Origin: Candidatus Woesearchaeota archaeon
GTDB taxonomy: Archaea > Nanobdellota > Nanobdellia > Woesearchaeales > UBA10216
DNA: 64,000 nt
Direction: 5' to 3'
NCBI GenBank assembly: GCA_016192905.1
Contig: JACPTG010000001.1
Span: 37,005 to 101,004, forward strand
Within the stretch, counting starts at the first letter, position 1. The number at the start of each line of letters is the position of its first letter. The notes under the pieces were generated by a model that saw only the letters and a list, made by a program, of their open reading frames with translations, was not told the origin of the DNA and searched no databases. The position numbers and the translations under genes are program-made. This document shows, in pieces, positions 1-64,000 of this stretch.

Positions 1-871
1 GGTATGGCGTTACCTGAAGCGTCTTCGTGCTTCCTGCTGATATGGAATCCACGCCAAGCCTCCAGCTGCTGCCAGCACCCCCAACTGAAAGAACTGAGCT
101 TGATGCGCTGCCTGTCCCGGAGTTCCTTATGACTATTGTGACTGGCGTGTTCCCCTCTGTGGCCTTGTCTGGCGTTATGCTGTCTATCGTAAGGTCTGGA
201 CTGCCTGTTGGAGTGGTTGTTGCAGCCTCCATGGCCGCCTCTATGTTCAGGGTTTGGCCTGCTGTGATTTCAACTGTAAATGTCTTGTCCTGATAGCCTG
301 ATTTTTTCAATACAGCTGAGTGGCTGCCTGCCAAAAGGCCTCCTGCTGTTATCGGCGTCTGGCCTTTGAATACATTATCCACATAAAGGTCAGCTGCGCC
401 TTGGGCTGCTGTTACGTATAGTGAGCCTGTGCTTGCGGCTGTGCTTGGCGTTCCAAGCGTGAACTGCTTTGTCATGGCATTGTTGGCCTCGTCAGACTCT
501 GCAATAGCAGAATCAGCGTCAGCCACTGCCTTGAACGCATACTCGCCCTGCTTCAGGTAGGGGGATATCTGGATTTTCTGGCTGCCTCCTGCTGATATGG
601 AGGCGGTAAGCATCCTCCAGTAAGTGCCTGCCCCCTCCACCTGAAGGACGGAGGATGCGGCTTCAGATGTTCCCTTGTTCTGGACTGTGATGTCAATCTT
701 TACTCCTGAGTCCTGGCCGGGGCTGTCTGGAGTGAAGGCGATTTCGCTGATTGCAAGGTCAGGGCTTGCCGCTATCTGCCTTCCTGTTATTGAGCCGAGG
801 TGGCTGCCCAGGGCGACAGGAATACCTAATAGAAGCAGGACTATTGCGGCCAGCACCTTTTTTTCAAGCAT
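1..871 (-). CDS. Secreted CARDB-PEGA-CARDB surface protein, C-terminus off the left edge (partial)
   Basis: Not in ORF track because it runs off the window. Reverse-strand translation MLEKKVLAAIVLLLLGIPVALGSHLGS..., signal peptide, two CARDB-like repeats (PDLAISEIAFTPDSPGQDSGVKIDITVQNKG; PDLTIDSITPDKATEGNTPVTIVIRNSG) and a PEGA-like segment (GSLYVTAAQGAADLYVDNVFKGQTPI). Confidence 0.85.
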   Translation of the reverse strand, partial: MLEKKVLAAIVLLLLGIPVALGSHLGSITGRQIAASPDLAISEIAFTPDSPGQDSGVKIDITVQNKGTSEAASSVLQVEGAGTYWRMLTASISAGGSQKIQISPYLKQGEYAFKAVADADSAIAESDEANNAMTKQFTLGTPSTAASTGSLYVTAAQGAADLYVDNVFKGQTPITAGGLLAGSHSAVLKKSGYQDKTFTVEITAGQTLNIEAAMEAATTTPTGSPDLTIDSITPDKATEGNTPVTIVIRNSGTGSASSSVLSVGGAGSSWRLGVDSISAGSTKTLQVTPY

Positions 872-1121
872 TATGCAGGTGAAAATTGGGATGGGCAGGT
901 ATATATAGGTTTTGTTTGTGGTTTGTGGCCGCGGCCCAAAAACAAAAACCTTTTAACCTGGTTAAGCTGGTTAGGGCTTGTGGATCTGAAAAATGCAGCG
1001 GGCAGGTTGTGGGGCGCATTGCCTAAGTGGAAAACTCCTTCTGATGAGCTTGAAAGATTTGTTGACAGTGAATTTGACCATGTAAATACATTTAAATAAG
1101 CCGCCGCCAAACCCTGCGCTG

Positions 1122-1289
1122 ATGAAATGCGATGTGTGCAGGAAGCTGATTGGGACAACTTTCCTGAAGAAGCCTGTGGGAACCTTTGTGAAGGATTCAA
1201 AAGGCAAGCCGCATCCTGTCTGTTTTGAGTGCCAGAAAAAGCTGAACACAAAGGAAGCTATTCTAAAGGCTGTTGCCTCCGTAGCATAG
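1122..1289 (+). CDS. Small zinc-finger protein, 55 aa (CxxC...CxxC)
   Basis: MKCDVCRKLIGTTFLKKPVGTFVKDSKGKPHPVCFECQKKLNTKEAILKAVASVA*; upstream TTTAAATAAG; last codons overlap the tRNA. Confidence 0.75.
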   Translation: MKCDVCRKLIGTTFLKKPVGTFVKDSKGKPHPVCFECQKKLNTKEAILKAVASVA

Positions 1290-1347
1290 TGGCTATTGCG
1301 GCTGCTTCGTAAGCAGCAGGTCGGGAGTTCAAATCTCCCCGGAGGCT
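1275..1347 (+). tRNA. tRNA-Thr (CGT)
   Basis: Acceptor GCCTCCG/CGGAGGC, anticodon arm GCTGC-TTCGTAA-GCAGC, T-arm CGGGAGTTCAAATCTCCC. Confidence 0.93.
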
Positions 1348-2307
1348 TTATGCAAGCGAGGCTATAATTTGCCGCGCGGCAGATTCTATGATTTGTTCCA
1401 GTTCTGGACTGTTGAATATCCGCCCATTCTCATACGCATTATGAGTTCCCGTCTTAAAAATTAGAGTGGCTGTTGGAAAGCAGGCTGACCAAAAAGCTTC
1501 CAGGCTGCTTTTAATCTCAGGTGTAAGCCTCCTGTAGATCATCCCGTCATCATGGTAATAAGCTGCTGTTACCTGAGTATCTGCGGAGACTTGCGCCAGG
1601 TATTGTGAAGCGTCAGGGCAGGCCAACAACTCTGCGATAAACTCCCTTGCAGAGTTGAGCCTTAGCTTAAAGTATCTTGGCTGAAAAGCAACAGTTATGA
1701 AAGCACGCGCTTTTTGCCTTGCAAACATCGTATGGATTCCAGCCAATGCCACCCTCCCGAACAATTCCTCAAGGGGGCTGCCCTTTACCAGGTCATAAAT
1801 CCGGATTAGCCCGGGCATTGTGTTTTGCACTGGCTGCATTAAGCTGAAAGGCATGGCAATTAGTGTCAGGCTGGAATATTCATGCAGTGCTGCAGATCTG
1901 GCTAGGCAGTATGCGCCAAAGCTGTGGCCCAAGCCTCCAACTCTGTCAAACTGCCCTCCAAACCTTTTCCGCCAGTAGTTGGCTGAGTCCACAGCCTGCC
2001 GGACTGAAAATGGGCCTTCGCTGTTTCCATGCCCCGGCTGTGAGTAGACGACGCTCATTAACCCGTAATTGGCAAGACGCTCTGCAAGGTAGTCAGAGTT
2101 ATTTGTACCAACTCTTTCCTGGCTTAGGTTGTCAATTGCGCCCCCGATGCCAATGGGAACCACTGCTGCGCCCTTAAGGTCCACAGGGTCTGCCGGATAG
2201 TAAATTCTGGATTCCAGGAGCTTTCCGTTTACCTTTGCAAATTGGCTTGATTGTGCAACTTCCACCATGGAATTCGGGCAGAGCCGGTTTTTTTTAAAGA
2301 TATCCAA
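1348..2307 (-). CDS. Alpha/beta hydrolase
   Basis: 319 aa ORF with nucleophile elbow GLGHSFGA and ...SQPGHGNSEG. Confidence 0.75.
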   Translation of the reverse strand: MDIFKKNRLCPNSMVEVAQSSQFAKVNGKLLESRIYYPADPVDLKGAAVVPIGIGGAIDNLSQERVGTNNSDYLAERLANYGLMSVVYSQPGHGNSEGPFSVRQAVDSANYWRKRFGGQFDRVGGLGHSFGAYCLARSAALHEYSSLTLIAMPFSLMQPVQNTMPGLIRIYDLVKGSPLEELFGRVALAGIHTMFARQKARAFITVAFQPRYFKLRLNSAREFIAELLACPDASQYLAQVSADTQVTAAYYHDDGMIYRRLTPEIKSSLEAFWSACFPTATLIFKTGTHNAYENGRIFNSPELEQIIESAARQIIASLA

Positions 2308-2393
2308 AATCCAAACCGATAATTATAAATAGGTGAGCTCCCAATGGCTTGTTGTCAGTTCTTTGGCTGGCTATATAAAAGGGGTGATATGGA

Positions 2394-2621
2394 ATGGATG
2401 GTGTCTGCCATAGGTGCTGGGGCTTGAAGTTTGTTGTTGTTGGGCTGTTGTTTGTGGTTAATTATTACTGGCTTAAGCTTGACTGGTGGCTGCTTGTAGG
2501 AGTGCTGCTTGTTTTGAAGGGTGTTGTGTGCATGGTCATGCCTCACTGCCCGTGCGGCGTTCCGTGTGCGTCCTGTCAGGCAGGCTCAAAGGCGCCTGCC
2601 AAGCCTGCAAAGAAGAAATAG
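2394..2621 (+). CDS. Small membrane protein with Cys-rich tail
   Basis: 75 aa; two hydrophobic segments then CPCGVPCASC and a Lys/Ala-rich tail. Confidence 0.6.
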   Translation: MDGVCHRCWGLKFVVVGLLFVVNYYWLKLDWWLLVGVLLVLKGVVCMVMPHCPCGVPCASCQAGSKAPAKPAKKK

Positions 2622-2700
2622 GTATTTGTAGGTATTAGGAAGGAAAGCGGGTTTAAATTTTATATAATTTTTATATTTTATGTACTGTAGTATAGAAAAA

Positions 2701-2708
2701 TTTATATA
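2701..2708 (+). promoter_or_regulatory. TATA box for TFE gene
   Basis: TTTATATA about 35 nt upstream of ATG 2743. Confidence 0.5.
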
Positions 2709-2742
2709 CCTGTTTTCTCTAGGATAGGAATAGGGGGAGATT

Positions 2743-3291
2743 ATGAAGAAGAATGCTGGTAGTGTCAAGGTTATAAGGCAGCCCGAGGTCCGAGGCCTTA
2801 GCAGGCATACTCAGGAGACCATTAGCGAGCTGGTTGGCGAGGAGGTTATTCCTGTCGTGCAGTACCTCAGGGACAAGAAGAATGTTTCTGAGTTCAAGAT
2901 TGCCGAGGACACTGAGATGGAGGTTAACCGGGTGAGGAGTGTTTTGTACAGGCTGCACAGCCAGAATTTAGTTGTTTATTACAGGAAGAAGGACAGGCAG
3001 AAGGGCTGGTACATCAGCTATTGGACTTTCAACCCCTCAGGCCTTAAGCATGCTGCTGCGATGATGAGGAGGAGGAAGCTTGAGCAGCTTAAGGAGAGGA
3101 TGAGGCGTGAGGAGGAGAACCGGGACCTTTTCTACATATGCCCGAGCCTTTGCACGCGGATGGACTTTGACAACGCCACTGACGTAAGCTTCAAGTGCCC
3201 TGAGTGCGGGAAAACCCTTACTGTCCAGGAGAACAGCAAGACCATTGCCCTGCTCAGGACCAAGATTGCCGAGCTTGAAGCTGAGCTTTAG
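2743..3291 (+). CDS. tfe: Transcription initiation factor E alpha subunit (TFE)
   Basis: N-terminal winged helix (NRVRSVLYRLHSQNLVVYYRKKD) plus C-terminal zinc ribbon (C..CTRMDF..A....F.CPECG). Confidence 0.9.
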   Translation: MKKNAGSVKVIRQPEVRGLSRHTQETISELVGEEVIPVVQYLRDKKNVSEFKIAEDTEMEVNRVRSVLYRLHSQNLVVYYRKKDRQKGWYISYWTFNPSGLKHAAAMMRRRKLEQLKERMRREEENRDLFYICPSLCTRMDFDNATDVSFKCPECGKTLTVQENSKTIALLRTKIAELEAEL

Positions 3292-3296
3292 TATTC

Positions 3297-4037
3297 TTAT
3301 TTCCTCTTGAAGAATTCAGATATCTCAGCAGGGAATGGAAGGACTATCGTGGAGTTCTTCTCTGCGGCTATGTCTGAGAGCGTCTGGAACAGCCTTAGCT
3401 GCATTGCCGCAGGCACTTTTTCCAGCAGCTTGCCTGCCTCTGCGAGCTTCCTCGCTGCCTGCTCTTCAGCCTCTGCAAGTATTACCTGCGCCCTCCTGTC
3501 CCTTTCTGCCTCTGCCTGGTGCGCCATTGCCCTCTTCATGTTCTCAGGCATTTCAATGTCCTTTATCTTCACGTCTGTTATGTCAACGCCCCATGGGTCT
3601 GTCTCCTTGTCCAGGACCACTTTTATCTTCTGCCCGATTTCATCCCTTTTAGCCAGGACTGCGTCCAGCTCTGCCTTGCCTGTCATGTCGCGCAGGGCTG
3701 CCTGCGCAAGCTGGCTGATTGCGAATATGTAGTTCTCCACTTCAAGGATTGCCTTGTTTGCCGCTATCACCCTGAAGAAGACGACGCCATTTATCTTTAT
3801 CGGCACATTGTCCTGGGTCATGAGCTCCTGCGAGGGTATGTCAAGGGCCACCACCCTAACATCAACTTTCTCAATGCGCTCAAGCATCGGGATTATCCAG
3901 TTCAGCCCTGGCTGGAGGAGGGCTACGTATTTTCCAAGCCTGAACTTCACAGCCCTTTCATACTGGTTGATTATCCGCATGCCTGAAAAGAGAAGCAAGA
4001 TTGCGGTCCCTGCCACAACATACAGCCAGACTGCCAT
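3297..4037 (-). CDS. SPFH/stomatin-prohibitin family (slipin-like) membrane protein
   Basis: RIINQYERAVKFRLGKYVALLQPGLNWIIPMLERIEKVDVRVVALDIPSQELMTQDNVPIKINGVVFFRV. Confidence 0.93.
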   Translation of the reverse strand: MAVWLYVVAGTAILLLFSGMRIINQYERAVKFRLGKYVALLQPGLNWIIPMLERIEKVDVRVVALDIPSQELMTQDNVPIKINGVVFFRVIAANKAILEVENYIFAISQLAQAALRDMTGKAELDAVLAKRDEIGQKIKVVLDKETDPWGVDITDVKIKDIEMPENMKRAMAHQAEAERDRRAQVILAEAEEQAARKLAEAGKLLEKVPAAMQLRLFQTLSDIAAEKNSTIVLPFPAEISEFFKRK

Positions 4038-4175
4038 GTTCTGCAGGTAAAGCCTGGTCTGCTTATAAGGCTTTCGCTCGTTAATGGCCTGTGAAGGACA
4101 CTGACGCAGTCATCAAATAGCAATCCACCACTCCGAGAGGCTACTCGACGAAATCATAAAAACAAGGGACCATCT

Positions 4176-4289
4176 TCATTCCTCCTTCTCAGGGGCAGAG
4201 CGCCTCCAGCACACATCACAATAGACAAGGCCTGGCTTGATGATCTTATACACCTTACAGAGCTTGCATCGGGTCTTGTACGCGACCAT
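4176..4289 (-). CDS. Small zinc-ribbon protein, 37 aa
   Basis: MVAYKTRCKLCKVYKIIKPGLVYCDVCWRRSAPEKEE*; TATA-like GAGTATAAAAA upstream on the minus strand. Confidence 0.55.
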   Translation of the reverse strand: MVAYKTRCKLCKVYKIIKPGLVYCDVCWRRSAPEKEE

Positions 4290-4351
4290 AACAGACAAAG
4301 ATGAAGAGCCGAGTATAAAAACCCTTTGAAAAAAAAAGTGTTGGCATCCCA

Positions 4352-4834
4352 CTATCTATAAAATGGTGAGTGAAGTGCGGCGTACAATGAAATTCCCCTG
4401 ATAGCCAATTCATCCAAATCCGGTGTTTTAACACTGCCAACATTTGCTGAAAGAAGTCCCACTACCGCCTCATGCATCCTGTAACCGTTTTCTGGATGGG
4501 GATGGATTAATGCCTTTTTTTCCAGCATAGCCAAATACGCCTCAACCCCCTGTGGCTCTAATCTTGCATCTTCTGGAACCGCCGGATGTCGGACCAAATA
4601 CTCACTTAGAAATTCTGCCGAAATAGGACTTCCTGGCAATTGTTCCTGTGCAAGGGCAAAAATCAAAGCGAAATCATGATACCCAATACTTGTTGGAGCT
4701 TCGGCTTCCCTAAAATCCTGAATTGCCAGGTTAAGCACCATAGCAAGGGGATGCTTTCTTGTTGGTTCTGTCATTGTTGTTAACTCGTTACGAATGGGTA
4801 TAAACGCCGCGTATTTAAATTTTTTGGTATTCAC
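4352..4834 (-). CDS. Hypothetical protein
   Basis: 160 aa ORF with an AT-rich (ATTTAAATT) start region. Confidence 0.55.
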   Translation of the reverse strand: MNTKKFKYAAFIPIRNELTTMTEPTRKHPLAMVLNLAIQDFREAEAPTSIGYHDFALIFALAQEQLPGSPISAEFLSEYLVRHPAVPEDARLEPQGVEAYLAMLEKKALIHPHPENGYRMHEAVVGLLSANVGSVKTPDLDELAIRGISLYAALHSPFYR

Positions 4835-4900
4835 TACTCTTAAGATAATACGTCACAACCAAAAGGCATATAAGGCTGAAACACCCATATAAGCCGCCTT

Positions 4901-5230
4901 ATGACCGCCGACGAGTACGCCTTTGAAGGGTATCCAGTGTCTGAAGTAAAAAACCGTTACGGGGCCAATCCGTACAGGTTGGAGGATTACGAGGAGAAAA
5001 GCCTGCAGGAAATCAGGGCCATGCTGCAGAAGCTGCACGCCTACAAGGATGTAGAAACCTGTGAGCAGCACCTCGCATACCTTCAAAGCCTCCTCAAGAA
5101 GCTCAACCTGATAATGGCAACAGAGGAAAGGGAGGGAATACTCAACCTTGAGCTGAGGAAAAAGTCCGGCGAAATAAGGAACTGCTGCGCCCAGCTGGCC
5201 CAAAGAATGGAGGAGGCAAGGAATTTCTGA
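4901..5230 (+). CDS. Hypothetical protein (helical)
   Basis: 109 aa ORF. Confidence 0.6.
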   Translation: MTADEYAFEGYPVSEVKNRYGANPYRLEDYEEKSLQEIRAMLQKLHAYKDVETCEQHLAYLQSLLKKLNLIMATEEREGILNLELRKKSGEIRNCCAQLAQRMEEARNF

Positions 5231-5333
5231 AGGGTACAAAGTGGATTAATCTAAGAAAATTTATATACTTAACCCCCCTATTTAAACTTCAAAAAAGGGT
5301 GTCAATAGGCAATTTACAAAAGACGGTGATTAT

Positions 5334-5654
5334 ATGGAACTAAAGATGATGAGATGCGGCCTGTGCAATAGCCGGACCGAAGTCAGGGAGATGAAATACC
5401 ACAAGAGCGGTGAATACCTCCTGTGCTCCGCATGCCACGAAAAGCAGGTTCCAGGAGCAAAAGTAATTGCCCAAAAGCCAGCTGTGCCGAGTCCAAAGAG
5501 GCAGGAAAGGTTAAGCTACAGGTGCAGGAATTGCAGCTACTCCTTCAGCAGAAACAAGGACCATCCGGTTAACGCGTGCCCGTATTGCGGCCGGGATGGG
5601 ATAAGCCTGGTTGAAGGCAGCATGGCCCAGCACCTCATCGACAGGGCCTTTTAA
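5334..5654 (+). CDS. Zinc-ribbon protein (three CxxC knuckles)
   Basis: CGLCNSRT, CSACHEK, CRNCSYSF...CPYCGRDG. Confidence 0.7.
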   Translation: MELKMMRCGLCNSRTEVREMKYHKSGEYLLCSACHEKQVPGAKVIAQKPAVPSPKRQERLSYRCRNCSYSFSRNKDHPVNACPYCGRDGISLVEGSMAQHLIDRAF

Positions 5655-6160
5655 TGAAACGAGTGCACCAGGCCATCCACAAGACCTTTCAGGAACACCA
5701 CGAGTGGATAAAGGGCAAGCTTAGGGAGATTGCAGAAAAGGAGACAAGCCCCCATGATGTCGCCATAGCTTTTTCCATAGGCGTGTTCATTGCGCTGGCG
5801 ACGCCAGGCATTGACCTGCTGCTTGCGCTGCTGGTCGGCTATCTCCTCAGGCTGCACAAGATAGCCCTGGTCTTCGGAGTTGCCCTGATAAATCCACTCA
5901 CCACCGCATTCATCTACCCCCTCAGCTTCAAGCTTGGCCAGCACATAGTAAGGTATGAATCAGTTGAGGGAACCGCCTTTTTCTCGCTGGAAACACTGCG
6001 CAACATAGGGGTTCCGCTCCTGATAGGCAATTTCATTATGGCACTCCTGCTGGGTGTGCTGGCTTACGGCATAGTTTACCTTGTATACTATCTCACACAC
6101 TACAGGCAGATACAGGAAAGGAAAAAGCAAAAAGCATTTAAAGCGGAAAGCCAGAAATAA
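5654..6160 (+). CDS. DUF2062-like membrane protein
   Basis: SPHDVAIAFSIGVFIALATPGIDLLLALLVGYLLRLHKIALVFGVALINPLTTAFIYPLSFKLG. Confidence 0.75.
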   Translation: MKRVHQAIHKTFQEHHEWIKGKLREIAEKETSPHDVAIAFSIGVFIALATPGIDLLLALLVGYLLRLHKIALVFGVALINPLTTAFIYPLSFKLGQHIVRYESVEGTAFFSLETLRNIGVPLLIGNFIMALLLGVLAYGIVYLVYYLTHYRQIQERKKQKAFKAESQK

Positions 6161-6187
6161 ACCCGAGGTGAAGGTTCTATCATAGAA

Positions 6188-6889
6188 TTGAAGCTGAGCA
6201 AAAAGCCGGAGGCAGCGACAATCATCACCGGTTTTCCTGGCTTTGGGATGGTTGGGACAATAGCGGCGGAATTCCTCATAGAGCACCTCAAGGCAAAGCA
6301 GATCGGGACAATAATCTATGACGAGATTCCTGCGGTAGTGGCAATACACCAAGGGGGTTTGCACCACCCATACGGCGTGTTCTACGACGACAAATACAAG
6401 CTGGCCATCATCTATGCCATGACCGCTCCCCAGGGGTCTGAGTGGAAATTCGCAGAAGTGGTTGCTGACGTGGCCCGGCAGCTGAAGGCAAAGGAATTAA
6501 TAAGCCTTGAAGGCGTTGGAAGCACCGCAGAACAGGACGGCTCAAAGGTGTTTTATTTCGCAGCATCAGCCGCGAAAGATAAGGAATTTAAGAAGCTTGG
6601 AATAGAGAAGCTGGGTGAAGGGATAATTATGGGCATAACCAGCGCCCTGCTGGTAAAATCGCCGGTTCCGGTGACATGCATATTCGCGGAAACCCACACA
6701 AACCTTCCGGACAGCAAGGCGGCGGCTAAACTCATAGAGGCGCTTGACGGCTACCTGGACCTTGAAGTGGATTACCAGCCTCTTATTGCAATGGCAGCCA
6801 AGTTTGAGGAAAAGCTAAAAAAAATACTGCAGCAAAGCAGGGTGGCTGCTGATGAGCGCGACAAGAAAACCCTGAGCTATGTAGGTTAA
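6188..6889 (+). CDS. PAC2 family (proteasome assembly chaperone-like) protein
   Basis: ATIITGFPGFGMVGTIAAEFLIEHLKAKQIGTI...; Lys/Asp-rich C-terminus. TTG start. Confidence 0.85.
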   Translation: MKLSKKPEAATIITGFPGFGMVGTIAAEFLIEHLKAKQIGTIIYDEIPAVVAIHQGGLHHPYGVFYDDKYKLAIIYAMTAPQGSEWKFAEVVADVARQLKAKELISLEGVGSTAEQDGSKVFYFAASAAKDKEFKKLGIEKLGEGIIMGITSALLVKSPVPVTCIFAETHTNLPDSKAAAKLIEALDGYLDLEVDYQPLIAMAAKFEEKLKKILQQSRVAADERDKKTLSYVG

Positions 6890-7152
6890 ACGAACTGATT
6901 TCTCACTTTTTTACGGGTTGTTAGACTGGTGCCTAAATCGTTTATGGCCATGCAGACAGGAATCTTCCAGAGCAAAATTAGCTAAAGCGAATGTTTCATA
7001 GGATAGCTATAGTTTAATGTAAAAAATTAAAATGTTTAGTCGATAATTTATGATGAATTCTATAATTAATGCTTAAAACTTTTGTTGTAGCTTCTGCAAT
7101 ACAAACCTTTAAATAGTTAGATACTTAGGAGTAGTAAATAGGGTGGTAAAAC

Positions 7153-7320
7153 GTGGGAAACGCACAAGAGCAAACTGCAATTGAAATCGAACATTTTAAG
7201 AAAGCAATTCACGAATGGGTGTTATACCTCAGCCAGACAGACAAGGACACTGCTGGAAGGGTAGCACTGCTGGAAAGGCGGCTTGCCAAACTGGAGTTTG
7301 ACAGCCATCTGAGGGTTTAG
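7153..7320 (+). CDS. Small hypothetical protein, 55 aa
   Basis: GTG start, VGNAQEQTAIEIEHFKKAIHEWVLYLSQTDKDTAGRVALLERRLAKLEFDSHLRV*; ACCTTTAAATAG upstream. Confidence 0.5.
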   Translation: MGNAQEQTAIEIEHFKKAIHEWVLYLSQTDKDTAGRVALLERRLAKLEFDSHLRV

Positions 7321-7346
7321 CTTTTTTCTTTTTTACTTCAACTAAT

Positions 7347-7459
7347 AGCAGGCTGACTCTCCGTGAACTGACGCAAACAAAGCAAGTCCACGAAGCCAGG
7401 CAGTACACTTACAAACGCCCGAAAGGGACAGTTGAAACAAGGCAGGAACAGCCAGCTAC
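7347..7459 (+). repeat. Dispersed structured intergenic element, copy A
   Basis: AGCAGGCTGACTC...GTGAACTGACGCAAACAAAGCAA...GCAGTACAC...GCCCGAAAGGGACAG...ACAGCCAGCTACT; shares motifs with copies at 13245, 26521, 28113, 32672, 32827 and 49090. Confidence 0.85.
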
Positions 7460-7568
7460 TAGTAACTTTATGCTTCCTTTGCCACAAAGACTGGCTAACG
7501 AGCCAGTTTTCATACAGCAAAGCTTAAATATACCTTATTCCCAGAAACAGCTTAAAAGAGGTGACCGT

Positions 7569-7931
7569 ATGAAACAGAAGGCTAAAAAGGCAGAAGTTTC
7601 TATGTTTAAGAAGCCCGGGAACTGGGCGCTGCTTCTTGGCGTGTTCGCGGCAGTGCTGGTATCCTTCTGGCAGATTTATTACGCGGGGCTAATCCTACTG
7701 CTGCTCGGTGTGGCAGGCGGATACATGATGCAGGCCAAGGACAGCCATCAGGTCATTGTGTATGCCTTGGGCTTGTGGGTGGGCGTAAGCAGCCTGTCTG
7801 CGCTAAGCCTGGTAAGCCCTGTCCTGTCTGTTGTGGAGACAGTGGGGAGAAACCTGGCAACCCTGGCAGCTTCAGCTGCTCTTGTGCTTGCGCTTAGGGC
7901 CTTCGCCGGAATGGTAGCTCCGGCGAAGTAA
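7569..7931 (+). CDS. Small membrane protein
   Basis: MKQKAKKAEVSMFKKPGNWALLLGVFAAVLVSFWQIYYAGLILLLLGVAGG...; multiple hydrophobic helices. Confidence 0.7.
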   Translation: MKQKAKKAEVSMFKKPGNWALLLGVFAAVLVSFWQIYYAGLILLLLGVAGGYMMQAKDSHQVIVYALGLWVGVSSLSALSLVSPVLSVVETVGRNLATLAASAALVLALRAFAGMVAPAK

Positions 7932-7955
7932 ATTTTTTATTCTCTTTGCTTTTGC

Positions 7956-8435
7956 ATGCCTAAAATGGGGCTGGTAGAAGTATTCGCGCGGCTTAATTAC
8001 CCGCATCTTCTTGATACCATTGAGCTGTTAGGGTACACTGCAAGAGACTTTGCATGGGTGCATCTTGAGGCAGGCAAAAGCGGGCTGGAGGGGGCTGTGC
8101 TGAACTTTGAAACTGGCTGCCTTGAGCTCAGCCTGGGCAGCTCAGGAGCCTTTAATCCTGACATGGATATTGAGGCAGACGCAATTCTGAAGCCAGTAAA
8201 AAAGCTCTTTAACGGCTGGAGGAAATCTCCAAATGGCGGCCTTGAAGTCAGCATTGCCTGCAAAAGGGGCGTGAAGCCGCTCAGCATAACAGCCCAAAGT
8301 GACGGAACAATTAACATACCTTTTGACGCCCTTCCTCTGACAGCCAAAAAGCCCCTTGAAACAGCCTATGTAATAGCCATGCTGGGCCAATTCATGTACG
8401 ACTGGACGCCTTCTTACAGAACAAACTTCGCCTAA
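7956..8435 (+). CDS. Hypothetical protein
   Basis: 159 aa ORF. Confidence 0.6.
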   Translation: MPKMGLVEVFARLNYPHLLDTIELLGYTARDFAWVHLEAGKSGLEGAVLNFETGCLELSLGSSGAFNPDMDIEADAILKPVKKLFNGWRKSPNGGLEVSIACKRGVKPLSITAQSDGTINIPFDALPLTAKKPLETAYVIAMLGQFMYDWTPSYRTNFA

Positions 8436-8457
8436 GCGCCATTAGGCGAAGTGTATT

Positions 8458-8928
8458 TTACCGCATATTTGGACAGTCGCGGAGGAAGTACCTGTTTCCG
8501 GCTGAGTCATACGCAACGCGTGCTTCCACCAACCTGTTGGCCCTGGTCGCATAATCAACTAATCTGACAACCTGCTCAGTCTCAAGGGCGCATAAGCCCC
8601 TCTCATTCGTAAGAATAATGTTATTCAAATCAGGATTGCTTTGCAGCGGAGTTACAGGCCTGACCATCCAGGCGTCACCCTCAATCTTATGGCCATCCAC
8701 AACTTTTCCAGAGCCTAAATACGTGCCACCGCGGAAGGATATCCTTTCCTCAACATCCCTGAACCTGACAACAGGCTTGCCTGCATCAACCGTGTAGCCG
8801 TTTTTAGGAATAGTCGGAGGCTGTACATTGTTGCCTGTGCGAAGGTTGGGAAGCTCACAGCCGCCCAAATACCAGCCTCCTATTATGCCTGCAACCACGC
8901 CACCCAATATTGCTGTTCTTAGGCTCAT
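8458..8928 (-). CDS. Hypothetical exported/membrane-anchored protein
   Basis: MSLRTAILGGVVAGIIGGWYLGGCELPN... Confidence 0.65.
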   Translation of the reverse strand: MSLRTAILGGVVAGIIGGWYLGGCELPNLRTGNNVQPPTIPKNGYTVDAGKPVVRFRDVEERISFRGGTYLGSGKVVDGHKIEGDAWMVRPVTPLQSNPDLNNIILTNERGLCALETEQVVRLVDYATRANRLVEARVAYDSAGNRYFLRDCPNMR

Positions 8929-9037
8929 ACCATATCCATGCAGGCACAAGTATATAAACTTTTCTATTTTAACCACTCTTTAATGACAAAGCAGCTGAAC
9001 CGAGCATTTTAAATAAGGGTTCGTTTAAGGAAAATAG

Positions 9038-9874
9038 ATGAACCTGCAGCAGCTTGAGACAGAGCTGAAGCTAAGGAACTTCAGTCCGCGAACAGTCAAG
9101 GCATACCTCTTCTACAACAGCAAATTCCTGGAATACTGCAAAAAGGAACCTGAGCAGGTTACTGAAGATGACGTTAAAGGCTACATGGCGCACTTAATAT
9201 CAGAGAAAAAGGCGGCGGCAAGCTCAATTATCCTGGTCAAGGCCTCCCTGAAGTTCCTTTACGACGAGCATATGCACAAGGGCATAGTTTCCTTCAAGCC
9301 GCCCAAGGTTGACAAGAGGCTGCCGACAGTGCTTTCCAGGGAAGAGGTAAAGAAACTGATAGAGGCGGCAGGCTCGGCAAAAAGCAGGCTGATTCTGGAA
9401 ATGCTGTATTCATCTGGCCTAAGGTTATCAGAATGCGTAAACCTGAAAGTCCAGGACCTGGAGCTGCCGCAGAAGATGGGCTGGGTGAGGCATGGCAAAG
9501 GGGGGAAGGACAGGATGATAATACTCGCCGAACACCTTATCGGCGATTTCGGGCAGTATCTTTTGTCCAAGAAGGCAGAGGAGCACCTGTTCACGAACAA
9601 AAAGGGCAGCGCACTGACGCCGAGGAACATACAGAAGATAGTTAAGAACTGCGCCAGAAAGGCCGGAATATCAAAAAAAGTCAGCCCGCACACGCTCAGG
9701 CACTCCTTTGCGACACACCTGCTTGAGTCCGGGACAGACCTTAGGAAAATCCAGGAATTGCTTGGGCATTCAAACCTGCAGACCACGCAAATCTACACAA
9801 AAGTGTCGACTGAGGAGCTAAAAAAAGTGAAGAGCCCGCTTGACATGATTGAGGCTGCGCCTATAGCTAAATAA
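9038..9874 (+). CDS. xerA: Tyrosine recombinase XerA-like
   Basis: R...HxxR...H...Y catalytic set: SSGLRLSECVNL, SPHTLRHSFATHLLESGTDLRKIQELLGHSNLQTTQIYTKVS. Confidence 0.93.
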   Translation: MNLQQLETELKLRNFSPRTVKAYLFYNSKFLEYCKKEPEQVTEDDVKGYMAHLISEKKAAASSIILVKASLKFLYDEHMHKGIVSFKPPKVDKRLPTVLSREEVKKLIEAAGSAKSRLILEMLYSSGLRLSECVNLKVQDLELPQKMGWVRHGKGGKDRMIILAEHLIGDFGQYLLSKKAEEHLFTNKKGSALTPRNIQKIVKNCARKAGISKKVSPHTLRHSFATHLLESGTDLRKIQELLGHSNLQTTQIYTKVSTEELKKVKSPLDMIEAAPIAK

Positions 9875-10035
9875 TTTGATAAATTATTAAAGTGTTTAAC
9901 TGCAAAGGTTTTCAATGCCATCACCCACACGGGATTTAGGCACCAGAAAAAAGGCTTTGAAAAAGTGAGGCTTTGATGGCAAGCTGGCTCGCGGACACAA
10001 AGCTTAAATATATGTATATTCATATGAATATGTAT

Positions 10036-10272
10036 ATGGCAAGGACAATAATGGTATCCAACAAGTGCTATGAGGAGCTCAAGAAGCGGAAAGGCGACAA
10101 CAAGAGCTTCAGCGACGTGATAATTGAAGGCCTGACCAAAGCACCGAAGACAGGAGAGGGCCTAAGGAAATTCCTTGGCGTCCTGAAGGACGACAAAGAG
10201 TATGATGAAATAATGGCGAAATCGAAAAAGATGTGGGCTGAATGGAAGGAAAAGGCCAAAGAGTATGCTTAG
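10036..10272 (+). CDS. VapB-like antitoxin
   Basis: MARTIMVSNKCYEELKKRKGDNKSFSDVIIEGL...; overlaps the downstream PIN gene. Confidence 0.8.
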   Translation: MARTIMVSNKCYEELKKRKGDNKSFSDVIIEGLTKAPKTGEGLRKFLGVLKDDKEYDEIMAKSKKMWAEWKEKAKEYA

Positions 10273-10628
10273 ACACAGATGCAGCAATCTGCATGATAAA
10301 AGAACTGCCTGGCGCTGAGAGACTCTTGGCTGCCATCGCTTACAAGGAAATATTCATGTCCTCGGTAACAGTATTTGAGCTTACGCTGAGAAAAAGCAAC
10401 CTGAAAATCGCTGAGGATTTCATATCAGGCACACAAGTTCTAAGTTTTAACGAGAGGGAAGCAAAAATAGCAAGCAGTCTGGAAAAGGGGCTTTCAGACA
10501 GAGGCCTGACGATTGGCTGGAAAGACCTTTTCATAGCAGCCACGGCAATGGCAAATGACTGCGAACTGGCGACGCTGAACAGAAAGGACTTTGAGAACAT
10601 TCCAGGGCTTAGGCTGGTTGAATTCTAG
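10242..10628 (+). CDS. VapC-like PIN-domain toxin
   Basis: VCLDTDAAICMIK...VTVFEL...GWKDLFIAATAMANDCELATLNRKDFENIPGL. Confidence 0.85.
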   Translation: MEGKGQRVCLDTDAAICMIKELPGAERLLAAIAYKEIFMSSVTVFELTLRKSNLKIAEDFISGTQVLSFNEREAKIASSLEKGLSDRGLTIGWKDLFIAATAMANDCELATLNRKDFENIPGLRLVEF

Positions 10629-10743
10629 ATGGGTTGAAGTATAGACAACTGCGCAGGATATGTGACTTATGTGCGCAGTTCTAATCTGGTAAACTGCGGG
10701 TCAAAGCGTCACATAATCCACGCAGTTTACCATATTAACAGAA

Positions 10744-11307
10744 TCAATTCTGCACAAACAAATTATGCTTCTCAGCGCCGTGGATTTCCTGGAGTATCCT
10801 CTTTGCGACGCAGTTGGCCGGGTCAGGGATGAGCTTAACCCGCGCCTTCAGGTCATCAAAGCCATCAAAGGGCTTGGCCTTCCTTTCATCAAGAACCTCC
10901 CACATGCGCTTCTTGCCTATGCCTGGAATAAGCTCAATTGAATGCATCCTTGTGCTCAAGGGCTGGGCTGTGTTGAAAAAGTCCACGAAGCGCTTTTCGC
11001 TCTTCCTGATTATGTCACGCACTGCAAATTCAAGCTCGGCCCTGGCAGTTGGGGTGAGCTTTGACGGCGCAAGCCTTCCGTTGATGTGGTGAATATGCTC
11101 CCGCTTGCCATCGCCAATGTACACCTCGGCCATGGGCTGAATCCTGACATCCTTCTTTGGAACAAGCTCAAGCAGGACAAAATGCTCTTTTCCAAGAGCC
11201 TGGACAATAGGCGTCTTCATGTGGCTTGGCCTGGTGTCCATTGGATAGCCATTGGGCAAAAAGTCCAGCACTACCGCTTCCTCCTCGTGAATCGTCCTGT
11301 CCATCAT
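10744..11307 (-). CDS. DUF655 family putative RNA-binding protein (HhH)
   Basis: IHEEEAVVLDFLPNGYPMD...IELIPGIGKKRMWEVLDERKAKPFDGFDDLKARV; adjacent to rpo4 and L21e. Confidence 0.88.
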   Translation of the reverse strand: MMDRTIHEEEAVVLDFLPNGYPMDTRPSHMKTPIVQALGKEHFVLLELVPKKDVRIQPMAEVYIGDGKREHIHHINGRLAPSKLTPTARAELEFAVRDIIRKSEKRFVDFFNTAQPLSTRMHSIELIPGIGKKRMWEVLDERKAKPFDGFDDLKARVKLIPDPANCVAKRILQEIHGAEKHNLFVQN

Positions 11308-11343
11308 GGCCGAGAAAATGGATGAGCTTATATAAAGGTTGCG

Positions 11344-11691
11344 TCACTTGCCAGTAACTTCCCTGACTGCGTCAACAATCTTCTTGACATTGTCATTGCT
11401 CACTGTTATGGTATAGCCCTGCAAAAGCAGCTTAAGGTCGTTCGCATCCACTGGAAGAATGTCTATTATCTTGCTGATGTGAATATCCTTAAGCCTCGGA
11501 ACATTCAGCTTTGCCAGCTTGTCTGCGAGCTCAGCAGCCTGCTTTGGAGCCAGTACCTCAAAAGAGGAAATGTATTCCTCAGTCCTGGTAACCCTGAAGC
11601 CTGGCTCAGGGTCCCGCTTCCTAATCCTTGCAACGCCCTCGCGAAGCTCAGACATCGTAATAGGCGTCTCAGAGATGACAGTGGGCTGCAT
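11344..11691 (-). CDS. rpo4: RNA polymerase subunit Rpo4 (RpoF)
   Basis: 115 aa; SISPILPVDANDLKLLLQ-type HRDC-like C-terminus (IIDILPVDANDLKLLLQGYTITVSNDNVKKIVDAVREV); between L21e and DUF655. Confidence 0.88.
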   Translation of the reverse strand: MQPTVISETPITMSELREGVARIRKRDPEPGFRVTRTEEYISSFEVLAPKQAAELADKLAKLNVPRLKDIHISKIIDILPVDANDLKLLLQGYTITVSNDNVKKIVDAVREVTGK

Positions 11692-11981
11692 TATAACCTC
11701 GCAAGATGAACCGGGTTCACTATAACAAGCTTTTCCTTCCCGCCGTCACTCACAGAAACCTCACAACACCTTCCGCGCTTTCCAACCACGAGCCCGGTCT
11801 TCCCCCTGAACCTCCTGAAAAACAGGCCATTGTGATAAGACGGCTCTGCAGAAAAAACAACCCTATCCCCTGCCTTAAGTGACTGGGTAAGAGCCCTCAA
11901 GGGATATTTTCCCCTGAGCGAAGCAGGCTTTGTCATCTGCTTCCTTGTCTTCCTGCGCAAAGAGCCAATACGCTTGGTCAT
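11691..11981 (-). CDS. rpl21e: Ribosomal protein L21e
   Basis: SLRRKTRKQMTKPASLRGKYPLRALTQSLKAGDRVVFSAEPSYHNGLFFRRFRGKTGLVVGKRGRCCEVSVSDGGKEKLVIVNPVHLARL. Confidence 0.95.
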   Translation of the reverse strand: MTKRIGSLRRKTRKQMTKPASLRGKYPLRALTQSLKAGDRVVFSAEPSYHNGLFFRRFRGKTGLVVGKRGRCCEVSVSDGGKEKLVIVNPVHLARL

Positions 11982-12131
11982 AAAGGAAGGGGCAAGCAGG
12001 CGCTTATTTAAAGGTATCGCAAACCGGCTCTGTCTAATTTGAGGGACTTTTAACCTTGTTCAGCTTGCTTGTCGCTTGCGGGACTTTAAGGCTATTTGAA
12101 AGCAAGGTTTCCCACCTGTTACCTTCAACCC

Positions 12132-12278
12132 CTATTCCGCATCTGTCAGCAGTGGTTTGATTGTGATTTCCAACTCTTGCCCAGTTTGCAAGTTCCATTT
12201 TTTTATGAGCTTGGCTGGTATAGTAACAACATAACTATTGCCTGTTTTCCATATTTTAGTGTCAATTTCTCGCTTCAC
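12132..12278 (-). CDS. AbrB/MazE-fold SpoVT-like orphan DNA-binding protein, 48 aa
   Basis: GTG start, VKREIDTKIWKTGNSYVVTIPAKLIKKWNLQTGQELEITIKPLLTDAE*. Confidence 0.65.
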   Translation of the reverse strand: MKREIDTKIWKTGNSYVVTIPAKLIKKWNLQTGQELEITIKPLLTDAE

Positions 12279-12420
12279 ATTTACATTGTAAATACATTTA
12301 ATATATAAATGTTGTCCTTAGTAACAATAGAAAAATATTTAAACTCGTAAAGCAAAATATTGCACAAGTAGACGAAATATTTATATAAAGATATTAGGCA
12401 GCGCCAAAGGGTGATGTAGA

Positions 12421-12663
12421 ATGACTATCATTGGACAAAAGATATTTAAGACTGTAAAGCGGATAGACAAGCTTCCATTAGAGGTAAGACTGGCTCTGGA
12501 AAAGAAAGGTATTTTTGATGGGCTGGTTATCTTTTCAGGAGTAGAAAATTCTCCAAGGGAGTTAACATTGGTTGAACAATCTTTTAAGTTACCCTCCCAA
12601 TTTTTAGATGAAGCTTTCCAAGAATCTTCTCAAGAACTTGCCTCTAAATTGACAAGAAGGTGA
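12421..12663 (+). CDS. Hypothetical protein, first gene of possible TA-like pair
   Basis: 80 aa; overlaps the next gene (GTGA). Confidence 0.5.
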   Translation: MTIIGQKIFKTVKRIDKLPLEVRLALEKKGIFDGLVIFSGVENSPRELTLVEQSFKLPSQFLDEAFQESSQELASKLTRR

Positions 12664-13118
12664 TTGGAACGAATTCCGATACGCTTTTTGTTTTTGATGA
12701 TTCAATCATAGGTGAACTTAAAAGAACACGGGATAATTTCAAACAAATAATTGATTATTTAACCTTTCAAAATAGTGTAGGAACTATAACTATTGGATGT
12801 TGGAAAAAAATTGAAGAGTCATCTTTACCGCCACAGGCAATAAATCTCCTTAGAGGACACTTAAGTGATATAAGGCATTTTAATGGAACAGGAGAAATAG
12901 TTGATGAAGTGATAAAATTGTGCAATTATGAATCCCAGCTTAAAGAGGTTATTCTTGTTAGTCAAAAAGAATATCCTCAAAATTGCTTCTCGGGAGCTTT
13001 AAAGCCAAAATCTTTTTTGGAACTTGCAGGAGATATACAGCGAGATAAAGAATTTTTCTTTTGGCGTTCTCTTGAACTTTGGAAAATACAGAAATTTAAA
13101 GGCAAAAATTCTGAATAA
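12660..13118 (+). CDS. Hypothetical protein, second gene of possible TA-like pair
   Basis: 152 aa; TLFVFDDSIIGELKR...EVILVSQKEYPQN; AT-rich relative to flanks. Confidence 0.5.
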   Translation: MIGTNSDTLFVFDDSIIGELKRTRDNFKQIIDYLTFQNSVGTITIGCWKKIEESSLPPQAINLLRGHLSDIRHFNGTGEIVDEVIKLCNYESQLKEVILVSQKEYPQNCFSGALKPKSFLELAGDIQRDKEFFFWRSLELWKIQKFKGKNSE

Positions 13119-13244
13119 TTCTTTTTCAAACTTAAGTCCCGCTTACGACACTAATCCTTGCGTCCCGAATCTGCGACAAAGCCTCGCAAGCCAATGGTTG
13201 GTTGTTAAAATCAAGCTTCGCACTTAAAAGGAACGTTACCTTAT

Positions 13245-13360
13245 AGCAGGCTGTGGCTGCCTTGGTTTCACCAGCCCTTTCGGGGGATTCGCCAATGTGT
13301 ACGGCTTGGAGTTCACTGGTTTGCAATGTTTACGGAATTGAAGGAGTCAGCCGGATTACA
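13245..13360 (-). repeat. Dispersed structured intergenic element, copy F
   Basis: Reverse complement reads CCGGCTGACTCCTTC...CCAGTGAACTCCAAGCCGTACACATTGG...CCCGAAAGGGCTGGTGAAACCAAGGCAGCCACAGCCTGCTA. Confidence 0.8.
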
Positions 13361-13368
13361 TAGCTGAA

Positions 13369-13458
13369 CTATCTTCCTGTCCTTCTTCGCCTGCGCGCCT
13401 TTTTCGGGGATCTCTTTGGTTTCTTAGCCGGCTTCCTGGCGGGCCTTAGCAAGGATTG
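13369..13458 (-). pseudogene. 3'-end remnant of a gene related to the DUF5752-like gene at 14198
   Basis: Open tail ...LLRPARKPAKKPKRSPKKARRRRRTGR* ends with the same 22 nt (CTATCTTCCTGTCCTTCTTCGC) as the end of 14198..14602; no start codon or N-terminal part present. Confidence 0.55.
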
Positions 13459-13471
13459 AAGGTGCAACAGG

Positions 13472-13912
13472 CTAAGGCTTCCTGAAAGGGTTTATTGCCC
13501 TGATACCCTCTATCCTGCTGAAGGCTGCATCCTCAGTGTAGATTACGGTAAGCCCGTTTTCAAGAACAGTTGAAGCAAGCAGAGCATCCCAAAAATGCAC
13601 TTTGTGCTTTTCTGAAATTTCCAATGCCCTGAAGATGGTGGTGCTGCCGTAGGCTAGTATTTGGATTGCATTTGAAGCCAGCAACTCCTCGACTGTTTCC
13701 CGCACCTGTCGATATTCCAGCCCGAACTTGTTAAGGGCAACATCAGAAAATTCTCCAACATTCTGCAGTGAAACCGCCAGGCTTGTTTTTCCGGAGAAGC
13801 AATCAGCCATCAATCTGACAGCTTCCTGCCTTTTTTGAGAATCCTCAGCATACGCATAAACAAGCACATTAGTGTCAATAAGTGCTGGACTGCTTTCCAA
13901 GCCGTGCCTCAT
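13472..13912 (-). CDS. VapC-like PIN-domain toxin
   Basis: SPALIDTNVLVYAYAEDSQKR...SLQNVGEFSDVALNKF...VHFWDALLASTVLENGLTVIYTEDAAFSRIEGIRAINPF. Confidence 0.85.
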   Translation of the reverse strand: MRHGLESSPALIDTNVLVYAYAEDSQKRQEAVRLMADCFSGKTSLAVSLQNVGEFSDVALNKFGLEYRQVRETVEELLASNAIQILAYGSTTIFRALEISEKHKVHFWDALLASTVLENGLTVIYTEDAAFSRIEGIRAINPFRKP

Positions 13913-14144
13913 ATGCCTCTTCACGCCTGAACCTATAATCCCTGCCAACAGAGTACATCCCTGTTTCGAGCCTTGCCAACGCCCTCTTCTTAAGCTCATC
14001 AGCCCTTTTTTCGCTAATCCACTGTTCAACTGCTTCCTCAATAGCCCTGCCAAGCTTTCCCTTGCCCTCCCCAAGCCTTTCCTTTACCGCCAGACGAAAC
14101 TTCCTTTCAGTTTCATCCTTTAAACTGATGGTTACAGTTCCCAT
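13875..14144 (-). CDS. VapB-like antitoxin
   Basis: MGTVTISLKDETERKFRLAVKERLGEGKGKLGRAIEEAVEQWISEKR...; overlaps the PIN gene. Confidence 0.75.
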   Translation of the reverse strand: MGTVTISLKDETERKFRLAVKERLGEGKGKLGRAIEEAVEQWISEKRADELKKRALARLETGMYSVGRDYRFRREEAYEARLGKQSSTY

Positions 14145-14197
14145 GGATACATTTAGACTAAGGGTTTATTTAAATGTTTCGTTGCTCAAATAAACGC

Positions 14198-14602
14198 CTA
14201 TCTTCCTGTCCTTCTTCGCGCCTTTTTAAGCGCGCGCCTCCTGGCCGGGGCCTTCTTCGCCGGCGCTTTCCTCACAGGGATTTTCTTAAGCGGCTTCTTC
14301 ACTGCCTTCCTCAGCTCCTCAACCCGCTCGGTTATTTTTCGAACCAAAGTATCACGCGTCTTAATCCTTGAAATCTCCCTGGCAAGCTCCCTGTCATTAA
14401 TGATCTCCCTAATCCAGTTCTCAAAATCATTCTTGTCCCTGTTGACATGGTAACGGAAAACCTCATCGGTAACCCTTCCAAGAGCCCTTGAAAGCTCATC
14501 AAGGCTCTTCAGCTGCTCATTGGTGCACAGCCAGAAGCTGACATTCAGCGGAACCCTTGCGAGAATACGCCTAGCTTCAGTGGCCATAAGGCTCCTTTTC
14601 AT
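14198..14602 (-). CDS. DUF5752-like protein with basic C-terminal tail
   Basis: NVSFWLCTNEQLKSLDELSRALGRVTDEVFRYHVNRDKNDFENWIREIINDRELA... then Lys/Arg/Ala/Pro-rich tail. Confidence 0.7.
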   Translation of the reverse strand: MKRSLMATEARRILARVPLNVSFWLCTNEQLKSLDELSRALGRVTDEVFRYHVNRDKNDFENWIREIINDRELAREISRIKTRDTLVRKITERVEELRKAVKKPLKKIPVRKAPAKKAPARRRALKKARRRTGR

Positions 14603-14708
14603 CTTGACACCCCTTCCAGGAGGAAAAGGCCCGGAACGTATATATATTTTTCTTTCCCACTTTTAGGTGGCAGCGCATGTTTTTATAGAAGCTGAGTGAA
14701 AAACAGGC

Positions 14709-14837
14709 ATGGGCTTCAAGGAATTCTTTTTTGTTGACGCAAAGGATATATGGAACTGGATACTCCTGGCAATAGCACTGCCGCTCCTGTACTGGGGGGT
14801 TACCAGCATTATAAGAGCACTGTCTGTCCAGGGCTGA
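14709..14837 (+). CDS. Small single-TM protein, 42 aa
   Basis: MGFKEFFFVDAKDIWNWILLAIALPLLYWGVTSIIRALSVQG*. Confidence 0.5.
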   Translation: MGFKEFFFVDAKDIWNWILLAIALPLLYWGVTSIIRALSVQG

Positions 14838-14902
14838 GTATAAAGCATATATTAAATATATGGCAACTTTTATAAAGTCCTCACTAAACAGCATAATTGC
14901 CA

Positions 14903-15046
14903 ATGTTCAACGAGTACAATGAAATCGGATACTTGGAGCCACGATGCCCTACTTGCAAGACTGTCCTGGAGTATGGAACAAACACAGAGTTCAGCGATGA
15001 GCATGAGGCCCATGTATGCCTCGGATGCAACGAAGTTCTGAAGTAG
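14903..15046 (+). CDS. Small zinc-ribbon protein, 47 aa
   Basis: MFNEYNEIGYLEPRCPTCKTVLEYGTNTEFSDEHEAHVCLGCNEVLK*. Confidence 0.65.
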   Translation: MFNEYNEIGYLEPRCPTCKTVLEYGTNTEFSDEHEAHVCLGCNEVLK

Positions 15047-15218
15047 ATTTTAGTTACTTTTCAGGGGTTAATATAGGAAGATTTAAATAGTGGGTGCCAA
15101 TCCGGATTAGCATGGCGACAGAAGCTCAACCGGGAAAAGAAAGGTATTGCCAGGAGGCTTATCAAAACCGGGCATATTTAAAGAAATCCGGGCAGGGCCG
15201 GTAAATGGTGGCTGGAGC

Positions 15219-15569
15219 ATGGGCGTATTCTTAACTGGAGAGCAAAGGGAAATCGGGCTGGCGCTTGAGTATCTTAGAAGAGTTAACCATCTTTCCGGGC
15301 TGGAAGCAACCTGCGGTGAACAGATAAGCTGGATAAGGGGTACTCAATTCCAGACATATCTGGATTTGAAGCATGTTTATGCAGCAATGGGCTATCGTTA
15401 CACTCAGCCGCTATGCGAAGTGCTGATGACAGACACCACTACAAGGGGGGCGGAATTAAGAAGGCTTCAGGCAATGTTACAGAAACCTCAGCAAGAAACA
15501 GCGTCAGGCCAGCCCCAGCGAATCGGCATAAGTTTTGGAGAGGCGCCATATCCCCTGAAATATGTGTAG
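15219..15569 (+). CDS. Hypothetical protein
   Basis: MGVFLTGEQREIGLALEYLRRVNHLSGLEATCGEQ...; ORF-track start at 15147 is an alternative. Confidence 0.5.
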   Translation: MGVFLTGEQREIGLALEYLRRVNHLSGLEATCGEQISWIRGTQFQTYLDLKHVYAAMGYRYTQPLCEVLMTDTTTRGAELRRLQAMLQKPQQETASGQPQRIGISFGEAPYPLKYV

Positions 15570-15585
15570 TTCATAAGTCCATTTA

Positions 15586-15705
15586 ATGGTTCTGAACTTT
15601 TTCAACGGCGGGCTCTATTGGAGTATTCTAATGGCAAGCCTCCTCCTCATCCAAAAGATAGCTGATGTGGAGGAGCACAAGCCGGCCAGTGATGAAATCA
15701 AATAA
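15586..15705 (+). CDS. Small membrane protein, 39 aa
   Basis: MVLNFFNGGLYWSILMASLLLIQKIADVEEHKPASDEIK*. Confidence 0.35.
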   Translation: MVLNFFNGGLYWSILMASLLLIQKIADVEEHKPASDEIK

Positions 15706-15767
15706 AGCAAAAGTATAAATATGAGTTATCCTAAAAGTATAACTTAAGATTATAGGAGGCTCGTGTT

Positions 15768-15992
15768 ATGGCTGATGCTGTTGTAAGGAAATGGGGGAAC
15801 TCACTGGGTATTGTGCTGCCCAGAGACCTGATTGAGGGTAGGAACATAAAGGAAGGCGACGTGGTATTCCTGCCTGATGTGATAAAGGTATCTGACTTTT
15901 CTGACATTTTCGGCAAGGTAAAAACAGGCGTGAGCGGCCAGAAATTCAAGGATGAAGCGAGGCGAGGATGGAAGGAAAAGCGTTTTTCCTAG
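15768..15992 (+). CDS. AbrB-type antitoxin
   Basis: MADAVVRKWGNSLGIVLPRDLIEGRNIKEGDVVFLPDV. Confidence 0.85.
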   Translation: MADAVVRKWGNSLGIVLPRDLIEGRNIKEGDVVFLPDVIKVSDFSDIFGKVKTGVSGQKFKDEARRGWKEKRFS

Positions 15993-16351
15993 ACAGCTAT
16001 GCAATATATGAGATTACAGCCGGAAACCCAAACTACAGGAAATACGCCCAGGGCATAAGGGCCATCACGACAAGGCTGAACCTTATGGAAATCTATTACG
16101 CCCATCTAAGGAAAGGCGCCAGGTATGCTGACGATGCCTATGAAAGGTTCCTTGGGATTTGCAGCGATTTCAGCGACACGGAAATAAAGGAGGCAATGAA
16201 AATCAAAGCGAAACTAAAATCAGAGAATTCAAAGAGCAACATATCCTGCATTGATGCGCTGGGGTATACAATAGCACTTAACAGGAAGCTCCTTTTTCTG
16301 ACAGGAGACAGGGAATTCAGGGGAATGGTTAATGTAGAGTTTGTGGAGTAA
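15968..16351 (+). CDS. VapC-like PIN-domain toxin
   Basis: AFFLDSYAIYEITAGNPNYRKY...NLMEIYYAHLR...ISCIDALGYTIALNRKLLFLTGDREFRGMVNVEFVE. Confidence 0.85.
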   Translation: MEGKAFFLDSYAIYEITAGNPNYRKYAQGIRAITTRLNLMEIYYAHLRKGARYADDAYERFLGICSDFSDTEIKEAMKIKAKLKSENSKSNISCIDALGYTIALNRKLLFLTGDREFRGMVNVEFVE

Positions 16352-16389
16352 ACAAACTTTTTAAACAGCGGCGGTTCTTCGCACCTGGG

Positions 16390-19300
16390 ATGGCTGCTGA
16401 ACAGTACGACGCAAAGGCAATTGAGCCTGAGATGCTTGAGTTCTGGGAGAGGCACAGGAGCTACAAAAAGGCAGCTGACAGGAATAAGGGCAAGCGGGCT
16501 TTTTACTTCATAGACGGGCCGCCGTACACCAGCGGCTCCATACACATAGGGCATGCATGGAACAAGGCGCTGAAGGACTGCATACTCAGATACAAGCGAA
16601 TGAAGGGCTTTGACGCCTGGAGCCAGCCGGGATTTGACATGCACGGCCTTCCAATAGAAGTGGCTGTTGAGAAGAAGCTGGGCATAAAGGACAAGAAAGA
16701 GATAACCGAGAAGCTGGGCATAAAGAACTTCATAGATGAGTGCGAGAAATTCTCCATGGAGCAGATGCAGCCCATGATAATAGATTTCAAAAGGATGGGC
16801 GTCTGGATGGACTGGGACAACCCCTACATGAGCATAAGGAACGAGTACATAGAAGGGGCATGGTGGGCTCTTTCCCAGGCAAACAAGAATGGATACCTGT
16901 ACGAAGGCAAAAAGAGCATGACGTGGTGCCCGAGGTGCGCAACAGCCCTGGCCAAGCATGAGCTTAACTACAAAAACCTTACAGACAAGTCAGTGTACGT
17001 CAAGCTTCCCTTGAAGGAGCCGGACAAGACCTTCCTGATAATATGGACAACCACGCCCTGGACCCTGCCTTTCAACCTCGCGGTGATGGCGCACCCGGAA
17101 CTGGACTATGTGGTGGCAAAGGTAAAGGAGCTGGGCGAGGACTGGATACTGGCAAAGGGCCTTGCAAAGCAGCTCATGGAGCTGTGCGGCTACACCTACG
17201 AGATAGTTGAGGAGTTCAAAGGCTCATACTTGGAAGGGGCAAAATACATGCCGCCATTCATCAGCGAAATGCCCTATTACTCCAGCGTGGACAGCCCGGC
17301 CGCAAATTCTGTCGTGATGAGCAGCGAATATGTGGATTTGAGCGCAGGCACAGGGCTTGTGCACACAGCCCCTGGCTGCGGGCCTGAGGACTTTGAAATC
17401 GGGAGGAGAAACGGGCTGCCTGCTGTTAATACGCTGGATGAGCATGGAAAATTCCAGGATGCAGGGCCGTTTGAAGGCCTGTACGCCAGGAAGGATGATG
17501 ACAGGATAATTGCCAGCCTCCAGGAAAAAGGGAAGCTCGTAACCACAGCATCGGTAACTCACGAGTACGCATGCTGCTGGCGATGCGAAACGCCGGTCAT
17601 ATACAGGGCAACCATGCAGTGGTTCCTCGCTGTTGAGAAGCTCAAGGAAAAAATGCTCCAGGAGAATGAAAGGGTAAGGTGGGTCCCTGACTGGGCAGGC
17701 AACAGGTGGTTTGAAAGCTGGCTGCAGAACCTCCAGGACTGGTGCATCTCCAGGCAAAGGTTCTGGGGAATACCCCTGCCCATCTGGAAATGCGCTGGCT
17801 GCGCTGAAACAAGAATAGTTGCCAGCCGGAAGGAGCTTCCCATGGAGATAGAAAACCTGCACAGGCCATGGATAGACGAGGTAACCTTCAAATGCAAATG
17901 CGGCGGGGAGATGAAAAGGGTTCAGGACGTGCTGGATGTCTGGCTTGATTCTGGCGCAGCGTCATGGGCGCCATTGAATTACCCGGAAAAGAGGCAACTG
18001 TTTGACAAGCTGTGGCCAGCGGACTTCATACTTGAGGGAAAAGACCAGATAAGGGGCTGGTTCAACAGCATGATATGCCTCTCCATGGTAAGCCACAGGA
18101 AAAACTGCTACAAGGCAGTGTACATGCACGGCTTTGTAAATGACGCGCTGGGCAGGAAAATGTCCAAGTCGCTGAAAAACACGATATCACCCTATGAAGT
18201 CATTGACAGCTACGGCGCAGACACGCTAAGGTACTACAGCATCGGGGGGGCGAAGCCTGGCTTTGACCTCAACTACAATTTTGAGGACATGAAGCTGAAA
18301 AACAAGAACCTGGGCGTATACTGGAACATACACCGCTTCCTGATTGAGCTCTCTGAAACAGCTGACATTGAAGGAGACAAGGAGCTGGCGGTTGAAGAAA
18401 GATACATGCTGTCAAAACTCCACAGCACAATAAAGAAGGCGAGCAGCCTGTTTGAGGAATACAACATAAATGAAACGCCCTGGGCTGTCGAAGAACTCCT
18501 TCTTGAGCTCAGCAGGACATACATACAGCTTACAAGGGAAAAATCAGTTGGAAGTGACGTTGAAAGGAACACTGTCCTGCACACAGCCTTCACAGTCTTC
18601 CTCGAAGGCCTCAAGATGCTGGCACCAATTGCGCCTTTCATCGCAGAAAAAATGTACCAGAACCTAAGGAAGCCATTCAGCCTGCCTGAGGAAAGCATAC
18701 ACCTGTATGAATGGCCGGGCCACGACCAGGAGTTGATAGATGAAGAACTGGAGCAGGAATTTGCTGCGGCAAAGAGCGCGCTGCAGGCACTCCTGGCTGC
18801 GCGGGAGAAGGCAAAGCTTGGAATCAGGTGGCCGCTTGCAGAGGCAACGCTTGTCACGGGCAAGATAAGGAACCAGGAAATACTTGAGGCAATAAAAAGG
18901 CAGGCAAACATAAAGCAGATAAAAACCGAGCCAACCTTCAGCAAGGCCAAGCCAACAGTGCAGGCAGACTATGAGAAACTGGTGCCCCACTTCGGGCAGA
19001 AATCAACCAGGATAATAGCAGCGCTTGCGATGACAGCGCCGGACACAGTGCTAAGGTACTTAGAAAGGGACGGACAATTCGTTCTGAACTTGGATGATGA
19101 CAAGATAACCCTAACGCAGGAGCACCTGACCGTGGGAAAGCAGGCGCCATACGGATACGAGTTTGTGCCTTTCGACTCAGGCGAAGCATACCTGAACATA
19201 GTAACCACTCCTGAGCTTGAGGCAGAGGGATACGCAAGGGAGCTAATGCGAAGGATACAGAACATGAGAAAGCAGGCAGGGCTGAAAAGAAGCCAGCAGA

Positions 19301-19494
19301 TAACCCTATACATAAAGGCAGGAACAGTCCTTACCGAGATGCTCACTGCCTTCCAGGACGCCATAGCCAACAGGGTAGGCGCGGCAGAACTGCAAATATC
19401 CCCAGCAGAGCCTGACACAAGCTTCCAGCACACAAGCAGGGAAAAGATAAGGGAACAGGAAGCCACAGTGCACTTCAGGCTGTTCCAAAAATGA
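16390..19494 (+). CDS. ileS: Isoleucyl-tRNA synthetase
   Basis: 1034 aa class I aaRS: [40 protein letters not shown], editing domain [16 protein letters not shown]. Confidence 0.97.
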   Translation: [1034 protein letters not shown]

Positions 19495-19967
19495 ACCTTG
19501 ACCTCCTTATGGAGAATAGTGACTGTATTCTTCTTCCAGAGGCCGCCAGCAGGCTTGGCGAATGGCAGTCTGTTGATGAAAAGCTGACAGTCGCCCAGGC
19601 AACAGGAAACCACTCAAAGCTCATTCCTGCCTTCAAGGACTATTCTGCGCTTGGGAGTGAAGCAGGCAGGGATGTTGGCAGCACATGTTCTACCGTTTAC
19701 TCAGGTAGCGGATACATTTGCGGATTCTCGACTCTAATCTTGCTCAGCTTATTCTCGTTTCAGGATGCTGAAAGCCTAGTCACCGCAACGCTGCCCACAT
19801 ATGCCATGGGTGTAGCCTTCGCAGCAGCGGCAAGATACAGCAGGGTAAGGTGGGCAGGGCATTATGAGCCGCTGATTGACAAACTCAGGAGCAACGCAGC
19901 CCGGACTATACAGGCAATTGCAATGGCCGGGGCAAGCAAGTATTGTTTGCCGGCCGGCAGGGTGTGA
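19491..19967 (+). CDS. Hypothetical protein
   Basis: 158 aa ORF overlapping the ileS stop. Confidence 0.5.
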   Translation: MNLDLLMENSDCILLPEAASRLGEWQSVDEKLTVAQATGNHSKLIPAFKDYSALGSEAGRDVGSTCSTVYSGSGYICGFSTLILLSLFSFQDAESLVTATLPTYAMGVAFAAAARYSRVRWAGHYEPLIDKLRSNAARTIQAIAMAGASKYCLPAGRV

Positions 19968-20111
19968 AAACCGCGATAAATATTTAAACAGCGTAACCCT
20001 GTATCTTAGTGTGAAAAAGCCTGAACAAAAAAGCAAGTTTCTCAGTTTGCAGCAGATAGAGGTATAGGAATGAGGATATTAATAGGGGGCTGCTTAACAA
20101 GATAATCAAGC

Positions 20112-20351
20112 ATGACCTGCAGATTAGCAGGGAAGAGTTTATCAGCCACGTTAAATGAATATGAGATGCTTGCAACAGAGCTTGAAGATGATACCCTTGG
20201 AATGGGCGGCGATGCCCTAAGGCTTCAGGTTCAATACGACAGCTTTGTAAATGCAGCAATGAACATTCTCAAAGACTATACAACGCCATTAACCGCTTAT
20301 CTGGTTGCGGGAAAACTTGCAGACCGGCTGCTGCCAAGGGTTGGTAGTTAA
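20112..20351 (+). CDS. Hypothetical protein
   Basis: 79 aa ORF. Confidence 0.4.
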   Translation: MTCRLAGKSLSATLNEYEMLATELEDDTLGMGGDALRLQVQYDSFVNAAMNILKDYTTPLTAYLVAGKLADRLLPRVGS

Positions 20352-20370
20352 TGGTTGGTGGTTTAGGTTC
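20338..20370. repeat. Degenerate heptamer G/T tract 1
   Basis: AGGGTTG GTAGTTA ATGGTTG GTGGTTT AGGTTCA. Confidence 0.6.
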
Positions 20371-21301
20371 AACGGCTCACCGCATACACTATTGTCTTAT
20401 ACAGAGAAGTTGGCCTGAGCTTCATCTTGAACTTAAGAAGCGCCTTTGAGCTTCCGCCAAAATCAACAAGCCTGTAGCCCGCTGCCTTCAGCATAACAAG
20501 GTCTTCCATGCTGGCAACCTCTGCCAGGCCATCAAACCTGTAGCTGCATACGCCAATCGCCGAGTAATAGCCCCTGTCGGAGTTGGGAATATCCCATCCG
20601 GCAGTAATGGAAGAAGGAACCCCATCAACCACAAGGGTCTTGGCATGGGCAACCCCTGCAAAGCCAGCGTCAATCAGCCTGTAATATGGCTCGACATAGG
20701 CGAAGTTGGAATCCTCCCTATTGGCCCCATCAGAATTATTCCTCCTTCCCGCAGCCCACTCCGCAACAACCTGCCTCAGGGCGTCCTTTGGCAGCGAGGA
20801 ACTGTCAACAACCTGCACAGAATGCTGCCTGTAAAACCTGTTTTTGATGTTCCTGATGTCCTTCCACCGCTCGCCCTGAAGAACGTCACCATCCCATTCT
20901 GCCAAATTGAATTCAGGCCAATGGAAGACGCATCGCGGAGGCAAATCCCTGAAACCCGCTGACCTGAACAGCGGAAGCGACTGCTTCCTGAGCGCAAGAA
21001 CCTGCTCAACCACGAATTTTCTGCAGCCAAGCGAATCAAAGCAGAGCCTGGCTGCCTCAACAGTAAGCCTGGCGTGTTCACTGGCCGGGGCAAGGGGCAG
21101 TGATATGAGCATAACTTCAGCCACCCTGGGCCTGTAAGCGGCAAGAAGGCCATATTCGCCTGACTTAATGTACAGGCTGACGCCGCCAAGCTCAGTCCTT
21201 GAAAGGAAATATGCAAAATTATGCTCAGGGGCAGAGCCGTAAGAGCCTATGCACCGCTTAACCTCGCCAGCACTGGATTGAACATCGGTAACAAGCTCCA
21301 T
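20369..21301 (-). CDS. GNAT/DUF2156-like acyltransferase
   Basis: KDIRNIKNRFYRQHSVQVVDSSSL...LMLKAAGYRLVDFGGSSKALLKFKMKLRPTSLYKTIVYAV. Confidence 0.55.
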   Translation of the reverse strand: MELVTDVQSSAGEVKRCIGSYGSAPEHNFAYFLSRTELGGVSLYIKSGEYGLLAAYRPRVAEVMLISLPLAPASEHARLTVEAARLCFDSLGCRKFVVEQVLALRKQSLPLFRSAGFRDLPPRCVFHWPEFNLAEWDGDVLQGERWKDIRNIKNRFYRQHSVQVVDSSSLPKDALRQVVAEWAAGRRNNSDGANREDSNFAYVEPYYRLIDAGFAGVAHAKTLVVDGVPSSITAGWDIPNSDRGYYSAIGVCSYRFDGLAEVASMEDLVMLKAAGYRLVDFGGSSKALLKFKMKLRPTSLYKTIVYAVSR

Positions 21302-21304
21302 TAA

Positions 21305-22207
21305 TCACTGCCTCCTGTACACAGAATAGCTCCTGATGAGCTTTGCAGGATGCCAGGCCATCTTAGCGCGCTTAAGATAATCCACGCCCATGTCCTCCTG
21401 GACATTCACCCATTGATAACTCTGCCAAAACCTCTTCACGAACTCTGTGAATACGAACTCTGGCAGACCCCTGAAAGAAAGATTGGTCTTCTCAACCATC
21501 GCGCAGCACATTGAAGGGGTAACCTCATAGCCAAATGTAAAGGCCTGAAGCTCGCCATCCAGCAGCACTGCCATGCCCTTCAGACCAATGGCTTCTGCAA
21601 GAGATATGGCGCTGCGGGCAATCTCAGCCTCCAGCCTGAGCTGGAACAGGACAGAATCATCAACAACAGACTCCTTCTCCTGCTGCCATCTCTGGAGAAG
21701 GCGCAGTGCAGATGCAGAGTGCCTGGAGGAAAATTCCTCAACCACAGGCCTGTGGGCGGAAAGGAAGGCATTTACAAGGTTTCTCTTTTTCCTGAATGCA
21801 TGGCCGGCAAGGGAAACAAGGTCAGAAGGCCTGTAAAGGTACTCCTGCGACTGGCTGACAACCCCAAATCCTGCTGAGGAATAAGCCCCTGCAAGCTCCT
21901 CAGGAAGGTAAAGCAGGGCTGACCGGCCAGTGTTAATGCCATCAAGATATGCGAAGCACGCCTTCAATGCAGCGCTGAGCCTCGCCTGGGAAACCATAAC
22001 CGGGCCCCAAAGGACTTTTGAGCCTGCAAAATCCGCAAAAAGGCAAAACCCGTCCTCAACGCCTGCCCACTGAAGATTAATGACGTCCTTCCAGATGAAA
22101 AGCATCTCAAAGCACTGGTCAGACAGGGGAAACTTGAGCTCTGAATAAGCGGAGTCGAACATAGGCTTGTCCTGAAGCCTTAAGGGCGCTGGGGAAAACT
22201 CACTCAT
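21305..22207 (-). CDS. GNAT/DUF2156-like (lysyltransferase C-domain-like) protein
   Basis: FDSAYSELKFPLSDQCFEMLFIWKDVINLQW...GMAVLLDGELQAFTFGYEVTPSMCCAMVEKTNLSFRGLPEFVFTEFVKRFWQSYQWVNVQEDMGVDYLKRAKMAWHPAKLIRSYSVYR. Confidence 0.7.
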   Translation of the reverse strand: MSEFSPAPLRLQDKPMFDSAYSELKFPLSDQCFEMLFIWKDVINLQWAGVEDGFCLFADFAGSKVLWGPVMVSQARLSAALKACFAYLDGINTGRSALLYLPEELAGAYSSAGFGVVSQSQEYLYRPSDLVSLAGHAFRKKRNLVNAFLSAHRPVVEEFSSRHSASALRLLQRWQQEKESVVDDSVLFQLRLEAEIARSAISLAEAIGLKGMAVLLDGELQAFTFGYEVTPSMCCAMVEKTNLSFRGLPEFVFTEFVKRFWQSYQWVNVQEDMGVDYLKRAKMAWHPAKLIRSYSVYRRQ

Positions 22208-23073
22208 CTTGCGAACATTCCAATCATCTTGTAGGCCAGCTTGGCCGCTGAGTAATCAGCTGAAACATTTCCAGCCTGCGGCGAAAGCTCAACCAGGTCA
22301 AAACCAACGACTTTCCTCCTTTCGGAAAGCCGCTTCAGGAACGCGAGCGCCTGATACCAGTGCATTCCCCCGGGCTCAGGAGTGCCCGTAGCCGGAAAAA
22401 GCGACGGGTCCATGGCATCAATGTCAAATGTGACGAACACAGTATCCGAAAGCGCATCTATGGCCTCATCCATCCAATTATGACCCACCTGCATGTCAGC
22501 GGCGTAAATCACCGTGTGACCTGATTTCCGGATAAACTCCGCCTCCTCCTGGCCAAGGCTCCGGATGCCCACCTGAACAATCGGGCATATCTCGCTGATG
22601 CGCCTGGCAACGCAGCCATGGTCAAACCTGCTTCCGCCATTCTCGTCCCTCAAATCCCCATGCGCGTCAATGTGAAGCACAGAAAGCCCTGGATGCTGCT
22701 CTGCATGGGCCCTTGCAGAGCCAAAACTCAGGGAATGCTCCCCTCCGAGCAGGACCACGAACTTGCCGTCAGAAACAAGTGCTGAAACAGCCTCATAAAC
22801 CCTATGGCACATCTTCTCAGGGTCAACCAGGATATCAAGCTCGTCAAGCGTGCAAATCCCAACCCCGGAAAAGTTCCTTCCAGACTCTGCATCATACAGC
22901 TCCATGTTCCTTGAGGCCGCAATAATTGCATACGGCCCCTCACGGGCACCGCTCCGGTAAGTTGTGGAAGCGTCATAAGGCACAGGAAGAATCACAACCT
23001 TAGACCTGCCGTAGGCTGACAACTCGCGGGGAATTGCCCCAAAGTTAAAGGGCGACGAAAAGTGAGGCTCCAT
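22204..23073 (-). CDS. speB: Agmatinase/arginase family ureohydrolase
   Basis: GGEHSLSFG, SVLHIDAHGDLRDENGG, FVTFDIDAMDPSLFPATGTPEPGGM. Confidence 0.92.
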   Translation of the reverse strand: MEPHFSSPFNFGAIPRELSAYGRSKVVILPVPYDASTTYRSGAREGPYAIIAASRNMELYDAESGRNFSGVGICTLDELDILVDPEKMCHRVYEAVSALVSDGKFVVLLGGEHSLSFGSARAHAEQHPGLSVLHIDAHGDLRDENGGSRFDHGCVARRISEICPIVQVGIRSLGQEEAEFIRKSGHTVIYAADMQVGHNWMDEAIDALSDTVFVTFDIDAMDPSLFPATGTPEPGGMHWYQALAFLKRLSERRKVVGFDLVELSPQAGNVSADYSAAKLAYKMIGMFAR

Positions 23074-23118
23074 GCGAGGCAGAGGAAAACGGTGGTATAA
23101 ATAAATTTGCAAGCATCC

Positions 23119-23643
23119 CTATTCGCTGGCCTTCAGGCGGTCGCTGTCCATCACGCTGTCAAGGAGCTCCATATCCTTGGGGAACTCCTTGCCCCTGTGA
23201 AGCACACGCCTGTTGAAATTGCCTATTCCGAACGCCTTCACAAGGTACTCAACAGTCTTGTTAATGTCAAATTCCTTGCAGGAGTAGATGTCGCAGGTCA
23301 GGAAACGCTTATCAGGGTACGTGTGGATGCTGATGTGGGACTCTGCGATAATCACAACGCCGCTTATGCCGCGGTCCTCAGGCTTGTCCTTCCCGTCGTA
23401 ATAAAGAATGAAGGGAGGCATTATCTTGGTCATGCCAATCATGGCTGGAAGAGTGTCAAGGAATCCGTAGATAAAGGCCATGTTATCAAGCTTCTGCGCA
23501 TCGCACTCATATCCGTCAAGGATAAGGTGCGGGCCGAACCCAAACTTCACGCCGTTCCTTCCCTTCCTAACCTGCTTTTCAGAAATGGCGTCGTCGGATC
23601 GCACTAATGGCCTGTCAGAAGACACTTCCTCAGTTTCGGGCAT
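23119..23643 (-). CDS. speH: S-adenosylmethionine decarboxylase proenzyme family (AdoMetDC or paralogous ADC)
   Basis: GFGPHLILDGYECDAQKLDN...GVVIIAESHISIHTYPDKRFLTCDIYSCKEFD; predicted autocleavage before Ser in ESHISIHTYP. Confidence 0.92.
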   Translation of the reverse strand: MPETEEVSSDRPLVRSDDAISEKQVRKGRNGVKFGFGPHLILDGYECDAQKLDNMAFIYGFLDTLPAMIGMTKIMPPFILYYDGKDKPEDRGISGVVIIAESHISIHTYPDKRFLTCDIYSCKEFDINKTVEYLVKAFGIGNFNRRVLHRGKEFPKDMELLDSVMDSDRLKASE

Positions 23644-23772
23644 CTGTTAATTATCACCTAATTGTTTTTACTTATCCACCACCTATTTAAACTTTTCTAT
23701 TTTAAAAATTTCTCCGACGAGAAAATTCAAAAACGTCAAATTTATATTAAGCTATTACAAAAAACTTCAAGC

Positions 23773-24231
23773 ATGAAAGTCTCCAGGGATGCGCCACTTG
23801 CCGAAATCACGCTGAGAAAGTATGAGCGGCCGGGAACAATGGGCGAGCGTGAGCTTGTAAAGAAGCTCTGCCTCACAATCGGGCTGCTCCAGCCAGGCGA
23901 CTCAAGGGATGTGATTGTTGACGTCCTCCATGTGCTGCTGAAGGGCAAACAACAGAAAAAACTCCTCACCTGCCCTGAGCTTGAGAAGAAGGTGATTGCC
24001 AACAGGAGAGGCCACAGGCTCCAGATGCTCGGCATAGCGTCATCAAACATCCGCAGGCAGCTAAAGCGCCTCAAGGACCTGCTCATAGTGGAAAAGGTCA
24101 GGAACAAGTACAGGATAACAGAATTCCTAAGCATTGGGGAAGTGTACGACTCCAAGCTGGAGAAATTTGTCCTCCAGAGCATAATCACAAGGGCAAAGGA
24201 GTACATGCAGCAGGTTGATGAGAAGTTCTGA
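23773..24231 (+). CDS. HTH-domain protein
   Basis: SSNIRRQLKRLKDLLIVEKVRNKYRITEF; ATG 23773 preferred to 23662. Confidence 0.6.
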   Translation: MKVSRDAPLAEITLRKYERPGTMGERELVKKLCLTIGLLQPGDSRDVIVDVLHVLLKGKQQKKLLTCPELEKKVIANRRGHRLQMLGIASSNIRRQLKRLKDLLIVEKVRNKYRITEFLSIGEVYDSKLEKFVLQSIITRAKEYMQQVDEKF

Positions 24232-24762
24232 TTAAGCGAGCTTGACGCCCTTTAGATCCATGGCGTCGAATATGCCTAAAGCCGGCTTGGCCCATACCCC
24301 TGGGTCAGGGTCCCTGGCGCTGGCCAGGGTTCCAGCATAAACCACGCGCGGCAAAGCAATGGTTGCGACATCTGAATTAGCAGGCCTTAAAACCACAACA
24401 TTAACCGAATTGCCCTCAAGAGCGGTCCTATAAATAAAGCCGTCATAGGAAAATTCCGCGAGTTCCTGCCTGCCAAGTCCTGTAACAGGGCTTCCAGACT
24501 CGTTGACAATCCTTACAGAAGCGTACCTTGGCGTAGCAGGGGTTATCTCAACGTAGTTCTGCCTGTTCGCGTTAAGGTAGTAATCGGCCATAATTCTGGA
24601 AATGCCGCTGACAAAGCCTGCCTCCAAAATCCGCTCCGGCGATGGCATGTCAACCATCCGAAGCGCCATCCCTCCCTGGGCCAGGAAATCCTTAGCTAAG
24701 ACAGGAAAGAGAAAGTCCAGCATTGCAGCCTGCTCTTCCTGGGAAAGATTCAGTACCCCCAT
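24232..24762 (-). CDS. Hypothetical protein
   Basis: 176 aa ORF. Confidence 0.45.
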   Translation of the reverse strand: MGVLNLSQEEQAAMLDFLFPVLAKDFLAQGGMALRMVDMPSPERILEAGFVSGISRIMADYYLNANRQNYVEITPATPRYASVRIVNESGSPVTGLGRQELAEFSYDGFIYRTALEGNSVNVVVLRPANSDVATIALPRVVYAGTLASARDPDPGVWAKPALGIFDAMDLKGVKLA

Positions 24763-24950
24763 AGACTGATTTCCACTCCTCCCTGGTTCCCCTTCTTATC
24801 CTTAATCCACCTACATCAACAGGGCCATCAAGGACTGACCTCTGCTTGAAAACTCCTTCATCCCTGTCCCACTTCCAATCCTGCACTATACGCCACAGCG
24901 ACATAAGACAGCGAATCCCTATCCTGTTATAAAGCTTTTTCAGGAAAACT

Positions 24951-26078
24951 CTAATCCCTGCTGCGAAGAGTTGAAAACCTGCCATGAAGCGAGGCAGCAG
25001 CAGGAAGCCATACAAGAGGGCTGGAGCTGGGATCAGCAACAGGCTCCAGCCACGACTGTCTAATCTCGGAAGGCACTGCTGTTGAATACGCAGCAGGAGC
25101 ACCCAGCGCATACACTGAGGTTACTACCTCGGGAGAATTCACTTTGCAGCTGTAGCGGACGCCCTCAAACTCGAAGCAGAACCTGACAAACCTCTGGTCA
25201 ATCGGAACGCTGCCATCAGGACTGAAGACCCCGGCAAAAAACCGGCCATACTCAGGCACAGGCCTTAGCTTTACGATATTATCGCTTCGCAATCGTTGGC
25301 TGTAGTTCCCTACCAAGTCCTTTGCAGCCATAAATACGCAGTCCCCGATAAACCTGCCTTCGGAGTACTCGTTAGAAGCATCGCTGGAGGAATAGAGGTT
25401 GGCGACAAAATGGAATACTGCGGGCTTGGCAGCGTAAGTTACGCTCCGGCGGCCCTCCAGGTCCAAGCGCTGATACATGTCCAGCGCGGCAAGAGTGTTA
25501 ACGAGCGCCTGGCCTGCCTCCAAGGCCAGATGCCTGGACAGCTCTATTGAATGGGTTTCTGTAAGCTTATCAAATGAAATAAGCGGGTAGTGATAACGGT
25601 GGAGCTGCAACATGTGGCGCTGGCCTGCTGAGATGATTTTGATGACTGCCTCAAGGCTGGAGAGGCCAACTAAATCGACAGGCGGGCCTGAGAAGAAGTC
25701 CTGCGAAAGCTCAGCCTCGACAAAAGAGCCCTGCGCGTAGTGCGCCTGGAAAAAGCGACTTGAGCCTCCCAAGTCATGCAAAGTGTATGTAAAATTGCCA
25801 TCGATGCTTGAACAGGTGGAATTTCCCCTGGATAGCATAAAACTGCCGTCAGAACGCGAAGTGCGGGAAAAACCCCCCCTGCCAGTATTCAAGGATTCAA
25901 CCATCACATAACGTCCATCAGCATACCTGGCCTCGGCACAATCCCCTGACAAAACCTTCAATCCGCCTATCTGCAAGCTGCCCAGAAGCCTTGATTTCCT
26001 TGTCAACCTGCCTAAGTCGTCTGCCTCCGGAGGCCAGTCATTCACCATAACCCACAATGGCCCTGGAACGCCAAACAT
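24951..26078 (-). CDS. Hypothetical protein
   Basis: 375 aa ORF. Confidence 0.5.
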   Translation of the reverse strand: MFGVPGPLWVMVNDWPPEADDLGRLTRKSRLLGSLQIGGLKVLSGDCAEARYADGRYVMVESLNTGRGGFSRTSRSDGSFMLSRGNSTCSSIDGNFTYTLHDLGGSSRFFQAHYAQGSFVEAELSQDFFSGPPVDLVGLSSLEAVIKIISAGQRHMLQLHRYHYPLISFDKLTETHSIELSRHLALEAGQALVNTLAALDMYQRLDLEGRRSVTYAAKPAVFHFVANLYSSSDASNEYSEGRFIGDCVFMAAKDLVGNYSQRLRSDNIVKLRPVPEYGRFFAGVFSPDGSVPIDQRFVRFCFEFEGVRYSCKVNSPEVVTSVYALGAPAAYSTAVPSEIRQSWLEPVADPSSSPLVWLPAAASLHGRFSTLRSRD

Positions 26079-26149
26079 TCAGGCAGGAGGTGGCCAGCCT
26101 AATAAAAACTTTCTGCTCCCGACGCTGCCACGACGGGAAAAGCAAAACC

Positions 26150-26160
26150 TTTAAATATAA
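26150..26160 (+). promoter_or_regulatory. TATA box
   Basis: TTTAAATATAA upstream of 26234. Confidence 0.45.
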
Positions 26161-26233
26161 GGATAATCCAGGAATCCAAAGGAAAAAAATCAGGATTTTC
26201 CGAAAGCAAAAAAAGCAAAAGGGGGTTACTGCA

Positions 26234-26485
26234 ATGGCTGAGAAAGTAGCGAAAGTTGGCCTTAAGAAACAGGGCGGCTATCTTTACTTCATAGACAAGA
26301 AGGGAAACATAGCACGCGCAAGGATGGCCAGAGGCGGAGGGAAGAAGGGCCGCCAGAAGCAGGAAGTCGTCCAAAAGACAGGAGTCAAGAAGGAAAAGGG
26401 GTACCTTTACTTCATAGACTCAAAGGGCGATGTCTCAAGGGCCAGGATGTCCAGAGGCGGCAGGAAGGCCAAGAAGAGACGATAA
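26234..26485 (+). CDS. Small basic protein with two copies of KKxGYLYFIDxKGxxxRARMxRGG
   Basis: Internal duplication visible by eye. Confidence 0.8.
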   Translation: MAEKVAKVGLKKQGGYLYFIDKKGNIARARMARGGGKKGRQKQEVVQKTGVKKEKGYLYFIDSKGDVSRARMSRGGRKAKKRR

Positions 26486-26520
26486 GCTTTTTCTTTTATC
26501 TTTTTATTTTTCAATTAAGT

Positions 26521-26650
26521 AGCAGGCTGAGTCTATGTGAACTGACTTTACTTGTAGCAGGCTGACTCTTCGTTCACGGTACAAGGTGAACTATAAAGGG
26601 AATAGGCCAAAATGAACACTACCACTTAACATCCGCAAATGACGTTTCGC
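26521..26650 (+). repeat. Dispersed structured element, copy B (two 5' ends, 3' truncated)
   Basis: AGCAGGCTGAGTCTATGTGAACTGAC at 26521 and AGCAGGCTGACTCTTCGTTCACGGTACAAGGTGAAC at 26556; 3' CCTGCTA arm absent. Confidence 0.7.
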
Positions 26651-26685
26651 GATATAAGCAACTATTGAAAACCGAGGGAAGAAAC

Positions 26686-27333
26686 TCACTTCAAAGACTT
26701 AAGAAGCCGGGCATTGGCAACAGGATCAGAACCCTTGTATATATAGGAGCCGGCAACAAGGATGTCAGCGCCTGCTGAAACGCACTTCCTGCCTGTCTCC
26801 TGGTTTATGCCGCCATCCACCTCAATCTCAACCTTCAGCCCCTTATCCGACATAAGCTCCCTGAGCCGCCTTATCTTGGGAACCATTGACTCTATGAACC
26901 GCTGGCCGCCAAAGCCAGGATTGACAGTCATGACAAGAACGATGCCAACATCCTCAAGGACATGCTCAACTGCTGAAAGCGGAGTTGAAGGATTTAACGA
27001 AACCCCAGGAACCTTGCCCAACTCCCTTATACTCTTCAAAGTCCTGTGCAAATGCCTGTCTGCCTCGACATGAACGGTAATGATGTCAGCGCCAGCCCTG
27101 GCAAAGTCCTCAATAAAGAAAGCAGGGTTGTCAATCATAAGGTCTGCCTCAATCGGAAGCCTGGTGCATTTCCTCACAGCCTCAAGCACAACAGGACCAT
27201 AGGTGATGTTCGGCACAAAATGGCCGTCCATAACATCAAAATGAAAGCCATCAACATGCGGCTCAAGCCTTGAGACTTCCTCGCCAAGCCTTGAGAAATC
27301 AGCCGAAAGAATGGAAGGGAGCACCTTTGCCAT
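26686..27333 (-). CDS. rpe: Ribulose-phosphate 3-epimerase
   Basis: PSILSADFSRLGEEV, FHFDVMDGHFVPNITYGP, VMTVNPGFGGQRFIE, EVDGGIN. Confidence 0.93.
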   Translation of the reverse strand: MAKVLPSILSADFSRLGEEVSRLEPHVDGFHFDVMDGHFVPNITYGPVVLEAVRKCTRLPIEADLMIDNPAFFIEDFARAGADIITVHVEADRHLHRTLKSIRELGKVPGVSLNPSTPLSAVEHVLEDVGIVLVMTVNPGFGGQRFIESMVPKIRRLRELMSDKGLKVEIEVDGGINQETGRKCVSAGADILVAGSYIYKGSDPVANARLLKSLK

Positions 27334-27386
27334 GGCCCCAGTGCACGGCAACCTATTTATATAATTGTTGATTTGCTTCCTGCAAA

Positions 27387-28079
27387 ATGGCTCCAGGACA
27401 TGTTGCGATAATCCTTGACGGCAACAGAAGGTATAGTGCAAAGAAAGGCGTGCCGCTGATAAAGGGCCATCAGGAAGGGGCAAGGAAAATCGGGGACGTG
27501 CTGAAGTGGCTGAGGGAACTCGGCGTTTCCCAAGCCACCTTATACACGCTCTCCACTGAAAACCTCAGGAGAAACCCTGGTGAGGTTGCTGCGCTGATGG
27601 AAATAATCAGGCAGGCTGTGGAGAAGGCAAAGGGCGACAGAAGGATAGAGCAGGAACAGACAAGGTTCAGGTTTATCGGACGGCTGGACCTGCTTCCTGC
27701 CGACATAAGGCAGGGAATGGAACAGCTAATGAAAAAAACCAAAGACTTCGGAAAATTCACTGTAAACTTCGCAGTGGCATACGGGTCAAGGGATGAGATA
27801 ACAAGCGCTGCCAGGCAAATAGCAAAAGATGCGGCCGCAGGAAAGCTCAGCCCTGAGCAGGTAACCGAGCAGATGCTGACTGAACGGCTATACCTTCCAG
27901 ATGAGCCAGACCTCCTCATCAGGCCCGGAGGCGAAAGGAGATTAAGCAATTTCCTGCTATGGCAGCTGTCCTACACCGAACTTGTCTTTCTTGACAAGCT
28001 TTGGCCAGAGCTGACAAAGGAGGACATAGAAGCCTGCATAAGCGAATATGAAAGAAGGGAGAGGAGAAAAGGAAAATAG
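27387..28079 (+). CDS. uppS: cis-prenyltransferase (UPP synthase family)
   Basis: HVAIILDGNRRYSAKKG, TLYTLSTENLRR, PDLLIRPGGERRLSNFLLWQLSYTELVFLDKLWPE. Confidence 0.95.
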   Translation: MAPGHVAIILDGNRRYSAKKGVPLIKGHQEGARKIGDVLKWLRELGVSQATLYTLSTENLRRNPGEVAALMEIIRQAVEKAKGDRRIEQEQTRFRFIGRLDLLPADIRQGMEQLMKKTKDFGKFTVNFAVAYGSRDEITSAARQIAKDAAAGKLSPEQVTEQMLTERLYLPDEPDLLIRPGGERRLSNFLLWQLSYTELVFLDKLWPELTKEDIEACISEYERRERRKGK

Positions 28080-28112
28080 GCTCATTTGTTTTGTCCCCTT
28101 ATAATTAAAAGT

Positions 28113-28273
28113 AGCAGGCTGACTCTTCGTGTACCGGGCTCTTCGTGAACTGTAACAAGGTGGCCGTACAAGGCATTACTGGCAGCGAACATGGGAAAGC
28201 AGTGAACTCCAGGCCGTACACTTTACGATTTTCCCGAAGGGGCTGTTGAAACTAAGAAAGCCACAACCTGCTA
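28113..28273 (+). repeat. Dispersed structured intergenic element, copy C (long form)
   Basis: AGCAGGCTGACTCTTCGTGTACCGGG...GCAGTGAACTCCAGGCCGTACACTTTACG...TCCCGAAGGGGCTGTTGAAACTAAGAAAGCCACAACCTGCTA. Confidence 0.85.
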
Positions 28274-28320
28274 CTTATGAGTTTTATGATTATAGAAGAG
28301 TAAAAAAATAATTCAGTTTG

Positions 28321-28986
28321 CTAAAACCCCTTCTTGACCTTCCTTATGATGCCCTTCGCCTCGTCCTTCAAGGCAAAGCCAAAGCCTATTCCCAAGGCGA
28401 GGGCAATTCCCAGAGACAGGCCGGCAACCAGCACCAGGGTTGTGTTGGTGGCAAGCGAAACGTCAATGCCCACCTGGTCAAGCGCGGTAAGGGCTACGAA
28501 TATGATTATAAACCACCTCACAGCAGAGCTGAACAGCTTGACGCCGCTCCTCTTTGCATGGAGCATCCTGTCCGCAATGTAGTCTGCAATAATCACGCCC
28601 AAAAGAAGAACGATGATTGCGGCTATCAGGTGCGGAATCCACAATGCGAAGTCATAAAGCAGGGAGGAAATGGAACCAAGGCCCATAACTTTAGTGACAG
28701 GAAGCAGAAACAATGAAAAGACGTACCACTTCAGCAGGCTGCCAGACAAAGTTGAGATGCTGATGAAACCAATAGAATGGGCTACACCGGCCTTCCTGAC
28801 ATGGTCGTCCAGCTTAGCATGCTCGAGAAACCTTCTCAGAACAAAACCAAAGGCAGAACCGACTATATAGCCGATGACCAGCACCAGCAGACCCAGGATA
28901 ACTCCGGGAAGCGCGAGAATTATCTCATTCCACAAAGTCACAATAGGGTCCAGCATAGCACTGCCGGTGTTTTGGATAAGCCCCAT
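28321..28986 (-). CDS. MscS-like TM-helix membrane protein
   Basis: Repeated TM-helix motif; ...LVAGLSLGIALALGIGFGFALKDEAKGIIRKV. Confidence 0.75.
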   Translation of the reverse strand: MGLIQNTGSAMLDPIVTLWNEIILALPGVILGLLVLVIGYIVGSAFGFVLRRFLEHAKLDDHVRKAGVAHSIGFISISTLSGSLLKWYVFSLFLLPVTKVMGLGSISSLLYDFALWIPHLIAAIIVLLLGVIIADYIADRMLHAKRSGVKLFSSAVRWFIIIFVALTALDQVGIDVSLATNTTLVLVAGLSLGIALALGIGFGFALKDEAKGIIRKVKKGF

Positions 28987-29072
28987 TCTACCACCCCTTT
29001 TATCAGCTAATCCTCAGCCAGGCAGTATAAAATTGTTTCTGACCATCCTCAAGTGATGAATGGGACTACTGC

Positions 29073-30440
29073 TCAGGAAGAGGCGGCAATCCGCTTAAGA
29101 ATCTGCTCATGGCCCTTCCAGTCAAGGGCTTCCCTCAGCACATCACCGATGGTGTCAACAGGAATAATGCGGACGCCAGCAGCCTGCCTGGAATCCATGA
29201 TTATATCCTTGAGGTTTGTTCGGGGAACGATTATGTTTTTTATTCCGGCCTCCATGGCAGCCTCAACCTTTGAGGAAACGCCCCCAACCGGAAGAACATC
29301 ACCCCTCACTGAGAGGCTGCCGGTCATGGCATAATCCTGCTTTATAGGAACACCCTTCAGCGCAGAAATTATCGCAGTGGCCACTGCAATGCTGGCTGAG
29401 TCGCCCTCAACGCCCTCGCCATAAGTCTGGAGGAACTGCACGTAAATATCCCTGGTCTTCCTGATGTCCTCCCCAAAGTACTTCTTGACAATGGCTGACA
29501 CGTTAAGCACAGCCTCCTTTGCAATCTCGCCAAGCTTCCCGGTCGCAATAATCTCCTTCGCCTCGCCGCCAGGAGTGACCTCTGCCTCAATCGGCATAAT
29601 CAGGCCGGAATATGAATCCCCGCTGCCAAGCACAGCCAAGCCGTTAACCCTTCCCACCTGCCTGCCCTGCGTAATGATAACCTCATACTCCTTCCGATGC
29701 TCAATAATCTTGTCAGCAATCTGCTGCTCAAGAGTCCTCGCCATGGCCTTCGCGCCTGTGACATGCTTCCTCTCAACAATCTTGGAGCCCTCCTCAACTG
29801 CAAGGTCGCCAGCAGCCCTGACAAGCCCTCCAAGCTCCCTGAGGCGAAGAGTGAGATGGCCCTTCCTGTTGGCAGCCCTCCTCGCAGCGATGATAATCCC
29901 CTCAACAGCATCCCTGCTGAAATGCGGAATCTTCTTGTCCTTCACAACCTCCTGCGCGATAAAAGTGGCAATCTTAAGCCTGTTCTCCTCAGTATCAGGC
30001 ATGGTCTCCTGCATGAAAACTTCGTAGCCATAGCCCCTCACCCTTGACCTCAACGCAGGATGCATGTGCCTCAGAGTCTCAACATTGCCTGCTGCAACAA
30101 GGATGAAATTGCAAGGGACAGGCTCTGTCCGCACCATCGCGCCGGCAGAGCGCTCACTCTGGCCTGTAATGGAATACTTGCCCTCCTGCAAAGCGGTCAG
30201 CAGCTCCTGCTGGGTGGAAGGCTGGAGGGTTGCTATCTCATCAATGAAAAGAACGCCCATATGCGCCTTGTGAATCATGCCAGCCACAACCCGGTCATGG
30301 GCTGGAGTTCCCAATCCGCCGGAGTTTTTGCATAAAATTCCGTTGGCTATTAAATTACCTGAAGAGGTTGTAATATTGTAAACCTTTCCTTTGTAATGGA
30401 GTTTTTCTATTTTTGTTATGGTTTGTTTGGTCAGGGTCAT
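29073..30440 (-). CDS. lon: C-terminal intein half + C-terminal part of archaeal LonB protease
   Basis: Starts [72 protein letters not shown]; Walker B; Lon protease core [50 protein letters not shown]. Confidence 0.93.
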
Positions 30441-30622
30441 TTAACTACCTCATCTTCAGTTTCGGAGAGTTCAGTATATGTACCCCTCGTCAAATGGGCT
30501 TTTATTGCGCTGACTGTACCGGGGGATATTCCGACTTTCGCAGAAATCTGCCCTCTACTTAATTTCCCTTCCCGTATTAAGTTAATGGTTTCAGATTTTT
30601 GATTTTCCGATATTTGACTCAT
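30437..30622 (-). CDS. Small HTH protein between the split-intein halves
   Basis: [61 protein letters not shown]; stop overlaps next start as ATGA. Confidence 0.7.
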
Positions 30623-30770
30623 TTAATCCTCTCCTCTCCATTCAAAACCACATACAAAGATTTTGGAGTCAGTTGCAGCAATTCCATCACATTTTCTGCT
30701 CCATATCCCTGTAAGATTAATTCCTCATATTTCTTCTTCTTTAAATCTCTAAATTCGTTAAGTGCGTTAA

Positions 30771-31820
30771 CTAATTTTTCTTTTTTGTATTTGCAATAAT
30801 AATCTCTTCAGCTTTAGATACCGCCTTATCTCCTTCTTTGATGTCTTTTGCCTCAATATATGCAATCTTATTATTTTTCCAGATAGCTATTTTGTGTTCT
30901 GGCGTAACTATAATTTCCTTGTTTTCGGAGGTTGTTAGTTTTATCATCTCGCCATCGTAATTATGCCTGTTGGCTGATAAAACGTCAATTGGAGAAATTG
31001 AACCATTAGTTTCACCTAAAACTGATAGCTCATTTTTTTTAAGAAATATTGCTTCATAATCCTTTTCATCCTTAATAATCCTATTTTTATTTTTTAAAAA
31101 TAATTTGTCTAATTCGCTTGACATTTCAACATTTCTCGCCAAATGCCCTTCAAATTTAGTAACTACTTGGGAAGGGTAAAAACATTGAAAGGGGTCGTGA
31201 AGCACGTCGCCGAGCAAAGCGCCTGCATGGGCACCTGTGGCGTCAAAGAACGGGACCTGCTTCTTGTTAAAATTATCAACTATCACCCTTGGAACCCTTA
31301 CCCGGGTATCAACCCTCCGTCCAAGGTTTATGAAAAGGATAAAGCTTGCGAAGAAAACCATGCCGCCCAGAAAGAAAGCTATGAACATCAGGCCGCCAAG
31401 AAGCGGGCCGCCAACCTCTGAATAATGGTTGAAAGCCCACCATGGAGAGATAAGCGCAATCACAAGAAGGACGAACATCACCACATTCTGATACTTGAAA
31501 ACATTCATGGACTCCATCCTGGAACGGACGACCAAGTCGCGGCCCTGGCCCGCAGGAAGGGTCCTGACCATAGGCTGATTCTCATCATTGGGATTCGGGA
31601 AGGCGACAACGTCCACAAGCTTCTCCTTAGGAAGCAGCTCTGCCAGCGCAAGGCCAAGCATAGACTTCCCTGTCCCAGGCGCACCAATCAGCAGGACATG
31701 CCTCCGCTGGTTAGCGGCCTTCCTGATAATCCTCACCGCATCATCCTGGCCAATGACCTGGTCTGCTATTTTCTGGGAAACCTTGATTTCCTCAGTGCTC
31801 TTAACGTCAAGCTTCGCCAT
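30771..31820 (-). CDS. lon: N-terminal part of archaeal LonB protease + N-terminal intein half
   Basis: Walker A IGAPGTGKSM; TM segment; ATGAHAGALLGDVLHDPFQ|CFYPSQVV... then Hint block B-like NKEIIVTPEHKIAIW. Confidence 0.93.
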   Translation of the reverse strand: MAKLDVKSTEEIKVSQKIADQVIGQDDAVRIIRKAANQRRHVLLIGAPGTGKSMLGLALAELLPKEKLVDVVAFPNPNDENQPMVRTLPAGQGRDLVVRSRMESMNVFKYQNVVMFVLLVIALISPWWAFNHYSEVGGPLLGGLMFIAFFLGGMVFFASFILFINLGRRVDTRVRVPRVIVDNFNKKQVPFFDATGAHAGALLGDVLHDPFQCFYPSQVVTKFEGHLARNVEMSSELDKLFLKNKNRIIKDEKDYEAIFLKKNELSVLGETNGSISPIDVLSANRHNYDGEMIKLTTSENKEIIVTPEHKIAIWKNNKIAYIEAKDIKEGDKAVSKAEEIIIANTKKKN

Positions 31821-31945
31821 ACCTGCGCCGGAATGGAGGTCATGTATTTAAAAGTGATGGCTGCCCTTGTACAGGGCGCGGACGTCTGACACCAGACTTG
31901 ATAACAACAGCAAAGCTAATTAATGAGGGCTTACAAGGCTGGCGT

Positions 31946-32632
31946 ATGGAGGAGAAGCACAGTAAGAGAGCCCTCATAAGGGACATAATTCTCGGAGGCC
32001 AGGACGGGCTTGTGAACGTGCTCGGCGTATTACTCGCGGTTGCCACTGCGACGAATGACAGGAAAATCGTAATAATATCAGGCCTGGCGGCAACCTTCGC
32101 AGAGTCAATATCAATGGCCGCGGTGGCATACACCTCAATCAAGGCAGCAGATGATTACTACCAGCACAGGCTCAGCCAGGAGCAGAGGGAAATAGAGGAA
32201 AAGCCTGACGAGGAAACACAGGAGATAAGGGACATATACCGCGCAAAGGGATTCAGGGGAGGCCTTCTAAGCCAGATAGTGAGGAAAATCACCTCAAACA
32301 AGAAGCTGTGGCTTGAGGAAATGATGAGCCATGAGCACCAGCTATTCGCCGAAGACTACAGCAAGCCTGTCAAAAGCGCAGTGGTGGTTGGAGCAGCGGC
32401 CCTTGCAGGCTCGTTCATTCCGCTAATCCCCTTCATGCTTGCTGACGTTAAGACAGGCATAATCCTTGCCATAATATTCTCAATAGGGGCGCTGTTCTGC
32501 ACAGGGGCAGCGACAGGAAAGCTTACAGGAGTGGACTGGAAGGCAAACGGCGCGATAATGGCCCTTGTGGGAATGGGCGCAGCGATAGCAGGTTATGCCA
32601 TAGGATACTTTTTAGGAGCGGTTGTGGTGTAG
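31946..32632 (+). CDS. VIT1/CCC1 family transporter
   Basis: RALIRDIILGGQDGLVNVLGVLLAVATATNDRKIVIISGLAATFAESISMAAVAYTS. Confidence 0.9.
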   Translation: MEEKHSKRALIRDIILGGQDGLVNVLGVLLAVATATNDRKIVIISGLAATFAESISMAAVAYTSIKAADDYYQHRLSQEQREIEEKPDEETQEIRDIYRAKGFRGGLLSQIVRKITSNKKLWLEEMMSHEHQLFAEDYSKPVKSAVVVGAAALAGSFIPLIPFMLADVKTGIILAIIFSIGALFCTGAATGKLTGVDWKANGAIMALVGMGAAIAGYAIGYFLGAVVV

Positions 32633-32667
32633 TAGTTTGTAGTTGGTGGTTTGTAGTTGGTAATTAC
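32625..32667. repeat. Degenerate heptamer G/T tract 2
   Basis: TAGTTTG TAGTTGG TGGTTTG TAGTTGG TAATTAC. Confidence 0.65.
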
Positions 32668-32671
32668 ACTT

Positions 32672-32770
32672 GAGCAGTGGACATTGCAAAGCAGTGCACG
32701 AAGCCAGACAGGTACACGCCTCAAATCGCCCGAAAGGGGATGCTGAATCCAGTGTAGCGACAGCCTGCTA
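32672..32770 (+). repeat. Dispersed structured element, copy D1 (5' truncated)
   Basis: GAGCAGTGGACATTGCAAAGCAGTGCACGAAGCC...GTACACGCC...GCCCGAAAGGGGATGCTGAATCC...ACAGCCTGCTA; 3' flank to 32807 also matches copy E. Confidence 0.82.
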
Positions 32771-32826
32771 ATTGTTAAGAGTTTTTTAAGTGATTTCTGC
32801 GGATAAAGAGGGAATTAAAACTTAGC

Positions 32827-32927
32827 AGCAGGCTGACTCTTCGTGAACTGACGCAAACAAAGCAAAGCAGTAAACGTGCCGTAATCCCGAAAGGGACAGC
32901 AGAATCCAAGGCAGCCACAGCCTGCTA
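32827..32927 (+). repeat. Dispersed structured element, copy D2 (short form)
   Basis: AGCAGGCTGACTCTTCGTGAACTGACGCAAACAAAGCAAAGCAGTAAACGTGCCG...TCCCGAAAGGGACAGCAGAATCCAAGGCAGCCACAGCCTGCTACTT. Confidence 0.87.
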
Positions 32928-32951
32928 CTTAACTTAAGAGTGGTTTTTAGA

Positions 32952-34628
32952 TCACATCTCCTCTGGCGCATCTATGCCTAAGAGGTTAAGGCCTGTCTCA
33001 AGGACCTGGCGCACAGCAGAGCAAAGCGAAAGCCGGGCAGACATTAAATGGGCATCATCAGAAATGACAGGGCATTGGTGATAAAAGCTGTTGAAGCAGT
33101 CAGCAAGGCCCTGAAGGTAGTTGGCAAGCAGATGCGGCCTCAGAAGGGCCTTTGCAGCCACATCAGGAAACCCTGCAAGAAGCCTGACAAGCTGGAACTC
33201 CTCATCAGACCGAAGCAGGGAATAATCAGGACTGGACTGGCCTGTGGCTTGGCCATGCCTGGCCTTCCTGAGTATGCTGCAGATACGGGCATGCGCATAC
33301 TGGATGTAAGGGGCTGACTCGCCCTCAAAACTCAGGGCCTTCTCCCAGTCAAAAAGGACGTTCTTCTCAGGGCTAACACGGATGACATGATACTTCAGTG
33401 CGCCGTAGCCAATAACCTTTGAAAGGCGGCCGATGTTTGCATGCTTACCCCTGGCAACAAGCTCGGCCCTGGCCTTCTCAACAGCCTGCGCCATGAAATC
33501 CTCAAGCAGCACGACATTCCCCGAGCGAGTGGACATCTTGCCTGAAGGCAGCAGAATGAAGGAATAATGGATGACCTCAGGGCTTCTCTCGCCAAGAACC
33601 GAAAGCGCGGCGGAAACCTGCCTGAAATAAAGCTTGTGGTCCTCGCCCAGGACAACAATGTTGCGGTCTCCTGCCCTGGAGTTCTTCTCCAGATTGTATG
33701 CTATGTCCCTCAGCCCGTAAAGGGAAGTGCCATCAGCCCTTGTCAGCACAAAAACAGGCGGCTCCATTGGAAGGTCAAAGCCCTTCAGGTCCAGAACCCT
33801 GCGGCCGCCCTCGTCAGCAAAAACCCTGCCAGTACCCTCAAGCCTCTGCAAGACCTCCTGGGTGGACTTGTCCCACAGATACTTTGACTCGTAATCATAA
33901 TGGTCAAAGGCCATCCCAAGGTCTGACAGAATCCTGGACTGGCCCTTAACGCATATGTCCACCACATTCCTGAATTCACGCTTAACGCCCTCATCCCCAT
34001 CCTCAAGCTGCTTCAGCAGGGAAAAAACCTGGGCCTCAAGTTCAGGATTGCCCTCCAGCTCTGCATTGATGCGGACGTATTCGCCAAGCAAATCATTAAA
34101 AGACACTTTCGCCTTTCCACGGCAGGCCAGCACAAGCATCGCAACCTGCTTGCCGACGTCATTCACAAAATAGTGGACCTCCACATCGTACCCGTGGAAG
34201 CGGAGCATCCTTGAAACAGAATCGCCGATAATGCCATTCCTGGCCCTGCCAACATGGGGGCTGGCATTCGGATTAATGCTTGTATGCTCGATAAGGGCGC
34301 GGCCCTTAACATTCAGCGAGCCATACGAGGACTTTTCAATGCCCACTGTTGAAAGAACCTGTGCAGCCATCATGGACCTGTTAACAAAAAAATTCAGGTA
34401 GCCTCCTGAAGCAACAACCTTATCCAAAGCAAGATGTCTGATCTTTGGGGCAAGCTCGCCAGCAATCTGCGCAGGAGACTTTTTCAATTCCTTAGCCAGG
34501 GAAAAGCATTGGAAGGCAAAATCTCCCATGCCCTCAGGAGGAGCTGAAATAAGGGGCTCCAGCTGTTCGGCAGGCCTGCCAATGACAGAAGAAAGAGCCT
34601 CTGCCACGACATTCCGGAACTCGTTCAT
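32952..34628 (-). CDS. argS: Arginyl-tRNA synthetase
   Basis: EHTSINPNASPHVGRARNGIIGDSVSRMLRF; C-terminal DALR-like region. Confidence 0.95.
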   Translation of the reverse strand: MNEFRNVVAEALSSVIGRPAEQLEPLISAPPEGMGDFAFQCFSLAKELKKSPAQIAGELAPKIRHLALDKVVASGGYLNFFVNRSMMAAQVLSTVGIEKSSYGSLNVKGRALIEHTSINPNASPHVGRARNGIIGDSVSRMLRFHGYDVEVHYFVNDVGKQVAMLVLACRGKAKVSFNDLLGEYVRINAELEGNPELEAQVFSLLKQLEDGDEGVKREFRNVVDICVKGQSRILSDLGMAFDHYDYESKYLWDKSTQEVLQRLEGTGRVFADEGGRRVLDLKGFDLPMEPPVFVLTRADGTSLYGLRDIAYNLEKNSRAGDRNIVVLGEDHKLYFRQVSAALSVLGERSPEVIHYSFILLPSGKMSTRSGNVVLLEDFMAQAVEKARAELVARGKHANIGRLSKVIGYGALKYHVIRVSPEKNVLFDWEKALSFEGESAPYIQYAHARICSILRKARHGQATGQSSPDYSLLRSDEEFQLVRLLAGFPDVAAKALLRPHLLANYLQGLADCFNSFYHQCPVISDDAHLMSARLSLCSAVRQVLETGLNLLGIDAPEEM

Positions 34629-34831
34629 AATCCCAAGGGCTGCTGGATTGTATATAAATCTATTTACCGCAAAAAAAGGCCGGAAAAACAGCATAAAATC
34701 CGGATAATTTTCGGTGTCCCGCTGATTTTCCGAAACCATTCCAGGAATTTCGTATATTCTTCGGGATTGTGGCTAATTTTTCCGGGTTTCCTGCAAAAAA
34801 ATCCTTTAAAGGCAACTCTGCATAAGCAGAC

Positions 34832-35371
34832 ATGACAACCGCACCAAATTACGGAAGAAGCAGGCCCGGGGTAACCTTCACCCAGGGATTAAGGCGGCTT
34901 TTCTTTACAACAGCCGCAGTGGGAGCCTTGCTGTACGTAGGGGCTGCATGCGACTTTGACCAGAAAGTTGAGCAGTACTTCAGCAAAAACAAGGGAATAC
35001 AGGAAGGGTATGCACTGGTAAGCCTCCAGCGCAGGGTGAACGGCTCGGACAAGCTGGAATACAGGCTGGTTGACGCGCAAAACCGAGAAGTTCCTGTGCT
35101 AATCGGGGCAAAGGGGCCCCAGGCAGGCGACCTGGACTATGTAATAGACAACATAGATTATGCAGGCATGACACCAAAGCAGGCACAAAGGCTGATGGGA
35201 GCCAGTGTCCAGCGGCTTGACCAGCAGGCGGTGGCAGAATACAGCATCCAGACACTCAGGAAAATGACAAAGGAGCAGGCGGCAGAGTATGCTCTAAAGG
35301 TGTGGGACGTGCTTGAGTCCAGGGCAAAGTATGATGTAATTGTCCGGGAGCTCGACCAGAGGTTCAAATGA
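34832..35371 (+). CDS. Hypothetical protein with N-terminal TM
   Basis: 179 aa; ATGA overlap with next gene. Confidence 0.65.
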   Translation: MTTAPNYGRSRPGVTFTQGLRRLFFTTAAVGALLYVGAACDFDQKVEQYFSKNKGIQEGYALVSLQRRVNGSDKLEYRLVDAQNREVPVLIGAKGPQAGDLDYVIDNIDYAGMTPKQAQRLMGASVQRLDQQAVAEYSIQTLRKMTKEQAAEYALKVWDVLESRAKYDVIVRELDQRFK

Positions 35372-36402
35372 ACTTCATCGCAAAGCTGGCATGCAGCGGA
35401 AAGTATGAGGCTATCCCTGAAGATGAGTTCCTGTCCAAGGCCGAAAAGGCGTATGGAATGAATAACAGAAAGGAGGAAAGGCCTTCCCCGGGCCCGGCTC
35501 CAAGCTACCAGGCCCTGACAGAAAATCTCGACAGGCTGGCGGCCCTGCAGGATGCGATGGAAAGGCGAATGAGGATAGACAGCAGCCCCCTGCTTTCAAC
35601 GCTTGATTCCCTGTGCACGCAAGTGGCAGGCGCATTCAACCCTGCAGCGAACCCAAAAAACGTAGACCAGCTCTTTGACGAGCAGCTTGAGGCAATATCT
35701 GTGCTAAACAGCTCTGTCAGAAGCGCCCTGACATACTCCTGGAAGGTAAGGGACCATGTGACCACGTACAGGGATGAAACTGTCCTAATCAGGTTTGCTG
35801 AAGCAGCGTTAAGGGCTGATGAGATTGAAAAAGAGTCAGCAGAAGTGCTCGCGGACTACGAAAAGGCTGACAACAAGCTGGCATCGCTGCGCATCCAGGA
35901 GCCAAACTTTGCAAGGTATTACCGCGTCCGAAGCGTTCTGGAGAAAAGGCTGAACTACCTAAGCAGCGAAAAGGCAAAGACAGACCAGACGATTGCCATA
36001 AGAAGCTCAGAGCTGGAAGCCCTCACATCATACGAGCAGATAATAGGCCAGGCGGCGCTTGCCATGGACAGGCTCGCAAGCTACGTCCAGGCAGTGGCGC
36101 AGCACGCTGCCATGACAAAGCCGGCAAGGGAGTGGATTAGGGAAAACACCCAAAGAATGGGCGCGGTGTACTCTGCATTCGCAGCCATGTCCAGCTACCT
36201 GATGAGAGGCTCAATGGAAATGGGGGAAGGGCTCAAGCAGATGGCAGGAATGGAAGCTGCTGCAAATGGAAGCCGGCCAATCACAGCCCAGATAGGCAAC
36301 ATGCTGCAGGACTACAGCCGGCAAATGGCAAATGCAGACCAGCAGCAGAGGGCAAGGTTTGAGGCAAAGGCAGATGCCGCAAGGAACAGGTATGGAGGGT
36401 AA
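35368..36402 (+). CDS. Hypothetical coiled-coil protein
   Basis: 344 aa, long helical segments. Confidence 0.65.
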   Translation: MNFIAKLACSGKYEAIPEDEFLSKAEKAYGMNNRKEERPSPGPAPSYQALTENLDRLAALQDAMERRMRIDSSPLLSTLDSLCTQVAGAFNPAANPKNVDQLFDEQLEAISVLNSSVRSALTYSWKVRDHVTTYRDETVLIRFAEAALRADEIEKESAEVLADYEKADNKLASLRIQEPNFARYYRVRSVLEKRLNYLSSEKAKTDQTIAIRSSELEALTSYEQIIGQAALAMDRLASYVQAVAQHAAMTKPAREWIRENTQRMGAVYSAFAAMSSYLMRGSMEMGEGLKQMAGMEAAANGSRPITAQIGNMLQDYSRQMANADQQQRARFEAKADAARNRYGG

Positions 36403-36463
36403 ATTGTTTTCAGTGACAGCAATCAGCGCAAAGCTTTTAACCAAAAGAGGGCACTGACCAACC

Positions 36464-36922
36464 ATGGCGATATACCTGGCTGTTTTTTGGGCTATTGCAG
36501 CTGGCCTTGCTGTTCTATTTTTGGCTTCCTACCTGTTAAACAAACAGAAATTCAGGGCATCATTGGAGAACAACGGAGGCTTTTTTGTAATGATTGCAGG
36601 GGTGTTCCTGGCAATGGCCCTGATTTCCAAAGATCCTGTTACCTTTCTGGGAATTGAAATGTCGGTTGAATTGCAATGGTTCGCCTCCCTGATGATGTTC
36701 GGCTTTGGCGCCTGGCAGTTTTACCTGAATCCCCTGGAGAAAAGACTGGCAAGGCTTGAACGGAATTTTGCAAATTTTGTCGGCGTGGCAACAACCAACT
36801 TTGGGCACATAAGCAAGGACTTCGAACGGGTAAACAAAGAATTCGAACTCATAAACAAGGAATTTGAACGCGTGAACAAAGGAATAGACGATATCAAAGC
36901 CGACCTAAGAAGAAAAAAGTGA
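36464..36922 (+). CDS. Membrane protein with C-terminal coiled coil
   Basis: Heptad-like FERVNKEFELINKEFERVNKGID. Confidence 0.7.
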   Translation: MAIYLAVFWAIAAGLAVLFLASYLLNKQKFRASLENNGGFFVMIAGVFLAMALISKDPVTFLGIEMSVELQWFASLMMFGFGAWQFYLNPLEKRLARLERNFANFVGVATTNFGHISKDFERVNKEFELINKEFERVNKGIDDIKADLRRKK

Positions 36923-36944
36923 ACTGCCCTGAAAAACAAAAAAA

Positions 36945-37472
36945 TCAGCAGAATTCCTTGACTGTCCGCTGGCTGATGTTCAAAAGGTTATTCCTTGTCT
37001 GACGCTCCCTGAAGCGGGGGCTCAACTCAAGCTGCACAACATTATTCCTGTAGAACTTCCTGACAGGAACCCCCTTCTGGATAAGGCTGGTAATGTAAGT
37101 CCTCACCAGGAATTCAGACTCCCTAACCCCTGCCGCTATTTCAGCATAAGTGACTGACTGGTCTGCTGTGTACAGCACCAGGAAAACCTCCTTCTCCTTC
37201 GCTGAAAGGGCAATCTCAGGCTGGTCTTCCACCGCATTGCCATTGAGCATGAGGCAGAGCTGCTCAACCCTTGAACCAAGCCTGTCAACCTTCTCCTCCA
37301 GACGGCAGAGAGACTCATAGTTTGCCTGAACCTCCTCAGCAGTCTGGTTGATGGCATCAAGGTGCTCATCAAACTCATCGCGAATGCCCTTCAACGCACC
37401 CCTCAACTCAGTCTTCAGAACGTCAAAATCAGACGCACAGCTGACAAGCACCCCTTCCACCATATCAAACAC
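36945..37472 (-). CDS. HTH-domain protein with coiled coil
   Basis: LSAKEKEVFLVLYTADQSVTYAEIAAGVRESEFLVRTYITSLIQKGVPVRKFY. Confidence 0.65.
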   Translation of the reverse strand: MFDMVEGVLVSCASDFDVLKTELRGALKGIRDEFDEHLDAINQTAEEVQANYESLCRLEEKVDRLGSRVEQLCLMLNGNAVEDQPEIALSAKEKEVFLVLYTADQSVTYAEIAAGVRESEFLVRTYITSLIQKGVPVRKFYRNNVVQLELSPRFRERQTRNNLLNISQRTVKEFC

Positions 37473-37536
37473 CCCCTAATAAACCAAGGCAATCCATTTT
37501 GCGGCCTTTCTTAAATAATTTTTGGTTTCACCGGCT

Positions 37537-37575
37537 GATGGTAGTTTGTGGCTAATAGCTTAATTGTTAGTGCTG
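37537..37575. repeat. Degenerate heptamer G/T tract 3
   Basis: ATGGTAGTTTGTGGCTAATAGCTTAATTGTTAG. Confidence 0.5.
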
Positions 37576-37583
37576 TCGCTGCC

Positions 37584-38195
37584 TCAGTCTTGGCAGCCCA
37601 GATGCGAAACAGAGTTAATGACGTGCGCCTTGCTCCCTGCAGGGCTTACCTCTATGATGTTGATGCATGCGTTCTTAAGCTTGAATAAGGTCATGGACTC
37701 GGCAGCAGACCTGTTCAGAAGGACTCCAAGCAGCATCCTGAGGAACCCTCCGTGGGTAACCACCAGCACAGTCCTGCCTTTGTATTTTTCAGCAAGAATG
37801 CTGATAAAATCCTCAGCCCTGCGGCGCACATCCCTCATGCTCTCGCCGGCACCAGGCGTAACATCCTCAACAGCCATTCCTTTAGCAGCCGACTCAAGCA
37901 GAAAGGACTTGAAGTCCTCCCTTGGCCTTCCCTCAAACACGCCAATGGACTGCTCCCTGATGTGCCTGGAGAAAGTCACAGGGGCATTGTGAAAGCGAAG
38001 AATGGCCTCTGCAGTCTCCCTTGCACGTCGCAGGTCACTTGAAAAGATGGCATCAACCTTCTCTGCCCTCAGCGCCCTGCCAATTGCTGCTGACTGAAGC
38101 CTTCCACGCTCATTCAGGCCAGTGTCCCTGTGCCCCTGGCTGATGTGATTAACATTGTCGTCTGTCTCCCCATGCCTGACTAGGATGAGCCTCAT
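37584..38195 (-). CDS. Histidine phosphatase (phosphoglycerate mutase-like)
   Basis: MRLILVRHGETDDNVNHISQGHRDTGLNERG...VVTHGGFLRMLL. Confidence 0.93.
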   Translation of the reverse strand: MRLILVRHGETDDNVNHISQGHRDTGLNERGRLQSAAIGRALRAEKVDAIFSSDLRRARETAEAILRFHNAPVTFSRHIREQSIGVFEGRPREDFKSFLLESAAKGMAVEDVTPGAGESMRDVRRRAEDFISILAEKYKGRTVLVVTHGGFLRMLLGVLLNRSAAESMTLFKLKNACINIIEVSPAGSKAHVINSVSHLGCQD

Positions 38196-38216
38196 AAGAA
38201 TGGCTTCAGCCCCTGC

Positions 38217-39407
38217 CTATAAATAAATTGCCATGACAGGCGCCATAAGGCAGCCCATGAGAAGGCTCCTGTTAAGGCCTTTGACGATGCAGGTTATGCC
38301 AATTGATGCGCCTGTCAGCATGACAACCAAGCCCGACAGGCCTGAAAACAGGAAAACCAGCAGGAGGATGAACGATGCAACTATTCCGAGCAGAAGCCTG
38401 TAATTCAGCCCAGCCATGACACGGCAGGACAGCCGCGCCGCATAAACCGCCACCACCACTGAAAGCCCTGCGGAAAGGAAGGCTGCGGCCAGCAGCAAAG
38501 AAAATTGCCCAATGCCTATTATGCCCAGGGCGTCCTGAGCCATGGCAACAGAGCCATTTCTTGCCTTGGCAATGGTGTACATAGTAACAAGGCTCATGAA
38601 CATCGAAACAGATGCAACTGCTCCCACAAGAACAACATAGCCCTTGTTTTCCCGGCTTCCTGAAAGGCTGCTTGTTACCGAGGCGGACTGCGCAGGCCCA
38701 AGCGCGGGAAAAATCGAAATCAGGCTGCCAGCAGCAATCGCCAACCCTGCCTGCTTCATCAGGGCAGAAGGCTTAACTTCAGCAATCTCCACCGCATGCT
38801 GCACAGGCAACTGAAAATCGCCGGCAAGTGACATCACAATAAAGCTTACGGCAAAAAGGCCTGACAGCATTGGAAGAAGCGGCTCATCAAGCCCAGGCAG
38901 GCTGAAGGCGACAAAGCCAAGCGCTCCTGATGCGGCAAAAACAAATACTGCCCAAAAGAAGAGCCGCCGCTCCATCCAAAGCATAAGCGCAGCGAAGAAA
39001 AGCAGCACCCACCCGATGTAATCCCTCGCCACAGCGAACACCAATGGAACCATCAGCAGAAGGCCGGGGAGCAGCAAAACAGCCGCAAGAAAGCCAGCCA
39101 GGCATCCGGTCAGCGCCAGCCTGACAGCGTCGTATCCGAGGCCTTTCATCAGCATCTCAGCAGCAGGCTTTGAGGCCATTGCGGTGTCCTCAGAGGCCGC
39201 GGAAAGGAAAACAGCAGGCACAAATTCAAGAAAAACATGGGCAAAGGACATACCCACAAGGGCAACTGCCACCACCAGTCCCGGCAAGCCACCTGTTGCG
39301 TGCACGAATATGGCTGCCGCAAGGTTCACATGCAGGCCAGGAGTCAGGCCGCTGACTATCCCAATCAGGAGCCCTGCCAATGCCGCTGCGATTAACTCAA
39401 GCATCAT
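38217..39407 (-). CDS. TctA-like permease family membrane protein
   Basis: GIVSGLTPGLHVNLAA...; about 10 TM segments; internal symmetry FPALGPAQSASVTS. Confidence 0.75.
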   Translation of the reverse strand: MMLELIAAALAGLLIGIVSGLTPGLHVNLAAAIFVHATGGLPGLVVAVALVGMSFAHVFLEFVPAVFLSAASEDTAMASKPAAEMLMKGLGYDAVRLALTGCLAGFLAAVLLLPGLLLMVPLVFAVARDYIGWVLLFFAALMLWMERRLFFWAVFVFAASGALGFVAFSLPGLDEPLLPMLSGLFAVSFIVMSLAGDFQLPVQHAVEIAEVKPSALMKQAGLAIAAGSLISIFPALGPAQSASVTSSLSGSRENKGYVVLVGAVASVSMFMSLVTMYTIAKARNGSVAMAQDALGIIGIGQFSLLLAAAFLSAGLSVVVAVYAARLSCRVMAGLNYRLLLGIVASFILLLVFLFSGLSGLVVMLTGASIGITCIVKGLNRSLLMGCLMAPVMAIYL

Positions 39408-39482
39408 AAGCCAGGCTCCGCCACGCCGGCATACAAAAAATTTTTATATGACTCCTTCTCCAATAACATGCACCGCGAGCAC

Positions 39483-39839
39483 CTACTGGCATTCTTTCTT
39501 TTTTTCAACCTTATACCTCTCACCTATAATCTGAGGCTTTCCGTTGAACACCCTGACAGAGCCTGTGATGTCCACCTCATCGCCCACGCTGAAGTTTGCC
39601 TTGTCAAACAAAACCACGTCAATTGGCTTGGGCTGGGACACCTGAAGCCTCAGGTAATTATCCGAGGCGTCAAAGCCTGTTACGGTTCCCCTTATCCTGA
39701 CATCCCTGCCAGAGTGCTGCCGACCGATATCGTAGGTGTTTACAGGCTCAAGCTCGGTAAGGGCCGAGATGGCGGCAAGGGAAACAAGGCCGAGGACGGC
39801 CACGGCGAGTGAAACCTTAAGCAACATTTTCTCATTCAT
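39483..39839 (-). CDS. OB-fold-like exported protein
   Basis: HSGRDVRIRGTVTGFDASDNYLRLQVSQPKPIDVVLFDKANFSVGDEVDITGSVRVFNGKPQIIGERYKV. Confidence 0.65.
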   Translation of the reverse strand: MNEKMLLKVSLAVAVLGLVSLAAISALTELEPVNTYDIGRQHSGRDVRIRGTVTGFDASDNYLRLQVSQPKPIDVVLFDKANFSVGDEVDITGSVRVFNGKPQIIGERYKVEKKKECQ

Positions 39840-39991
39840 TCCTGCATCCAGTCTTAGTGCGCTAATAAGTCCTTGCCCGGAAATGATAGAAGCCTTCCGG
39901 TGGCGTCGAAGGTCCTGCGGATATTCTGAAAATTTTTCAGGAAAACCGGCCTTTTCAGAAAGATTTCCGAACCAACCGAAAAAACTGCGGG

Positions 39992-40285
39992 CTACCTTGC
40001 GCGTGTTCTCCCATGTCCCTCAAGCCGCGCAATCCTGTCGCTCTGAACGATAAGCTTGTCGTTTATCCTGATTTCCAGCTCTCTTGCCACTTTGTGAATT
40101 TCGCTTTTCAGAGCGTAAAAAACAATGGTGATTGCACCTACCTGGGGCAAAACGCTTTGCCATAGTTGGATTGTTTCCGGCGGCGGGTCTATAATATTCA
40201 GCGACTTTAACACTACAAACAGTACTATCGCAAAAAGGAGCATTTCCAAAACAGACGCATTCTTTAAGTAATTCCTGATTGGCAT
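39992..40285 (-). CDS. Small membrane protein with coiled-coil tail
   Basis: 97 aa, two hydrophobic segments. Confidence 0.55.
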   Translation of the reverse strand: MPIRNYLKNASVLEMLLFAIVLFVVLKSLNIIDPPPETIQLWQSVLPQVGAITIVFYALKSEIHKVARELEIRINDKLIVQSDRIARLEGHGRTRAR

Positions 40286-40347
40286 GTATTGGACAGGTGC
40301 GGCGTCCTTAATAAATGTTTGCCGGAATTTTCCGAAAAGTTTTCGAA

Positions 40348-41334
40348 TTACGAGCTATTGCGGTTTGGCTCAACTTGGTCAGTGCGCCAATACGGCAGAA
40401 TACCTGTGTCAGCCACGCCCAACTTAGCCCTGGCCTTTTCAAGAATGCCAAGCCAGGCAATCATGGCGCCATTGTCAACAAGCACTTTCCGGTCATCAGG
40501 AACAAACATTTTGGCGCCCCTTCCCTCACACATCACCCTGGCCATCTCCTGAAGCCTTCTGTTGCAGGCAACGCCGCCTCCAAGCAGAAGCTCATCCTTC
40601 CCGCAGTGGGCAAGGGCCCGCTCGCTTACCTCCAGAAGCATGGCAAATACAGTCTCCTGCAGGCTAAAACACAAATCCTCAGTTGACAGTCCAGCATTAT
40701 GCTTTCGCTGGATATTCGTAAGGAGGCCGCCAAAGCTCACATCCATCCCCTTAATCACATATGGAAGCTCCACATAATTCGAGCTCTTCCTGGCCATCTC
40801 CTCAATCCTTGGCCCGCCAGGAAAGCCCAGGCCAACATGCCTGGCAAAAACATCAAGCAGGTTGCCAACGCCAATGTCAAGTGTCTCCCCAAAAATTCTG
40901 TACCTTCCTGATTCAAAGGAAATCACCTGGGTGTTGGCGCCGGAAACGTACAAAAGCACAGGGTCAGAGGCATCTGTCAAAAGCCTGCCGATTTCAAGGT
41001 GCGCAATGCAATGATTGACACCCACAACAGGAATGCCATGGCGCAGCGCAAGCGACCTTGCCGTAAAGGCGCCCACCTTGAGGCAATTGCCAATCCCAGG
41101 TCCCCTGGAAAAGGAAATCAGGCCGACATCCCTAATTGAAACTCCGGCCTCCGCAAGCGCCTCCCTCAGGGTCACATCGCAGAGCTCCACATGGTGGTCA
41201 GCCGCCTTCCCTGGAATAATCCCGCCAGTATCAGTGGTGTAAGGCTTGATGACATTCGCAAGGATTTTTCCAGTTTCATCAACCACCCCAATACCAAAGG
41301 TATGGGCTGTGGATTCAACTCCAAGGCAGAGCAT
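40348..41334 (-). CDS. kae1: tRNA threonylcarbamoyladenosine synthase KEOPS subunit Kae1
   Basis: MLCLGVESTAHTFGIGVVDETGKIL, HCIAHLEIGRLLT, LLLGGGVACNRRLQEM. Confidence 0.96.
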   Translation of the reverse strand: MLCLGVESTAHTFGIGVVDETGKILANVIKPYTTDTGGIIPGKAADHHVELCDVTLREALAEAGVSIRDVGLISFSRGPGIGNCLKVGAFTARSLALRHGIPVVGVNHCIAHLEIGRLLTDASDPVLLYVSGANTQVISFESGRYRIFGETLDIGVGNLLDVFARHVGLGFPGGPRIEEMARKSSNYVELPYVIKGMDVSFGGLLTNIQRKHNAGLSTEDLCFSLQETVFAMLLEVSERALAHCGKDELLLGGGVACNRRLQEMARVMCEGRGAKMFVPDDRKVLVDNGAMIAWLGILEKARAKLGVADTGILPYWRTDQVEPNRNSS

Positions 41335-41437
41335 GGACAGCCGGAAAAAAGGGCTGGTTAAAAAAGGTTACCTGCGGAAACAATACAGGCATCTGTCCAA
41401 CAAAAATTTAAATAGCCGCCGTGCCAAGGCTGTGCGG

Positions 41438-41989
41438 ATGGAAAAGGTTCTCGCAGGCAGCGAAATCCTGCTCAGGCCGCTTAGGCCCTCAGATGCAATT
41501 GACATTTACCTGAATGTAAGGCACAGGGCCATCTCCAGGTATACTGAGAACATACCCTACCCCTACCCAAGGAAGGCTGCTGAAAAGTTCATTGCCAAGT
41601 CAGCATTGGCATGGAAGAAAAAGGAAGGATACGCCTTTGCCATAGTCAGCAGGAAGAAAGCAGAACTCATAGGGCTGATAAGCCTGAACAAAGTTGACTG
41701 GAAGGCAAGGCGTGCAACCATAGGTTACTGGCTGGGCAAAAAGCACTGGGGAAAGGGGATAATGAGCGCAGCAGTCAGAATGGCCCTGCAGTTTGCCTTT
41801 GCTAAGCTCAGGCTCAACAAGGTTGAGGCAACGGCCTTCGAGGAAAACAGGGCGTCAAACCGGGTTCTTCAGAAGGCAGGGTTCAGCCATGAGGGAACAG
41901 TAAGGCAGCACATCCTCAGGTTTGGACGGCTGCACAACATAAACCAGTACGGCCTGCTCAGGCAGGAACACAGCAAAAGGCATAAATAA
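41438..41989 (+). CDS. GNAT acetyltransferase (RimJ/RimL-like)
   Basis: LRPLRPSDAIDIYLNVRHRAISRYTENIPYPYP...IGYWLGKKHWGKGIMSAAVRMALQFAFAKLRLNKVEATAFEENRASNRVLQKAGFSHEG. Confidence 0.92.
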   Translation: MEKVLAGSEILLRPLRPSDAIDIYLNVRHRAISRYTENIPYPYPRKAAEKFIAKSALAWKKKEGYAFAIVSRKKAELIGLISLNKVDWKARRATIGYWLGKKHWGKGIMSAAVRMALQFAFAKLRLNKVEATAFEENRASNRVLQKAGFSHEGTVRQHILRFGRLHNINQYGLLRQEHSKRHK

Positions 41990-42010
41990 GCGGGCAAAAG
42001 CCCAAAAGGC

Positions 42011-42310
42011 ATGCCCTTTGTAAAGGCTGCCACCAGGGCTGAAATACAGCCTGGAACAGGAAAAGTGGTTGTCGCTGCAGGAAAACGCATAGCTCTCTTC
42101 AACGTCGAGGGCGAGTTCTATGCCATAGACAACACATGCCCGCACAAGGGCTCGCCGCTCGGCGAAGGCGAACTGGACGGAAAAACCGTATCCTGCCCAG
42201 GGCATGGCTGGCTGTTTGACGTCACAACAGGAAAGGGCAGGATAATGCCTGTAGGCGTTTCCACCCATAATGTAAAGATTGAGGGCGATGATGTCCTGGT
42301 TGAGGTTTAA
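42011..42310 (+). CDS. Rieske 2Fe-2S protein
   Basis: CPHKG...CPGHGWLFDVTTG. Confidence 0.92.
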   Translation: MPFVKAATRAEIQPGTGKVVVAAGKRIALFNVEGEFYAIDNTCPHKGSPLGEGELDGKTVSCPGHGWLFDVTTGKGRIMPVGVSTHNVKIEGDDVLVEV

Positions 42311-42406
42311 CATGCGGTTTAGGGTGCACCAAAAGCCATAAATACTAGTTACACTTTAAATAGTTACGTTACACGATATTCGTATACATATTAAAGGTGG
42401 TCTTTT

Positions 42407-42703
42407 ATGGATGTGATAACAGTAAGGGTTCAGGATAAGGTGGCCAAGGCCATAGACTTTTTGACTAAAGAGAAGAACAAAACCAAGGCCGACTTGATAA
42501 GGGAACTAATGAGCAAGGCTGTTGAACAGGAGGAGGCGAAGGTATATTTGCAGAAATATCAAAACAAGGAAATAACCTTAAGAAAGCTTGCAAGGAATTT
42601 GGATTTGCCTTTGTGGAAGGCGTACGAATTGGCTGCCAAGACAGAAAGTCCTTACTCCAGGGCAGACCTGCAAAGGGACCTGAAGGTCATAGGGGAAGGT
42701 TAA
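42407..42703 (+). CDS. UPF0175-like antitoxin
   Basis: KVYLQKYQNKEITLRKLARNLDLPLWKAYELA; adjacent to PIN gene. Confidence 0.8.
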   Translation: MDVITVRVQDKVAKAIDFLTKEKNKTKADLIRELMSKAVEQEEAKVYLQKYQNKEITLRKLARNLDLPLWKAYELAAKTESPYSRADLQRDLKVIGEG

Positions 42704-43186
42704 ATGGCTGTTGCCGATTCCTCTGCGCTTATCCCTTTGATAAAAATAGGCAGGCTCGATCTTCTTAGAAAGGTTTTTGATGAGATCTTAATACCAGAAG
42801 CTGTCTGGGAGGAGGTTGTTGTCGAAGGGAAAAAACTTGGAAAGGCCGTCAAGGAATTTGAGGAGGGCAAGGAACGCTGGTTTAAGGTTGTTGCCGGAAG
42901 AAAGCTGGACTCCACGCCAATGAGTTTAGAAGCTAATGATTACCAAGTTTTCAGTACAGCAAAAGACGATATTTTATTGACCAATGACGCTTCACTTTAT
43001 TACTTTGCATTATCCCAAAATGGAAGGCCTTACTGGCTAACTACTCTCGTGCTGGCTGCCGTTAAAAAGAAAAAGATAAGCAGGAATGAGGCGCAGGACA
43101 TCCTGCTGGAGCTCGTGAACACAGGCGGCATGCATTTGAAAAGCGACATCCTGAGCGAACTGCTAATGATAATCAGAAATATGTAA
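42704..43186 (+). CDS. DUF3368-like PIN-domain toxin
   Basis: VADSSALIPLIKIGRLDLLRKVFDEILIPEAVWEEVV...DILLTNDASLYYFALSQ. Confidence 0.82.
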   Translation: MAVADSSALIPLIKIGRLDLLRKVFDEILIPEAVWEEVVVEGKKLGKAVKEFEEGKERWFKVVAGRKLDSTPMSLEANDYQVFSTAKDDILLTNDASLYYFALSQNGRPYWLTTLVLAAVKKKKISRNEAQDILLELVNTGGMHLKSDILSELLMIIRNM

Positions 43187-43344
43187 GGCGTAAAATTTTG
43201 AGAATAACAAAATTTTTAATCCCGGCAAGTGCATGTGTTACCCGGTGATGCGCATGCTTGACGAATTTAAGGTCTTGCTGTCAGACCCCAACTACATGAA
43301 GGAGACGCAAAAACTTTTTATACACGCTTCAGTTCACTTTCCCT

Positions 43345-43779
43345 ATGGCCCTTTTTTTTCAGGAATTCGTTTTGAATGACACTGAACAAATCAGGCATGA
43401 TCCAACTGCCAGTGCAGCCCTGCATTCTTTAAGTGGAAGAAGGACGCTTGAGGATGCCCTGTGGGAAGCAGGCTATACTGTCTTACGGAGCGAGCTTACT
43501 CTTGGATTGTTCCCTGACAGATATTTCATTGGCTGCGACTGGCCTGAACAGGACGCTATGAAATCCAGGTTCTATGAGTTGGCTAATGGATTATACAGGG
43601 CAGGCGGCACGCTGAGCGAGGCCAAGCTGGGTGTATCGCCCACGCCAACAGTAATTGCGACACCTACTATTACAGTCCCTCAAACTTTTGAGCCAACCCC
43701 TTACCCGCCCTTCCATACTCCTACCCCCACCCCTACTCATCTTCCGGGTACTCCAGGCCCCACTCTGCGTCCGGAGTAA
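43345..43779 (+). CDS. Hypothetical protein with Pro/Thr-rich tail; paralogue of next ORF
   Basis: MALFFQEFVLN...LWEAGYTVLRSELTLGLFPDRYFIGCDWPEQDAM... + TPTPTPTHLPGTPGPTLRPE. Confidence 0.6.
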   Translation: MALFFQEFVLNDTEQIRHDPTASAALHSLSGRRTLEDALWEAGYTVLRSELTLGLFPDRYFIGCDWPEQDAMKSRFYELANGLYRAGGTLSEAKLGVSPTPTVIATPTITVPQTFEPTPYPPFHTPTPTPTHLPGTPGPTLRPE

Positions 43780-43787
43780 GGGTTCAC

Positions 43788-44105
43788 ATGGCGCAATTTC
43801 TGCAGGCATTCCATATGAACATTGAAGAAGTGCTGGCGGCACGTGATGCAGGCAGCGAAGCCCTGGATAATAGGGCGTCAAGGGAGCAATTAGAGCTCGT
43901 GCTTGCCAGGGATGGCTATGATGTTTGGCGTAGCTTTATGGTTAGGGGCGTATTTCCGGAAACCTACATTGTAGGCGGCGAGGAGCCTGACCCGTTTGCC
44001 ATCGTATCTACATTCCTTGAGTCTGCGGAAGCTGTTGGAGTTGTATACTCTCCCGGAGAATCTTATCCGCAGGTGAGGACAATCCACAGGGTTTCTGACA
44101 GTTAG
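43788..44105 (+). CDS. Hypothetical protein; paralogue of previous ORF
   Basis: MAQFLQAFHMN...LARDGYDVWRSFMVRGVFPETYIVGGEEPDPFAI... Confidence 0.6.
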   Translation: MAQFLQAFHMNIEEVLAARDAGSEALDNRASREQLELVLARDGYDVWRSFMVRGVFPETYIVGGEEPDPFAIVSTFLESAEAVGVVYSPGESYPQVRTIHRVSDS

Positions 44106-44154
44106 AGGCGGGCTTTTGTAAGCTCGTGTCGCCACTGAACGCATTTCCGCAACC

Positions 44155-44165
44155 TTTAAATATAA
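44155..44165 (+). promoter_or_regulatory. TATA box for exosome/proteasome superoperon
   Basis: TTTAAATATAA upstream of 44232. Confidence 0.45.
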
Positions 44166-44231
44166 TCAGTTCATCTCATCTGCTTTGCGGGAGAGATGGG
44201 AACTGGAGAGGCTAGTTTCTCTTTATAACAA

Positions 44232-44573
44232 ATGAAATCATTGCCAAGCTTGAAGGAAAAAAAGCGTTACCTGGTGTTTGAGGTTATTGCTGAGCGCAGG
44301 GCGGGCTTCCATGAGGTCAAGGAGGCTGTTTCAAAGACAATACTTGGCTTTGTTGGCAGCCATGGCTTTGCCAGGCTTAAGCCGCGCCTGCTTGCTGACA
44401 GGTGGGACGGACAGCGCCAGAGGGGCGTTGTTGTTGTCAGCAGAAAGTGGGTTGACCAGCTGAGGTCGGCGCTATGCCTTGTGACCGAGGTTGACCGGAG
44501 CCCTGCAATCATCCGGACTCTGGGAGTGAGTGGCATCCTGAGGAGGGCCCTGTCCAAGTTTTATCTGAGGTGA
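44232..44573 (+). CDS. rnp2: RNase P protein component 2 (Pop5/Rpp14-like)
   Basis: KKRYLVFEVIAERRAGFHEVKEAVSKTILGFVGSHGFARLKPRLLADRWDGQRQRGVVVVSRKWVDQLRSAL; first gene of superoperon. Confidence 0.88.
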   Translation: MKSLPSLKEKKRYLVFEVIAERRAGFHEVKEAVSKTILGFVGSHGFARLKPRLLADRWDGQRQRGVVVVSRKWVDQLRSALCLVTEVDRSPAIIRTLGVSGILRRALSKFYLR

Positions 44574-44577
44574 AAAA

Positions 44578-45321
44578 ATGCAACAGCCAATGCCGCATCA
44601 GCTAATGGGTTATGACCGGGCCATCACAATGTTCAGCCCTGATGGAAGGCTGCTCCAGGTTGAGTATGCGAAGAAGACTGTAAGGCAGGGCAGCACTGCC
44701 ATCGGACTGGTCTGCAAGGATGGAGTCGTGCTTATCACTGACAAGCGGATTGTTGACACACTTGTAGTGGCAGAGTCTGTTGAGAAGATATACCAGATTG
44801 ACGACCACATCGGCGCAACCGCCTCAGGCATACTGTCTGACGCGCGTGTCCTTATCGAACGCGCACAGCTCAAGGCACAGCAGCACAGGGTAGCCTATGA
44901 CTCGGCCATTGACGTAATCAGCATTGTGAAGGACATATGCAACCTCAAGCAGATCTGCACGCAGAGTGGCGGACTGCGGCCATTTGGCGTTTCCATTCTT
45001 GTCGCGGGCATTGACGAGACCGGCGCCAAGCTCTTCGAGACAGACCCTACTGGAATTTTCTTCCAGTACAAGGCGACTGTAATAGGCGAGGGAGAGGCTG
45101 ATATCGAGGACATGCTGAGGAAGGAGTATAAGGATGGTATGAGTATGCAGGACGCTTTCAAGCTCGGCCTCAGGGGCCTCATGAAATTCCTGGACAAGGA
45201 CTTCAGCCCTGAGCGCATTGACGGCGCCTTTGTCAGGCTTTCAGACCGCAGCTTTGCAAAGCTCAATCGTCAGGAGATTGACCAGTTTATTGAGGATGTC
45301 AAGGGCAGGAGGAAGCAGTGA
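44578..45321 (+). CDS. psmA: Proteasome alpha subunit
   Basis: GYDRAITMFSPDGRLLQVEYAKKTVRQGSTAIGL. Confidence 0.97.
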   Translation: MQQPMPHQLMGYDRAITMFSPDGRLLQVEYAKKTVRQGSTAIGLVCKDGVVLITDKRIVDTLVVAESVEKIYQIDDHIGATASGILSDARVLIERAQLKAQQHRVAYDSAIDVISIVKDICNLKQICTQSGGLRPFGVSILVAGIDETGAKLFETDPTGIFFQYKATVIGEGEADIEDMLRKEYKDGMSMQDAFKLGLRGLMKFLDKDFSPERIDGAFVRLSDRSFAKLNRQEIDQFIEDVKGRRKQ

Positions 45322-45323
45322 TT

Positions 45324-46046
45324 ATGAAGGGAGACCAGCTTTACAGGAGTGACAGGCCTTCTTTCAACGTGGCGAGGCTAAAGATGGGCGGAGAGAACTT
45401 TGAGGTGGTGATACATCCCGAGGCCGCGATTGATTTCAGGCATGGCAAGAAGCTTGACCTTCGCGACGTCGTGCTGTCTGAAAAGATTTTCGCTGACGCG
45501 CACAAAGGGCTTCTGGCATCCGAGACTATGATTAAGAGCCTGTTCAAGGAGGATGGCCGCGAAGAGGTTGTGAAGTCAATCCTCATGAAAGGGGAGATTC
45601 AGCTTACCGCGGAGTACAGGGAAAAATTAAGGGACCAGAAGTGGAAATGGATAATCCAGCTTATCCACCGCAATGCGATTGACCCGAGAACAAACCTGCC
45701 GCATCCCCCGCAGAGGATTGAGAATGCCCTGCTCGAGGCCAAGGTCCACCTGGACGAGCATAAGCGCGCTGAGGACCAGGTCCAGGACGTGTTAAAGAAG
45801 ATTAGGCATGTCCTTCCAATAAAGTTTGAAGTAAGGGAGCTTTCTGTCAGGATACCTGCACAGTACGCTCCCAAGGCTTTCCCGATACTTAAGGCCAATG
45901 CCACTGTCCTAAAGGACGAGTGGCTGGGTGACGGCAGCCTTTCATGCGTTGTTGAGGTGCCTGCCGGCCTCCAGCAGGACTTGTTTGACCAGCTGAACAG
46001 GCTTACCCACGGCAATGTGGAATCAAAAATGTTGAGGGCGAAGTGA
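45324..46046 (+). CDS. sbds: Ribosome maturation protein SBDS (Sdo1)
   Basis: VARLKMGGENFEVVIHPEAAIDFRHGKKLDLRDVVLSEKIFADAHKGLLAS. Confidence 0.95.
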   Translation: MKGDQLYRSDRPSFNVARLKMGGENFEVVIHPEAAIDFRHGKKLDLRDVVLSEKIFADAHKGLLASETMIKSLFKEDGREEVVKSILMKGEIQLTAEYREKLRDQKWKWIIQLIHRNAIDPRTNLPHPPQRIENALLEAKVHLDEHKRAEDQVQDVLKKIRHVLPIKFEVRELSVRIPAQYAPKAFPILKANATVLKDEWLGDGSLSCVVEVPAGLQQDLFDQLNRLTHGNVESKMLRAK

Positions 46047-46052
46047 TGAATT

Positions 46053-46763
46053 ATGGGACTTCTTGTAAATGACAAGCAGATAGTGATTCCCGGGGAGGAC
46101 CTGGCGTCTGGCATGGATTTCCTGCCCTCGCACGGAACTTTCCGCGACGGCGAGCACATTGTGGCCGCCAAGCTGGGCATATCGTCTGTTGACAACAGGA
46201 TTATCAGGATAATCCCGCTTTCCGGCAAGTACATGCCCAAAGCTGGCGACAACATCGTGGGCAGGGTCGTTGACGTCACAATCAATGGCTGGCGGCTGGA
46301 CATAAACTCCGCGTATTCTGCGATGCTTTCTGTCAAGGACGCCACATCAGAATTCATCGCCAGGGGTGCTGACCTTACCAAGTACTTCAACTTTGGCGAC
46401 TATATCCTTACAGGCATCATCAATGTCACATCACAAAACCTTGTTGATGTCTCGATGAAAGGGCCTGGCCTCAGGCAGCTCGGCGAGGGAAGGATAATCC
46501 ACGTAAACCCGTATAAGGTGCCGAGGATTATCGGCAAGCAGGGCTCAATGGTCACGATGGTAAAGGACGCCACCAGCTGCCGCATTACAGTCGGCCAGAA
46601 TGGCGTGGTGTGGATTCAGGGACTTCCTGAGGATGAGCTTGTGGCTGTGGACGCGATAAGGAAAATCGAGCAGGAGTCCCACATACCCGGCCTTACCGAG
46701 CGGATGAAGGAATATCTTGACAGACGAAAGAGGAAGGTGGATTCAAATGAAAACAAGGCCTGA
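46053..46763 (+). CDS. rrp4: Exosome subunit Rrp4
   Basis: S1/KH: DNIVGRVVDVTINGWRLDINSAYSAMLSV...VPRIIGKQGSMVTMVKDATSCRITVGQNGVVWIQG. Confidence 0.95.
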   Translation: MGLLVNDKQIVIPGEDLASGMDFLPSHGTFRDGEHIVAAKLGISSVDNRIIRIIPLSGKYMPKAGDNIVGRVVDVTINGWRLDINSAYSAMLSVKDATSEFIARGADLTKYFNFGDYILTGIINVTSQNLVDVSMKGPGLRQLGEGRIIHVNPYKVPRIIGKQGSMVTMVKDATSCRITVGQNGVVWIQGLPEDELVAVDAIRKIEQESHIPGLTERMKEYLDRRKRKVDSNENKA

Positions 46764-47454
46764 TGGCAGGAAGTTTGACGAGCTCCGCCCAATTTCGGCG
46801 AAGGCAGGGATTGTAAAGAATGCTGACGGCTCAGCAATGTTCAAGATTGGCGATACCATTGCATACGCGGCTGTTTACGGGCCGAGGGAGCTTTATCCAA
46901 AGTTTCTGCAGGACCCAACCAAAGGCATTTTAAGATGCAGGTACAACATGATGCCCTTCTCAGGGGCAGGCGAGCGGGTAAAGCCAGGCCCGAGCAGGCG
47001 CTCCACTGAGATAAGCATGGTCACAGAGAAAGCGCTGCTTCCAGTCCTGAACCTTGAGGACTTCCCCAACGCAGTCGTGGACGTCTTCATTGACCTCCCG
47101 CAGACTGATGCAGGAACCCGCTGTGCAGGCATCTGCGCAGCGTCCATAGCACTTGCGGATGCAGGCCTGTGGATGAGGGAGATGGTAAGCTCGGTTTCAG
47201 TAGGAAAGGTCAACGAGGACATCCTTGTAGACTTAACCTATGAGGAGGAGTCTGCTGAGGGCGAAGTCGCTGACATCCCTGTCGCATACCTGCCAAAAAG
47301 CGGCAGGGTTTCGCTGCTCCAGATGGACGGCGAGATATCAAAGGATGAGCTTGTGAAGGCGCTTGAGCTTGGCAGGCAGGCGTCCCTCCAGATTTATGAG
47401 GTCCAGAAACAGACCCTGCTTGACAAGTACCGTGGTGAGTCCAATGAGGAATGA
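46747..47454 (+). CDS. rrp41: Exosome subunit Rrp41
   Basis: RPDGRKFDELRPISAKAGIVKNADGSAMFKIGDTIAYAAVYGPRE. Confidence 0.96.
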   Translation: MKTRPDGRKFDELRPISAKAGIVKNADGSAMFKIGDTIAYAAVYGPRELYPKFLQDPTKGILRCRYNMMPFSGAGERVKPGPSRRSTEISMVTEKALLPVLNLEDFPNAVVDVFIDLPQTDAGTRCAGICAASIALADAGLWMREMVSSVSVGKVNEDILVDLTYEEESAEGEVADIPVAYLPKSGRVSLLQMDGEISKDELVKALELGRQASLQIYEVQKQTLLDKYRGESNEE

Positions 47455-48211
47455 TGAGAGGTCGCATCTGATAAAGTTCCTGGAAAAGGGGCTTCGCTTT
47501 GACGGCCGCAAGCTTGACGAGTTCAGGCCAATCACCGTGGAGTATGGCGTATCAAAAAATGCAGAGGGCTCCTCCAGGGTAAAGTTTGGGGACACTGAGC
47601 TTTTCGCAGGCGTCAAGATGAGCGTTGAGAAGCCATACCCGGACACGCCAGGCCAGGGCAACTTGATGGTCGGGGTTGAACTCTCCCCGATGTCCAGCCC
47701 TGACTTTGAGACAGGCCCCCCAAGCCCTGTGGCAGTTGAGCTTGCAAGGGTTGTTGACCGCGGCATAAGGGAATCAAAGGCAATAGACACTCAGAAGCTC
47801 TGCCTGACAGTGGGCGAAAAGGTATGGATGGTGGCAATTGACATTGTCACTGTAAATGCCGACGGCGGGCTTATTGACGCATCTGCCCTTGCAGCGCTGG
47901 CAGCCATCAAGGATGCTAAGTTCCCATCCTACGACGGCCTCAAGCTGGACTATAACAACCACACTGATGAGCCGCTTCCAATCCTCAAGCGGCCTATCGC
48001 AGTCACTGTCTACAAGGTAGGCAGGCACTTCATAATTGACCCGACAGGGGAAGAGGAGGAGGTTGTGGACGCCAGGCTAACTGTCACAAGCTTTGACGGG
48101 AAGCTCTGCGCGCTACAGAAAGGTGACTTAACCCCTCTTTCCCTGGAAGATGTTGAAAGCATGGTCTCGCTTGGCCTGATGAAAGCCAAAGAGCTCGCCA
48201 GGCATTTATAG
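47444..48211 (+). CDS. rrp42: Exosome subunit Rrp42
   Basis: FLEKGLRFDGRKLDEFRPITVEYGVSKNAEGSSRVKFGDTELFAGVKMSVEKPYPDTPGQGNLMVGVELSPMSSPDFE. Confidence 0.96.
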   Translation: MRNDERSHLIKFLEKGLRFDGRKLDEFRPITVEYGVSKNAEGSSRVKFGDTELFAGVKMSVEKPYPDTPGQGNLMVGVELSPMSSPDFETGPPSPVAVELARVVDRGIRESKAIDTQKLCLTVGEKVWMVAIDIVTVNADGGLIDASALAALAAIKDAKFPSYDGLKLDYNNHTDEPLPILKRPIAVTVYKVGRHFIIDPTGEEEEVVDARLTVTSFDGKLCALQKGDLTPLSLEDVESMVSLGLMKAKELARHL

Positions 48212-48220
48212 GTGGTCTTC

Positions 48221-48406
48221 ATGGCTCAGTACACAAAGTATGAGAAGGCGCGGATTATCGGCACAAGGGCCCTCCAGATATCTTACGGAGCACCATTCCT
48301 GCTGAAGCTCACCGAGGAGGAGCTTGAAAGGCTGCGCTACAACCCAAAGAAGATAGCAGAGCTTGAGTTTGAGAAGGGCCTTATCAAAATAGAAATCAAG
48401 CCTTAG
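48221..48406 (+). CDS. rpo6: RNA polymerase subunit Rpo6 (RpoK)
   Basis: YTKYEKARIIGTRALQISYGAPFLLKL...AELEFEKGLIKIEIKP. Confidence 0.9.
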   Translation: MAQYTKYEKARIIGTRALQISYGAPFLLKLTEEELERLRYNPKKIAELEFEKGLIKIEIKP

Positions 48407-49001
48407 CCTTGTGCCTTCCCCTCTGCTCCACCTTTTCCAGGCGAGCCAGGACATCCTGACAGCCCGGGTTGTTCTCACAGTATGCCCTGACCGCAGCAGC
48501 GAAGCATTCTTCTGAAACGTCAGGATGGCTGCTGTCCAATGCCTGCTTAAGCAGATGCAGGTCCACTGCCTTGTCCTCTGACTTGCCTGAGACGAAGCTT
48601 AGCCCGAAGTCTATCAGCCACAGGCTGCTTTCCCGAACAATCATGTTTGATGTTGTCAGGTCACAGTGCACAATATTGTTCCTGTGCATTATTCCAATCA
48701 TCCGTCCAGCCTGCGCCCCGAACTCCACAGAGTTTTGCCCTGTAATCACATCCCTCAGCTTTTTGCCCTCGACCCAGCTCATTTCCAGCGTCATTGTCTT
48801 ATCAGAGACTGATATCGCTGAAGGCACTTTGAGCCCCATTTTTTCAAGCACAGTCATAATCCTGGCCTCCCTTCTGGTCCTTGCCCTGCGGAGCCTTTCA
48901 TCAATTGCCTGCAGCCTGTACTTTTTGGGAAGCCTCTCCTTTATCGCCTTTCCGCCACTCCTGTAAACCCTGGCCTCAGCCCCCTCTGCAATGAGTTTCA
49001 T
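48396..49001 (-). CDS. bud32: KEOPS kinase Bud32
   Basis: MKLIAEGAEARVYRSGGKAIKERLPKKYR...IMHRNNIVHCDLTTSNMIV...LWLIDFGLSF. Confidence 0.95.
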   Translation of the reverse strand: MKLIAEGAEARVYRSGGKAIKERLPKKYRLQAIDERLRRARTRREARIMTVLEKMGLKVPSAISVSDKTMTLEMSWVEGKKLRDVITGQNSVEFGAQAGRMIGIMHRNNIVHCDLTTSNMIVRESSLWLIDFGLSFVSGKSEDKAVDLHLLKQALDSSHPDVSEECFAAAVRAYCENNPGCQDVLARLEKVEQRGRHKAKA

Positions 49002-49050
49002 ATGGCAAGGGGGATTTATTACTGGTTATTATTGGTTTTGCTGGAAGGGC

Positions 49051-49090
49051 TGTAGGTTGATGGTTGGCAGTTAGTAGTTAATGGTTAGTA
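49051..49090. repeat. Degenerate heptamer G/T tract 4
   Basis: TAGGTTG ATGGTTG GCAGTTA GTAGTTA ATGGTTA GTAG. Confidence 0.65.
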
Positions 49091-49246
49091 GCGGGCTGAC
49101 TCTTCGTGAACGGTACAAGGTGACTGGACAAGGAAAGAACACAAGGAGAGTGCAGTGAACATTGCAAGCAGTTAACGAAGCCAAACCGTACACGCCTCGA
49201 GTTCCCTGAAAGGGGCTGCTGAATCCGAGGTAGCGACAACCTGCTA
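49090..49246 (+). repeat. Dispersed structured intergenic element, copy E (long form)
   Basis: AGCGGGCTGACTCTTCGTGAACGGTACAAGG...GTGCAGTGAACATTGCAAGCAGTTAACGAAGCC...CCGTACACGCC...TCCCTGAAAGGGGCTGCTGAATCCGAGGTAGCGACAACCTGCTA. Confidence 0.85.
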
Positions 49247-49296
49247 ATCGTTAAAAGTTTCTTATGTGATTTCTGCGGATAAATTTGAGAACAACT

Positions 49297-51816
49297 TTAT
49301 CCGAATTGCCTGACCAGCGACCTTACAACATTGCCTGTTGGAGCCGGCTCAGGTGATGGCTGCGCTGCCCCGGCTGGCTGTGAGGGTGCGCTCTCAGGGG
49401 CTGGCTGTGGGAAACTGACTGTGGGCTCCGGCCCTGGCATCGCTCCACCGGCGGGCATTGTGCTTGGCAAACCTTGGCGGGGGAAGCTCTCGGTGGGCAT
49501 GTTACCTGGCATTGGCTGGCCTGTGGGAAATTCGCCCCCTGGCAACCTGCCGACAGGAAGAGTTGTCCCTGCTTCAGGCATCCTTCTCATTGGCCCTCTG
49601 CCCTGTGCATCGCGCCTTTCTCCGCCTTCCATTCTGTCCCCTGGCTCATCGTGCCTCTCCCCTGCAGCACCTTCCCTTCTTTTACCAACCTCAAACTTCT
49701 TCATGCACTCTTCCCTGGACAGGCCTTCACATTCCGGCGGCATGCGGAATTCTCCCGGCAGAGGTCCTTCATTTCCAGACCCCGCAGGCCCGCCCCTCCA
49801 GCCATCCTGCCCTTCAGGCCTGGAACCCTGCCATTCCCCCTCCCTGCGCTCCTTCATTCTTTCCATACACTCTTCCTTGGACAGGCCTTCGCATTCAGGA
49901 GGCATTTTATCATCTGCGAACGGCTCCGGGCGCCGGTCAGCCGGCCTTGTCTTCTGCCTGCATTCATCAATGCTTATGCCCTCGCACTCGTGCATCCTGC
50001 CGTCATTATACATCTTTTCAAAGCACTGGTCTCCTTCCAGTCCCTGGCAATCGTTAAACCCTTCCCTCCTCTCGCCCATCCTTTGCCTGCACTCCTCTTC
50101 GGAAACGTCCTTGCACTCAGGTATTTTGCCCTCACTGGCCATCCGGCTAAAGCAGTCTTCGGGTGATAGTCCTTCACATTCCGGCGGCATGCTGCCTGGC
50201 CTTCCCATTTGCCCCCTTGTCCGCATAAGCTGCTCGCATTCCTCCCTTCCAAGGTTCCTGCACTCCTCAGGCACGCCGTACTTCTCCTTCATCTTGCCGA
50301 AGCATTCCTCGGCGCTTATGCCCCTGCATTCTTCAGGAAGCCCCTGCCCCCTGTTGCCCTGCATCATTTTCTGCTTGCATTCTTTGTCTGGCTCAATCCC
50401 CTCGCATTCCTGCGGGAGTTTCTGGCCACCCCTCCTGCCTGCTATCTTGAAGCATTCGTCAGAACTGAGGCCTTCACACTCCGGCGGCTTTCCATATTTC
50501 TCAGTCATAAGCTCAAAGCATTCCTGTGGCTTGGTGACGCCCGCCTCCTTGCACTCAGGCGGAAAGTCCCCTGACTGGCCCTCTCCCCTTCCCTGCTTCA
50601 TCGACTCCTTGACGCAGTCGTCAAAGCTCAGGCCCTCGCAGAATGGAGGGGTTCCATACTTTTCGAACATGATTTTTGCGCAGTCCTTGGGCCCTTTGAC
50701 TCCTGCTTCCTTGCATTCCGGAGGCATTTCTCCCGGGCCCTCCTTTGGAGGATGCTTCTTTATCCATTCGAAGCATTCGTCATCTGAAAGCCCTTCCTCA
50801 TCACACTGGAACGGCTTGCCATAGAGGTTGTTCATTATGTCATAGCACTCGCGGGGCGTGGCTGCCTCGCTGCACTCCGGCGGCCTCATCTTCGCGAACA
50901 TCTCCTTCTCCTTTTTGGCTATTGCCTCTTTCATTGTGGATTCGAATATGGGCGCCAGCCCAGGCGGAAGGTCCTCAGGCTTTTCAGGCTCACTCTCTGA
51001 AAGCTTCCCGCACGCCTCCAGGTCATTCTCATACTCGCATTTTATTGCGAGGTCCCTGTTCACCTGGCACTCATACTGGTGCCTCTTAACAGGTATCTTG
51101 CTGCAGTCACATTCCCTTGGGTTGAGCACGCAGGTTGTGACCTGCTCAACTATCATTGCCCTTGCTTTGCCCTCACGCTCCTTCAGGTCTTCGTCTATGT
51201 ATTCCTTCAGCCAGTCCGGCGCCTTCTCCTCCATGCAAGTCTCGTCTTCATCAAGCAATTCAAAGTCCTCGTATGCCAGGGCCTCGCAATAGTCTCCAAT
51301 TGTCTTTATGAAGTCTTTGGCAGCCCGTATCTTCTCCTCCTGTGTCAGCTGGACGTTTATTGCCTTTTCCACCCCTTCAAGGCCTCCAGCTGGAAGCCTT
51401 GCCTTAAGAGCCTGCAGCTTGGCTATGCTCTGCTTTACGTCCTCTTCGGTGCTGTTGGCCATGCCTGGCGAGAATTTGCCTTCCTCTATGATTTTGCCGG
51501 TCTTTTCAGCGTTCTCAAGGGCGGTTACTGCAGCGCCTGCGTTCTGCCTGTCAACCATTGCCCCTGCTTCTGCTATTCTTTCATTTTTTATCCTTAATGC
51601 AGCCTCTGCCTTGTCGCTGCCTGATTTTGTTGCCAAGGTGATGTCATCAATGAACGTGTCAAGGACATAAAGAGGGCTGTCCGGAGTTATTCCGGTTGCC
51701 TCTTCAATGAGCGGAGCTTCCTCAAGCAGCACCTCTTCCCCAGCGCTTGCAAGCAAAGCGGAAACACCTAAAACGATGAGAAGCAGAATCGCAGCCGGCA
51801 CGGCCATCTTTTTCAT
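49297..51816 (-). CDS. Large exported protein: DUF5667-like N-terminus, about 15 Cys-pair repeats, Pro/Gly/Thr-rich C-terminus
   Basis: Signal peptide; EATGITPDSPLYVLDTFIDDITLATKSGSDKAEAALRIKNERIAEA; repeats of PPECEGLSxEECxxxM. Confidence 0.85.
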   Translation of the reverse strand: MKKMAVPAAILLLIVLGVSALLASAGEEVLLEEAPLIEEATGITPDSPLYVLDTFIDDITLATKSGSDKAEAALRIKNERIAEAGAMVDRQNAGAAVTALENAEKTGKIIEEGKFSPGMANSTEEDVKQSIAKLQALKARLPAGGLEGVEKAINVQLTQEEKIRAAKDFIKTIGDYCEALAYEDFELLDEDETCMEEKAPDWLKEYIDEDLKEREGKARAMIVEQVTTCVLNPRECDCSKIPVKRHQYECQVNRDLAIKCEYENDLEACGKLSESEPEKPEDLPPGLAPIFESTMKEAIAKKEKEMFAKMRPPECSEAATPRECYDIMNNLYGKPFQCDEEGLSDDECFEWIKKHPPKEGPGEMPPECKEAGVKGPKDCAKIMFEKYGTPPFCEGLSFDDCVKESMKQGRGEGQSGDFPPECKEAGVTKPQECFELMTEKYGKPPECEGLSSDECFKIAGRRGGQKLPQECEGIEPDKECKQKMMQGNRGQGLPEECRGISAEECFGKMKEKYGVPEECRNLGREECEQLMRTRGQMGRPGSMPPECEGLSPEDCFSRMASEGKIPECKDVSEEECRQRMGERREGFNDCQGLEGDQCFEKMYNDGRMHECEGISIDECRQKTRPADRRPEPFADDKMPPECEGLSKEECMERMKERREGEWQGSRPEGQDGWRGGPAGSGNEGPLPGEFRMPPECEGLSREECMKKFEVGKRREGAAGERHDEPGDRMEGGERRDAQGRGPMRRMPEAGTTLPVGRLPGGEFPTGQPMPGNMPTESFPRQGLPSTMPAGGAMPGPEPTVSFPQPAPESAPSQPAGAAQPSPEPAPTGNVVRSLVRQFG

Positions 51817-51889
51817 AACCCTTCCTGGACAAGGTTCCTATTTAAACGTTTCGAAAATATTTATAAACCCTGGTTGAGAATTTCCCTTT

Positions 51890-53041
51890 ATGCGCCTTGC
51901 AATCCTGCTTGCACTGGCTGTTTTTGCCGCAGCCGTTTCTGTCTCGGCAAGGGTCGCCTGCTATGACAATGGCGGCATTAGCATTACAGGGTATTCCGAG
52001 CTGCCTAATGTGGTGAATGCCACAAAGGAGGGCTCATCAAAGCGCATCCAGATTCCAGGGGAGTGGAACTCTGCAACAGGCAGCAGGCTGCACCATTTTG
52101 TTTCGGATGAGGCAATACTTGTAAACGCCAACAGCACGACGTATACGGTTTATGTCGGCCCGGACAAATTCCCAGTAACCTGCCCTCCTTTTGTGTTCAG
52201 CTGCAGGATAATCAATGTCACGGCCAGCTCATGCTACAAGCAAAACAATACTTTCATAGCCAGGTTTAACGCCTACAATTACAAGCTGCCTTCAGGCCAG
52301 GGGCTGAGGTTCGAGCGGCCTTTCCTGCTTACTTATAAGGTTGTTGATGCCCAGCGCCGCGAGCTTAAGCACAGTCCGGATGTAAACGACCCTGAATTCC
52401 GCAACATCAGCCTAAGCGTGGTCAGGAACCTGGGCTACAACACATTTGCCCTCAGGTGGAATACGACAAGGAACATAAGCAAATTCATTGTCCAGTACCA
52501 GGAGTGCAGTGACAGGTACAACTTTTTCGAAAGCGTACGATGCTCTGAGAGGCAGACATGCGCTTCAGACAGGGAGTGCGGGGCTGACGAGTCCTGCCAG
52601 GCTGCCGAGTGCGCGAAGCTTGACTGCAGCGAATGCAGCAGGATTGTGGACAGGAAGTGTGTGAAGCTGGAGTGCTGTTCAGATGATGACTGCGCTGAAG
52701 GGAAGTACTGCGCTTCCAATTATTGCCTGTCCCTGGCCTGCCTGGAGGATGAGGTCGTGCAGGGGCATGAATGCGTAAGCCTGGATTGCGGGGCTGGAGA
52801 GTTTGTCCTAAACAGAACCTGCACGAAATGCCCTGCGGGCCAGAAGCTGGAGGCGGGCAGCTGCGCCCCCTTGCAATGCGCTGATGATGAGAAGCCAGGC
52901 GCGGACAGGTGCGAGAAGCTTTCCTGCGCCGATGACGAGGCCTTTGAGAAGCACCAGTGCGTGAAGCTTCGCTGCGGCTTCCTCCAGACAGCGCATAACC
53001 ATGCCTGCATGAGCATCTTCAGGAAGCTGTTTGGAGGCTGA
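51890..53041 (+). CDS. Exported Cys-rich protein
   Basis: Signal peptide; C-terminal series of CxxDExxxxxxCVxLxC units. Confidence 0.8.
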   Translation: MRLAILLALAVFAAAVSVSARVACYDNGGISITGYSELPNVVNATKEGSSKRIQIPGEWNSATGSRLHHFVSDEAILVNANSTTYTVYVGPDKFPVTCPPFVFSCRIINVTASSCYKQNNTFIARFNAYNYKLPSGQGLRFERPFLLTYKVVDAQRRELKHSPDVNDPEFRNISLSVVRNLGYNTFALRWNTTRNISKFIVQYQECSDRYNFFESVRCSERQTCASDRECGADESCQAAECAKLDCSECSRIVDRKCVKLECCSDDDCAEGKYCASNYCLSLACLEDEVVQGHECVSLDCGAGEFVLNRTCTKCPAGQKLEAGSCAPLQCADDEKPGADRCEKLSCADDEAFEKHQCVKLRCGFLQTAHNHACMSIFRKLFGG

Positions 53042-53567
53042 ATTGCCGGTTCCAATCCTAAAGGACCTTGCATCCCTCGCCTATCAGGATATCATCCGGA
53101 GAAGGAAGGTCACCCCCTTCATCATCTTCATCTCCTTCATAGTGTCCTTTGCTGCTGCCCGGCTGACTGTGGCCACATTCCCGGACTTCGCCCTGATTGT
53201 CAGGCAGTATCACATACATCACTTCTATTATGGAATCTTCCTTATATCAGCCGCAGCCTGGATTGCCCTGGTCTCTGACCGCCAGCGCCTGATGAGCCTG
53301 GCTTCAATCCTTTTCGGCGTCGGCCTTGGCCTGGTCACTGATGAGATTGGACTGCTTCTGACGTGCAATTCAGAGGGACTTGGCTGCGACTATTTTGCAC
53401 GGGCTTCCTTTGATATCGCGGTTCTTCTTGCCCTTTTCTTCCTGGCCAGCATCTACTTCAGGCCTTTTATGGTGCAGGTGACCTCTAAATCTAAGTCAGT
53501 ATGGAAGACTGTGCGCACAAAAGCCAGGGAAAATATGAGGAATTCCGGCAACAGGAAGGAGCTTTAG
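53031..53567 (+). CDS. Multi-TM membrane protein
   Basis: TPFIIFISFIVSFAAARLTVATFPDFALIVRQYHIHHFYYGIFLISAAAWIALVSD; TTG start (53043 also possible). Confidence 0.7.
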   Translation: MEAELPVPILKDLASLAYQDIIRRRKVTPFIIFISFIVSFAAARLTVATFPDFALIVRQYHIHHFYYGIFLISAAAWIALVSDRQRLMSLASILFGVGLGLVTDEIGLLLTCNSEGLGCDYFARASFDIAVLLALFFLASIYFRPFMVQVTSKSKSVWKTVRTKARENMRNSGNRKEL

Positions 53568-53633
53568 CCACTGCCATGCTGCGGAACTGCATCAAAACCT
53601 TTTTAAGAAGGCAGGCCATTTCCAAGCCAGCGC

Positions 53634-53706
53634 AGCCCCGTAGTGCAGCGGCCAAGCATAGGGGACTCTGGATCCCTTGACGGCGGTTCGAATCCGCCCG
53701 GGGCTA
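53634..53706 (+). tRNA. tRNA-Gln (CTG)
   Basis: Acceptor AGCCCCG/CGGGGCT; anticodon loop CTCTGGA in GGGA/TCCC stem; T-arm GGCGGTTCGAATCCGCC. Confidence 0.93.
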
Positions 53707-53755
53707 CTTTTGAATTACCATAATCTTTATATATTCCATAAGCTCCATAAGCTCC

Positions 53756-53962
53756 ATGGCAACTACAATATCATTAAGTGGTGAGATGAAGGAGAAGCTA
53801 AAACAACTAGGTAAGGCAGGAGATACATATGATGACATAATCAGAAGGATGTATGAGGCAACAAAAAAGACCATCTTGCTTCAATATCTTTACGACCAGT
53901 CTGATTCTGTTGAAATTGATGAAGCAATTTCGGATGCGCACAAAAGATGGCCAAAGTCCTGA
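53756..53962 (+). CDS. Antitoxin-like protein
   Basis: MATTISLSGEMKEKLKQLGKAGDTYDDIIRRMYEATKK; overlaps RelE-like gene. Confidence 0.7.
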   Translation: MATTISLSGEMKEKLKQLGKAGDTYDDIIRRMYEATKKTILLQYLYDQSDSVEIDEAISDAHKRWPKS

Positions 53963-54285
53963 TAACCAACCTTCTAAGGGACGAAATATTCTCAAAATTT
54001 AAATCAAAATCAGAGGATATTTTCAAAAGAATGAAGCAGTTGGAAACTAACCCGAATCAAGGAAAAATTATTGGAAATGTGGGTGGCGTTGCCATCAAGG
54101 AGCTAAAATATGAAAAGTTCAGATTTTATTGCATAACTGATGGTCACGTTCTCAAGTTTGGATCCGATGACGAACTTACAAGCCTTCTCATCAAATTTGT
54201 AAGGATGTCTGAAAAGAAAGATCAACAGGTCACTATAAACAAAATAAAAAACATTCTAAAATCTTTTGGATTTGATGGATTCTAG
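53947..54285 (+). CDS. RelE/ParE-like toxin
   Basis: GNVGGVAIKELKYEKFRFYCITDGHVLKFGSDDELTSLLIKFVRMSEKKDQQ. Confidence 0.7.
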   Translation: MAKVLITNLLRDEIFSKFKSKSEDIFKRMKQLETNPNQGKIIGNVGGVAIKELKYEKFRFYCITDGHVLKFGSDDELTSLLIKFVRMSEKKDQQVTINKIKNILKSFGFDGF

Positions 54286-54361
54286 CTCAGCGCTAAACCT
54301 TCCAGAAAATGAAAAAGACAATGGCTTTGCGGATTTTGATATGGTTTAGAATCCCTCTTTT

Positions 54362-54393
54362 TAACAGAAACAGTGAGTGTCCGCCCGGGGCTA
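54362..54393 (+). repeat. Direct repeat carrying tRNA-Gln 3'-end sequence (att-like), copy 1
   Basis: TAACAGAAACAGTGAGTGTCCGCCCGGGGCTA; matches tRNA end ATCCGCCCGGGGCTA. Confidence 0.75.
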
Positions 54394-54584
54394 TTATAAT
54401 TTCCGTGACCTTTTTTGGAAGCATAAAGTATGCCCATTTCGAGTTATCTACAATTTATCTAAAACCGAAAAAATTACGGATTTGTTGGGAAAATGTATAA
54501 TGAACCTAAAATACCCACTGGACACTGGACAGGTGGGGGCAAGATATTTAAAAGCCTGAAAAGAAGCATAGCAGTTGAGACAAA

Positions 54585-55421
54585 ATGGACAAAAACAGGG
54601 CACTTGTGGTATTTCAGGATAAAAAGATTAGAAGGATTTGGCATAATAATGAGTGGTATTTCTCGGTTGTTGATGTGGTTCAAGCCCTAACAGACAGTCC
54701 AACTCCGAGGCAATATTGGGGGAAAGTCAAGGACAGGGAATTCGTTCAACTTGAGTTGTCCCCAATTTGGGTACAACTGAAATTAAGGTCAGAAGATGGC
54801 AAATACTACGAAACAGACTGTGCTAACACCAAAGACATGTTCAGAATCATACAGTCAATCCCTTCACCCAAAGCAGAGCCATTCAAACAGTGGCTAGCAC
54901 AGGTTGGTTATGAAAGGATTCAGGAGATAGAAAACCCTGAGCTTGCCCAAGCCAGGATGAAGGGGATTTACAAGGCAAAAGGTTATTCTGAAGGCTGGAT
55001 AGAAAAAAGGGTAAGAGGCATAGCTATAAGGCAGGAACTGACCGATGAATGGAAGGGCAGAGGGGTCAAAGAGGACAAAGAATACGCCATACTTACAAAC
55101 GAAATAAGCAAGGCAACCTTTGGCAAAACAGTTGAAGACTACAAAAAACTTAAAAGCCTAAAGAAAGAAAACTTAAGCGACCATATGAATGACCTTGAGC
55201 TTATTTTCTCAATGCTTGGAGAGGCATCAACAACAAATATTGCAAGAAACAAGGATACAAAAGGTTTTATCGAAAACAAAAAAGCGGCAAGGGAAGGTGG
55301 AATTGTTGCGGGAGTTGCCAGAAAAGAGCTTGAGAAGAGAAGCGGTAAAAAAGTTTCAACACCTGAAAACTACCTAGATGCGCCGGAAAAAGAGAAAAGA
55401 AAACGCTTAGAGAAGAAGTAA
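54585..55421 (+). CDS. BRO-N / DinD-like antirepressor-family protein
   Basis: VVFQDKKIRRIWHNNEWYFSVVDVVQALTDSPTPRQYWGKVKDRE...; C-terminal ENKKAAREGGIVAGVARKELEKRSGKKVSTPENYLDA. Confidence 0.82.
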   Translation: MDKNRALVVFQDKKIRRIWHNNEWYFSVVDVVQALTDSPTPRQYWGKVKDREFVQLELSPIWVQLKLRSEDGKYYETDCANTKDMFRIIQSIPSPKAEPFKQWLAQVGYERIQEIENPELAQARMKGIYKAKGYSEGWIEKRVRGIAIRQELTDEWKGRGVKEDKEYAILTNEISKATFGKTVEDYKKLKSLKKENLSDHMNDLELIFSMLGEASTTNIARNKDTKGFIENKKAAREGGIVAGVARKELEKRSGKKVSTPENYLDAPEKEKRKRLEKK

Positions 55422-55473
55422 GGCAGACCTTACCATTTTGCTAACGCCAACAAAATAGTCAAAAAAAAGACCA

Positions 55474-55505
55474 CTAACAGAAACGTTGAGTGTCCACCCG
55501 GGGCT
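55474..55505 (+). repeat. Direct repeat carrying tRNA-Gln 3'-end sequence (att-like), copy 2
   Basis: CTAACAGAAACGTTGAGTGTCCACCCGGGGCT. Confidence 0.75.
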
Positions 55506-55702
55506 GCTTTTCTTGATAGTGTATGTTAATGGGCATCCGATTTTGTATATATTGTTGAAACTGGGAAAAGCTTTGGTGACGCAGTTATTTCAGTGCTGAA
55601 TGATGTTAAGGAAATAGTGGATAATGCAATATGAGCATTTTCCGGAAGTCTTCCGAAAATCAGGAGGCAGTTTTATAAGCTTCTCCCCTCCCATGGCCCT
55701 GC

Positions 55703-56977
55703 ATGATTTACGCAGATGTTCATGAGCCTTCTGCTATTATAGATATGCTAAGGCAAAAAATCAGTGTGAAAGTCCTCAGAAATTATGCTGGAGACTATAC
55801 ATTCAATAACACGGCAATTGAAAGGAAGAGCCTTTCGGACTTCTTTTCATCCATTGCCTCCGGGAGACTGTATGCGCAGCTCGAGACACTCATGAAATTT
55901 GAAAAGCCTTACCTGATTGTTGAAGGCTTTTTTGATTTTTCGCATGTAAACAACCCGAATTATCTTTATAGCTCATTGCGGGCAATCAGCATAGACATGG
56001 ATATGAGAATCCTATTTACAAAAGACATGTCAGATACAGCCTATACAATAAAAAAGATTTACTATAGCCAATTTTATCTCCCTGAATGCAAAGTTCCGTG
56101 GAGAAGCAACTTCAGGCTTATGCACCTTAAGGCCTTCTTCGGGACAGGCCCCGACAAGCTTACTAAATTATTCAGTGAATTCAAGAGCATAAGACATCTG
56201 GCAAATGCTGACAAAAAAAGCATGGCAAAAGTCAGAGGAATAGGCATCAAAACTGCAACAGCCGTTGAAAATGCCCTTGACGAAGGGATTTTAAGCGGCG
56301 AGGAGCAATCTTTTTATTGCAGGAGACACATTTCGGAAAGGGCCGCCATGGATGAAGATGAAGAAATGCATCAGACTGTGTGGATAATCCTGAATACTGT
56401 AAAAAACCTTAAACTTGGGAAAAACAGGCTCGCGGCATATTTGAAGGGTTCATGGTCAAAATCCGTTGCCAATGTAAGCCCGGAGCAGGGTTATGGGGGG
56501 CTTATCTGGCTAGACATTGCAACAATAGAGGGATTCATAGAGCAGCTTGAAAACATAGGTTTGATACGTCGAAAAATTGTTGCATCGAACCCTTACAATT
56601 ATTCCGTTTTTGAAATAACTGATGCTGGCCGGCTTGTCCTGGATGAAAAAATGCGAATTCCGGTCCAAAAGATCAAAAAACTCCCTACAGTAGGACATTC
56701 AGAGAATAAAACACATGAGCTTCTAAAAAAAGGGATGGAAACAGCGGAGATTGCAAAGGAAAGAAGCCTTGCAGAATCCACAATTTATTCGCATTACGCC
56801 ACGCTGATAGCGAATGGGAAAATTTCAAGCCTCGAAGTTATATCCGCAGATGTAGAAAGAAGAGTCAGGGAGGAATCAAGTAAATTCAGGGTATTTCCTT
56901 CTGCAAAGGAAATAAAAGAATTCCTTCCAGACATCAGCTATGAGGAGATAAGATGCGCCCTGGCCGGGATAAGATAA
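55703..56977 (+). CDS. XPF/ERCC4-type nuclease + HhH + RQC-like winged helix + HTH_40-like C-terminus
   Basis: GDYTFNNTAIERKSLSDFFSSIASGRLYAQLETL; HhH KVRGIGIKTATAVENAL; RQC-like GKNRLAAYLKGSWSKSVANVSPEQGYGGLIWL...FIEQLENIGLIRRK; HELLKKGMETAEIAKERSLAESTIYSHYATLIANGKI. Confidence 0.85.
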   Translation: MIYADVHEPSAIIDMLRQKISVKVLRNYAGDYTFNNTAIERKSLSDFFSSIASGRLYAQLETLMKFEKPYLIVEGFFDFSHVNNPNYLYSSLRAISIDMDMRILFTKDMSDTAYTIKKIYYSQFYLPECKVPWRSNFRLMHLKAFFGTGPDKLTKLFSEFKSIRHLANADKKSMAKVRGIGIKTATAVENALDEGILSGEEQSFYCRRHISERAAMDEDEEMHQTVWIILNTVKNLKLGKNRLAAYLKGSWSKSVANVSPEQGYGGLIWLDIATIEGFIEQLENIGLIRRKIVASNPYNYSVFEITDAGRLVLDEKMRIPVQKIKKLPTVGHSENKTHELLKKGMETAEIAKERSLAESTIYSHYATLIANGKISSLEVISADVERRVREESSKFRVFPSAKEIKEFLPDISYEEIRCALAGIR

Positions 56978-57236
56978 AAAACTTTTCTTCCATAGAATTG
57001 TCTTATTATCCGAGACAATAAGGCCAGTCACAAAGTCCCTGAGATTCTTGTATTTGGGGCGGGAAAAATGTTTTTTGTAAACGGAAAGAAAAGTCCTGAT
57101 TTGCGTTGGAAAGTTAACATACCACTGCTCAGACGATTTTCTATTTATCAAGAAAGCTTTATCGAGGAAAAACGCAAAAGTCTAGCCTCAGAAAGGTTTA
57201 AATACCATTCAGCCGACCCCAAGGCAAGGGGGTATT

Positions 57237-58190
57237 GTGACACACATCATCACAGGGGTAGATAGGTTTATGCAGCTTGTTGAGGATAGGGGAAGCGTTT
57301 CCCTGAAGGAGGCCTCTGAGATTCTGGGAGTGGACCAGGATACTGTAAAGCGCTGGGCTGAGATGCTTCACTCAAAAAACAAGGTGAGGCTTAACATTGG
57401 ATTTCTGGACACGGTCATATATGCAGTTGAGCCGGAAGGCGATAAGCTGGAAAGGCTCAAGTCCAGTGAGATGAGCGCAGGAATTGACACCTCTGTAGTC
57501 AGGGCAAGGAAAAGCTTTGGCGAGGCAGAGCGGATAAGGAATGAGTTCGCAAGGCTTAACCAGATAGTTGAGCCAGAGCTGGCCAGGGGCAGGAGAAATC
57601 TTGCCCAGCTTGAGCTCATTGAGGAGATGGAGGCTGAATTCTCATCTTTCATAAAAAAGGCAATGGAAGCTGTCAGGCAGGATATGCGGGAATATCGGCT
57701 TATGGTTGAGAGGCAGGCAAGGGGCGTGCAGGAGTCTGTAAGGAAAAACATCGGCGAAAAGAAGAGATTTGCCAAGGTAGCCAGGGTTTTGCGTGAGGAA
57801 AAGCAGCTTGCCAGGAAGGCGATTTACCAGAGGCAAAGGCTGATTAACCGGTTTTTAAGGGAGCAGAGGGAAGCAAGGACCAGGCCGGTTTCTCCAGGAG
57901 GCATGGGGAGGAGGGCTGAAAGGACCTTAAGCCAGTCCATCCGGGCCTTTGACTCAAAACGCTCGGCTGTTTCTGCGCTTCTAAAGTCTCTTGCCCACGA
58001 GGAGGCAGACTTCAGGCAGCATGTGGCTGTTCTGGAGCAGAGGCTTGGTGAAAAGGCAGTTTTGGATGCAAAGGCAAGGAAGGCAAACCTCAGGCTGCGC
58101 CACCAGCAGATTAGCATCGGCGTCATCCAGCAGATGCTTGCCCATTCAGAGGCAATGCTGCTGAAGTTCAAGGCAGGAAAGGGGCATTAG
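57237..58190 (+). CDS. HTH + long coiled-coil protein
   Basis: DRGSVSLKEASEILGVDQDTVKRWAEMLHSKNKV then long helical region. Confidence 0.7.
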   Translation: MTHIITGVDRFMQLVEDRGSVSLKEASEILGVDQDTVKRWAEMLHSKNKVRLNIGFLDTVIYAVEPEGDKLERLKSSEMSAGIDTSVVRARKSFGEAERIRNEFARLNQIVEPELARGRRNLAQLELIEEMEAEFSSFIKKAMEAVRQDMREYRLMVERQARGVQESVRKNIGEKKRFAKVARVLREEKQLARKAIYQRQRLINRFLREQREARTRPVSPGGMGRRAERTLSQSIRAFDSKRSAVSALLKSLAHEEADFRQHVAVLEQRLGEKAVLDAKARKANLRLRHQQISIGVIQQMLAHSEAMLLKFKAGKGH

Positions 58191-58276
58191 ACCTGGCAAA
58201 TTTTTTATAGTGCGCCATTTCCAGCCGCATCATGGCTTCTGAAGTCTCAGTGCCTGATTCCTGAAAGGTTCCTTGC

Positions 58277-58630
58277 TTAGAAAGTTATGCGGCCTGACCT
58301 GTGCGAATGTTGCTTAAAGTCGCTGGCCATGGCCTTGAAGGAATTCTCAAGATTTTCCAGTTTAGCCTCTATCTTTGCCTGGCCAACTGCAATCTTAAAC
58401 AGCAATGTAAGGAAGGCTATGAAAAAGGAAAGCAGAAATTGGTCAATTGTCAGGCTCCCTCCAGCCAGCTTTACTGCAATGTTGTAAATGAGAAACAACG
58501 CCAACAGCGCCGCTACAGACTTAAACACAAGATCAGGGGTTATCCTAATCACGCCAAAAGCACCTCCTTCATCCAATATATGAGGATCAGAACCCATAGG
58601 ACGAATAATAGGGTATTGAAAGGGTCGCAA
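58277..58630 (-). CDS. Small membrane protein with coiled-coil tail
   Basis: 117 aa; FKIAVGQAKIEAKLENLENSFKAMASDFKQ. Confidence 0.55.
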   Translation of the reverse strand: MRPFQYPIIRPMGSDPHILDEGGAFGVIRITPDLVFKSVAALLALFLIYNIAVKLAGGSLTIDQFLLSFFIAFLTLLFKIAVGQAKIEAKLENLENSFKAMASDFKQHSHRSGRITF

Positions 58631-58720
58631 AAGTATTCCTTGAAGCCTTCAAATCTCACTATTTTGTTTATCATGGCACGGGACAGTGTCTTCTCCTTAA
58701 TAAAACTATCCTGGCTTCTA

Positions 58721-58735
58721 CCGGAAAATTTCCGG
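58721..58735. repeat. Palindrome CCGGAAAATTTCCGG
   Basis: Perfect odd-length palindrome in a cluster of TTTTCCGG motifs. Confidence 0.6.
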
Positions 58736-58926
58736 ATTCAGGCAACATTTTTCCGGCAAGGCTGAAAGAATTTTCCAAAATCCCCGAATTCCCGCAAAAA
58801 TTGCGAACTATACGTGTTTATTGCGACAGGCGTTGGCTGGCTCGTCATCCGCGGCGCTATAATGACGGCAAGCCCCTTTTGCATTCCCAGGCAAAATTTA
58901 TATATCTATTCAGCGCGGTTTTTTCC

Positions 58927-59355
58927 ATGCCCCTTCAGAAGCCCGAATCAGTGGACGAGTGCGTCTATTTCACCCAGCGAACCCTGGGCGATAGGCAGCA
59001 GGGCTATGCTATGGTATGGGTGTTCAGGCAGCACTGCCCGAAGTGCAAAAAGGGGATTATGGGCAAGCCCAGGGGCAAGGACGGTTCTGTAAAGGTAAGG
59101 GCCAAGGAATATGAATGCCCTGAATGCCATTATATTGTTCCGAAACAGGAATATGAGGAGACTCTCACGGCCAGTGTCGAGTACACATGCCCTGCCTGCT
59201 CCTTCAATGGCGAGAAACAAGTGCCTTTCAAGAGAAAGAAAGTTGAGGGAGTTGATGCCTTACGGGTTCAGTGCGACAAGTGCAAGGCCGGCATGGATAT
59301 CACCAAGAAGATGAAGGACAGGAAGTCAAAGGAGTCATTTAGCGAGGACGATTAG
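58927..59355 (+). CDS. Multi-zinc-ribbon protein
   Basis: CPKCKKG, CPECHY, CPACSF, CDKCKAG knuckles. Confidence 0.75.
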   Translation: MPLQKPESVDECVYFTQRTLGDRQQGYAMVWVFRQHCPKCKKGIMGKPRGKDGSVKVRAKEYECPECHYIVPKQEYEETLTASVEYTCPACSFNGEKQVPFKRKKVEGVDALRVQCDKCKAGMDITKKMKDRKSKESFSEDD

Positions 59356-59397
59356 GCTGCAATAAAATTTTTAAAGCTCATAAATAATCCAAACAAT

Positions 59398-59673
59398 ATG
59401 TCTATCCTTGATGATGCGTGGGCGATTTTTATGGATGTGGCTGGCGTAAAAGTACAACGAATGGAGTTGCTGGAGCGGGTTATAACTTCTGAATGGCGGC
59501 CTTTGGCTGCTGCGGAAAGGCTGCCGAACAATGGGTGGGTTTCTTTTGCGGGGTATGGCATTCCAGAGGAGCCGAATGCCCAGGAAATTGATTACCATCT
59601 TGGTGCATTCTGTGCGGGTCGGGGCGAGCATCATAAAATAATGGCAACTGTCTTGAGCGGCTATAGAGATTAA
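59398..59673 (+). CDS. Hypothetical protein
   Basis: 91 aa ORF. Confidence 0.5.
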   Translation: MSILDDAWAIFMDVAGVKVQRMELLERVITSEWRPLAAAERLPNNGWVSFAGYGIPEEPNAQEIDYHLGAFCAGRGEHHKIMATVLSGYRD

Positions 59674-59700
59674 TACTACCTTAGGTAACAAATAGGGGGT

Positions 59701-60450
59701 ATGAACATGAGCTTACAACTGAACGTTCCTGTTGCTGATTATAAGGATTTTTATGGAAGTAATGCTGAGCAGATGCCTTTGCTTATTGCAGGAGGCAGAA
59801 GCCCATTATCTGCCGCTGGTCTTATGAGGGAGCGTTTGGCAGTTCTTGCTTCAGGAGTGCCTGATGAGGTTAAGCTTGCGTGGTGGGACAATTATATTGA
59901 TACTGGCGATGGCGCTGTCAGGCATAGTGATGGCAGGCTAAAAATAGTTCCTGATGCTCAATACTTGAGGCAGCTCACGCAGGAAACGGCTCTGGTCGAT
60001 GGCGCTGTTCCTTTTAGTGATGATGTTTACAGGGGTTTGGAAGGTATGGAATTAAGTCCTCAGCATGTAGCGCATCATTTTAACAGGCCTCTTGGCAAGT
60101 CTGAGGCTAAAAAAAGTCTGGGATGGCTTGCTTTGGCGAGAGGGGATAAGTCCTTGCTTGCTGAGATTGTTGATTATACTTTTGCTCAGGCCAAAGAAAG
60201 GTTTGGTTATGATGGTAAAATGATGGGAATTTATCATTCTGCTGTTCCTTCTGAAGGAGCGGCTGGCCGCTTGTGGTTCGTGGTCGGGCTCGTTGATAGT
60301 ATCAGTAGTGGCAGGGCTGTTGGCAACTACCACCTTGGTAGTGGCGATGGGCGGCTGGTCGGGGTAGCGCTGGAGGCGCGCGCCGTTGCGGGCGGGGTTG
60401 TAGGTCCAACTCTTGACCAAGCTGTTAATTCTGGCAAACTATTTATATAA
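59701..60450 (+). CDS. Hypothetical protein
   Basis: 249 aa ORF. Confidence 0.6.
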   Translation: MNMSLQLNVPVADYKDFYGSNAEQMPLLIAGGRSPLSAAGLMRERLAVLASGVPDEVKLAWWDNYIDTGDGAVRHSDGRLKIVPDAQYLRQLTQETALVDGAVPFSDDVYRGLEGMELSPQHVAHHFNRPLGKSEAKKSLGWLALARGDKSLLAEIVDYTFAQAKERFGYDGKMMGIYHSAVPSEGAAGRLWFVVGLVDSISSGRAVGNYHLGSGDGRLVGVALEARAVAGGVVGPTLDQAVNSGKLFI

Positions 60451-60471
60451 CGCTTAGTGCCCCTGTCTGCC

Positions 60472-62526
60472 ATGGTTAAGACTCTTGTCACAGCAGCACT
60501 TCCGTATGCCAACGGCTCCATACACCTCGGCCACATGGTGGAGTACATTCAGGCAGATGCCTATGTAAGGTTCCTCAGGTCAACTGGCGAAAATGTAATC
60601 TTCATCTGCGCTGATGACACCCACGGCTCTCCCATTGAGATTAATGCCCGGAAGCAGGGCATCTCTCCTGAGGAGCTGATAAGGAGGTATTATGATGAGC
60701 ACAGGAAGGATTTTGCTGATTTTCTGGTTTCGTTTGACAACTATTACACAACCAACAGCCCGGAGAACAAGAAGTTCAGCGACTTTTTCTTCCTAAAACT
60801 TAAGGAAAAGGGGCATATTGTACAGAAGGATGTTGAGCTGACGTACTGCAGCAAATGCGCAAGGTTCCTCCCTGACAGGTATGTAAAGGGCCGCTGCCCA
60901 AAATGCAGCGCCCCTGACCAGTATGGCGATGTCTGCGAAAAGTGCCATTCTGCCTACAGGACCACTGACCTGATAGAGCCTTACTGCGCGGTGTGTGGCA
61001 GCAAGCCTGCAAGGCGCTCCTCAAGGCATTACTTCTTCAGGCTGGCTGATTTTTCAGGCAGGCTTGAGCAATGGCTGAAGTCGAACGGCCTTCTTCAGGA
61101 TGAGGCAAGGAACTCTGTCCTTGACTGGGTGGAGAAGGGGCTTGAGGACTGGGACATAACCCGGGACGGGCCATATTTCGGGTTCCTGATTCCCGGCGAG
61201 ACGGACAAGTATTATTATGTGTGGCTTGACGCTCCCATCGGATACATCTCAAGCACAGAGAACCTTACCCATGACGCAGCAGCCTACTGGCAGGGCAAGG
61301 ACTCAAGGATTGTCCATTTCATAGGCAAGGACATAATTTACTTCCATTACCTTTTCTGGCCTGCAATGCTTATGGGCGTTGACTATAACCTTCCCACTGC
61401 CATCCGCACCCACGGCTTCCTGACTGTAAGCGGGGAAAAGATGTCAAAGAGCCGGGGCACCTTCATCACTGCCCGCGAATATCTTAACCAGCAGGAGGCG
61501 GAGTTCCTCCGCTTTTACTTTGCCGCCAACCTTGGAAAAAGCATGGCTGACATTGACCTTGACTTTGATGACTTCAGGAACAAGGTCAATTCAGAGCTTG
61601 TGGACAACCTTGCAAACTTTGTTTACAGGGTCCTAAGCTTTGCCAACAACAACATGGATTCCAGGCTGGGAACCCCTGCGGCCGAGAAAAAGCTGACTGC
61701 GGATCTGGAAGCGAAGTTCCAGGAAGCAAGGGAGCATTATTCAAGCTACAATCTAAGGGAGGCGGTCAGGACAATCCTTGAGATAAGCTCCATGGGAAAC
61801 CAGTACTTCCAGGAAAAGAAGCCCTGGCAGCTCATCAGGCAGGACAGGAAAAAAGCGGTGGCCGCTGTTACGTATGCTGCCAACATAGTCAGGAACCTGT
61901 CAATCCTCATCGCCCCTGTCCTGCCAAGGTTCGCAGAGCGGGTCCAGAAGCAGATGCTGCTTGAAAGCCCAGGCTTCGCCGATTTGGGCTTTTCAATGAA
62001 AAACACTCAGATGGGCAAGGCCAGGATTATATTCTCAAGGATTGAAGGCCAAATCCTGAAGGCCAGGACTTTCCCCCTTGCCCTGAAAGTTGGCAGGATA
62101 CTTTCGGCTGAGGAGCATCCATCTGGTGACAAGCTTTATGTGCTTCAGGTTGATCTCGGAGGCGAGCAGCGGCAGCTGGTTGCAGGGCTCAGGCCTTACT
62201 ACAGGAAGGAGGAGCTGGTCGGCACTCACATAGTGGTGGTAGCCAACCTTAAGCCTGCGGTCATCCGGGGCGTGGCCAGCCAGGGCATGCTTCTCGCGGG
62301 TGATGATGGCCGCGGCCCGGTGCTTCTTGAGCCTGTTGGCGCAAAGGCAGGGGACTTGGTTTCAGCTGAAGGCTTCACCACGGCCTCTGATGAGATTAGC
62401 ATTGATGAGTTTGGCAGGCTTGGGCTTTCAGTGCAGAACAGAAGGCCTGTGTTTGAAGGCGTGCCCTTGCGGACAGAGAAGGGTGAGGTGCTCTGCAAGG
62501 TTCCTGATGGCGCCAGGGTGAAGTAG
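60472..62526 (+). CDS. metG: Methionyl-tRNA synthetase with C-terminal tRNA-binding (EMAP/Arc1-like) domain
   Basis: ALPYANGSIHLGHMVEYIQADAYVR, EKMSKSRGTFITAREYL, C-term KVGRILSAEEHPSGDKLYVLQVDLGGEQRQLVAGL. Confidence 0.97.
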   Translation: MVKTLVTAALPYANGSIHLGHMVEYIQADAYVRFLRSTGENVIFICADDTHGSPIEINARKQGISPEELIRRYYDEHRKDFADFLVSFDNYYTTNSPENKKFSDFFFLKLKEKGHIVQKDVELTYCSKCARFLPDRYVKGRCPKCSAPDQYGDVCEKCHSAYRTTDLIEPYCAVCGSKPARRSSRHYFFRLADFSGRLEQWLKSNGLLQDEARNSVLDWVEKGLEDWDITRDGPYFGFLIPGETDKYYYVWLDAPIGYISSTENLTHDAAAYWQGKDSRIVHFIGKDIIYFHYLFWPAMLMGVDYNLPTAIRTHGFLTVSGEKMSKSRGTFITAREYLNQQEAEFLRFYFAANLGKSMADIDLDFDDFRNKVNSELVDNLANFVYRVLSFANNNMDSRLGTPAAEKKLTADLEAKFQEAREHYSSYNLREAVRTILEISSMGNQYFQEKKPWQLIRQDRKKAVAAVTYAANIVRNLSILIAPVLPRFAERVQKQMLLESPGFADLGFSMKNTQMGKARIIFSRIEGQILKARTFPLALKVGRILSAEEHPSGDKLYVLQVDLGGEQRQLVAGLRPYYRKEELVGTHIVVVANLKPAVIRGVASQGMLLAGDDGRGPVLLEPVGAKAGDLVSAEGFTTASDEISIDEFGRLGLSVQNRRPVFEGVPLRTEKGEVLCKVPDGARVK

Positions 62527-62527
62527 G

Positions 62528-62947
62528 CTACTTCGCCTTCATTGAATCCCTGATTTCCCTGAGGAGATTCACCTCTTCACTATCCTTTGGAGGAGCGGGT
62601 TTCTCCCTCCTCATCCTGTTTATCTGCCTTACCAGAAGGAAAACGGCAAAGGCTATTATCAGGAATTCAATGATGACATTGATGAAGTTTCCGTATGCTA
62701 TCACCGGCGCACCTGCAGCCCGTGCCTGGGAGAGGGTTGGGTATCCTTTCCCTGAAAGGTCAATTATCAGCTCCCTGAAGTCGCTCTTTCCAAGCAGCAG
62801 CCCGATGGGCGGCATGATTAAATCGTTTACAAATGATGAGACTATCTTGCCGAAGGCTGCGCCGATGACAATGCCCACTGCCAGGTCCACGACGCTTCCC
62901 TTGGCGACAAATTCCTTGAATTCGCCTGCAATGCTCACGTGAACCAT
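62528..62947 (-). CDS. mscL: Large-conductance mechanosensitive channel MscL
   Basis: [45 protein letters not shown]. Confidence 0.95.
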
Positions 62948-62963
62948 GTGGCTGTCTTGCTAT

Positions 62964-63215
62964 TTAAATCTTTGTGGATTTTTTATCTTCTTTTGTTTGT
63001 TCGCCGGAGTCCCTTAAAGCACCCGCTGAAGAACAGGATAAATGCTTATTCTTCCGTACCCCTTCATACACTGCATTTATCAGCCTGTTCTGCTGCCTGG
63101 ACCAGTCCTCGTCAGGATGCGTTCTTACATACTCTGCCCAGTATTCAACAAACCACAGCCTGTCCTTCCTGTTCTGCTTCCTGAATTCCTCAATTTCATC
63201 CTTGCGTACTAACAT
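62964..63215 (-). CDS. Hypothetical partner of the nucleotidyltransferase
   Basis: MLVRKDEIEEFRKQNRKDRLWFVEYWAEYVRTHPDEDWSRQQNRLINAVYEG...; overlaps upstream ORF. Confidence 0.6.
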   Translation of the reverse strand: MLVRKDEIEEFRKQNRKDRLWFVEYWAEYVRTHPDEDWSRQQNRLINAVYEGVRKNKHLSCSSAGALRDSGEQTKEDKKSTKI

Positions 63216-63780
63216 TTTCAACGTTCTCCAGGTAATATTGGAGCTGTTCATTATTTAACTTTTCCCTGAATACGCCGCGCAGGTGCCTGGCATCCTCCAG
63301 GTCCTTGTCGCTGCCAAGCATTTTCTCCTTGTATGCTATTTGGATTTCAAGAGGGGATGTGAAAAGGATTTTGTCGCCTATAACAACTTTAAGCCTGTTC
63401 TGCAGGCCAATCTGGTCCAGCCTGTTCTTTGCAAATTTGACTTCGAAATTTGGCGTGATCTCTCCATCCCTTGCTGCCCTAACTCCCACTTTGGAAGCAA
63501 TGAGCTCGTAAACATCCTCCTCCTTGCCTGAGTTCAGGAACCAAAATCCAGCCTCAACGGTTTCCTTGAAAAAGGCAGAGAAAACAGTCCTGTTCATCTC
63601 AGGGATAATGACGTCCACATCCTCAGTTGTCCTTGTTCTTCCAAAGAGAATTGCCACATACCCGCTGACAATGACATAGTCAGTGTGCCTTGAAAGAATG
63701 CTTATGAACTGAAAAACTTCCTTGTCAAGGTCGCTCAGGATTCTGTCAAGCTTTATTGTCTTTGCGTCAAGGAACTCCAT
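63196..63780 (-). CDS. AbiEii-like nucleotidyltransferase
   Basis: VSGYVAILFGRTRTTEDVDVIIPEM...LLFTSPLEIQIAYKEKMLGSDKDLEDARHL-like. Confidence 0.75.
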   Translation of the reverse strand: MEFLDAKTIKLDRILSDLDKEVFQFISILSRHTDYVIVSGYVAILFGRTRTTEDVDVIIPEMNRTVFSAFFKETVEAGFWFLNSGKEEDVYELIASKVGVRAARDGEITPNFEVKFAKNRLDQIGLQNRLKVVIGDKILFTSPLEIQIAYKEKMLGSDKDLEDARHLRGVFREKLNNEQLQYYLENVENVSTQG

Positions 63781-63893
63781 TCCTGATGGAATGACCTTCT
63801 TCCTTTATATTATTTGCCAGCAGCTGCCCAGTGGCCAGTGGTTATTTGCCTGGCAGGGAAATATTTTTATAAACGAATCTAGTGCACGCTTTT

Positions 63894-64000
63894 ATGCCTG
63901 GTTTCCATGTGATGGATGAAAGTGAAATAATTTCTGCTATGCTTGCCACAGCCCTTCCATCGCAGCGAGATTCCAGCGTGGCAGCTTTTTACATTCGGCT
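63894..64000 (+). CDS. Partial CDS running off right edge
   Basis: MPGFHVMDESEIISAMLATALPSQRDSSVAAFYIR..., open to window end. Confidence 0.4.
   Translation, partial: MPGFHVMDESEIISAMLATALPSQRDSSVAAFYIR

Follow-up and report, generated by a model that had tools for sequence, protein, structure and literature searches.

A naturally split, probably trans-spliced intein in the LonB protease of Nanoarchaeia, usually accompanied by a putative homing endonuclease

The gene for LonB, a key membrane protease, is broken in two in a Candidatus Woesearchaeota genome by what its sequence and its predicted fold identify as a naturally split intein, and the two LonB pieces are very probably rejoined by protein trans-splicing. 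The locus lies in a 64,000-nucleotide stretch of contig JACPTG010000001.1, hereafter the window. We are highly confident that the intein is of the class 1 type and is one of a Nanoarchaeia family whose members usually come with a homing-endonuclease-like (HEN) domain and which has seemingly spread between LonB alleles, the window copy having lost the core of that domain. The initial annotation of the window had proposed a split intein in LonB; profile matches, a structure model, conserved residues and an identical split in 36 further genomes all speak for that proposal.

The host genome is archaeal, 1.43 Mb in 6 contigs, and the nearest LonB relatives of the window copy come from Woesearchaeota metagenome-assembled genomes. 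The window lonB consists of two minus-strand open reading frames in one frame, LonN-IntN (31820..30771) followed by IntC-LonC (30440..29073), which together rebuild LonB as initially annotated (Table 1). The first encodes 349 amino acids, 212 of LonB and 137 of IntN, and reads ...GDVLHDPFQ/CFYPSQVV...EIIVTPEHKIAIW..., where the slash marks the junction, which the sequence confirms; the second encodes 455 amino acids (MTLTKQ...FIDEIA), 39 of IntC and 416 of LonB. Each matches the LonB model TIGR00764. Walker A (GAPGTGKS, residue 46) is found on the first open reading frame only, as the annotation had it, and Walker B (FIDE) and the serine of GDSAS on the second only, and a search of the host genome for a second LonB found none besides the split one. 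With the only LonB found in the genome split and the two Walker motifs on different chains, active LonB would require trans-splicing.

Between the halves lie two features that the initial annotation did not mention. One is a HEN remnant, out of frame with IntN (Table 1); the other is a 61-aa helix-turn-helix open reading frame, present in a single copy in the genome, which shares ATGA stop/start overlaps with the open reading frames on either side, the start of IntC sitting within its stop. Two 8-bp direct repeats bracket it, as if it had been inserted at an old HEN/IntC junction. About 12 other inteins occur in the host genome (contigs C1, C2, C4, C5 and C6), all in open reading frames, and the LonB intein is the sole interrupted one.

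Table 1. Features of the split lonB locus in the window and selected features of related loci
Locus	Feature	Position	Strand	Match or support
Window	LonB N-extein, 212 aa, Walker A and membrane segment, end HDPFQ	31185..31820	-	TIGR00764 2e-55
Window	IntN, 137 aa, Cys1, block B TPEH, stop TAG 30773..30771	30771..31184	-	PF14890 8.9e-8, TIGR01445 2.7e-7
Window	HEN remnant (C-terminal HTH tail), -1 frame relative to IntN, ends ...NGEERIK and stop	30619..30798	-	HEN profile A7, E = 2.7e-14
Window	61-aa helix-turn-helix ORF, MSQISENQ...EVVK	30437..30622	-	HTH_24 E = 1.1e-4, just above cut-off
Window	IntC, 39 aa, MTLTKQ...NGILCKN	30324..30440	-	aligned with relatives' IntC; model pLDDT 94-98
Window	LonB C-extein, 416 aa, Ser+1, Walker B, LID, S16 protease domain	29073..30323	-	TIGR00764 1.1e-183; PF05362 4.4e-31
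Window	Direct repeat copy 1, TTAAATGA, 8 bp, contains stop/start overlap	30619..30626	-
Window	Direct repeat copy 2, TTAAATGA, 8 bp, contains stop/start overlap before IntC	30437..30444	-
L159	..KPAWDM.IEGE.. ORF	2304-2606	+
L161	..KPAWDM.IEGE.. ORF	1526-1831	-
L164	..KPAWDM.IEGE.. ORF	3471-3860	+
L176 (G037)	Contiguous relative	2869-4290

The initial annotation called for a Hint-domain search with both halves. IntN matches the intein profiles PF14890 and TIGR01445, exceeding the cut-off of the latter, and IntN and IntC read together across the stops reach 47.9 bits against PF14890, for a cut-off of 35.8; IntC by itself gives a weak match to the same profile (E = 0.73), and is 59-79% identical to the IntC of split relatives. 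IntN and IntC were modelled with AF2 on one chain in which 13 intervening stops were read as residues, and since an out-of-frame stretch of 110 residues links the two halves in this chain, the assembly is predicted as one chain rather than two. The model has a whole-chain mean pLDDT of 80.1, with 93-98 over IntN residues 1-125 and confident values over IntC as well, and predicts that the two halves together form one Hint domain, which agrees with the fold initially expected. The best Foldseek matches are archaeal mini-inteins, Mvu TFIIB and Pho RadA (E-values 4e-10 to 2e-9; TM 0.81-0.85 by target length), in alignments that span both halves, and hedgehog ranks lower. By sequence, the best PDB match to the IntN profile is the KlbA intein of Methanocaldococcus jannaschii (2JMZ, E = 5.9e-10). 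The KlbA intein belongs to class 2, with Ala1, and is contiguous, unlike the split LonB intein, in which position 1 is always C, S or T. Between the window and two relatives, IntN has a dN of 0.35-0.36 and a dS of 1.4-2.2, the latter so close to saturation that the ratio is a rough sign of purifying selection; the dN of the exteins is 0.08. No consistent pattern of opposite charge was seen when IntN was compared with IntC.

The residues that carry out splicing in other inteins are conserved throughout the family. All 26 tabulated sequences have C, S or T at position 1, the TxxH of block B is present in 25 of the 26 (the odd one out is cut by a frameshift), and both the terminal Asn and Ser+1 are invariant (30 of 30 each). 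Block F reads YN[LVIA][TA]T, with YN in place of the usual Asp. A class 3 intein, which would have Cys at F:4 and lack a nucleophile at position 1, was ruled out on the basis of this F block and of the residues at position 1. The Cys of CKN was likewise rejected as an alternative nucleophile, since 16 of 30 sequences have Val or Ala there. The penultimate Lys noted in the initial annotation is real, and a residue other than His is common to the whole clade (K in 24, S in 4, R in 1 and T in 1 of 30), the usual His being confined to the deeper split member L184, so that its absence is probably a derived state. In class 1 inteins a penultimate His is usual without being obligatory. Splicing in its absence is on record (Chen, Benner and Perler 2000, as cited in PMC4031507).

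The intein could in principle be dead, with LonB persisting as two separate chains or as a decaying pseudogene and without ligation. Such a reading could draw on the missing penultimate His and on the HEN already lost from the window, and we consider it improbable: Cys/Ser/Thr1, TxxH, the terminal Asn and Ser+1 are retained family-wide, IntC is still fused to LonC and constant in length, the exteins are strongly conserved (the window C-extein is 88% identical to that of locus L033, in addition to the low dN given above), Walker A and Walker B are on different chains, and no second LonB was found in the genome.

The split is not peculiar to the window. Among 80 LonB loci taken from public genomes, the gene is uninterrupted between HDP[FL]Q and S/TGGLGTP in 67, holds a contiguous intein (CIPG or CILG ... 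THN) in 4 and is broken at the same LonB residue as in the window in 8, and at 1 locus the N-half is absent from the contig. Searches at the class and phylum levels, together with inspection of the regions, added 28 split loci to the first eight, bringing the break at HDP[FL]Q/SGG to 36 further Nanoarchaeia genomes in 17 family codes. With the window included, 32 of the 37 genomes showed both halves. The initial annotation did not cover this wide occurrence, nor the putative homing endonuclease that most members of the family carry. The occurrence of an identical arrangement in 36 other genomes excludes chance. A scan of IMG/VR with a HEN-bearing IntN gave no match.

Three arrangements can be distinguished. 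In 17 genomes LonN-IntN-HEN is followed by IntC-LonC; in the second arrangement HEN has a gene of its own, in intact or decayed form, between LonN-IntN and IntC-LonC; and in the third, exemplified by the window, L152, L157 and L167, there is no HEN gene. IntC is a separate Met-initiated piece, exactly 39 amino acids long in 25 of 30 tabulated loci, and its ATG overlaps an upstream TGA (ATGA) in 11 of the 17 HEN-fused loci.

It is very hard to credit that the break is a sequencing or assembly error in which an intein within a continuous gene was broken by indels in A-rich stretches. There are A-rich tracts close to the IntN stop, and the window comes from a single metagenome-type assembly, but the break recurs in the 36 other genomes, several times on long contigs and with an unchanged position of the IntC Met; at many loci whole genes, some on the opposite strand, lie between the halves; and none of the roughly 12 other inteins of the host genome is interrupted. 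We give hardly more than nominal weight to programmed frameshifting or stop readthrough, by which one long protein would be made and spliced in cis. An A AAA AAG heptamer (30786..30780) precedes the IntN stop in the window, and the parts of L033 are separated by a single in-frame TGA, features that such recoding could use; in the window, however, three successive frame changes would be needed, and RNA structure downstream is absent (z = +0.94). The exteins lie between 537 and 5835 nt apart, and all three remainders modulo 3 occur (0 at 10 loci, 1 at 5 and 2 at 17), which excludes one conserved recoding event, and the genes that lie between the halves at other loci count against recoding as they do against error. 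Error, recoding and a dead intein are each contradicted by these comparisons, the last least directly.

The gap between the LonB halves has varied contents. TrmB-family regulator genes are found there in L155, L160 and L164, and two genes of this family lie upstream of the C-half in L158. A conserved open reading frame of about 100-130 amino acids, without a Pfam match, occurs between HEN and IntC in three genomes (Table 1). L073 has a gene for a DUF3795 protein between the halves, and L160 a QueC-like gene on the opposite strand within the broken locus. In L174 (G343) there is no intein at the HDP[FL]Q/S site; its long LonB open reading frame has an insertion starting in Walker A (GTGK/C), a second intein-like site.

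In most relatives a conserved HEN-like domain, a putative homing endonuclease, is either fused to IntN or encoded in the gap that separates the two halves. It includes the motif-like stretches LGATFGDGGI and FxGSFxGxExG, and its membership in the LAGLIDADG family is weakly suggested by a LAGLIDADG_3 match in 1 of 14 HEN members (E = 0.19) and by homologous HENs of other inteins, which reach E = 0.0017, short of the cut-off. An AF2 model of IntN-HEN-IntC from L033 has a mean pLDDT of 55 and is a poor fold model. In the window, positions 291-346 alone of the 351-position profile A7 are matched; judged from this alignment, the HEN core is deleted, whereas both splicing halves have been retained. 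Such a state would be expected once an element has left its homing phase behind. L176 is a contiguous relative in which the HEN tail joins block F directly and about 20 of the first IntC residues are absent. This deficit means that it may be a degenerate re-fusion; L176 was set aside as an unsplit ancestor on the same grounds, and no weight is placed on it for polarity.

The distribution of the split intein is patchy. On a tree of LonB C-exteins, the HEN-fused split group, with the window, requires 11 changes, at least 6 of them forced by strong branches, and clusters no more than shuffled labels do. Intein-less sisters of split loci exist, as in the pair L041 and L043, the flanks of which are 88.4% identical without gaps, and the insertion point in such empty alleles falls exactly between the Gln and Ser codons. 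In a second order, split and uninterrupted genes occur within one genus code, g109: G034 and G203 are split, and G228, G285, G302, G323 and G357 have uninterrupted LonB open reading frames of about 634-642 amino acids; the intein-less loci of this order were left out of the LonB tree. The HEN and LonB trees also conflict, in that L169 groups with L108 by LonB (95) but with L039, L041, L042, L048 and L170 by HEN (95). Between L041 and L048, the DNA of the IntC region is about 98% identical and the C-extein at most 87%, with an IntC dS of 0.04 against 1.6, which suggests recent local gene conversion or transfer; the high identity covers IntC and the 3' end of HEN. From its scatter among LonB sister lineages and the conflict between the HEN and LonB trees, the split element appears to have spread between LonB alleles and to be still mobile. 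We lean, with some reserve, towards regarding it as a selfish mobile split intein, in which HEN would home the whole unit of two or three genes into LonB alleles that are still intact and, in one event, make a single-chain essential protease obligately trans-spliced, after which the gap would gather genes, including DNA-binding regulators (TrmB-like, the 61-aa HTH) that might influence LonB assembly.

The steps by which LonB would be restored can be proposed from what is known of the intein family (PMC4031507). The cluster would yield LonN-IntN and IntC-LonC, probably via coupled translation, and IntN and IntC would bind to give one Hint domain. Cys1 would begin an N-S acyl shift, Ser+1 would then receive the N-extein, and the terminal Asn would cyclise without a penultimate His. 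LonN would thereby be ligated to LonC at HDPFQ-SGGLGTP, so that a single chain would carry both Walker motifs.

The LonB intein resembles those of cyanobacterial DnaE, the Nanoarchaeum equitans Pol and phage gp41-1 in being split between blocks B and F, and shares with them a two-gene host, conserved nucleophiles and the Hint fold (for the mechanism, see PMC4031507). In contrast to these systems, its host is LonB, most members have a HEN-like domain as part of IntN or in the gap, the distribution is patchy with conflicting trees, and the penultimate residue is other than His; what would be new relative to the known split inteins is that it is HEN-bearing and apparently mobile. Dassa et al. 2009 reportedly described fractured genes with split inteins and free-standing HENs, and the free-HEN LonB loci, with an N-half, an endonuclease-like gene and a C-half, resemble these. 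The present case differs from those genes in concerning a cellular archaeal protease gene, and its HEN-like family is a distinct one, with fusion to IntN in 17 genomes. A contiguous intein is carried by the Lon of Pyrococcus abyssi (PMC4031507). Contiguous Lon inteins share their host family with the split one, and those of L034, L036, L049 and L065 occupy the same insertion site; unlike the split intein, these four are encoded in one open reading frame, end in THN and have a LAGLIDADG_3 HEN, and hhalign detected no relation between the HEN of the split family and that of the contiguous Lon inteins at the same site (E = 0.52). Among the open-access papers searched, none dealt with a split intein in Lon or LonB, or with any split intein from Woesearchaeota.

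Natural split inteins are described in PMC6801210 as split mini-inteins, end states without an endonuclease, with which the HEN-bearing LonB family contrasts. In a large archaeal family within one host gene, where fused-HEN, free-HEN and HEN-less forms occur at one and the same site, it could be tested directly in which order splitting, loss of the endonuclease and fixation took place. Of the 25 tabulated IntN/IntC pairs, 10 contain no cysteine, and most pairs have the common 39-aa IntC; this has a practical side, reports of cysteine-less split inteins being few (PMC8861304). For the archaea themselves, LonB would, if this reading is true, stand out among housekeeping proteases in being activated through protein trans-splicing.
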